From: Ignavibacteriae bacterium HGW-Ignavibacteriae-4
GTDB lineage: Bacteria > Bacteroidota > Ignavibacteria > Kapaibacteriales > UBA2268
Assembly: GCA_002839765.1 (NCBI GenBank)
Contig: PGYR01000032.1
Location: 1-32,147, forward strand
DNA length: 32,147 bases
Reading direction: 5' to 3'
Shown here: in pieces, positions 1 through 32,147 of the stretch
How positions within the stretch are numbered: position 1 is the first letter of the stretch
Layout: each line of letters starts with the position of its first letter
Position numbers and translations under genes: made by a program
Notes under the pieces: model-generated
The model's input: the letters and a program-made list of their open reading frames with translations, nothing else
Database searches by the model: none
What the model was told of the DNA's origin: nothing

Positions 1-1505
1 GAGCAACTTTCTTCGTTAGTAATAGAACTAGGGGTGCTTATGATGCTAATGGCGACAACTATTCCGAGCTTCCTGAACTAAAAGATAATTCATTCGGTAC
101 TAATCTCTTCTTTCAAATAAATAATGAACAAAAATTATCACTTAGCCTAAGTAGTATCAACGAATATCGATATGGTGGGGAGATGGTAGAAGGCCCAGCT
201 TACTTAGCAAAACAATCAGAAGAGCGGACACACAATGTATTTATGGGAAGTATGGATTATCAACTCGACTTTAATAATTACAAAAATACGCTCGCTATAT
301 ACTATGGTGGTCAGAAGACCGACAGAGACCACTACACAGGTATAAACCCTGATGGTGCAGATGAGCTAACGCAGTTCTTTGCTAAACCTCCTTATGGTAC
401 TTCTGATGTAGTTACTCATCAAGGTGGCTTTCAATTGAACAATAGACTAGATGATTTTATATATGGGAATGCGGTTCTGAGCGTAGGTGCTGAGTATATA
501 TATGATGATGTTTATGATATAATAGAGACTTATAATTACTTGATAGACCAAACTACAACAGACTTTGGTGCATTCTTTCAATATGATTGGAGCATAGTAC
601 CTGAGTTCAACTTGCTAACTGGTGTTCGGTTAGATAAGCATAATCTTGTAGATAAAGCTATACTGAGTCCCAGAGTATCTGTCCTTTACAAATGGCAAGG
701 AACTACACAATTCAGGTTGGGTTGGGGAACAGGTTTCCGTGCACCACAGGCTTTCGATACGGATTTGCACATAGCATTCGCCGGTGGGGGAGTCTCGCGT
801 ATATCATTGGCTGATAATCTGAAAGAGGAACGATCGAATAGCTACACAGCATCTGTAAATTACGACAAAGCAACTGAGCATTTCATAGCGGGTTTCACTC
901 TCGAAGGATTCTACACTACTCTTGACGATGCATTTTACCAATTCCCACTTGGGGAAGACGAACACGGCCAAAGATTCGAAAAGAGAAACGGAAGTGGTGC
1001 CACTGTGAAAGGAATAACTATAGAAGCAAGAGCAAATTTCGATTATTTATTCGAGGTGGAGGCCGGTCTTACAGTTCAATCGAGCTTATTCGATGATGCA
1101 ATAGACAACATAAAAGGACTACCAACAAAGCGAGAATTTCTACGTACACCGAATGACTATGGATATGCGACATTAACATATAACCCTAGCAAACTTTGGA
1201 ATATCAGTGCAAATATGACATATACAGGTACAATGGAACTCGCTCATTTTGGCGGAGAGAATACTGGTCAATTGGTTGATGAGTATTTCACTTCACCTAC
1301 TTTTATTGATATGGGTTTGCGAGTGGGACATACTTTCGAGTTAAGCAATATAGAAACAGGGTTAGAACTATTCGGAGGTGTCAAGAATATTTTTGATGCA
1401 TATCAAAATGACTTCGATGTAAGTAAAAACCGAGACAGCAATTATATATATGGGCCAAGTTTACCAAGGACAATGTTTGTCGGAATCAGAGTAAAACCAA
1501 TTTAG
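1..1505 (+). CDS. TonB-dependent outer-membrane receptor, 3' fragment
   Basis: The reading frame is open from the left window edge (first full codon at 3) to the TAG at 1503-1505, so an internal Met at 183 is not the true start and the N-terminal plug lies outside the window. About 500 residues of alternating aromatic/polar beta-strand sequence are visible. It has typical C-terminal barrel features: a GTGFRAPQAFD segment (FRxP motif shared by TonB receptors), a KNIFDAYQND strand (the usual N(L/I)FD element before the last strands), and a final GPSLPRTMFVGIRVKP segment ending close to the C-terminus, as in FecA/BtuB-like barrels. TonB receptors import siderophores, cobalamin or other large ligands across the outer membrane. 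No substrate can be named because the plug and neighbouring uptake genes are not visible. The family call is firm; the ligand is unknown. Confidence 0.9.
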   Translation, partial: ATFFVSNRTRGAYDANGDNYSELPELKDNSFGTNLFFQINNEQKLSLSLSSINEYRYGGEMVEGPAYLAKQSEERTHNVFMGSMDYQLDFNNYKNTLAIYYGGQKTDRDHYTGINPDGADELTQFFAKPPYGTSDVVTHQGGFQLNNRLDDFIYGNAVLSVGAEYIYDDVYDIIETYNYLIDQTTTDFGAFFQYDWSIVPEFNLLTGVRLDKHNLVDKAILSPRVSVLYKWQGTTQFRLGWGTGFRAPQAFDTDLHIAFAGGGVSRISLADNLKEERSNSYTASVNYDKATEHFIAGFTLEGFYTTLDDAFYQFPLGEDEHGQRFEKRNGSGATVKGITIEARANFDYLFEVEAGLTVQSSLFDDAIDNIKGLPTKREFLRTPNDYGYATLTYNPSKLWNISANMTYTGTMELAHFGGENTGQLVDEYFTSPTFIDMGLRVGHTFELSNIETGLELFGGVKNIFDAYQNDFDVSKNRDSNYIYGPSLPRTMFVGIRVKPI

Positions 1506-1517
1506 GAAGAATGGGGT

Positions 1518-1557
1518 AAAAAAAATCCAGTTATAAAGAATTACTCAATAACTGGAT
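1518..1557 (-). terminator. Rho-independent terminator for the minus-strand lipoprotein gene
   Basis: A 10-bp perfect stem (atccagttat at 1525-1534 with ataactggat at 1548-1557) has a 13-nt loop. On the minus strand it is followed by a run of eight U (A-run 1518-1525 on the plus strand). It sits just downstream of the stop of the minus-strand gene at 1580. The plus-strand side lacks a T-run, so it mainly serves the minus strand. Confidence 0.65.
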
Positions 1558-1579
1558 ATAATAAATCTATAATCTTATA

Positions 1580-2095
1580 TTATTTTGCTAGATCAGGTTG
1601 TACTGCCCAGAAATATCCGTCAGTAACCACTATTTCTGATTTGTCGTCTGCTACAAAAGTACCACTGAATGAGCCTTTAACCGTCCCATCATAAGCACCA
1701 TTTTCGCCCATTTTACCAACTTGAGTTAAAGTAATTTTAGCATTACCTCTATCGTTGTCAGCAAAATAAGTCTTCGCTCCACTTACAAACCATACATTGA
1801 ATCTTCTGAAAGTGTTTTCTCCAACGGTATTCTGATAAGTGCCTAGTGAATCAGGTAGTTGACGAAGTTGAATTCCAGTTGCATCAGGTGATACTAATGT
1901 AAAATAATCTCTTACTGGAGTATGCGATAATATTTTACAATCTATAGAAGTGAAAGGTGCGCCATCTATTTTATATTGGATACCTTCTTTTGTCATTGGG
2001 TTATTATCAGTGCTTGGGGTAGTCGAATCGTCATCGCTACAGCTTGCTAATAATAATGCAAATTACAGTAAAGAAATACTTAATACTTTTTTCAT
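1580..2095 (-). pseudogene. Lipoprotein gene with an in-frame stop in the signal peptide
   Basis: From an ATG at 2093-2095 the frame reads MKKVLSISLL, then TAA (plus-strand tta at 2063-2065), then FALLLASCSDDDSTTPS and on without further interruption to the stop at 1580. Read through, it is a textbook lipoprotein: short basic N-terminus, hydrophobic core, LASC lipobox and an Asp/Ser/Thr-rich linker. The remaining ~150 residues form a small beta-rich domain (GTVKGSFSGTFVADDKSEI, then VTDGYFWAV) like calycin-type Bacteroidota lipoproteins of the DUF6252/DUF5025 kind; that similarity is from memory. An ATG at 1996 could start a protein of 138 residues, but it would lack the export signal. Either a recent nonsense mutation has inactivated the gene or the base is an assembly error; the rest of the frame looks undecayed. 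A hairpin terminator follows at 1518-1557. Confidence 0.7.
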
Positions 2096-2243
2096 GAAAT
2101 CTCTATTTAATTGATGTATAATAATTTATTACAATATAGCGTATATTAATAAAAGAAACCAGAAAAAATATCTATTGAGTATTTTTTTAAACTTTCTATT
2201 TTTATTAAATTAGATGTAAATAATTGTTAAAATGGAGGAAACC

Positions 2244-2651
2244 TTGACAAAAAAAATATTCTTATTGCTCATTCCGATTCTATTTGTGTCCTGTGGCTCA
2301 AAACAGATTAGCTATAATATGATGAGTAGCTCTAACATTGGAGATCCATACTCAAAGTACGAAATAGAAAATGGTACTTTTGAAGTAGAGTATTTATCAA
2401 ACACAGTATTGAAAGACATTCCTGGTGATAGTGAATATCGAGTTTTAATCTATAATCTACCTCTATATACTTCAGCGGGTACAGCTTTTACTGAGATTAC
2501 CATGTTTACTTATGCTGTTTACCTTTTTGAAGATGAAAAATTAATATTTTTCGGTTTTCCAGAAGATTATCTAAAATCAGATGACGAGAAAATAAACAGA
2601 CTAGGTATGAAGCTAGCTACTTTAATAAGAACTACAAATGAGGAGTCATGA
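2244..2651 (+). CDS. Small lipoprotein, first of three tandem paralogues
   Basis: The likely start is TTG at 2244: a good Shine-Dalgarno (ggagg, 2234-2238) lies 5 nt upstream, and the resulting N-terminus MTKKIFLLLIPILFVSCGSK is a clean lipoprotein signal with lipobox FVSC. An in-frame ATG at 2232 would overlap that ribosome site and add only four residues (MEET). The mature protein is about 118 residues and of unknown function. Its C-terminal half has the pattern YAVYLFEDEKLIFFGFPEDY, which recurs in the third gene of the operon (YYVFLFQNDKLVYWGFPYQI) and more weakly in the second. It overlaps the next gene by 4 nt (ATGA), so the two are translationally coupled. It is probably an envelope lipoprotein; no enzymatic motif is seen. 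Confidence 0.8.
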   Translation: MTKKIFLLLIPILFVSCGSKQISYNMMSSSNIGDPYSKYEIENGTFEVEYLSNTVLKDIPGDSEYRVLIYNLPLYTSAGTAFTEITMFTYAVYLFEDEKLIFFGFPEDYLKSDDEKINRLGMKLATLIRTTNEES

Positions 2652-3118
2652 GATATATACTAATTATGTTAGCCGCTATGATTATTACTTCATGTGGGTC
2701 TTCTATAGTCACCTCCGATGAATTAGTAATGATTAATAAAGGTATGACTCTAGAAAAAGCGAATGAATTATACGAACCATATTTCGATGAAGAAAACGTT
2801 ATAAAAACAAAAGTAAATGGTAAGAATTATACTATAATTACATTATTGAGAATCACTTCTACTGAGAAAAAAACTTATCAAGCTACAACTACGGGTCAAA
2901 CAATGGGCTATGATAGCAGAGGGAATCCTACTATGCAATCTGGGCTAGTGACTGAAACTAGAACAAGAAGAGACGATAAATATACTAGTTTTTACTTAAT
3001 CTTTCAAGAACAGAACTATCTATTCTCAGGTTATGCTTACGAAGCTAAAATTAGTCACATAAGCCCCCTACTAAATCAGTTAATTGACTTCACATTAAAC
3101 GAAGTGGAGGAAGAATGA
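2648..3118 (+). CDS. Small lipoprotein with BamE/SmpA-like pattern, second of three
   Basis: MRYILIMLAAMIITSCGSS is a lipoprotein signal with lipobox ITSC. The mature domain begins with INKGMTLEKANELYEPYF, which resembles the KGMTxxEV helix that opens BamE/SmpA-like lipoproteins. It ends with YTSFYLIFQEQNYLFSGYAY, equivalent to the strand pair in the neighbouring genes. A Thr/Gly/Arg-rich stretch in the middle (KKTYQATTTGQTMGYDSRG) has no counterpart in its neighbours and may be a disordered loop. It overlaps the genes on both sides by 4 nt (ATGA), so it is the middle of a coupled trio. The function is unknown; the fold suggestion rests on pattern only. Confidence 0.8.
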   Translation: MRYILIMLAAMIITSCGSSIVTSDELVMINKGMTLEKANELYEPYFDEENVIKTKVNGKNYTIITLLRITSTEKKTYQATTTGQTMGYDSRGNPTMQSGLVTETRTRRDDKYTSFYLIFQEQNYLFSGYAYEAKISHISPLLNQLIDFTLNEVEEE

Positions 3119-3504
3119 GAACTTCAATAAAAATAATAATGTTGTCTTTGGTGTTGCTTTTATCGAGTTGTGCTTCGTATTTCTTCTACGAAGAATTTGC
3201 ACATATTCATAAAGATATGACTATTTCAGAATTAGTAACTGTAATCGAAAGTGATGATTTTGGGTATGGTGTAGGTCTAATTAATGACGAAATAGAAAAG
3301 GATATGTACTCTAGCAATAGCATAAAGTATCTAGTAACTGAGCGTATTTCTTATGGCGAGTACCAATATTATGTCTTTTTATTTCAAAATGATAAACTAG
3401 TGTATTGGGGTTTCCCATATCAAATAGCCAATCATTCGAAATCAGAAATCAGTGGCGCTTCTCCTGATATCTCTAAAACCATAAAAGAAAAATATATAGA
3501 TTAG
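3115..3504 (+). CDS. Small lipoprotein, third of three tandem paralogues
   Basis: MRTSIKIIMLSLVLLLSSCAS is a lipoprotein signal peptide with lipobox LSSC. The domain opens with HIHKDMTISELVTVIES (compare INKGMTLEKANELYE in the gene before) and ends with YYVFLFQNDKLVYWGFPYQI (compare the first gene). These two shared blocks argue that the three genes arose by tandem duplication and then diverged. The start ATG overlaps the previous stop by 4 nt. A perfect 20-bp inverted repeat terminator follows 22 nt after the stop. No function is assigned. Confidence 0.8.
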   Translation: MRTSIKIIMLSLVLLLSSCASYFFYEEFAHIHKDMTISELVTVIESDDFGYGVGLINDEIEKDMYSSNSIKYLVTERISYGEYQYYVFLFQNDKLVYWGFPYQIANHSKSEISGASPDISKTIKEKYID

Positions 3505-3526
3505 ATAATAATCTCTATATCAGAAT

Positions 3527-3566
3527 AAAAAGAGAAAGGCAGCCCATGGGCTGCCTTTCTCTTTTT
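3527..3566. terminator. Bidirectional intrinsic terminator, perfect 20-bp inverted repeat
   Basis: Positions 3527-3546 and 3547-3566 are exact reverse complements, with a GC-rich core (ggcagccc / gggctgcc) and A-run/T-run arms. It lies between two converging units (the lipoprotein trio and the barrel gene at 3586) and has a U-tract in both directions. Confidence 0.85.
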
Positions 3567-3585
3567 CTACCTTTCTAAAGATAAC

Positions 3586-4233
3586 TCAATTAAATATATA
3601 TGATCCGCCAATAGATAACTTTGGTATAATTCCATAATTCTCAGCAATCACAATTGATAAATCAAAATCCGTATTAATCAAAAATTTATCGCCAACGGGT
3701 ATTTGTAAACCCAATTTTGCATTTAGTAATATACTTAATTCGTCTAGAAATTTGTTGTCCGGATCGCCATATAATAATTGACCACCTCCATTATCATCTT
3801 TGACACGTGTCAGTTCACTCTCGTTTGAGTTCATGAATATAAACCCACCACCTGCTCCAACATAAGGCGTAAACTCATCAAATGAGCCAAGATAATAGCA
3901 ATAATTTACGTTCAAATCGATAGAGGTTGCTTCAAGTTGAGCATTATCAACATATTTGATAATATTATTGAATGAATAAGTTGTATAAGCAAGATTTACA
4001 TTCAAATAATAATGATTACGAATCTTATAGACCAAATCTGCACCTACCCCAAAAGTACCTGCTATTAGTTGGCCTTTACGTTCATCCAGATTTGCATCGG
4101 TATATGTAATATCAGTTGATGAAACCATAGCCGATTTGATAATTGTTACTCCAGCTGCTCGATCGCGTTCTGCTAATAGATTTGAGCTAAATAAAAGTAG
4201 GAGTATTGCTGATGTTAATAATATATTTTTCAT
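3586..4233 (-). CDS. Outer-membrane beta-barrel protein, porin-family-like
   Basis: The start is placed at 4233 because MKNILLTSAILLLLFSSNLL is a good Sec signal peptide; an in-frame ATG at 4266 would put eleven polar residues in front of it. The mature protein of ~190 residues alternates short amphipathic strands with loops: YLNVNLAYTTYSF, LNVNYCYYLG, TPYVGAGGGFIFM, LGLQIPVGDKFLINTDFDL, and it ends in an aromatic C-terminal strand (GGSYIFN). This is the plan of the small 8-stranded OMP_b-brl/OmpW-type barrels. The segment EFTPYVGAGGGF is a common signature of that family. Specific function is unknown. A Bacteroidota promoter is visible at 4360-4389, giving a leader of about 120 nt. Confidence 0.75.
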   Translation of the reverse strand: MKNILLTSAILLLLFSSNLLAERDRAAGVTIIKSAMVSSTDITYTDANLDERKGQLIAGTFGVGADLVYKIRNHYYLNVNLAYTTYSFNNIIKYVDNAQLEATSIDLNVNYCYYLGSFDEFTPYVGAGGGFIFMNSNESELTRVKDDNGGGQLLYGDPDNKFLDELSILLNAKLGLQIPVGDKFLINTDFDLSIVIAENYGIIPKLSIGGSYIFN

Positions 4234-4359
4234 GTGTACTGTCCTATATATCCTTTGATGTGTCAATTTTCCTGCAATTGAAACTTTAAATATTTTGAAG
4301 ATAACAAAAAAAGATAGAATGTAATAACTTTTTTAATTAGAAAATCTGTTTTGTACATA

Positions 4360-4389
4360 CAAACGTATATAGGCTGAATGTAAAACAAA
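4360..4389 (-). promoter_or_regulatory. Bacteroidota-type promoter (TTTG / TAnnTTTG) for the barrel gene
   Basis: On the minus strand TTTG (4386-4389) is followed by an 18-nt spacer and TACGTTTG (4360-4367), an exact TAnnTTTG match. This fits the -33/-7 consensus of the primary sigma factor of Bacteroidota. Transcription would start near 4353. Confidence 0.5.
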
Positions 4390-4405
4390 CTAATAGGAAT
4401 ATAGA

Positions 4406-5107
4406 ATGATAAGAAAAGCAATGTTATTAATTTTGCTAGTTTCGATAATCGCTTGTCAAGATGACACAACATCTCCAGATGGGATGGCTCAAGTAAAAGT
4501 TGTTTCTTCGATGAGCAACAAGAGTGTTTACTCTTCAAATACAAGTGGTTTCCTAGAACATGGGGTTGACTCTTTGGTAGTAACTAAGTTTAGGATACTT
4601 ATTTCATCAATCAAATTGCACGGCTATAATGATAATGATGACAAGCATGAGTCATTCAAAACTGGTCCGTATGTTTTGAAAGCTGACTCTACTAGTAGCT
4701 TTTACTATTTATCAGAGCATACTGTACCTGTAGGAAGCTATGATAAAATCAAATTTGAGATGCATAAATTTCCTGAATCTGAAAGAGTGCAGTATATTGG
4801 TGATACTCTGTTTGGAGAGTTTGCAACTAATGATAAATATACTTTCTTGATAGATGGTTTTTACTATGAAGATGGAGAGAGAATTCCCTTCGAATTCAAG
4901 AGTAACAAGACAGAGAATTTATCACTTAAGTTTGACCCTATGCTAGAACTAAATGACGATGGCGTTAACAATATAGACCTTGATATTATGCCAGAGCTAT
5001 TGTTTGTTGTGAATGGTACTATTATCAGACCAACAGAAGACAATTGGAAAGATATAGAGAAAAACATACATAATTCGATAAAAGCTTTGAAAAAGCATTT
5101 CAATTAG
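4406..5107 (+). CDS. Lipoprotein with a DUF4382-like beta domain
   Basis: MIRKAMLLILLVSIIACQDD is a lipoprotein signal (lipobox SIIAC) followed by an acidic DDTTSPD linker. The remaining ~210 residues form one domain starting with AQVKVVSSMSN, with a block VDSLVVTKFRILISSIKLHG, a later TVPVGSYDKIKFEMHKF, and a final DLDIMPELLFVVNGTIIRP. The order of a strand pair ending in an IxLHG-like turn, then VPxGxYxxIxF, recalls the DUF4382 and related carbohydrate-binding-like lipoproteins of Bacteroidota; this is an inference from pattern. The gene is monocistronic, closed by a hairpin terminator at 5117-5149. A 93-residue frame on the opposite strand (4263-4544) is judged spurious. Confidence 0.75.
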   Translation: MIRKAMLLILLVSIIACQDDTTSPDGMAQVKVVSSMSNKSVYSSNTSGFLEHGVDSLVVTKFRILISSIKLHGYNDNDDKHESFKTGPYVLKADSTSSFYYLSEHTVPVGSYDKIKFEMHKFPESERVQYIGDTLFGEFATNDKYTFLIDGFYYEDGERIPFEFKSNKTENLSLKFDPMLELNDDGVNNIDLDIMPELLFVVNGTIIRPTEDNWKDIEKNIHNSIKALKKHFN

Positions 5108-5116
5108 AAGATAAAC

Positions 5117-5149
5117 AAAAAGGCAGCTCAAAAATGAACTGCCTTTTTT
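5117..5149. terminator. Intrinsic terminator between convergent genes
   Basis: The stem aaaaaggcag / ctgccttttt (10 bp), one mismatch, then tca/tga, closes on an aaaa loop. A T-run follows on the plus strand, and the A-rich left arm provides a U-tract on the minus strand. It lies between the lipoprotein gene and the converging membrane-protein gene. Confidence 0.75.
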
Positions 5150-5174
5150 AATTTTTTATACTATGCTTACTTAC

Positions 5175-5474
5175 CTAATTCATATTCTCTAGTTCTTTTA
5201 AACCCTGAGTTATTTCTGACCCCCCAGAGAAGATAAGACTCATAAATACAACGAATACTATGAAGTAAAGTACGGCAACTATAGCGGCGATTATTAGTGC
5301 TGCTTTTGACCAATTACGTTTGTTCAGATTAGTATCTGACCCAAACGCCCATACGAATAGCATCACTATACCAACCAAAGGTATTGCTGTGATGATTAGC
5401 GTTATTACCCAGTCTTTGATACTCATAACACTAGTGTCTGCTGGTCTACCGTAAGCTTGTTGAACATCTTCCAT
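5175..5474 (-). CDS. Small two-TM membrane protein
   Basis: The start is set at 5474 (MEDVQQAYGRPADTS); an ATG at 5513 would add a poorly supported 13-residue leader. The 99-residue protein has two hydrophobic helices: VITLIITAIPLVGIVMLFVW (about residues 23-42) and a second around residues 55-80 (AALIIAAIVAVLYFIVF and on). Between them is a conserved-looking WAFGSDTNLNKRNWSKAALI loop. The pattern IPLVGIxMLFVWAFGxxTNxNKxNWxKA is known from many small uncharacterised bacterial membrane proteins. No function is known. It stands alone on the minus strand, ending against the terminator at 5117-5149. Confidence 0.7.
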   Translation of the reverse strand: MEDVQQAYGRPADTSVMSIKDWVITLIITAIPLVGIVMLFVWAFGSDTNLNKRNWSKAALIIAAIVAVLYFIVFVVFMSLIFSGGSEITQGLKELENMN

Positions 5475-5559
5475 AACGAATAACCCCTTATATATGATGA
5501 AATTGTGTAGCATTAAATCATGGAAATTGTTTCATATTTACAAATATTTGTCGAATTAG

Positions 5560-7635
5560 TTATATGCTGTATCTAAAGTATGCGTTAACGCTTATACCCG
5601 GATTAGGTACTCCAAATATAGAAAGATTAGACATTGGGTCTATGTATTGTCGGTTAAGTAAATTCTTACCATTTAGTCCTATTGTCAAATCTCTATCGTA
5701 TAATGATACATCTGTCTGCAAATTCAAATTAAGCAAGTTGTACCACTTACCGCCGCTATTGGTTATCAATCTACCGTCATTCCATATATTCATAAATTGA
5801 AGGAACTGAGCTGCTATTTGCGGTTTTTTGAATGAACCCATATCAGCAAAGTTATGTTTCAATTCTAGATTTAACTTATCTACTGGTAGATTGTAGATTA
5901 TATAGCTGTTAGAAATTAGATTGTTTTTTGTAGTCGAAAAACTCAAATTGAAATCAGAACTACTCGTTTCCCAATTTGATGTGAAACCCGCACCCAACTC
6001 GAAACCATAGAATTCAGCATCATTTTGTACGAAGTTGAATGTGGGTCTAGTCTCGGGACGTGGTGGACTCAGCATTTCCTCTAGGTAAATGAAATTATTG
6101 AAATCTTGATAAAATACCGAACCAAAGTATCTGAAATCTCTAGAAGTTTCATTGAATGAAAATTCAACCGATGATGACCTTTCGGCTTCTAGATTGCTAT
6201 TACCATATTCTACTCGCATTGACTCTGGCTTGAAGCCGGTAGAAGCAAGTTCGTTTATATTAGGTGGACGGAATCCAGTAGCTAGGTTTAAAGAAACTTT
6301 ACTAGTATTTGAGGTCAAATAACTTGCACCCAAATTACCTGAAAAAGCAGCAAAGTTCTTATCTATATCTGCATCGAATAAATTGATATAGTTATTAGTG
6401 CTATAAGCAGCCCTATCCCAGCTTATTCCACCATTCAACTCCCAACTGGTTATCTTATAGTTAGAAGCTAAGAAAGCACCTGTATTAAGGACTGTATTAT
6501 CAGGAACAAAAGTATATACAGCTTTATTTTTCATATCCGAATACTCTGTTCTGATTCCTAACTTTGTCTCGAAGTCAGCTGATTGAATAATAGGATAAGC
6601 CGAACGGAAGTGAAACCCCTTTGTTTCTAATCCTATATATTTAGTCGGTACTTTGGGGTTACCGTTCAATGGTTCGAATTCATTTCTTAAATCAAGTTCA
6701 CCTGCCGCTGCCAATTCTAAGAATCTATCGCCAATTTTTATATCTGAATTAATCTGTAATCTATTCCCAACTATAGAGTGATATGGTGCTTCGAATTCGT
6801 GTGGGTACTCTTCCTCTTCTTCAAAGGCAGGGTTGTTCTCTGACTCATTGGGGTCTAGAATGCCGTATAAAGCGAAATTTAGCTTGTATCGGAATTTAAT
6901 ACTACCCCAATCCTCTTTGAAGCCATATATAGCGTTGAATCCTGTCCTCCAGAAACGAGTATTGAAAGCACGCTCATTATCTGCAAATCGATAATCACTT
7001 ATTGATTTGGTGTCGAAAGAGAGCTTCCAAAATGAGTTTTTTCCTGTATTACCAAGTCCTTCTATTCTTCCGAAGAATCCCAACCCATTAGAAATAAAAC
7101 CAGCATTAGTGTTAATATTTGTCTCAGTCATATTCATCGGTATATGATCTTCGAAAAGTAAAGCACCACCGATAGCATCTGTCCCATATAGCATAGTCGA
7201 AGTACCTAGTACTGCTGTCGCCTGAGTGAAATCATTATCATTGATTCCCAATCCATGCAATTCGTCCCATGCTTGAGTAACGAAGCCCAAACCATCTACA
7301 AGTGTTTTAACTCTAGTCCCGCCCAAACCCCTGATAATAGGTCGAGTTATTCCTTCGCCGAATGATATCATAGATACACCCGGTTGGTTAGCAAAAGCTG
7401 CTGAAACAGATGATGGTGAATATTTGAATAAGTTTTCTTGTGAGATTTTTGATATCGATTGTGATCTTAATATTGGGGAATGAGTAATATCGGATGTGAC
7501 TAATATATCAGGGCTTGTATAAGATGCCGTATCCGATTGTTGAAATTCTGTTTGATTTTCTAAGTTTCGTGAGTAAGTTCTAACGCGTATTAAAAAAAGA
7601 GAAATTGTTAGCAGTAGAATATATTTATAATTCAA
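5560..7635 (-). CDS. TonB-dependent outer-membrane receptor, complete
   Basis: 691 residues. MNYKYILLLTISLFLIRVRT is the signal segment. A plug follows without a visible carboxypeptidase-like (SusC-type) N-terminal domain: SPDILVTSD (TonB-box-like start), NQPGVSMISFGEGITRPIIR (~84-102), GTRVKTLVDGLGFVTQAWDE (~106-125), HGLGIND, and VLGTSTMLYGTDAIGGALLF (~142-161). The rest is a 22-strand-type barrel with FRPPNINELASTGFKPES, a KNLLNRQYIDPMS block and an aromatic end (FRYSI). The RPIIRGLxGxRVKTLxDG / HGxxID arrangement resembles the COG1629 group that includes ZnuD-like metal receptors, but ZnuD-type histidine loops are not seen, so no substrate is assigned. No inner-membrane partner genes flank it. 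A well-formed promoter sits at 7665-7695. Confidence 0.9.
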   Translation of the reverse strand: MNYKYILLLTISLFLIRVRTYSRNLENQTEFQQSDTASYTSPDILVTSDITHSPILRSQSISKISQENLFKYSPSSVSAAFANQPGVSMISFGEGITRPIIRGLGGTRVKTLVDGLGFVTQAWDELHGLGINDNDFTQATAVLGTSTMLYGTDAIGGALLFEDHIPMNMTETNINTNAGFISNGLGFFGRIEGLGNTGKNSFWKLSFDTKSISDYRFADNERAFNTRFWRTGFNAIYGFKEDWGSIKFRYKLNFALYGILDPNESENNPAFEEEEEYPHEFEAPYHSIVGNRLQINSDIKIGDRFLELAAAGELDLRNEFEPLNGNPKVPTKYIGLETKGFHFRSAYPIIQSADFETKLGIRTEYSDMKNKAVYTFVPDNTVLNTGAFLASNYKITSWELNGGISWDRAAYSTNNYINLFDADIDKNFAAFSGNLGASYLTSNTSKVSLNLATGFRPPNINELASTGFKPESMRVEYGNSNLEAERSSSVEFSFNETSRDFRYFGSVFYQDFNNFIYLEEMLSPPRPETRPTFNFVQNDAEFYGFELGAGFTSNWETSSSDFNLSFSTTKNNLISNSYIIYNLPVDKLNLELKHNFADMGSFKKPQIAAQFLQFMNIWNDGRLITNSGGKWYNLLNLNLQTDVSLYDRDLTIGLNGKNLLNRQYIDPMSNLSIFGVPNPGISVNAYFRYSI

Positions 7636-7664
7636 AATTTACCTCAAATTAATATGTGTGATTT

Positions 7665-7695
7665 CAAAAATAAGAAATGACAGTAGTATAACAAA
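7665..7695 (-). promoter_or_regulatory. Bacteroidota-type promoter for the TonB receptor
   Basis: On the minus strand TTTG (7692-7695), a 19-nt spacer and TATTTTTG (7665-7672) match the Bacteroidota -33/-7 consensus exactly, including spacing. The start codon at 7635 would leave a leader of about 20-25 nt. Confidence 0.65.
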
Positions 7696-7920
7696 GGGAA
7701 AAGATTTGTATTATTGGATGTATGAATGGTCTGAATAGTCGATTAATTGGAAAATCTCAGAAATCTCAAACAATTATCTGTGATTCTTTATTTTCTTCGT
7801 TTCGTTACGAATTACTCGTTTACTATGTGCTATGGATATTAATTGTTTCAGGAGATCTAAAAGCAAAGGCAGTACATATTCTAAATATATGATGAAGTCT
7901 GATTATCAAGTTTGTAGAAT
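7696..7920. other. Intergenic stretch without a supported gene
   Basis: Between the receptor promoter and the tRNA terminator I see no gene with good support. One 56-codon plus-strand frame (7722-7892) exists, but it has no ribosome site, promoter or recognisable motif and is treated as chance. Confidence 0.4.
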
Positions 7921-7955
7921 AAAAAAAGCTTCATCCTATGAGGAATGAAGCTTTT
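7921..7955 (-). terminator. Intrinsic terminator downstream of tRNA-Thr
   Basis: An 11-bp stem (7924-7934 with 7945-7955), a single bulged base and three more pairs close on an atg loop. On the minus strand it is followed by a run of seven U. It lies just after the 3' end of the tRNA and may also end the gmhA operon transcript. Confidence 0.7.
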
Positions 7956-7962
7956 CTATATG

Positions 7963-8035
7963 AGCCGCCTATCGGATTCGAACCAATGACCTGCTGATTA
8001 CAAATCAGCTGCTCTACCAACTGAGCTAAGGCGGC
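7963..8035 (-). tRNA. tRNA-Thr (anticodon TGT)
   Basis: The minus strand folds as a complete cloverleaf of 73 nt. The acceptor stem is GCCGCCT/AGGCGGC with discriminator U. The D-arm contains AGCTCAGTTGGTAGAGC, the anticodon stem is GCTGA/TCAGC with loop TTTGTAA, and the T-loop is TTCGAAT. The anticodon TGT reads threonine ACA. The 3' CCA is not encoded. It is transcribed in the same direction as the operon ending at 8109 and is followed by a terminator hairpin. Confidence 0.97.
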
Positions 8036-8108
8036 TTAAATTTAGAATGCAAAATTAAGACTTTTTACATATACAAACCAAATTATTTTTCACTTTTCTG
8101 TGCTTTTT

Positions 8109-8690
8109 TTACAAATAATTTATTTCTTCTATTATTCTACACCAAATATGTCCTATAAGTATATGACATTCTTGGATTCTAGCAGTAACATTACTAGGCA
8201 CTACCACAAAATCATCGCACTCTGATTTAAGCTTTCCGCCTTCGTTTCCGAGTAATCCAATAGCAATCACCCCTTTTTTCTTAGCCATATCAACAGCACG
8301 GAGTACATTTTCCGAATTACCGCTAGTACTAATGGCAATTAGTGCATCGCCTTTCTGACCAAACGCTTCCACACCACGAGCGAATATATTATCAAAACCT
8401 AAATCATTACCACCGGCAGTTAGTATAGACGTATCAACTGTGAGTGCCATAGCGGGTATTGCTGGGCGATTAACCTCACTTCTAAGGCGAACTACCAACT
8501 CCGCAGCAATATGCTGACTATCGGCTGCACTGCCCCCATTTCCGCAAAGCATTATCTTGTTACCCGATTTTATAACTTCAGCTAGTTTGATAGCAATGTC
8601 ATAAATATCGTCAGAGCAATATTGCATCAGCTTTTGCTTTGCTTCTATGCTTTGAGTGATTTCTTCTGTTATGCTATTTTTTCTTTGCAT
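8109..8690 (-). CDS. gmhA: Phosphoheptose isomerase (sedoheptulose-7-phosphate isomerase)
   Basis: 193 residues, full length for the family. GmhA converts sedoheptulose 7-phosphate to D-glycero-D-manno-heptose 7-phosphate, the first step towards ADP-heptose for LPS core. The SIS-domain signatures are all present: [20 protein letters not shown] (phosphate-binding Ser and the catalytic Glu at about residue 64), [34 protein letters not shown], and [13 protein letters not shown] with the catalytic His around residue 176. It is the last gene of a six-gene operon and overlaps engB by 17 nt, so translation is probably coupled. Presence of gmhA implies a heptose-containing LPS or glycan, although no further heptose genes lie in the window. 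Confidence 0.95.
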
Positions 8691-9282
8691 CTTTTAGACC
8701 ACGGTTTATAATAGCTATTAATTGATCTCTTCCTTCTCTTGTAACCGATGAGTAGGGCAAAACATCTAATACGTGATTGCATTGCGATACTACTTCTCTG
8801 ATTTGTTCTTCTCTTTCAGCAATTGCCTTTTTAGAGAGCTTATCTGTTTTAGTAAGGACAATAACGTAATTTATTCCAGCATTCTCAAGTACTTCTATTA
8901 TAGCCAAATCCCTTTCCATAGGGTCGTGGCGACTATCTATTAGCATAGCTACAAAAAGTAAATCTTGGCTATTTGATAGATATTCTAGGTTGAATGCTTC
9001 CCATTTATCTCGATATTGTTTGCCTTTAGTAGCAAATCCGAATCCGGGCATATCTACTAAATACCAGTCTTCATCAACTAAATAGAAGTTTATCTCTTGG
9101 GTTTTACCTGGTGTACCTGATGTACGAGCCAAATTTTTACGGAAGACAATACTATTGATAAGCGAAGACTTTCCAACGTTGGAACGTCCTGCAAATGCAA
9201 TTTCAGGTAAGCCGTCATTCTGGAATTGCTCCTTAGTGACGGCACCTATTTTAAATTCTGCTTGGAAATAGTTTTTTTTCAC
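8674..9282 (-). CDS. engB: Ribosome-biogenesis GTP-binding protein EngB (YsxC/YihA)
   Basis: 202 residues. EngB is an essential GTPase needed for assembly of the large ribosomal subunit. The G motifs are clear: G1 [10 protein letters not shown] (~31-40), G2 region SGTPGKTQ (~55-62), G3 DMPGFG (~77-82), G4 TKTDKL (~144-149) and G5 YSSVTREG (~177-184). The start is GTG at 9282 (plus-strand cac at 9280-9282), whose first base overlaps the TAG stop of the cyclophilin gene. The resulting N-terminus [20 protein letters not shown] fits the family, in which a short strand precedes G1. It overlaps gmhA by 17 nt at its 3' end. Confidence 0.96.
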
Positions 9283-9875
9283 TATTTAGTTTTTCCAGTT
9301 GGAATAGTAACAAACATCTCAACTTTTTTAAGTGGATAGTCTTTTTCATCTCTTGGCATATTTACAATTGTATTAACTACATCCATACCTTCAGTTACTG
9401 TGCCGAATACTGTGTATTGGTTGTTCAAACTAGGAACGTCTGCCACACAAATGAAAAACTGTGAAGTTCCACTATTTACATCGTTTCCTTTTCTAGCCAT
9501 AGACAAAATACCTTTTGTATGTTTTACATCGCTGAATTCAGCAGGTACTGTTTTCTGTCCTGGTGCTCCCATTCCCCATGAGCTTTTTGGGCCTTCTTTT
9601 GAGTTTGGATCGCCACCTTGGATTACGAATCCTGGAATACATCTATGAAAAGCAGTGCCATCATAAGCGCCAGTTTTCACCAAATTGTCAAAATTCTCTA
9701 CTGTTTTAGGGGCTAAGTCTGGCCATAGAGAAATATTTATTTTCCCAATAGATTTGCCTTCAACTTTAGCTTCTATTACATAGTCTTGTGTCTTTTCTAA
9801 TCTTGCGTCTTTTGCTGTTGTAGTCATAGTAAATGCTAACATCATTAGTGATAAAAATAGTGTAAGTTTTTTCAT
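9282..9875 (-). CDS. Exported cyclophilin-type peptidyl-prolyl cis-trans isomerase
   Basis: 197 residues. A Sec signal (MKKLTLFLSLMMLAFTMTTT, cleavage near TAKDA) precedes a complete cyclophilin domain: APKTVENFDNLV, then AFHRCIPGFVIQGGDP with the catalytic Arg at ~78, SILxMAR-type block GILSMARKGNDVNSGTSQFF (~124-143), and NNQYTVFGTVTEGMDVVNTI. It catalyses proline isomerisation during protein folding in the periplasm. The short, single-domain form is like bacterial PpiA. Its stop overlaps the engB GTG by one base, and it begins 18 nt after uppP. The call is firm; substrates are unknown. Confidence 0.94.
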   Translation of the reverse strand: MKKLTLFLSLMMLAFTMTTTAKDARLEKTQDYVIEAKVEGKSIGKINISLWPDLAPKTVENFDNLVKTGAYDGTAFHRCIPGFVIQGGDPNSKEGPKSSWGMGAPGQKTVPAEFSDVKHTKGILSMARKGNDVNSGTSQFFICVADVPSLNNQYTVFGTVTEGMDVVNTIVNMPRDEKDYPLKKVEMFVTIPTGKTK

Positions 9876-9893
9876 TGTAAGCTCCTTAATTTG

Positions 9894-10724
9894 TTAAATG
9901 AAGAAAAATAATACGATTGCTCCTAATGCAATTCTGTAAAATATAAAAAGTTTTGTTGTGTTCTTTCTTAAAAAGTTTAATAAAAAGGCAATTGACATAT
10001 AACCACTAATTCCAGCTACTGCCGTCGCCACAATTATAGTTACGTACATATCGCTTGTAAGATACGCTGTTGCTTGGAAAAATTCTAATAATCCACTTCC
10101 CAAAATAGCAGGAATACTTAGTAAAAAGGAGAACCTAGCTGCTGCTTCTCGGTTGATTCCCATGAATAAGCCACTGGTAATAGTTGTTCCCGAACGCGAT
10201 GCGCCTGGTATAAGTGCGAAGACTTGCCCAAAGCCCATAGCTAGTGTTTCTTTCCAGCTGATTGTATCCATGTTTTTACTTTCTTTATACAATATCTCGG
10301 CGAACCATAAGATAAGTGCAAAAACGATTAATGAAGTACCAATAACTATTGGCTCTTTGGTAAAACTAGAGCGAATAAAATCTTTGAGAGTCAGTCCTAT
10401 CACTGCTATTGGGATAGACCCAACTGCTATATACCAACCGAGCTTTGAGTTCTGCGATTGTTCTTTGAATGATTTACGTTTTGTTATATTCTCTGTTAGA
10501 AAAGCAAGTAGTATATCCTTTATGTCCTTACGGAAATACACAAATACTGCTGCCAATGTGCCTAGTTGTACTGTAGCAATAAACGAAGTCCATTTTTCAG
10601 GACTTTGGTTATTAATAACATCCATTAGCTGACCGGCAATTGTCATGTGGGCTGTGCTGCTTATGGGAATGAACTCCGAAAGACCTTGCACCAAACCAAT
10701 TATTATTGCTTCTATTATGCTCAT
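9894..10724 (-). CDS. uppP: Undecaprenyl-diphosphatase (BacA family)
   Basis: 276 residues, a hydrophobic multi-span membrane protein. It dephosphorylates undecaprenyl diphosphate at the cytoplasmic membrane so the lipid carrier can be reused for peptidoglycan and surface glycans, and it gives bacitracin tolerance. Both signature motifs are present: QGLSEFIPISSTAH (~13-26) and PGASRSGTTITSGLFMGI (~173-190, with the catalytic Arg/Ser). The first Glu of the E.coli-type EGLTEF motif is Gln here (Q13), a substitution I believe is common in this phylum; the second Glu (E17) is kept. It follows the DUF2520 gene after 3 nt. Confidence 0.95.
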   Translation of the reverse strand: MSIIEAIIIGLVQGLSEFIPISSTAHMTIAGQLMDVINNQSPEKWTSFIATVQLGTLAAVFVYFRKDIKDILLAFLTENITKRKSFKEQSQNSKLGWYIAVGSIPIAVIGLTLKDFIRSSFTKEPIVIGTSLIVFALILWFAEILYKESKNMDTISWKETLAMGFGQVFALIPGASRSGTTITSGLFMGINREAAARFSFLLSIPAILGSGLLEFFQATAYLTSDMYVTIIVATAVAGISGYMSIAFLLNFLRKNTTKLFIFYRIALGAIVLFFFI

Positions 10725-10727
10725 CTA

Positions 10728-11585
10728 TTAATCCAATATTTCCATTATTTGTTCAAATTTCTCACCTGAGAGGAGCCCTTTATCAAACGCCAATAACGCA
10801 AGTGATTCACACATATTTTTATAAATAACAGTATTGATAGTCTGACCTAACGCTTCTATATGCTTTTTGATAGTCTCTACGTCACCTCGGACTACAGGGC
10901 CAGTTATAGCAGGAGTATCACTACCTAATTGCTTTATATTATTCTGTAAAGTAGTTTCTAAAATTTGAGGTAGAAACACAGAAGCATCTATACCAGCTTC
11001 TTCAGCTAATTCCTTTGCCAAATCAATAGACAATGCCATGAAGTTAGAAGCTGCTACTGCTGAAATATGATAAAGGGCTTTTTTCTTAACAGATTCTGCA
11101 GATAGCTTGATTGCCTTTCCATTTATATTATCAATAAATCGGGATATTGCTTCGAAATCTTCTTCCTCCGAATCTACCCCCCAAGTGATACCATTCAACA
11201 CTCTCGCTTCATTGAAATAGAAAGTCTGAAAAGGATGAACAGCGGCTATCTTAGCACCATGTTGAACTAATTCTTTCAAACTATCTTTGGGTAATGTCCC
11301 CGAAGTATGGAATACTAACTTTCCTTTTAGTTGCTCGTGATATTGCTCGCAGAGCTGTTTTACTACATCTCCGAGATCACTATCTTTCACACATATAACG
11401 ATTATTTCGCCATCAAATTCCGCCTTATTCCAATCTGTTAGTTTACCAGCGGGTAATCCACCTTCTAGGGCATTAGTCCTACTCTTTTGAGAATGAGCTA
11501 CTAGTTCATAATCAGAGACTAGGTCTAATTTTTTGGCTAGGGTGATCCCTACATTGCCGGCACCTACTATAGTTAAAGTCATCAT
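10728..11585 (-). CDS. Rossmann-fold protein with DUF2520 domain
   Basis: 285 residues. The N-terminal half is a Rossmann domain beginning TLTIVGAGNVGITLAKKL (GxGxxG dinucleotide motif), followed by VKDSDL and LVFHTSGTLPKDSLKEL. The C-terminal half matches the DUF2520 layout: KIAAVHPFQTF (~100), then a helical domain with KKALYHISAVAASNFMALSI and ITGPVVRGDVETIKKHIEAL. The family is annotated as F420/NADP-type oxidoreductase-like; the reaction is unknown. Two adjacent ATGs open the frame. The first overlaps the cysS stop by 4 nt (ATGA), so it is coupled to cysS. Position inside a housekeeping operon suggests a core metabolic role, which is inference only. Confidence 0.88.
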   Translation of the reverse strand: MMTLTIVGAGNVGITLAKKLDLVSDYELVAHSQKSRTNALEGGLPAGKLTDWNKAEFDGEIIVICVKDSDLGDVVKQLCEQYHEQLKGKLVFHTSGTLPKDSLKELVQHGAKIAAVHPFQTFYFNEARVLNGITWGVDSEEEDFEAISRFIDNINGKAIKLSAESVKKKALYHISAVAASNFMALSIDLAKELAEEAGIDASVFLPQILETTLQNNIKQLGSDTPAITGPVVRGDVETIKKHIEALGQTINTVIYKNMCESLALLAFDKGLLSGEKFEQIMEILD

Positions 11586-13024
11586 AGTTTTTCTATCTCG
11601 AATCCTTCGGCTGTATCTTTTATAACAAAGCCACGGTTGTTAATTTCTATTCTAAGCATATCTGCCAAATCAAAATTCTTTGATTTCTTAGCATCTATTC
11701 TCTTTTTTGCTAGCATCGTCACTTCTTCTGGAATATCTTCATCAGGCATTTCGAACGAGAGAATTCCAAAAATCTCATTAAACTCTTTGAAAAATTCTAG
11801 CATCTCATCACGGGTGTTTTTACCCATAACTACAGCCGAATTTTGATTTATAAACGTAAACAATTCGCCCAATGCCTTCGGTGTATGCAAATCATTTTTC
11901 AGATGGTCGAAGAACTTTTCGCTGAATAATGTAACATCTACATAGTCATGACCTATATTATTGCTAATTAGGTCATACACATATCTCTGTAAACGCTTAC
12001 GTGATTTACTCGCTGCTTCTACATCATCGAATGTGAAATTATACTTCGAGCGATAGTGTGCGGATAGCATAGCAAATCGAATATCTAAAGGGTCTAAACC
12101 TTTTTCTATTAAGTCTCGTAAAGTATAAAAATTACCAGAGGATTTACTCATCTTCTGACCTTCAACTTGCAGAAATTCGTTGTGGAACCAATAATTCGTT
12201 GGTTCTATTCCATACCCAGCTTTCGATTGTGCTATCTCATCTTCGTGATGAGGGAATTGTAAATCAATACCACCAGTGTGTATATCAAATGGTAATTCTA
12301 GTATTTCCTTTTCCATAACTGAACATTCAAGATGCCAGCCCGGACGACCAATTAATTTCTTACCTTCGAATTCAAACTCCCAACTTGGTTCACCTTCTTT
12401 TTTGGTTTTCCATAGTACGAAATCGCTCACTTGTTCGCGTTCATATTCGTCCGAATCTACTCTCTCACCAGTGCGGAAATTATCAAAATCCAGATTCTTC
12501 AATTTTCCGTACTTATCTACTTCCTTCCACTTACCTACATTGAAGTAAACCGAGCCACCTGACTCATAAGCATAACCATTCTCAGCGATTAAGACTATCA
12601 GTTGTTTCATACCTTCTATATAGTCAGTAGCCCGAGGGAAATCATGGAAATGATCCATTCTAAAGCCTAGCAATCGAATATCATTCTGAAATTCATTTTT
12701 GTAATAACTAGTGAATAGCTTTAGATTTGCAATTATATCACTGCTTTTCGTACCCATTTCAGGTCTCCAAGCTGCATCATCATTTACATTCTTGATAGTT
12801 TTGTCATCAATATCAGTTATATTCATCACCCATATTACTTTGTACCCATTGACTACTTTCAGAGTTCTTTGGAGTAAATCGGCACATAAAAATGCTCGGA
12901 GGTTGCCTATATGAGCATAGTTATAGACAGTAGGTCCACAGCTATATATCTTAGCTTCGCCTCGTTTTATTGGCTTGAATACTTCTATTTCTTTCGAAAG
13001 GGTGTTATAAAGTTTTATTGGCAT
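11582..13024 (-). CDS. cysS: Cysteinyl-tRNA synthetase
   Basis: 480 residues, full length. It charges tRNA-Cys in the cytoplasm. Motifs: YSCGPTVYNYAHIGN (zinc Cys ~29, HIGN at 38-41), WHLECSVMEKE with a second zinc Cys, GGIDLQFPHHEDEIAQS (the HHxxE zinc/active-site block), and KMSKSSGNF (~291-299), the class I KMSKS loop. The C-terminal anticodon-binding helical domain ends with RIEINNRGFVIKDTAEGFEI. It is the first gene of a six-gene operon. A TATATTTG sequence on the minus strand at 13058-13065 could be its -7 element, but no -33 box is seen at the right distance. Confidence 0.97.
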   Translation of the reverse strand: MPIKLYNTLSKEIEVFKPIKRGEAKIYSCGPTVYNYAHIGNLRAFLCADLLQRTLKVVNGYKVIWVMNITDIDDKTIKNVNDDAAWRPEMGTKSSDIIANLKLFTSYYKNEFQNDIRLLGFRMDHFHDFPRATDYIEGMKQLIVLIAENGYAYESGGSVYFNVGKWKEVDKYGKLKNLDFDNFRTGERVDSDEYEREQVSDFVLWKTKKEGEPSWEFEFEGKKLIGRPGWHLECSVMEKEILELPFDIHTGGIDLQFPHHEDEIAQSKAGYGIEPTNYWFHNEFLQVEGQKMSKSSGNFYTLRDLIEKGLDPLDIRFAMLSAHYRSKYNFTFDDVEAASKSRKRLQRYVYDLISNNIGHDYVDVTLFSEKFFDHLKNDLHTPKALGELFTFINQNSAVVMGKNTRDEMLEFFKEFNEIFGILSFEMPDEDIPEEVTMLAKKRIDAKKSKNFDLADMLRIEINNRGFVIKDTAEGFEIEKL

Positions 13025-13187
13025 TTATTTTCTTGAAAACGTAAAATTCCACAATCCCAAATATAATTATTTTTATTGTGAAAGGGGTAAAAACAGAAAA
13101 TTAGTGTAGTGAAAGAAAAATGAGGCAAATTTTTATTTGCATAATTCAATAAATAGTTGCATTTTAACAAAAACAATTGAGGTAAAT

Positions 13188-13349
13188 ATGACAGATGTTA
13201 CAGCATTAGTACTTGGTATATTAGTAGTATTAGTAATACCGGCAATTTACTTAGGTAAGAAAGCCAAAGATGCTCAAGAAAAAGAGCATAAAAAAGAGAT
13301 AGCTTTAACTAGAAAATATAGAAATAAAAGAAGAAATAAAAAGAAATAG
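13188..13349 (+). CDS. Small membrane protein with a basic tail
   Basis: 53 residues from ATG 13188, which has a ribosome site (ttgagg) 6-8 nt upstream; a frame extension to 13137 lacks one. MTDVTALVLGILVVLVIPAI is one transmembrane helix, and the rest is highly charged (KKAKDAQEKEHKKEIALTRK, then RNKRRNKKK), so the tail is probably cytoplasmic or binds nucleic acid or phospholipid headgroups. It matches no family I recognise. It ends 17 nt from the converging kinase gene. Confidence 0.55.
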   Translation: MTDVTALVLGILVVLVIPAIYLGKKAKDAQEKEHKKEIALTRKYRNKRRNKKK

Positions 13350-13366
13350 AATCTTGTATTCTAGTT

Positions 13367-15250
13367 TTAGTCTTTTGGCAAAATAATAGAGAAGGTCGTA
13401 CCTATGCCTTCTTGACTTACTAGTGTGACTTGTCCGCCAGTCATTTCTATGAATTCTTTAGTGATCTTGAGTCCCAATCCGGATCCTTTTTCGTTATTAG
13501 TACCGAGAGTAGTACTAGCATTTCCTTTGAGTATCTCGGCTTGTACTTCAGCTGCTATACCAATACCTGTATCTATAACATCAATTTTTATGTCGCCATT
13601 AATAGAAGTTGTTTTTATCTCTACGTTGTGCCCAATATGACTAAACTTAATCGAATTAGAGATTAGATTCCTTATAGCGGTACTTAGCAGGTTATAATCG
13701 GCTCTAACATATACATTCGTTGTCTCGACTATATCCATTACTAGCTCTATATCTTTGTCCGAAGCAAACGAATTAAGTATGTCTATACTTTCGACGATAA
13801 CACTGTTTAGATTCAATGGCTCAGGATTATTTTCCATATTACCAACTTGTGTTCTTGACCAAAGTAATATATTATCAACCAGAGTTAGTAAGTGTTTGGA
13901 GGATACGTTTAGTTGGTCTAGTGTAATGTTTCGTTCAGATTCATCCATATCATGTGAATACATTTTCAACAAATTACTTAAATTACTAATGTTGTAGAGT
14001 GGAGCTTTCAAGTCATGCGAAATTAGAGTGAAAAATTTATTCCGTTCATCTGATAATCTCTCCAAATCGGTATTGTTCTTTTTTAATTCAATAGAGAGTG
14101 ACTTATTTTCTGAGAATTTTCTGAAATAAATAAATATAAGAATACCCACTATAACTAGTAATGCAGCTAGAAGTATGATTAGATAATACTGTATATTGTT
14201 AGCTACACTCAATTTCTCTAAATTACGGTCTTTGCTTCTAATCTCAAAGTCCTTCTCTAAGCTAGCAATTTTGTCTGAAGTTTCTTCATTGATTAATTTC
14301 GTTTTGATAATATGGTGTTTTTTGAACGCATCTAATGACTTTTCGTAATCTTTTATTTCCAAATAATATTCTGAAAGATTAAAATAAGAATCGGACTCCA
14401 AAAGTGAACTTTTTATTTCTTTGGAAATGCTTAAGGCATGGTTTAACCCACTTTCCACTTCGTCGTATAAACCTAACTCCATTTTGAGCACAGATAAATT
14501 GTTTATTATATTTGCTGTTTCCCACTTATCATTTAGTGTAGTCGCTAGCATAAGAGCTTGGTTGTAGTAACCAAGTGCCCTTTTCAGATTACCTAGTTCG
14601 GATTGTAACATACCTAAATTGTTGAATGAGCTGACTAATCCTGCACTATCCTTCAAATCTCGACTAATTAACATCGATTTATGAATATAGTTGAATGAGC
14701 TATCAAATTTATTGTCTCTCCAATAAACGATACCTATATTATTCAGGGAATTGCATAATGCAATTGAGTCATTTAATTCAGAAGCAATTTGATATGAATT
14801 ATTAAAATACCTCAGGGCAATTTTATTTTGGCCATATTGAAGGTAAGAAGATCCCAAATAATTGAGACAATTTGATTGCCATTCTTTATTTTCTATTTCA
14901 TTAGCTATTTCTAAACCATTGAGAAAGCTCTCTAATGCTTTATCCAAACTATCAACACTACGATAAGTAATACCAAGTTTGGTATATGAGCGGATTAAAT
15001 AAGTTTTATCTGATATCTTTTGAGAGATCTGAAGAGCTTTTCTTGCGTACTTGATACTAGAATAAGAATCAGTTTCTCTTTGAATAGTTGACAATTTTAA
15101 TAAAGCCTTGACTTTCTCTTCTTTTGTTGAGTTACTATTATATACTTCCAACAAACTGTCTTTCTCACTGCTAACTGTAATAGTTGGTACTAGGTAGATT
15201 GCAAATATTATTAATATTACTTTTCTCAATAGAAATATCCGAGGTTTCAA
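13367..15250 (-). CDS. Sensor histidine kinase with TPR-type sensor domain
   Basis: 627 residues. A signal-like N-terminus (VILIIFAIYLVPTITVSS) leads into ~300 residues of tetratricopeptide repeats in the periplasm (for example KIALRYFNNSYQIASELNDS, LKRALGYYNQALMLATTLND). A single transmembrane helix follows (YYLIILLAALLVIVGILIFI, ~350-370), then a short coiled segment and a HisKA/HATPase module: LISHDLKAPLYNIS with the phospho-acceptor His near 412, N-box LISNSIKFSH, G1 DTGIGIA, G2 GSGLGLKITKEFIEMTGG. No receiver domain and no response regulator lies next to it, so it is an orphan kinase. There is no ATG near the signal; the start is TTG at 15250, or the TTG at 15229, which gives MRKVILIIFAIY. 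Confidence 0.9.
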   Translation of the reverse strand: MKPRIFLLRKVILIIFAIYLVPTITVSSEKDSLLEVYNSNSTKEEKVKALLKLSTIQRETDSYSSIKYARKALQISQKISDKTYLIRSYTKLGITYRSVDSLDKALESFLNGLEIANEIENKEWQSNCLNYLGSSYLQYGQNKIALRYFNNSYQIASELNDSIALCNSLNNIGIVYWRDNKFDSSFNYIHKSMLISRDLKDSAGLVSSFNNLGMLQSELGNLKRALGYYNQALMLATTLNDKWETANIINNLSVLKMELGLYDEVESGLNHALSISKEIKSSLLESDSYFNLSEYYLEIKDYEKSLDAFKKHHIIKTKLINEETSDKIASLEKDFEIRSKDRNLEKLSVANNIQYYLIILLAALLVIVGILIFIYFRKFSENKSLSIELKKNNTDLERLSDERNKFFTLISHDLKAPLYNISNLSNLLKMYSHDMDESERNITLDQLNVSSKHLLTLVDNILLWSRTQVGNMENNPEPLNLNSVIVESIDILNSFASDKDIELVMDIVETTNVYVRADYNLLSTAIRNLISNSIKFSHIGHNVEIKTTSINGDIKIDVIDTGIGIAAEVQAEILKGNASTTLGTNNEKGSGLGLKITKEFIEMTGGQVTLVSQEGIGTTFSIILPKD

Positions 15251-15453
15251 AAATATGGTTATTCAAGTTAATTAAATACTTATGATATATAAAGTGTTAA
15301 AAGTATTTTTTTATCATTATGTAGGTTATGTAACTAATCTTCCTCTTAGTTGTTTATCTAGTGTTGCTATAACAATTTTTAAAAATTGTATTAGAATAGA
15401 ATTACAAAATTGACTAAATTGAAAATTATTAAAAATTATAATTGGTACGAAAT

Positions 15454-18400
15454 ATGAAAAAACTACTACTACTAATGATTGTTTGTCTAATTACTTACAC
15501 TACTTACTCGAATGAGTCTGTTGTAAAAGTAAAAGCTCCAGGTTACAAAGGGGTTAATGTACTAAAAGCAAACAAGTCAGATCTCGTCTATGTCGGAACT
15601 TGGGGCGATGGGGTATATACGTCATCGAACGGTGGGCAAGCCTTCACAACTAAGAATAATGGGCTTAATAATCTATATATAAATGATATAGCCTTCGACA
15701 GTAAAGGTACTACCTATGTTGGAACACAAGGTGACGGTTTATATGTCTCGAAAAACGATGGAAATTTATGGACTAAATTACCATTCGATTCGAGTATGAA
15801 TGTTACTTCTATTTATGTAAGTAGATTCAACGACAATACTATTTACGTTGGTACTTATGGCTCTGGGTTATTTGTATCTAAAGATGCAGGTACTACGTGG
15901 TCATCATTGAATAGGTCTAAAGATAATAATGGACAAAATGTCGTGCTAGAGTCTATGCACATTACTGCTATAGCACTTACTATGGACTCTACTTTATTAG
16001 CTGGCTCTTATGGAGATGGTGTGTATCGCTCTTCAGATAAGGGCGACAATTGGAGAAGAGCTAACTCCGGAACTAATAACACAAAATTTATAAATCAGAT
16101 TTCAGTTATTAGCAAAGACATTATCCTAATGGCTACAAATGATAAAGGATTGATGGAATCGAATAATGATGCATTACAATGGACAAAATATGAACCAGAA
16201 GCAGATTCTCTAAAAGATGATGCTATTACATGTTTTGAGTACACAAGCGAAGGTGCAGTTGTTGGAACTAGAGAGGCTGGAATATGGTATTACAACGCTC
16301 TACCTTTTACAGAATGGTTACCTTCTGTGCTAAGAAGCTTTGGTGTAGTTGATATGACTCAATTGTCAAATGGAACTTTACTTGCTTATGATTTTGATAG
16401 AGGTTTAGTAAAAAGTATAAACAAAGGTAAAAATTGGGATTACGTCTCATTAGAGACTTTTGGAGTTAAAAGTTTCGTTGCAAATGTAGGTAATGAATTT
16501 GTTGTCAATGTAAATGATAGAATGTACCGTTCATCAGATTTAGGATTGAATTGGACTGAGTTGACTAACTACCAAGCAGGGATGGTGAATAAACTAAAAT
16601 ATATGAACGGAAGGTTGATAGGCATAAAAAATAATAATGCGGTTATCTCAACTGATAAGGGCAATACATGGGTTACAGTTTCACCAGGTGATGCGGATGA
16701 TGGAATGATGGATTTAGTAGTTGCACCCAATGGTGATCTTTACGCGATAATTCTTTTCTTCCAAGATGGGATGCCTCCAACAGCTAGACAAGAATTGCAC
16801 AAGTCAACTGATGGTGGTGCTAATTGGACTAGAATACAGAATTATGCTAGCGATGCTGTTGGTGGTTGTATATTAGAAATTGATGCTGGTAATAATATTT
16901 ATTTCTTCAGACCCGATGCACAATTAGCAAATAAATTATATAAATCTACGGACGGTGGTGCTACATTCACTAATACTGGTTATAGCTTGAATAAAACTAT
17001 AAGCAAGTTGAGTTTTGCTTTTGGTAATTTGTATGCTGCGACTTACGAAGGTCTATATGTATCAAAGAATAGTGGTACTAGCTTCTCTAAAATTGATATC
17101 CCCATCGCAGCTCGTGACTTTGGACAATCGCAACCTAATCAATCTGTAGCTTCATTTGTTGTCGCTTCTGCTAATGAACTATACGTTGGTCTCAGCCAAC
17201 ATTGGGGAGTATATCACACTACTAACGGAGGAGTTGAATGGGATTCATTGCAATCTGGATACCATACAGGTAGAATATACGAGATGGCACTGAACTCAGA
17301 TGCGGATTTGATGTTTTCTAGTAATTTGCTTTATAAGTATCTAAACAAAAACAGAATGGGGATTCCTCAATTGGCAAGCCCTGTTAATGGTGCTTTGAAC
17401 CAACCTTTAGATATATCGTTTGTTTGGAGTACTTCTGGAAAAGCCGATTTGTACAATTTCCAAATCTCAGCAAACAAGACTTTTACATTCTCTTATGAAG
17501 ATATTATTACATCGAATACTTACTATGATATATACTATAAGTTAAGCCCTAATACAAAATACTATTATAGAGTACGTGGTAAGACAGGTGGAGTATATAG
17601 TAACTGGTCGTCAGTAAATGAATTTACTACATTAGTAGGTCCGCCTACACTTATAGAACCAGTGAAAGATACTATTTCTGTTTCACATACACCTACTTTC
17701 CTTTGGTCTTCTGTCAATGATGCAACCAAATATAAGTTATTGGTATCTACTGATGCTGCTATGACAAATGTTGTGTTAACTAAAACTGGATTGACTGATA
17801 CTACTTATACTTTAAAAGTTAGTGAAAAACTAAATCCTATTACAACTTACTATTGGGCAGCTGTTGTAGAAGGGGCTGATGGTAGCCAAGGTCAATTATC
17901 TGAAATATGGAAGTTCAGAACAGTGGTAGCGGCACCCGTATTAACTTCACCTGTTAAGAATGCTAATAATCAACCCGATGCTGTTCTATTCACTTGGTTG
18001 AAAGTAACAGAAGCTGTTGATTATCAAATTCAAATTTCAAGATTCGCAGATTTCTCAATTGTAGCTCAAGATAATCAAACACTAGGAGCTCTACAACAGC
18101 CTCTCTCAGAATTAGAAACAAATGCAAATTACTATTGGAGAGTAAGAGCAACAGATACAAATAAAGTAAAAGGCCCATGGTCAGAAATTTGGTCATTCAA
18201 GACTGGACAAGCAAGACCAATACATATTAGCCCAGCTAATAATAGTGGAGGACACCAAGCTCCTGTTCTATTAGATTGGTCAGAAGTTAAGGGTTATAAA
18301 TATGATTTACAAGTATCTCTGAAACCAGAGTTCACAGGCCCATTTGTTGTTGAACAATCGGCATTACCAGATCATAAATTCGAACTGACATCTGTTGAAA

Positions 18401-19047
18401 CTAACAAGACATATTATTGGAGAGTAAGAGCTGTATTGAACGATACTGTAAGTCCTTGGACTGAACCATGGAACTTCTCTACTGGACTTGCCAGAACTGT
18501 GCTTCTAGCTCCTGCTGATGGTTCTAATGATATCAAAAGGGTTTCAGTATTATTCAAATGGGAACCTACACCAGGTGCTGATTCTTATAGTTTACAAATC
18601 TCTAAAAATGAAAGTTTTACTAATTTAATATTTAATGATTCAAATATAACTACTAGCTCTAAGGATGTTTACGACTTAGATTTTAAACAAACATACCATT
18701 GGAGAGTTATGGCATTTGATGGCGAACTAGGTAATGATTGGTCAGAAGTATGGTCATTCACTACTGAGGAAGAACCGAAAAATTCAGTTCTATCAGCATC
18801 TGAATCTGGAATATCGGTTTATCCGAATCCAGCTGGCGAAGAAGTTACCATCAATATACCAGTTGAGTTAGCTCAGAATATAGATAAAGCTACTCTAATC
18901 AGTCAAACTGGACAAGAACTAAGAACGGTAAGTATTACTACTTCGATTCAACAGCTGAGTTTAGCTGATTTGACTAGTGGAACTTATTATCTAATTCTCG
19001 AAGGTAAGGGAAGTAGATATATGTTTAAACTCAATAAAATAAAATAA
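15454..19047 (+). CDS. T9SS-exported beta-propeller/FnIII protein with C-terminal sorting domain
   Basis: 1197 residues from ATG 15454 (MKKLLLLMIVCLITYTTYSN signal); a TTG at 15442 only prepends four residues. Residues ~25-620 hold at least nine BNR/YCF48-like propeller motifs of the form SxDxGxxW (SSDKGDNWRRA, KSTDGGANWTRI, VSKDAGTTWSSL, TTNGGVEWDSL). Residues ~637-1107 hold five FnIII-like repeats of ~95 residues, each with a YYWRVRA-type strand. The last ~85 residues (ISVYPNPAGEEVTINIPVEL, then SGTYYLILEGKGSRYMFKLN) are a Por/type IX secretion sorting domain, so the protein is exported by T9SS and probably attached to the surface or released. No catalytic motif is seen; adhesion or binding is the likely role. 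A terminator follows at 19070. Confidence 0.92.
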   Translation: MKKLLLLMIVCLITYTTYSNESVVKVKAPGYKGVNVLKANKSDLVYVGTWGDGVYTSSNGGQAFTTKNNGLNNLYINDIAFDSKGTTYVGTQGDGLYVSKNDGNLWTKLPFDSSMNVTSIYVSRFNDNTIYVGTYGSGLFVSKDAGTTWSSLNRSKDNNGQNVVLESMHITAIALTMDSTLLAGSYGDGVYRSSDKGDNWRRANSGTNNTKFINQISVISKDIILMATNDKGLMESNNDALQWTKYEPEADSLKDDAITCFEYTSEGAVVGTREAGIWYYNALPFTEWLPSVLRSFGVVDMTQLSNGTLLAYDFDRGLVKSINKGKNWDYVSLETFGVKSFVANVGNEFVVNVNDRMYRSSDLGLNWTELTNYQAGMVNKLKYMNGRLIGIKNNNAVISTDKGNTWVTVSPGDADDGMMDLVVAPNGDLYAIILFFQDGMPPTARQELHKSTDGGANWTRIQNYASDAVGGCILEIDAGNNIYFFRPDAQLANKLYKSTDGGATFTNTGYSLNKTISKLSFAFGNLYAATYEGLYVSKNSGTSFSKIDIPIAARDFGQSQPNQSVASFVVASANELYVGLSQHWGVYHTTNGGVEWDSLQSGYHTGRIYEMALNSDADLMFSSNLLYKYLNKNRMGIPQLASPVNGALNQPLDISFVWSTSGKADLYNFQISANKTFTFSYEDIITSNTYYDIYYKLSPNTKYYYRVRGKTGGVYSNWSSVNEFTTLVGPPTLIEPVKDTISVSHTPTFLWSSVNDATKYKLLVSTDAAMTNVVLTKTGLTDTTYTLKVSEKLNPITTYYWAAVVEGADGSQGQLSEIWKFRTVVAAPVLTSPVKNANNQPDAVLFTWLKVTEAVDYQIQISRFADFSIVAQDNQTLGALQQPLSELETNANYYWRVRATDTNKVKGPWSEIWSFKTGQARPIHISPANNSGGHQAPVLLDWSEVKGYKYDLQVSLKPEFTGPFVVEQSALPDHKFELTSVETNKTYYWRVRAVLNDTVSPWTEPWNFSTGLARTVLLAPADGSNDIKRVSVLFKWEPTPGADSYSLQISKNESFTNLIFNDSNITTSSKDVYDLDFKQTYHWRVMAFDGELGNDWSEVWSFTTEEEPKNSVLSASESGISVYPNPAGEEVTINIPVELAQNIDKATLISQTGQELRTVSITTSIQQLSLADLTSGTYYLILEGKGSRYMFKLNKIK

Positions 19048-19069
19048 GTATAAAATATTTATCTAATTT

Positions 19070-19101
19070 AAAGCTCTATAGTAATATAGAGCTTTTTTTT
19101 T
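19070..19101 (+). terminator. Intrinsic terminator after the T9SS-exported protein
   Basis: An 11-bp perfect stem (aaagctctata at 19070-19080 with tatagagcttt at 19085-19095), loop gtaa, then a run of T to 19101. Confidence 0.85.
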
Positions 19102-19146
19102 ACAAATATTTTTTGTAATTTAATCAACCATTAAAACAGTACTTTT

Positions 19147-19881
19147 TTGAGAAAACTTTCGTACATATTACTTATAGCTGCAATGCTCCCATTCGTTGGG
19201 TGTGAGAATGCTTTGGGCCCACAATATGCTGAGACATTACAAGTCAAATCAGAAACGAAATGGCGTGTCTCTACTTTAGATGATCATAAAATAAGTAAAG
19301 TATCATTCAAAACATTCAACTCAAAAGGAGATATAATCTCCAAAATAGAATATAATCAGAATGGTATCTTACAATCAACATCTGAGTTTAGCTATCTGAA
19401 TGGTAATAGCTCCGAAAAGGAAGTTAGGTTTTCAAATGGTGATACTATTGGTTTACTAATTCATCAATATGAGATGAAAAATGGCAAAATAGTAAGTAAA
19501 AAGACTACTAATAAAGCCGGTGATGTATTAGACAACGAACAACTTATGTACGATTTAAATGGTAATGTCACTGAAATTGTTAAATGTGATGGTACTAATG
19601 GTTGTGATGATCGGATAAAGTTTGATAATCAGTATGTGAATGGTAATCTAACTATTCGTTATACTTTTGAAAGTGATGGCTCAATCACACAAAAAGATAG
19701 TATAGTATATAATGTGAGCAATAATTATTTCGAGAAGATAACTTCAGACAATAACGGCAACATATTTTTTATTACTGGATATTCAATTCATAATGATGGA
19801 AGAATAGAGTCAGAAGTAATCAAAAATAATAATGGGTCGGTAGTCGAGAAATTTATTTACGAATATACTTATTTCGAATAA
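19147..19881 (+). CDS. Lipoprotein with YD/MORN-like short repeats, TTG start
   Basis: The only start that gives an export signal is TTG at 19147: MRKLSYILLIAAMLPFVGCE, with lipobox FVGC. The next ATG lies inside the signal. The 244-residue product is built of short repeated beta-hairpin units of the form xxNGxIxxxxxY (ISKIEYNQNGILQSTSEFSY, EQLMYDLNGNVTEIVKCDG, YVNGNLTIRYTFESDGSITQ), similar in look to RHS/YD-type or MORN-like antitoxin-side lipoproteins. I do not recognise a named family. Its 3' end overlaps the converging MFS gene by 29 nt. No Shine-Dalgarno is visible. Confidence 0.7.
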   Translation: MRKLSYILLIAAMLPFVGCENALGPQYAETLQVKSETKWRVSTLDDHKISKVSFKTFNSKGDIISKIEYNQNGILQSTSEFSYLNGNSSEKEVRFSNGDTIGLLIHQYEMKNGKIVSKKTTNKAGDVLDNEQLMYDLNGNVTEIVKCDGTNGCDDRIKFDNQYVNGNLTIRYTFESDGSITQKDSIVYNVSNNYFEKITSDNNGNIFFITGYSIHNDGRIESEVIKNNNGSVVEKFIYEYTYFE

Positions 19882-21271
19882 TTAGTTTCTTATATATAAG
19901 TATTCCCCCCAAAGACAAAATTCCGATTAGTAAAAATGGTAAAAAAGCAATCATAGGATTGTAATGTGACCAAAGCAAATTTGTTACCTGAATATCATTG
20001 TAGCTTAGATTCTCTTTTAATACGCTGATAGCATTTTCTATCTCTATATTTTGTCCATATTTAATAGACAAATACTGTTGTGCTAATGCCGCTTTCTCTC
20101 CATAACTGCCGTACATATAGCCTCCCAATAGTGCGCCTATAGGGTAACCAATCAGATTTGATATAAATAGTAATCCCATGTGAGTGGATTGCTCATTTTT
20201 CAGTGAAATACCATCGAAGTATTCTGTGAACTTAGGATTAGTTATTAGTTCGCCAATAGTATAAACAATGAATCCTAGTATAAGAAATGCCCCATTCTGA
20301 TAGATTATACTTAGCCCAAATCCGGTAACTACTAATGCTACTCCAACGAATAAAGTATTGACTATACTATATTTCTTTAGATATATAGATAATGGAAGTA
20401 AGAGAAGTAAAGTCAACCCAGTATTAATATTATAAAGCCATTCGAATGATATACCGCTACCAGCCCAAGTCTCCATTGTGAATGCTTGGTTTAAGTTGAG
20501 AGAGCCTACAATATTGCTTGTATCAGACCAATCGTATATGAAATTGGGCAGCGTTTCGTAGAATTGCATAAATAGTACAGCGAAGCCTGACATAGAGATA
20601 AGCAAAACGAAATTGTAATTCCTTTTGAATACAGTTAAAGTCTCTTGTAGATTAATCTTTACACTTGATCTTGGCTTTTCATCTATTGCTTCAGATTTGA
20701 ATAGTAGCGAGAGTACGAGCGCTATAACATAGAGCAGACCCGCACCTATGAATACATAGTCCCATCCTTGCTCTCTTAAGAATTTGGAATATGGAACTCC
20801 GAATACGAATATAGCGAGATTGTATAACCAAAAGTGCAATCCCCAGCCGAACGATCCATTTTTTTTACCTATCAGATTTCCGATTTGTCCTTTCATCAGA
20901 GGGTTGAATATACTCACACCGATAGAGACCAGAGTAATACCAACTAGCAATCCAGCTAGATTATGATATAATCCAATGGATAGAAATGCTATGAATAGAG
21001 TTGCACAAGAAAGCAATAGAAGTGATTTCTTCTTATTACTATTATCTATTATTCTGCCAGTTATGAGGGGGAGACTATTCTGTAGTAAAACCCAATAAAG
21101 GTATATAATCCCTTTGTCAGCTTGTGAAAAGCCAAGTCCACCTTCACCTTTTTGGGCAATGAAAATCGGGATCTGGATTATAAGTATAAACCAAGCAGTC
21201 CTTTCCAACATGAATATTAAATTCAGTAAATAATATTTTCTTGGGAAATGAAATCTACTTAGTAAAGACAT
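19853..21271 (-). CDS. MFS transporter, POT-like permease
   Basis: 472 residues with about 12 hydrophobic helices, starting YYLLNLIFMLERTAWFILII. Features include a loop with GRIIDNSNKKKSLLL (the loop 2-3 GxxxDxxxxK/R motif of the major facilitator superfamily), NPLMKGQIGNLIGKKNG and YTIGELITNPKFTEYFDGIS, which recall the proton-oligopeptide (POT/PTR) branch. The start ATG follows directly on the TAA of the DUF1460 gene, without a gap, so the two are coupled. Together with the amidase upstream it may import cell-wall peptides or muropeptides (inference). The 3' end overlaps the converging lipoprotein gene by 29 nt. Confidence 0.82.
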   Translation of the reverse strand: MSLLSRFHFPRKYYLLNLIFMLERTAWFILIIQIPIFIAQKGEGGLGFSQADKGIIYLYWVLLQNSLPLITGRIIDNSNKKKSLLLLSCATLFIAFLSIGLYHNLAGLLVGITLVSIGVSIFNPLMKGQIGNLIGKKNGSFGWGLHFWLYNLAIFVFGVPYSKFLREQGWDYVFIGAGLLYVIALVLSLLFKSEAIDEKPRSSVKINLQETLTVFKRNYNFVLLISMSGFAVLFMQFYETLPNFIYDWSDTSNIVGSLNLNQAFTMETWAGSGISFEWLYNINTGLTLLLLLPLSIYLKKYSIVNTLFVGVALVVTGFGLSIIYQNGAFLILGFIVYTIGELITNPKFTEYFDGISLKNEQSTHMGLLFISNLIGYPIGALLGGYMYGSYGEKAALAQQYLSIKYGQNIEIENAISVLKENLSYNDIQVTNLLWSHYNPMIAFLPFLLIGILSLGGILIYKKLIIRNKYIRK

Positions 21272-22126
21272 TTACTTCAATGGAGCTATTGGGCGAAGTA
21301 CGGTGATGCCGGTGAATTTGCTTACTCCATCTATGTATTCATCTAATGCTGTGTCTAGTACTACTTTCTTAGCGGTAGTAGAAGCGTGCATTAGCCTAGC
21401 TGTACCGTCCTCTTTGTTTATTAGCCCAATATGACCGTAATCTAAACCATCTATACTAGTTACGAATGCGATTATATCACCATCTTGCAATTCTTCCATT
21501 ATATCGGAAACATTTTCTTTTGGGATATAATATGCTGGATTTGCGTTTATATCTTCTTCTATTTTCTTAATCTTAGCTATAAGGGCTTTGTTGCCTTTTA
21601 ACATCGGATATTTTGCGGCATTTCTTGACATAAAGTAAACGTTCAGTACTAAATCAACACCACCTAATTCTTGAGTTATATCAGCAACAACCCCTTTTTC
21701 TATATTGTCGTATATCCAATCAGCAGTATAGTGCAATCTACTCTCGTATCCGTCTATTAGTCCTTCGCGGTACCTGGTGTATTGTATTCTGTCGTATAAG
21801 CTACTGAAAGTCGGGTCATCTTCAGTTATTAGTGCGTCTGCTATCGCTAGAGATAACTCAAAGAAAGTAACGCAATCTAGTTTGTCTAACTCTATCGTAC
21901 AACTTTCTGCAGCGTCTTTATCCAATGTACCACCTACATACGGTACTCCTAAAAATTCTTTACCAACTTTTACTATTAGCTCTCCATAAGGCAACGAAGT
22001 CCAATCCTCTTTGCTAGCTTTCTTTACAATTTTTGCGAATCTCTTTTCCTCCGTTTCAGATGCCCGAGTAATTCCAAATCCGAATAATAGGAATAATGCA
22101 ACATAAAGTATATTATTGAAGCTCAT
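21272..22126 (-). CDS. DUF1460 (NlpC/P60-like) N-acetylmuramoyl-L-alanine amidase-family protein
   Basis: 284 residues with a signal peptide (MSFNNILYVALFLLFGFGIT). The DUF1460 hallmarks are in order: VGKEFLGVPYVGGTLDK (~54-70), KLDCVTFFELSLAIADAL (~82-99) with the presumed catalytic Cys85, TRYREGLIDGYESRLHYTAD (~117-136), ELQDGDIIAFVTSIDG, and LDYGHIGLI with the presumed catalytic His. Structures of the family show a papain-like NlpC/P60 fold, and members are proposed to cleave cell-wall peptides. It overlaps the rnhA stop by 4 nt and is followed at zero distance by the MFS permease, which supports a joint role in peptidoglycan turnover. Confidence 0.88.
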   Translation of the reverse strand: MSFNNILYVALFLLFGFGITRASETEEKRFAKIVKKASKEDWTSLPYGELIVKVGKEFLGVPYVGGTLDKDAAESCTIELDKLDCVTFFELSLAIADALITEDDPTFSSLYDRIQYTRYREGLIDGYESRLHYTADWIYDNIEKGVVADITQELGGVDLVLNVYFMSRNAAKYPMLKGNKALIAKIKKIEEDINANPAYYIPKENVSDIMEELQDGDIIAFVTSIDGLDYGHIGLINKEDGTARLMHASTTAKKVVLDTALDEYIDGVSKFTGITVLRPIAPLK

Positions 22127-22755
22127 TTTAAAAAATCTTCCAATTGTTGTTTAGTTATAGTTATGGATTTTGTTCCACTTTTTATTTTTATTGATGGAAC
22201 TCCATTCGATAAAACGTTTTCTAATGCTATTTTGTTCTCTTGTTTTGTATCTAAAAGTGAAGTTTGTGGACTATCACTATTCGGAATATAACCTTCGTCA
22301 TCTACTAAATCGCCACCCATAGCTGCTGCTCTAGCTAATTCATCTACTTGCTCGTTATGCTCTATGCCGCTATGTGCTTTTACTTTGAGGAAATTCACAT
22401 CTAATTTCTTAAACAGTGGATATATTTTCTTCCAAATATCAGCGTTTGCTACTGGTTCGTTCTTCTGCTTTTTCCATCCCTTTTTCACCCATCCGTCCAG
22501 CCAATGTTGAGTAAATGCTTGGATTATAAAATTGGAATCGGAATGTATATTAACTTTACCTTTACCGTGTTTTTCTGCATATTTCAATGCCATATACATG
22601 GCTTTCATCTCCATTCGGGAGTTTGTAGTAAGCGTGAATCCCTTGGAGTATTCCTCTATCTTGCCATCTGGCATAATCACTACTATCCCCCAACCACCTG
22701 GCCCGGGATTTTTCAGACATGATCCGTCTGTATAAATATTCAATTCGTTTTTCAT
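22123..22755 (-). CDS. rnhA: Ribonuclease HI with a C-terminal extension
   Basis: The start is ATG 22755 (MKNELNIYTDGSCLKNPGPG); an upstream in-frame ATG at 22815 lies before the terminator of the preceding gene and is unlikely. The RNase H carboxylates are in place: D10 (YTDGSC), E49 (SRMEMKA), D73 (HSDSNF) and D138 (QVDELAR), with His128 in KAHSG. It removes RNA from RNA-DNA hybrids. The protein is 210 residues, about 55 longer than E.coli RnhA. The extra C-terminal part (about residues 150-210) includes SIKIKSGTKSITITKQQLED, which looks like a small strand-helix unit and is unassigned. It heads the rnhA-DUF1460-MFS operon. Confidence 0.94.
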   Translation of the reverse strand: MKNELNIYTDGSCLKNPGPGGWGIVVIMPDGKIEEYSKGFTLTTNSRMEMKAMYMALKYAEKHGKGKVNIHSDSNFIIQAFTQHWLDGWVKKGWKKQKNEPVANADIWKKIYPLFKKLDVNFLKVKAHSGIEHNEQVDELARAAAMGGDLVDDEGYIPNSDSPQTSLLDTKQENKIALENVLSNGVPSIKIKSGTKSITITKQQLEDFLK

Positions 22756-22771
22756 ATAAATGCAATTTAAA

Positions 22772-22802
22772 ATAAAAAAGCCCCGTATAAAATACGAGGC
22801 TT
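22772..22802 (-). terminator. Intrinsic terminator of the OmpA/PD40 gene
   Basis: An 11-bp stem (22778-22788 with 22792-22802, one G-U pair) and a 3-nt loop. On the minus strand it is followed by a U-run from the A-run 22774-22779. It separates the OmpA-like gene from rnhA. Confidence 0.8.
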
Positions 22803-22831
22803 GAAAATAATTCACTAATTTTTTTCTTTTA

Positions 22832-25468
22832 TTACTCTTTACCAGTAATAGGAGTTTTGATTAGTACTTGTACTGTTCTGTTATAGAATCGACCTTCAGG
22901 TGTTTCGTTATCGTAAAGCGGTTCATCTTCACCAACTCCACGCATTTCCAGTTTACCATATTTACCTTTTGATTCTTTACTGATACCAGTGTTTACAGTT
23001 TTTGCTCTGTTCACTGAAAGTTTTGCGTTAGTCTCGTAAAGTCCAACAACGTCAGTATGACCGATTACTTCTACTATTGATTCTGGTCTTACACGATTAT
23101 AAACATAATCTTTCATGATTTTATCGTTAAGTGGTCCAGCGTCATAGCTATTGAATTTGAATAGGATTAAGCTGTAGTTTTCGTACATAGTATCAGCACC
23201 TTGAGTAACAAGTTTTTGTTCTGAAGATACTTGCATTACTGGTACAGTCACTGGCTCAGAGATACACTCTTTACCTGCTTTTGAAATTACAACTAATCTA
23301 GCTGTGAATGCTTCTTCGTTTTTAGGATATTTGCCATCAGCAGATTTCCAATCCCACTCGTATAGTGATTCTGTTCTTCCAACTTCTTTCAAAGTCTTCC
23401 ATTCGCCAGTACCTTTTTGAATTTCAATTCTTCTAGAAGCAATGATTGATTCATCAATACCGTTTTCCATTTCCCATTTCATTTTCACTGGTTGTGGGAA
23501 TGTCTTAGGATCTTTTTCGAATACTGGTTTAGTTACTTCCCAATTATCACAAAGGATTTCAACACGTCTGTTTTCTGCAAGACCCATAGAATCTTTTGGA
23601 TTAGATTTGATATCAGGGAAGTTTCTAGATTCTACTTTCATTCTGTCAGCACTGATACCCCATACTTTGTTCAAGTAGTTGAATACAGTTTCTGCTCTTG
23701 ATTTAGAAAGCTCTAGGTTTCCTTTCTCACCAGTGTTAGTATTGTCATTACAACCAACAAGAGTTATCTTTTCATTTGGATATTGGTTCAATCTGAAACC
23801 ATAGATATTCAATACGTGATAGTATTTATCCATAGTACCACCAGGGATAGTAGTATCAGTAAAGCTAGGTTTGAATGCAGCTCCAGAACCAGCAAATGAA
23901 ATATATCTGTCTGGTAAAGTAGAAGACCCAATATCAAAGAAAACATAGTTCAATAATGGATATAAATCCCAGCTCAAAACTTCTTCCATTACTAGACCGT
24001 TGAAGCCAGCAATAGCAGGGTTTTTGCCTGAGTTTTTCTTTACATAATCAGCCATATCTACGTTAGCTTTGATAACTGGTTTATTACCTAAAGTAATATC
24101 TACATTATATTCTAGAGCGATTGCTCCAGCTTCACCAGCTTTGCTTGTTTGATCAGGTTTTTCGATTTTTTGAACGATTGTTCTTTTGCCATAGCTAGGG
24201 TGCTCAGCAGTTATCTCTAAGTTGATATACTTATTGTTATCTTTAGGATCGCCATACCAATCGTTAGTGATAATTTTCTCAAAAGTTTGATGACCTTCGT
24301 TTAGCTCATCAGAGTAAAGCTCACCAGTTATAGGATTTCTGATAGAGATTCGCGCTGGGATAAACTCACCAGTACACTCATCTCTAACTGTACCAGCTAA
24401 GCTGACAGCTTTGAAGAATGAAGGTACAAATGCCATATAGACATCTAAACTACCTTGCGCTCCTCTTAAATCTTCTCTATTAGAAGAGAAATAGATAATA
24501 TCACCAGATGCTGGTAATGTTATAAACTGCTCATCATTTTCTGTATTAATAGGTGCACCTATGTTTTCTGGTTTTGACCATGTATTTGTACTAGGGTCTA
24601 GTCTAGTTACATAGAAATCTTGACCACCATAGTTTGGCTTGTGTCCATCAGATGCAAAGAATAGTGTAACACCATCAGCTGCGATGAACGGAGATACATC
24701 TCTACCTGGAGTGTTGATTGCAGTTAAGTTTTTAGATGCTCCCCACTCTTCCAAATCGAAGTCATAATCAGAATACCAAATATCGAAGTTCTTTACGTCT
24801 TCTTCTCCATCTGAATTAGGACCTTTTCTTGTAGAGACGAAATAGACTCTACTCTGATCAGGAGCGATTGTTGGTTGAGAATCAAAGTTTTTAGAGTTAA
24901 CATTTCTACCTAAATTAACGGGACGACCCCATTGGTCACCTTGGATAGATGTTTTATAAATATCACAACTACCTAGTCCATCGGGTCTATTACAAGCTGT
25001 GAAATATAATGTTTGTCTATCCGCAGCAACTGAAGCTGCACCCTCATTGAGAGTAGTGTTTACGCCGTTCAGTCCCATATTATTAGAAGGGTCTAGGTTA
25101 TAAGGTTGATTAAAGACAGTATCCATACGGTCTTCTTTCTTCGCTACCCAGAAATCGTGTGATAATTCACCGTCTTCAGTCTTGATACTACCAGGCTTGT
25201 TTGATACGTAAAACAATGTCTTACCATCGGCTGAAATAGTCGGTGCATAGTCAACACCGGAGTGGTTTATAATAGGCCCGAGGTTAATAATTCTGATTTC
25301 CTTATTGGCAAGAATCCCACCTTCTGAATCATCTTGAGCCGTAGCTTCTATTATCGCACCGTACATATATAATGATGTACTACCTGCACCTTTTGCATTC
25401 ATATTTAGATATGACATTGCGAAAATTAATGCGAATAGCGATATCAGCTTAGTATATTTTCCAAACAT
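22832..25468 (-). CDS. PD40 beta-propeller protein with two OmpA-like domains
   Basis: 878 residues. Signal peptide KLISLFALIFAMSYLNMNAK. Residues ~60-345 carry five PD40/WD40-like motifs (YAPTISADGKTLFYVSNKPG, SQPTIAPDQSRVYFVSTRKG, VSPFIAADGVTLFFASDG, and two more). A carboxypeptidase-regulatory-like linker follows (VSLAGTVRDECTGEFIPARI). The first OmpA-like domain is at ~500-655 (VFFDIGSSTLPDRY, LSKSRAETVFNYLNKVWGIS, AENRRVEIL), and a second is at ~765-875 (LILFKFNSYDAGPLN, EVIGHTDVVGLYETNAKLSV, FYNRTVQVLI). OmpA-like domains bind peptidoglycan, so this is an outer-membrane or periplasmic anchor. PD40-OmpA proteins such as PorE take part in T9SS anchoring, and the T9SS cargo at 15454 makes that plausible, but the tandem OmpA arrangement differs. 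Confidence 0.88.
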   Translation of the reverse strand: MFGKYTKLISLFALIFAMSYLNMNAKGAGSTSLYMYGAIIEATAQDDSEGGILANKEIRIINLGPIINHSGVDYAPTISADGKTLFYVSNKPGSIKTEDGELSHDFWVAKKEDRMDTVFNQPYNLDPSNNMGLNGVNTTLNEGAASVAADRQTLYFTACNRPDGLGSCDIYKTSIQGDQWGRPVNLGRNVNSKNFDSQPTIAPDQSRVYFVSTRKGPNSDGEEDVKNFDIWYSDYDFDLEEWGASKNLTAINTPGRDVSPFIAADGVTLFFASDGHKPNYGGQDFYVTRLDPSTNTWSKPENIGAPINTENDEQFITLPASGDIIYFSSNREDLRGAQGSLDVYMAFVPSFFKAVSLAGTVRDECTGEFIPARISIRNPITGELYSDELNEGHQTFEKIITNDWYGDPKDNNKYINLEITAEHPSYGKRTIVQKIEKPDQTSKAGEAGAIALEYNVDITLGNKPVIKANVDMADYVKKNSGKNPAIAGFNGLVMEEVLSWDLYPLLNYVFFDIGSSTLPDRYISFAGSGAAFKPSFTDTTIPGGTMDKYYHVLNIYGFRLNQYPNEKITLVGCNDNTNTGEKGNLELSKSRAETVFNYLNKVWGISADRMKVESRNFPDIKSNPKDSMGLAENRRVEILCDNWEVTKPVFEKDPKTFPQPVKMKWEMENGIDESIIASRRIEIQKGTGEWKTLKEVGRTESLYEWDWKSADGKYPKNEEAFTARLVVISKAGKECISEPVTVPVMQVSSEQKLVTQGADTMYENYSLILFKFNSYDAGPLNDKIMKDYVYNRVRPESIVEVIGHTDVVGLYETNAKLSVNRAKTVNTGISKESKGKYGKLEMRGVGEDEPLYDNETPEGRFYNRTVQVLIKTPITGKE

Positions 25469-25524
25469 ACGCTTCCCTTAAATAATTTATAAAATTTATT
25501 AACTTAGTAATAGTGTTGAGCAAT

Positions 25525-25544
25525 TCTGACACACTCTGACACTT
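25525..25544. repeat. Tandem 10-bp direct repeat upstream of the OmpA/PD40 gene
   Basis: tctgacacac and tctgacactt lie head to tail (8 of 10 bases identical, including the first eight) about 57 nt before the start codon. The one-turn period would suit a tandem binding site; no regulator is known. Confidence 0.35.
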
Positions 25545-25563
25545 TTGGAATAATAAATTAATA

Positions 25564-25571
25564 CAAATGTA
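25564..25571 (-). promoter_or_regulatory. Possible -7 element (TACATTTG) for the OmpA/PD40 gene
   Basis: Exact TAnnTTTG on the minus strand, about 95 nt before the start codon. No TTTG is found at the expected 17-21 nt upstream (the only one is 9 nt away), so the promoter is incomplete. Confidence 0.25.
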
Positions 25572-25654
25572 TATTTAAAACAAATAAAATTTTTGATTGT
25601 TGAGTAAAATTAAATTATTCCCATATCCAATTAAACTACTATTGGCAGGGGAAT

Positions 25655-25848
25655 GTTACGGAATAGTTAAAATAAAATAAGAATCGTAACAATATGAAGG
25701 GGTGCTTTTGTGAATTTTATACTGCCTAAATATGGTGCTATATCTTTGTTGTCAAATAGTATAGTTGAATATACCACCCCGTAATGCCACAAGAGTCAGT
25801 ACGCTCAAAAGTAATTAGGCCGTATTTCGTAACGATTATTATTTTAAC
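25655..25848. other. Non-coding stretch with competing inverted repeats (candidate structured RNA or regulatory DNA)
   Basis: The gap 25469-25945 has no coding frame. Within it, 25666-25675 pairs with 25839-25848 (10 bp), continued by 25682-25687 with 25832-25837 (6 bp). An inner ggggtg (25699-25704) pairs with cacccc (25775-25780). A second left arm, 25655-25665, can pair instead with 25823-25833 (11 bp, one G-U), which crosses the first pairing. No tmRNA, SRP, RNase P or recognisable 6S signature is seen. It could be a structured RNA, a long leader of the OmpA gene, or repeated operators. Confidence 0.3.
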
Positions 25849-25893
25849 AAAATTTGACGAATTTCAAATATGAAATTTATAAGTAAAATAAAA

Positions 25894-25917
25894 TAAAAAA
25901 GAGTATTTATCAATACT
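25894..25917 (-). terminator. Probable terminator after the DUF2063 gene
   Basis: A short stem (agtatt 25902-25907 with aatact 25912-25917, loop tatc). On the minus strand it is followed by a U-rich stretch (A-run 25895-25900 and beyond), 28 nt after the stop of the last RiPP-cluster gene. The stem is only 6 bp and AT-rich, so support is moderate. Confidence 0.45.
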
Positions 25918-25945
25918 TGTATATATACAATCTAGCGGCTAGTAG

Positions 25946-26698
25946 TTATATTGTACTAAATCCTAGTATAAAGCCTTGTGCTACCAAATCATTTGCAAAT
26001 ACTAACCCATGCTGAATTGCTTGATTCTCATCTATTCCGAATGTCTCGGAGCTAGTTCTAATCGCTGATTCGAGTGTCGAATTCTCATCGACTATGATTT
26101 GTAATGTGAGAGCGAAAAATGCTGATATGTTGAGAAACCTAACGGCTCCCGTGTCATGCTTTCTGAAGATTAGTACAAAATAGTTACCTTTCTTATCTAA
26201 TAGCTCATCTCCCTTGAATTTATGAACGGGGTATTCGAATGCTAATAGCTCATGTTCGGGTGTTACGACTAATTTATCATGGAGTATATCACCATCTCCT
26301 ATATATATAGGTATTGCCATATCTTCCATTGTGTGTAATTCTATCTCTATCCATTCGAAATAGAGTAGTTCATCTAGATATGGTCTATTGAATTTTTCAC
26401 CGTATTTCTGTGCTACGCAATATTCGTAGAACTCGAATGGCATTTTCCAAACTAATGGTGTTTGCATCTTATGATTTGCGAAATAGTCATCAACCATAGT
26501 CAGCCATTCTTTCTCTGAGAGAGTTTTCTCAGCTATGGGGTATGCAGTTGCTAATGCACCTTTTATTACATTATAGGTCAATCTGCGATAGTGGTGCAAT
26601 CGATCTTGCTTAGCTCCCTCTATTGTAACTTCCAATCCTGTTTTGCAATAGTCGGCTAATTTCGATTGTATATTATGAGTTTCTTTTTTCAGTAGCAT
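25946..26698 (-). CDS. DUF2063 partner protein of a DUF692 oxidase (BufC/HvfC-like)
   Basis: 250 residues. The N-terminal ~95 residues fit the DUF2063 'putative DNA-binding' domain: HHYRRLTYNVIKGALATAYP, then WLTMVDDYFANHKMQTPLVW and EFYEYC. The rest (~100-250) is a second alpha/beta domain with PYLDELLYFEWIEIELHTME and YFVLIFRKHDTGAVRFLNIS, as in the two-domain HvfC/BufC/MbnC-type partners. These proteins bind the precursor leader or core and deliver it to the DUF692 oxidase; the DNA-binding label in the family name is historical. The start overlaps the oxidase gene by 26 nt, so the two are coupled. A weak terminator follows, and no DoxX-like gene comes after it. Confidence 0.85.
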   Translation of the reverse strand: MLLKKETHNIQSKLADYCKTGLEVTIEGAKQDRLHHYRRLTYNVIKGALATAYPIAEKTLSEKEWLTMVDDYFANHKMQTPLVWKMPFEFYEYCVAQKYGEKFNRPYLDELLYFEWIEIELHTMEDMAIPIYIGDGDILHDKLVVTPEHELLAFEYPVHKFKGDELLDKKGNYFVLIFRKHDTGAVRFLNISAFFALTLQIIVDENSTLESAIRTSSETFGIDENQAIQHGLVFANDLVAQGFILGFSTI

Positions 26699-27518
26699 AT
26701 TCGCCTATCCAAACTTTATCTACTATACTTTGCAATTTTGCTATCTCCGCTTGTAATTCTTTCATCTGAGGTATATTGAAATCGCGCTCTAGTAATATCG
26801 GTACTGGCGAAATACGCTCGATAGTCCATTCGAATAAATCAAATACTGGGTCTATAATCGGTTGCCCATGAGTATCTATTATTGTGTCAGGGGATACCTG
26901 CTCGTGACCAGCCATGTGTATATATTTCACTCTATCCAATGGTAGGTTCTCGATGAATTCCTTAGCATTGTACTTGTGGTTGAATGCATTGACATATACA
27001 TTATTCACGTCCAACAGCAAATTACAGCCCGATTTCTCTACTATCTGGCTTATGAAACTGGCTTCGTCCATCTCAGCTGCCACTGCTGTATAATATGACA
27101 CATTCTCAATTGCTAAGGGTCTTTCCAAATAGTCTTGGACTATGCGGATTCTCTCCGATACATGGTCTATGGCATCTTGTCTAAAAGGTATAGGTAGTAA
27201 GTCATACAGATGTGCATTATCGCACTTACTATAGCTCAGATGTTCGGAATAAACTTCTGGTTTGAACTCGTCGAAGAATTTCTTCAATTCTTTGAGGAAC
27301 TCAAAATCTAAATCTTCAGGACTACCTATCGAAAGCGACAATCCGTGACACATAATAGGATATTTTTCCGCAGCTTCTCTTAGTTTCTTACGCCAATATC
27401 CACCCATCTGCATCCAATTCTCTGGAGCAAATTCTATGAACTTTGGTTTATCTTCTTCTAGTGCTATTATCTGCTTTGCTATATCTCTTCGGAATCCTAA
27501 TCCTACACCGCTTATCAT
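26673..27518 (-). CDS. DUF692 multinuclear non-haem iron oxidase (MNIO; BufB/HvfB-like)
   Basis: 281 residues, full length. DUF692 enzymes (MbnB, TglH, HvfB, BufB) are TIM-barrel proteins with two or three iron ions that oxidise cysteines of ribosomal peptides, giving oxazolone/thioamide or thiooxazole groups. The metal ligands known from the family are all visible: H58 (CHGLSLSIG), H93 (SEHLSYS), E138 (AIENVSYY), D170 and its NN pair (LLLDVNNVYVNAFNH, with H181), H201 (YIHMAGH), D215/H217 (IDTHGQPI) and E244 (LLERDFNIP). The N-terminus GVGLGFRRDIAKQI is also typical. It follows the precursor gene after 78 nt that contain a hairpin with U-tract, and overlaps its partner gene by 26 nt. Confidence 0.93.
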   Translation of the reverse strand: MISGVGLGFRRDIAKQIIALEEDKPKFIEFAPENWMQMGGYWRKKLREAAEKYPIMCHGLSLSIGSPEDLDFEFLKELKKFFDEFKPEVYSEHLSYSKCDNAHLYDLLPIPFRQDAIDHVSERIRIVQDYLERPLAIENVSYYTAVAAEMDEASFISQIVEKSGCNLLLDVNNVYVNAFNHKYNAKEFIENLPLDRVKYIHMAGHEQVSPDTIIDTHGQPIIDPVFDLFEWTIERISPVPILLERDFNIPQMKELQAEIAKLQSIVDKVWIGEYATEKRNS

Positions 27519-27540
27519 TTTACTGTCTTTCGTTAATTTA

Positions 27541-27571
27541 AAAAAAAGGGCTGAAAAATACTCTCCAGCCC
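27541..27571 (-). terminator. Hairpin with U-tract between RiPP precursor and oxidase genes (terminator or attenuator)
   Basis: On the minus strand a 10-bp stem (gggctggaga with tttttcagccc-side pairs, two G-U) closes on a 4-nt loop and is followed by seven U (A-run 27541-27547). It lies 25 nt after the precursor stop and 23 nt before the oxidase start. Partial termination here would give more precursor than enzyme mRNA. Confidence 0.7.
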
Positions 27572-27596
27572 ATATTTGAAAGAATCTAATTAAAGA

Positions 27597-27956
27597 CTAT
27601 TTGCCACAAGTGCCTTCGCCACATTTTCCTTCGCCGCCTTTACCTTCTGAGCCTTCTTCTCCTTCCTCACCTTCTTCTCCTTCCTCGCTACCTTCTTCTT
27701 CTTCACCTTCGCCACATTTTCCTTCGCCGCACTTACCTTCACCGCATTTGCCTTCTTGCAATTTGGCTTCAGTTGCTGAAAGAGTACTGATATAATCAGT
27801 AGTTGAGTTACTCAACAATTCTGATCTTACATCGTTTCCACTTCCCATTGCTTCGTAATCGAAGATACTTACGTCCATAGCGTTTGCAGAACCTGCAGCT
27901 AATACACCAGCTGCTAATAATGATAATTTCGCAGATGCTTTTAATTTGTTACTCAT
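27597..27956 (-). CDS. RiPP precursor peptide with EGKCG repeats (bufferin/HvfA-like)
   Basis: 119 residues. MSNKLKASAKLSLLAAGVLA plus AGSANA is a clear Sec signal with cleavage after ANA (~26). A 40-residue neutral segment follows (~27-66). The core then has three EGKCG units in a row (Cys71, 76, 81), a Glu/Gly/Ser-only stretch (~83-105), a changed unit EGKGG (~104-108, Cys replaced by Gly), EGKCG (Cys112) and a final EGTCGK (Cys117): five Cys in all. EGKCG is the motif modified in HvfA of Haemophilus, where the product binds copper. The exported peptide with an adjacent DUF692 oxidase and DUF2063 partner makes the RiPP call strong. The Glu-rich insert is unusual. A ggag ribosome site precedes the ATG. 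Modification and metal are inferred. Confidence 0.88.
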   Translation of the reverse strand: MSNKLKASAKLSLLAAGVLAAGSANAMDVSIFDYEAMGSGNDVRSELLSNSTTDYISTLSATEAKLQEGKCGEGKCGEGKCGEGEEEEGSEEGEEGEEGEEGSEGKGGEGKCGEGTCGK

Positions 27957-28024
27957 AATACTAACTCCAAATAATTGATAAAAAATAATAATAAAATTTC
28001 TCGGTTAAATTAGCAGAAAATTAT

Positions 28025-28435
28025 TTAATTTTCTACTACTTTTTTATGTTCTACGTACATACATTTGTCTTCTATATAATCTATTCCGTTCTCTTCGGCT
28101 AATTTCTTCGCTTCTGCGTTTCTCAAACCCAACTGCAACCATATTAGTTTTATGTCACCTTTGGCTTTTCTGCGTTCTACTGCCTCTTGCACTATAGAAA
28201 GAGCTTCTTCCTGTGGGCGGAATATATTGAGTATATCGATTTTGTCTGGTATATCCATTATGTTCCTATATACTTGCTGCTTCATTATAGTATCAGCATT
28301 CGGATTAATTGGTATTATATTGTATCCTCGCTTGAGCATATACCCAGGCACCGTGTGTGCTGCTTTTGCTATGTTCGCAGACATACCATATACAGCTATG
28401 TTTTTCATTTTTTCAAAAATTTCTTGCATTTTCAT
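28025..28435 (-). CDS. CoA-binding domain protein (YccU family)
   Basis: 136 residues, the whole of a CoA_binding_2 Rossmann domain: KNIAVYGMSANIAKAAHTVP (~11-30), GYNIIPINPNADTI, RNIMDIPDKIDILNIFRPQE, IKLIWLQLGLRNAEAKKLAE and the terminal DKCMYVEHKKV, equivalent to the family's DRCxxxEH motif. The domain binds CoA or a nucleotide; the physiological role is unknown. MKMQ offers two ATGs, at 28435 and 28429. It lies 68 nt upstream of the RiPP precursor in the same direction with no obvious terminator between, so readthrough into the cluster is possible. Similar stand-alone proteins are common and a functional link to the RiPP is not implied. Confidence 0.9.
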   Translation of the reverse strand: MKMQEIFEKMKNIAVYGMSANIAKAAHTVPGYMLKRGYNIIPINPNADTIMKQQVYRNIMDIPDKIDILNIFRPQEEALSIVQEAVERRKAKGDIKLIWLQLGLRNAEAKKLAEENGIDYIEDKCMYVEHKKVVEN

Positions 28436-28548
28436 TTAGCTATCTCTAATTACTATTTAATGGACTCATCTAAAATAACTAAATTTTTATTCGTTTTCTT
28501 ATAAACGTTGCTATTTTCTTTTTAGATAATTTAAATGAAATTATTATT

Positions 28549-28556
28549 TACATTTG
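28549..28556 (+). promoter_or_regulatory. Possible -7 element (TACATTTG) for the MscS gene
   Basis: Exact TAnnTTTG, 87 nt before the start codon on the plus strand, in the 207-nt divergent gap. No TTTG is found at the expected upstream distance. Confidence 0.3.
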
Positions 28557-28642
28557 CAACTTGTATTGCAGAATGGAAGTTTAATTCTTTTTATGTTTAA
28601 CGTGTGATTGTTAGTTAAAGTTTAAATATTCAATAGGTACTT

Positions 28643-29557
28643 ATGTTATCGAATGCGTTTAATATCATCTATAATAAGGTAAATGGTTGGTGGGAAACAT
28701 CTGTCAGTATGTTTCCTAATTTCGTTGTTGCTATTATTGTGCTTACCGTTTTCTTTGTTGTAGCAAAGTATATAAAGCATTTATTAAAAAAATTCTTCCA
28801 AAAATTCTACGGTGAATCCGTTGTTATTAATCTATTTTCCAATGTAATATATCTAACCGTAATTACTGCTGGTCTTTTTGTAGCATTAGATATCTTGGAT
28901 TTAGATAAAACTGTAACTTCGATGCTCGCAGGGCTTGGAATTATTGGTTTGGCTCTAGGTTTTGCATTCCAAGAAATTGCGGCCAATTTTATATCAGGTG
29001 TTATACTTTCTTTAAATAAGCCATTTTCAATTGGTGATATTATAGAAGTTGATAATATAACGGGTACTGTGGAATTTGTGTCTCTCCGAACTACTAATGT
29101 CAGGACTTTCCAAGGGCAGAAAGTACTAATACCTAATAAAACTATTTTCCAAAATTCGATTACTAACTTTACAGAGAATGGTAAAAGAAGGGTTGACTTA
29201 GAAGTAGGTATATCCTACGGTGATGACCTAGAAAAAGTAAAAAAGGTAACTTTAGATGCCATTAACTCACTACATGATATACTAAAAGAAGAAGAAGTTC
29301 AGTTCTATTATACTGGGTTCGGAAATAGCTCAATCAACTTTGTAGTTATGTTTTGGACAGAGTACAAGATAAAGCACAGCGAATTTTTAGAGGCACAACA
29401 CAGAGCAATAATGGCGATCAATAAGGCCTACAAAGGTAATGACATTACTATCCCATTCCCAATTCGAACTTTGGATTTTGGTATAAAAGGCGGCGAAAAA
29501 CTTTCTTCAGTTTTAAAAGATACTCCCCTAACTTTGAGAAAAGATAAGGGAGAGTAA
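28643..29557 (+). CDS. Small-conductance mechanosensitive channel, MscS family
   Basis: 304 residues. An N-terminal amphipathic helix, TM1 (FPNFVVAIIVLTVFFVVAKY), TM2 (~70-90) and the pore-lining TM3 (MLAGLGIIGLALGFAFQEIA, then NFISGVIL) are followed by the beta domain (KPFSIGDIIEVDNITGTVEF, TTNVRTFQGQKVLIPNKTIF) and the C-terminal alpha/beta domain ending IPFPIRTLDFG. The order and length match canonical MscS (about 286 residues in E.coli). It opens under membrane tension to release solutes during osmotic downshock. It is divergent from the CoA-binding gene, and its stop is 2 nt from that of the converging repeat-protein gene, so no terminator fits between them. Confidence 0.95.
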   Translation: MLSNAFNIIYNKVNGWWETSVSMFPNFVVAIIVLTVFFVVAKYIKHLLKKFFQKFYGESVVINLFSNVIYLTVITAGLFVALDILDLDKTVTSMLAGLGIIGLALGFAFQEIAANFISGVILSLNKPFSIGDIIEVDNITGTVEFVSLRTTNVRTFQGQKVLIPNKTIFQNSITNFTENGKRRVDLEVGISYGDDLEKVKKVTLDAINSLHDILKEEEVQFYYTGFGNSSINFVVMFWTEYKIKHSEFLEAQHRAIMAINKAYKGNDITIPFPIRTLDFGIKGGEKLSSVLKDTPLTLRKDKGE

Positions 29558-29559
29558 TT

Positions 29560-32147
29560 TTATTTATTAATCAATTTCCATTCGTTATCTATGTAAAAAA
29601 GCATTCTTAATTGAGTGTTAGTTAACATGTTGGAAGTACCATCATAATTCACAAATATATTACTCCCAGATTTATTGATCACAAAACAAATCTGACCATC
29701 AACTCCAGCTGGAAGAGTTACATTACCTCCTGGTGTTCCATTAAAGTAATATACTGAATATCCAGCAGGTGGAGTTTGCGAACTTCCCTTCCAAATCGAA
29801 GCAAAGTTCATAGTACCATATTCACTAGAACCACTACCACCGATTTTCAATGCCGCAGTTTTAGCATCCGTCGAAACTATCTGTAATCTAGCATCCGGCT
29901 TTTGAGTACCAATACCAACATTAGCAGAGCTGTCTGCTCCGTTCACTCCGTCTATAGCACCAAGCACTACTGTGTGGTTAGCGTCCACTTGTGCTAGTGC
30001 ACCTATGGCAGTAGAGTATTTCGCACTACTATTATTTATCTTTGCACCAGTACCAATAGCGACGTTATTGCTATCCGCTACCGCATTCCCGATTGATATA
30101 TTATTACCTATTAGTACGTTCGATTTACCGTTCATACTCGTTGCCGATTTATTACCAACGACTACGTTATTGCTAGCAGTAGTAGATGATTTCATAGATT
30201 CGAAACCAACAACTACGTTACTAGTACCATTAGTTATGCTACTACCCGCAGAATTACCAACGAATACACTTTGATTCTTATTATGAATCATAGTAGTATC
30301 ATTGATAGCATAAGATTTGTCAGTAGTTATAACACCCTCAGCATCTAGTGCAAAAGCTTTGCCTGAACCACCATTAGTTGCTATCGCTTTTATGGCTACG
30401 GCATCACTAGTACCACCGTTTACTGTTCCTTGTACCGTCAAACCAGTTGCCGAACCTGTACTTGTTCCTCCAGTAGCTGTGATTTTTGCACCCAAAGCAC
30501 CACCGTTTGCAACACTTTCATTAGCTACATCGAATATGTATTCAGATATCAATGCTGTTTGCTGTGTACTATCAGTTCCGTAAGTAATATACCCAGTACC
30601 CGCAGTCGATGTAGTCCAAGTCATATTACCACTACCATCCGTTGTAAGGAACTGTCCGTTAGTACCATATCCATCAGGCAATGTAAGAGTGTAGTTTCCG
30701 CTTAGTGCTGAGACAGGTTTTAGTGCTATATAGTTAGAACTATCATTGTCAAAAAATCTAAGAGTTTTACCATGACTTATACTCACGCCATCATAGAATG
30801 TTTTCTCTCCACCGAAAGTTTGAGCATATTTGCTTACAATACCTTTTAGAGAAGCTGTCGCATATTCAATATTTAATTGGGACCCTATAGATTGTCCATC
30901 TCCAGTAAATAGGTTAGAAAGATAAAGTGAACCTAACTTACTATTAAATTTATTCCAATCAGTTTGCGATAAGTAACCACTATTATTGGTGCTTGCAGCG
31001 TCCATATAAAGTGGAGTGCCATCACCATCACCTTTAATTGGCGCTGTTACATTAACTGTAGAAGATGAGTTGCTATTGAATTTAGCCCAATCAGCTTTCG
31101 ATAAGTAACCATCTGTAGACGCATCGGCTTTATCCATTCTTACCTTGTTCGTGCTTGTACCGTCACCGCGGATAGGCAAGTCAGTAACCACATTCATAAC
31201 AGAAAGTTTGCTATTGAAAGTATTCCAGTCAGTAGAACTTAGGTAACCGTTAGTGCTTGTGTTAGCTTGGTCCATTCTTAGCTTATCGCCAGTAGTGCCA
31301 CTGCCTTTTATCGGACTAGTCGGATCTACAGAAACTGAACTCAATTTACCATAGAAAGTAGCATAATCAGTTGAAGACAAGTAACCATCAGAAAGAAAAC
31401 CTGACTTAGCTATCTTAAGTGAATCGGAACTAGTCCCACTTCCCGATAGAGGAATATTCTTCCCAATAACTATACTTGATAATTTATTGTTGAAAGTATT
31501 CCAATCGCCTGAACTAAGGAATCCATGTACAAGGTTTGTAGCTTTTGGGATGGAAATACTATTAGTAATACCATTTCCTGTTAAAGGAGTAGCCACTTTT
31601 ACAGAATCTATGGAAGTGTTATTGTTGAATTTAGTCCAATCCGTAGCCGAAAGATAACCGTCAGTGCTGCCGTCCGCTTTAGCAATAGTCAGAGGGTTTC
31701 CTATTATACCCGTGCCACTTAGAGGTATGCTATTAGCAACAGTAACAGTAGAAAGTTTATTATTGAAAGTATTCCAATTTGCTGCAGTTAAATAACCGTC
31801 TGTCGTAGTACTCGCCTTAGCTATTGTCAATGAATCGCTACTTGTTCCACTACCAGACAATGGGATGTTTTTAGCAACAGTAACGGTTGAAAGTTTGTTG
31901 TTAAAAGCGACCCAATCTGTAGAACCAAGGTAACCATTTGTACTGGCATCAGCTCTGCCAATTGTTATTGGAATGTCAACACCGTTCCCAACAATCGGTC
32001 CACTAACAGAAACAGTCGAAATTTTGCCATTAAATGATTTCCAGTCAGTCGAATCTAAATAACCGTTAGCTGAACTACTTGCTTTCGATATTTTAATTGG
32101 GTCACCGCTTGTACCATCACCCGAAAGCGGAGAATTAACCGATACAG
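29560..32147 (-). CDS. Giant tail-fibre-like repeat protein, C-terminal part (5' end outside the window)
   Basis: The frame is open from the right edge to the stop at 29560, at least 862 codons; the TTG at 31860 is internal. Roughly the first 450 residues are nine tandem ~44-residue units of the type PLSGxGTxxxxLxIAKA, xSTDGYLSSTDWNTFNNKLS (30,945-32,147), plus one degenerate unit. A LTLPDGYGTNGQFLTTDGSG segment follows. Then come YadA-head-like short repeats (VFVGNSAGSS, NVVVGNKSAT, NVLIGNNISIGN, NNVAIGTGAKI), a VGIGTQKPDARLQI motif common in Bacteroidota surface fibres, and a final beta domain. No S74 chaperone and no T9SS signal is seen at the C-terminus (FYIDNEWKLINK). It is likely a trimeric fibre or adhesin. 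Phage origin is not supported by neighbours. Confidence 0.8.
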   Translation of the reverse strand, partial: VSVNSPLSGDGTSGDPIKISKASSSANGYLDSTDWKSFNGKISTVSVSGPIVGNGVDIPITIGRADASTNGYLGSTDWVAFNNKLSTVTVAKNIPLSGSGTSSDSLTIAKASTTTDGYLTAANWNTFNNKLSTVTVANSIPLSGTGIIGNPLTIAKADGSTDGYLSATDWTKFNNNTSIDSVKVATPLTGNGITNSISIPKATNLVHGFLSSGDWNTFNNKLSSIVIGKNIPLSGSGTSSDSLKIAKSGFLSDGYLSSTDYATFYGKLSSVSVDPTSPIKGSGTTGDKLRMDQANTSTNGYLSSTDWNTFNSKLSVMNVVTDLPIRGDGTSTNKVRMDKADASTDGYLSKADWAKFNSNSSSTVNVTAPIKGDGDGTPLYMDAASTNNSGYLSQTDWNKFNSKLGSLYLSNLFTGDGQSIGSQLNIEYATASLKGIVSKYAQTFGGEKTFYDGVSISHGKTLRFFDNDSSNYIALKPVSALSGNYTLTLPDGYGTNGQFLTTDGSGNMTWTTSTAGTGYITYGTDSTQQTALISEYIFDVANESVANGGALGAKITATGGTSTGSATGLTVQGTVNGGTSDAVAIKAIATNGGSGKAFALDAEGVITTDKSYAINDTTMIHNKNQSVFVGNSAGSSITNGTSNVVVGFESMKSSTTASNNVVVGNKSATSMNGKSNVLIGNNISIGNAVADSNNVAIGTGAKINNSSAKYSTAIGALAQVDANHTVVLGAIDGVNGADSSANVGIGTQKPDARLQIVSTDAKTAALKIGGSGSSEYGTMNFASIWKGSSQTPPAGYSVYYFNGTPGGNVTLPAGVDGQICFVINKSGSNIFVNYDGTSNMLTNTQLRMLFYIDNEWKLINK
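30945..32147 (-). repeat. Array of nine ~132-138 bp coding repeats
   Basis: Each unit encodes a variant of GYLSxxDWxxFNxKLS followed by PLSGxGT. Units are diverged but conserve the DW and FN positions. The first seen is at the right edge and the last clear one ends near 30945; the array continues outside the window. Confidence 0.8.

Follow-up and report, generated by a model that had tools for sequence, protein, structure and literature searches.

A gene cluster of Ignavibacteriae bacterium HGW-Ignavibacteriae-4 very likely (with a probability of roughly 0.87) encodes a captophorin/oxazolin-type RiPP system, i.e., one of the oxazolin, fontiphorin, and gonophorin kind that would give rise to an enzyme-modified, exported, and metal-binding peptide. 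The window analyzed here is a stretch of 32,147 nucleotides of contig PGYR01000032.1 (host assembly GCA_002839765.1; 3.36 Mb in 110 contigs). The ORFs of all three core components were confirmed on its minus strand in the order precursor-oxidase-partner that the initial annotation had given, with 78 bases between the end of the precursor gene and the downstream MNIO gene and an overlap of 26 bases between the MNIO and DUF2063 partner ORFs (Table 1). The same annotation spoke of a three-gene cluster, and all three genes are indeed present, but the cluster was originally larger and included an adjacent doxX/hvfX gene that has decayed. Its placement among the HvfABC/bufferin-like systems is borne out by profile matches and phylogeny as well as by the order of the genes, the fold of the partner, and the conserved residues. 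The window system is an ordinary member of this family, and a leader motif and an intergenic hairpin are its new testable details.

Table 1. Components of the cluster and associated features (positions refer to the window)
Feature	Position	Strand	Basis
Precursor peptide, HvfA-type, 119 aa	27597..27956	-	ORF; signal peptide, linker, Cys-repeat core
MNIO (DUF692/PF05114), HvfB-type peptide oxidase, 281 aa	26673..27518	-	ORF, profiles, tree, invariant residues, dN/dS
PME1 partner, HvfC-type (DUF2063 + RRE-like C-terminal domain), 250 aa	25946..26698	-	ORF, profiles, AlphaFold model
MGSGNDVRSEL, residues 37-47, window copy of LGSGxEVRxxL, candidate RRE docking site	27816..27848	-	Pattern across precursors
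Core, residues 68-118: EGKCG x3, acidic linker, EGKGG, EGKCG, EGTCG	27603..27755	-	Sequence and congener alignment
Terminator-like hairpin and run of eight T, candidate attenuator	27540..27571 (10-bp stem 27548-27571)	-	Gap between precursor and oxidase genes
doxX/hvfX 3' remnant, decayed	25739..25844	-	Match to intact congener gene

The precursor had been described as an exported peptide with EGKCG repeats, in line with a Sec-type signal that we read by eye (residues 1 to 26, ending in ANA) and five EG[K/T]CG pentamers with cysteines at residues 71, 76, 81, 112, and 117; shuffling the peptide sequence 20,000 times never gave as many as two such pentamers. By inspection, the core consists of blocks of 3x5 and 2x5 residues with an acidic Glu/Gly linker between them. 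No Pfam family, DUF2282 included, matched the peptide at E <= 1, and its score against the NCBIfam HvfA equivalog NF050188 (22.8) is below a cut-off of 95 that is strict, because the gonophorin precursor likewise reaches only 48.3. Against the KCGExKCG_twice model (NF050137; cut-off 19.5), the whole protein scored 19.0, whereas the genome search gave 21.3, flagged as over the cut-off, together with another matching segment in that reading frame. Three congeners have six core cysteines where the window has five, and the EGKGG of the window lies near their sixth-cysteine site in an alignment compatible with a substitution or a small deletion.

The oxidase matches PF05114 (347 bits; cut-off 25) and the NCBIfam HvfB model (385.9; cut-off 360, with 368.9 for the gonophorin MNIO), but falls below the cut-offs of the BufB model (289.8; cut-off 310) and of the MbnB equivalog of methanobactin biosynthesis (59.2; cut-off 325). 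Residues H58, H93, E138, D170, N173, H201, D215, H217, and E244 are identical in all 95 aligned MNIOs and, by motif, would be the metal ligands, so that the proposed DUF692 enzyme with the expected ligand set holds up. Three residues of HvfB reported as needed for activity (N175, D242, and H244; PMC13419390) would correspond to N173, D215, and H217 of the window enzyme. The partner matches PF09836 (53.8; cut-off 27.2) and PF22106 (42.1; cut-off 27) and misses the cut-off of the HvfC equivalog NF050145 by 2 bits (140.2 versus 142). Its AlphaFold model (mean pLDDT of 90.8) finds NGO1945 (3dee; E 3.8e-8) as best PDB match, followed by two TglHI entries (E 2.9e-4 and 5.1e-4), while MbnC and lasso-peptide RREs whose structures include leader peptides come at E above 0.1. 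The MNIO is 97, 92, and 91% identical to those of three genus-mates. Compared to three congeners, the MNIO has a dN/dS of 0.021-0.031, the partner one of 0.048-0.087 (with one congener gene cut by a contig end), and the precursor one of 0.063-0.124; these low ratios, for which several dS values are near saturation, indicate that the cluster is under purifying selection.

Among known systems, oxazolin hvfABC(X) of non-typeable Haemophilus influenzae shares with the window the Sec-exported EGKCG precursor, the HvfB-type MNIO, and the DUF2063-RRE partner. Its HvfX (DoxX) is also encoded by a window congener but decayed in the window, and the window precursor differs by its five instead of six core cysteines, its acidic Glu/Gly linker, and a score below the HvfA equivalog cut-off. 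Bulbicupramide MmrABC of Microbulbifer, a member of Pseudomonadota and thus of a phylum other than that of the window host, has EGKCG cassettes and the MNIO/DUF2063 pair in common with the window; Cu(I) binding is reported for bulbicupramide (PMC12538549) and is expected by analogy for the window peptide. The captophorins gonophorin (NgoABC, from Neisseria gonorrhoeae) and fontiphorin (FonABC, from Fontimonas thermophila) likewise combine MNIO, PME1, and an EGKCG precursor. The gonophorin MNIO belongs to the same 87-row tree group as that of the window (see below), and the gonophorin gap also holds a hairpin and T run, but gonophorin and fontiphorin come from Pseudomonadota, unlike the window, and the gonophorin precursor (L111) is Lys-rich and devoid of any LGSGxEVR-like stretch whereas that of the window is acidic and carries the motif. 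The bufferins Buf1 (DUF2282) and Buf2 resemble the window in Sec signal, MNIO, DUF2063 partner, and, presumably, copper, yet the window precursor has no DUF2282 match as in Buf1 and the window MNIO stays below the BufB cut-off.

MNIOs catalyze several types of reaction. With such versatile enzymes, the cysteines could be modified in another way (to an oxazolone-thioamide or otherwise) and the product would then not be a 5-thiooxazole peptide, and oxazolin itself was initially assigned as an oxazolone-thioamide (PMC13419390). We consider this improbable, given that all characterized MNIO-PME1 cases are reported to put in 5-thiooxazoles (PMC12668002) and that the window MNIO scores higher with the HvfB model than with those of BufB and MbnB. 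From the chemistry of related clusters (PMC12668002, PMC13419390, PMC12538549, and PMC12636315), we infer that 5-thiooxazole formation, export, and Cu(I) binding also apply to the window peptide.

We placed 95 MNIOs in a quick maximum-likelihood tree, which we rooted on four same-order outgroup enzymes and which carries a long-branch warning. It unites the window oxidase and 80 retrieved MNIOs in one group of 81 rows (support 99), with the precursor adjacent in 80 of them and elsewhere in the genome in one. A phylogeny that placed the oxidase among DUF692 proteins without peptide substrate had been named as what would refute the proposal, and the tree instead puts it into this precursor-linked group. 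A larger group of 87 rows (support 100) encloses the 81 rows, a group of four Pseudomonadota rows (support 81) with the gonophorin, P. aeruginosa-plasmid, and Moraxella/Acinetobacter oxidases, and two CxxxxC-type oxidases that pair with each other (support 98), and the branching among these three subgroups has no supported order. A P. putida oxidase and three others of the DUF2282 or a related type fall outside it. To compare horizontal with vertical origin, AU tests were run on a thinned set of 66 MNIOs: a clade of the window genus with the family relative G006 was not rejected (p 0.72), and results were borderline for the genus with five Ignavibacteriales rows (p 0.09) and for all three joined (p 0.053). 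A phage origin was considered and rejected, as a search of 50,697 phage records with the MNIO (E 1e-5) gave no match.

The retrieved loci are the best 80 of 97 found with the MNIO as query against genome contigs, a set biased by similarity to the window oxidase but one for which the precursor was no part of the query. By their titles, 77 of these best 80 belong to Bacteroidota/Ignavibacteriota, and one to Parachlamydiales, while two are titled just "bacterium". Searching such neighborhoods for EGKCG-type peptides had been proposed as a check and was successful: in 79 of the 80, a co-directional gene for a Cys-repeat peptide lies no more than some 300 bases ahead of the oxidase gene (those of L016 and L032 placed by hand), with at least two KCG in 71 of the 79 and variants in the other eight. 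The exception (L035) is G006, in which a 139-residue EGKCG precursor is encoded on another contig beside atp genes (L101:3264-3683, minus strand) and in trans to the enzyme pair (L103:6598-8161, plus strand). In six Chitinophaga precursors (L024, L031, L032, L033, L041, and L063), KCA, KCV, KCS, or KCT replace the KCG repeats. As separate observations, the G006 enzyme contig contains short, CRISPR-like repeats with variable spacers that repeat in several translated frames (L103:9716-11876), and the window encodes a long repetitive protein with repeats like YLS..DW..FN (29560-31860, minus strand) that looks surface- or fiber-like by eye.

The host had been judged Bacteroidota-like, which agrees with a T9SS sorting domain encoded within the window (PF18962, 30.4 versus 27; TIGR04183, 30.5 versus 23) that fits the host phylum and with the Ignavibacteriota/Bacteroidota relatives; the taxonomic surprise attached to this is small, however, because such clusters are common there. 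Within the host family (36 genomes, i.e., our own and 35 relatives, 72-100% complete), MNIO, DUF2063, and EGKCG peptide occur together in five (G000-G003 and G006) and are all absent from the other 31, one of which (G021) has a single sub-threshold MNIO match. Nine of 60 genomes including our own have an MNIO over the cut-off, and the same nine have DUF2063. The remaining four of these are from the same order and provided the outgroup MNIOs of the tree; two have an upstream Cys-Lys peptide, and the KCG model exceeds its cut-off in none of the four. A sample of 296 genomes from across the phylum contains 20 with PF05114 over the cut-off and 3 with a KCG domain match at E <= 0.001, the latter count being too low because the window genome (E 0.00118) and G006 narrowly miss the limit.

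The loss of doxX in the window is established by its remnant, which matches the 3' end of the gene over 108 columns with 71% identity (E 6e-10) in a broken frame and misses about the first 317 bases. The congener locus L011 has an intact doxX-type gene behind the partner (6557-6982; HvfX 129.8 versus a cut-off of 80), and 45 of the 81 loci have a doxX homolog no farther than 4.5 kb away, on the same strand in 44 and with a median position directly behind the partner. The host retains two other DoxX-family genes elsewhere. This decay, the EGKGG near the sixth-cysteine site of the congeners, and the absence of the cluster from most of the family would fit a relic whose peptide is no longer usefully made or modified. 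Such a fate is most unlikely, as frames are open, conserved residues are retained, and dN/dS of MNIO and partner is low, and as HvfX is over the cut-off in only one of the 60 genomes (G003): four of the five family genomes with the cluster are without over-threshold HvfX, although the status of G001 is unsure because its contig ends inside the partner gene. The scarcity of HvfX among these genomes bears on whether HvfX is required at all.

Other neighbors relate to the function of the peptide. At a distance of up to 4.5 kb and mostly upstream (e.g., in L016, L045, and L049), 45 of the 81 loci encode homologs of an ECF sigma factor and 37 those of a small anti-sigma-like protein (representative at 46.7 bits versus a cut-off of 50), both families having been identified through one representative each, while in the window genus a CoA-binding-domain gene takes the place of this pair directly upstream of the cluster. 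No copper genes were recognized adjoining the window cluster. OmpA-family genes beside parts of the cluster in the window and in G006 show distant similarity only and were dismissed as chance neighbors. Buffering of excess copper, taken on its own, is the role that we slightly favor. The modified peptide might instead serve copper acquisition as a chalkophore or protection from redox or oxidative stress, which we regard as less likely: the sigma and anti-sigma homologs would fit a stress response, and the Microbulbifer mmr products are not copper-induced and were undetected in proteomes with or without copper, and the authors hesitate over copper protection (PMC12538549), but no receptor or importer is among those recurrent neighbor families that were identified, a minority of the total. 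DoxX, where present, favors neither direction.

Between signal peptide and core, 75 of 81 precursors (from the 79 loci, G006, and the window) carry the motif LGSGxEVRxxL, a descriptive count since the pattern was written after viewing the sequences. Allowing V at the last position gives 76, with L083 only a loose fit. Of these 76, all but one retain Gly-2, all but one retain Arg-8, and 66 have Tyr or Phe three residues ahead of the motif. Counted from the first motif residue, the next cysteine follows at a distance of 23-25 residues in 50 precursors, 18 in 11, and 27-34 in 15, including the window with 34. Net charge behind the motif is -13 to -17 in the four precursors of the genus (window -14), compared to a median of +8 and negative values in 11 among all 81. 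The motif is absent from four Chryseobacterium precursors and one of Cytophaga, so that no conclusion can be drawn from seven contrast columns in which the partner co-varies with its presence or absence. The precursor of Cytophaga aurantiaca (L077:4645-4938), which lacks LGSGxEVR, has a lipobox-like cysteine and is perhaps a lipoprotein form, and one P. aeruginosa plasmid precursor has a similar LSSGYSV.

We propose LGSGxEVRxxL as a candidate docking site of the RRE, a proposal to be seen together with three observations on related systems. An alanine scan of FonA is reported to show no single essential residue ahead of the core (PMC12668002), bufferin and oxazolin precursors are described as having Sec signals instead of typical leaders (PMC12452194), and the genus-conserved leader of Microbulbifer MmrA was modelled as engaging the RRE (PMC12538549). 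The tolerance of FonA to single alanines argues against an essential docking residue in that peptide. A role of the motif in export, processing, or relation to metal is possible as well.

The gap between precursor and oxidase genes of the window reads GGGCTGGAGAGTATTTTTCAGCCC followed by eight T, and its hairpin of -15 kcal/mol is matched in stability by none of 200 shuffles. Of 77 usable gaps (excluding three shorter than 30 bases and L035, where the gap does not exist), 56 contain a hairpin and T run where 0.66 were expected from 50 shuffles each. The loci are related, and grouping them into 32 clusters by 80% MNIO identity gives a weighted count of 23.2. As controls, 132 further gaps of 40-130 bases between co-directional genes of these loci, unsorted by operon, yielded 13 such hairpins (0.7 in shuffles). 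A first criterion had given 41 of 77 against 4.0 expected and missed a congener whose stem could run into the T run; the final one, set afterwards, allows sub-stems and requires a longer stem with more G-C pairs. It leaves 21 of 77 gaps without hairpin, including three of five Ignavibacteriales loci. Hairpin sequences vary between loci at a conserved position. A hairpin is also present in the gonophorin gap and behind the stand-alone G006 precursor gene, and absent from the nine remaining plasmid loci, of which two have no gap. In the main-text portions of papers on related clusters covered by a term search, there is no mention of a terminator, attenuator, or hairpin.

We regard this element as a candidate attenuator between the precursor and enzyme genes. 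Less probably, it could be a full terminator, with the oxidase-partner pair transcribed from its own promoter and no attenuation. The 78-base gap is roomy enough for a promoter, the stand-alone G006 precursor gene forms a unit separate from the enzyme genes, and such hairpins also occur in the control gaps; yet the gap is short, the precursor-oxidase order is kept in nearly all loci, and hairpin position stays while sequence differs. A promoter scan was uninformative (13 sites versus 15.2 in shuffles).

Taking the attenuator reading together with the characterized relatives, the precursor would be synthesized in the cytosol in excess over the enzymes, owing to partial termination behind its gene. 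The RRE domain of the partner would grip it, probably via LGSGxEVRxxL behind the signal peptide, and offer the EGKCG repeats to the iron oxidase, which with O2 would convert the core cysteines to 5-thiooxazoles, each losing 4 H. Exported via Sec, the product would then act as a copper buffer by binding Cu(I) in the periplasm or beyond the cell. It is conceivable, at somewhat less than even odds, that in EGKCG-type precursors of Bacteroidota and Ignavibacteriota a dedicated stretch F.Y..LGSGxEVRxxL, placed after an ordinary Sec signal and in most cases 23-25 residues ahead of the first cysteine of the core, is read by the RRE before export, that the attenuator sets the ratio of substrate to enzyme, and that this docking also allows a trans-encoded precursor to be modified.

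The related-peptide literature, in the portions of the main texts consulted, describes no characterized EGKCG member from Bacteroidota/Ignavibacteriota, and the recently described class of copper-binding modified peptides now reaches these phyla. The Chitinophaga precursors offer a natural test of the preference for Gly after Cys, and the leader motif is a mutable handle on how precursors with a Sec signal but no typical leader are recognized.
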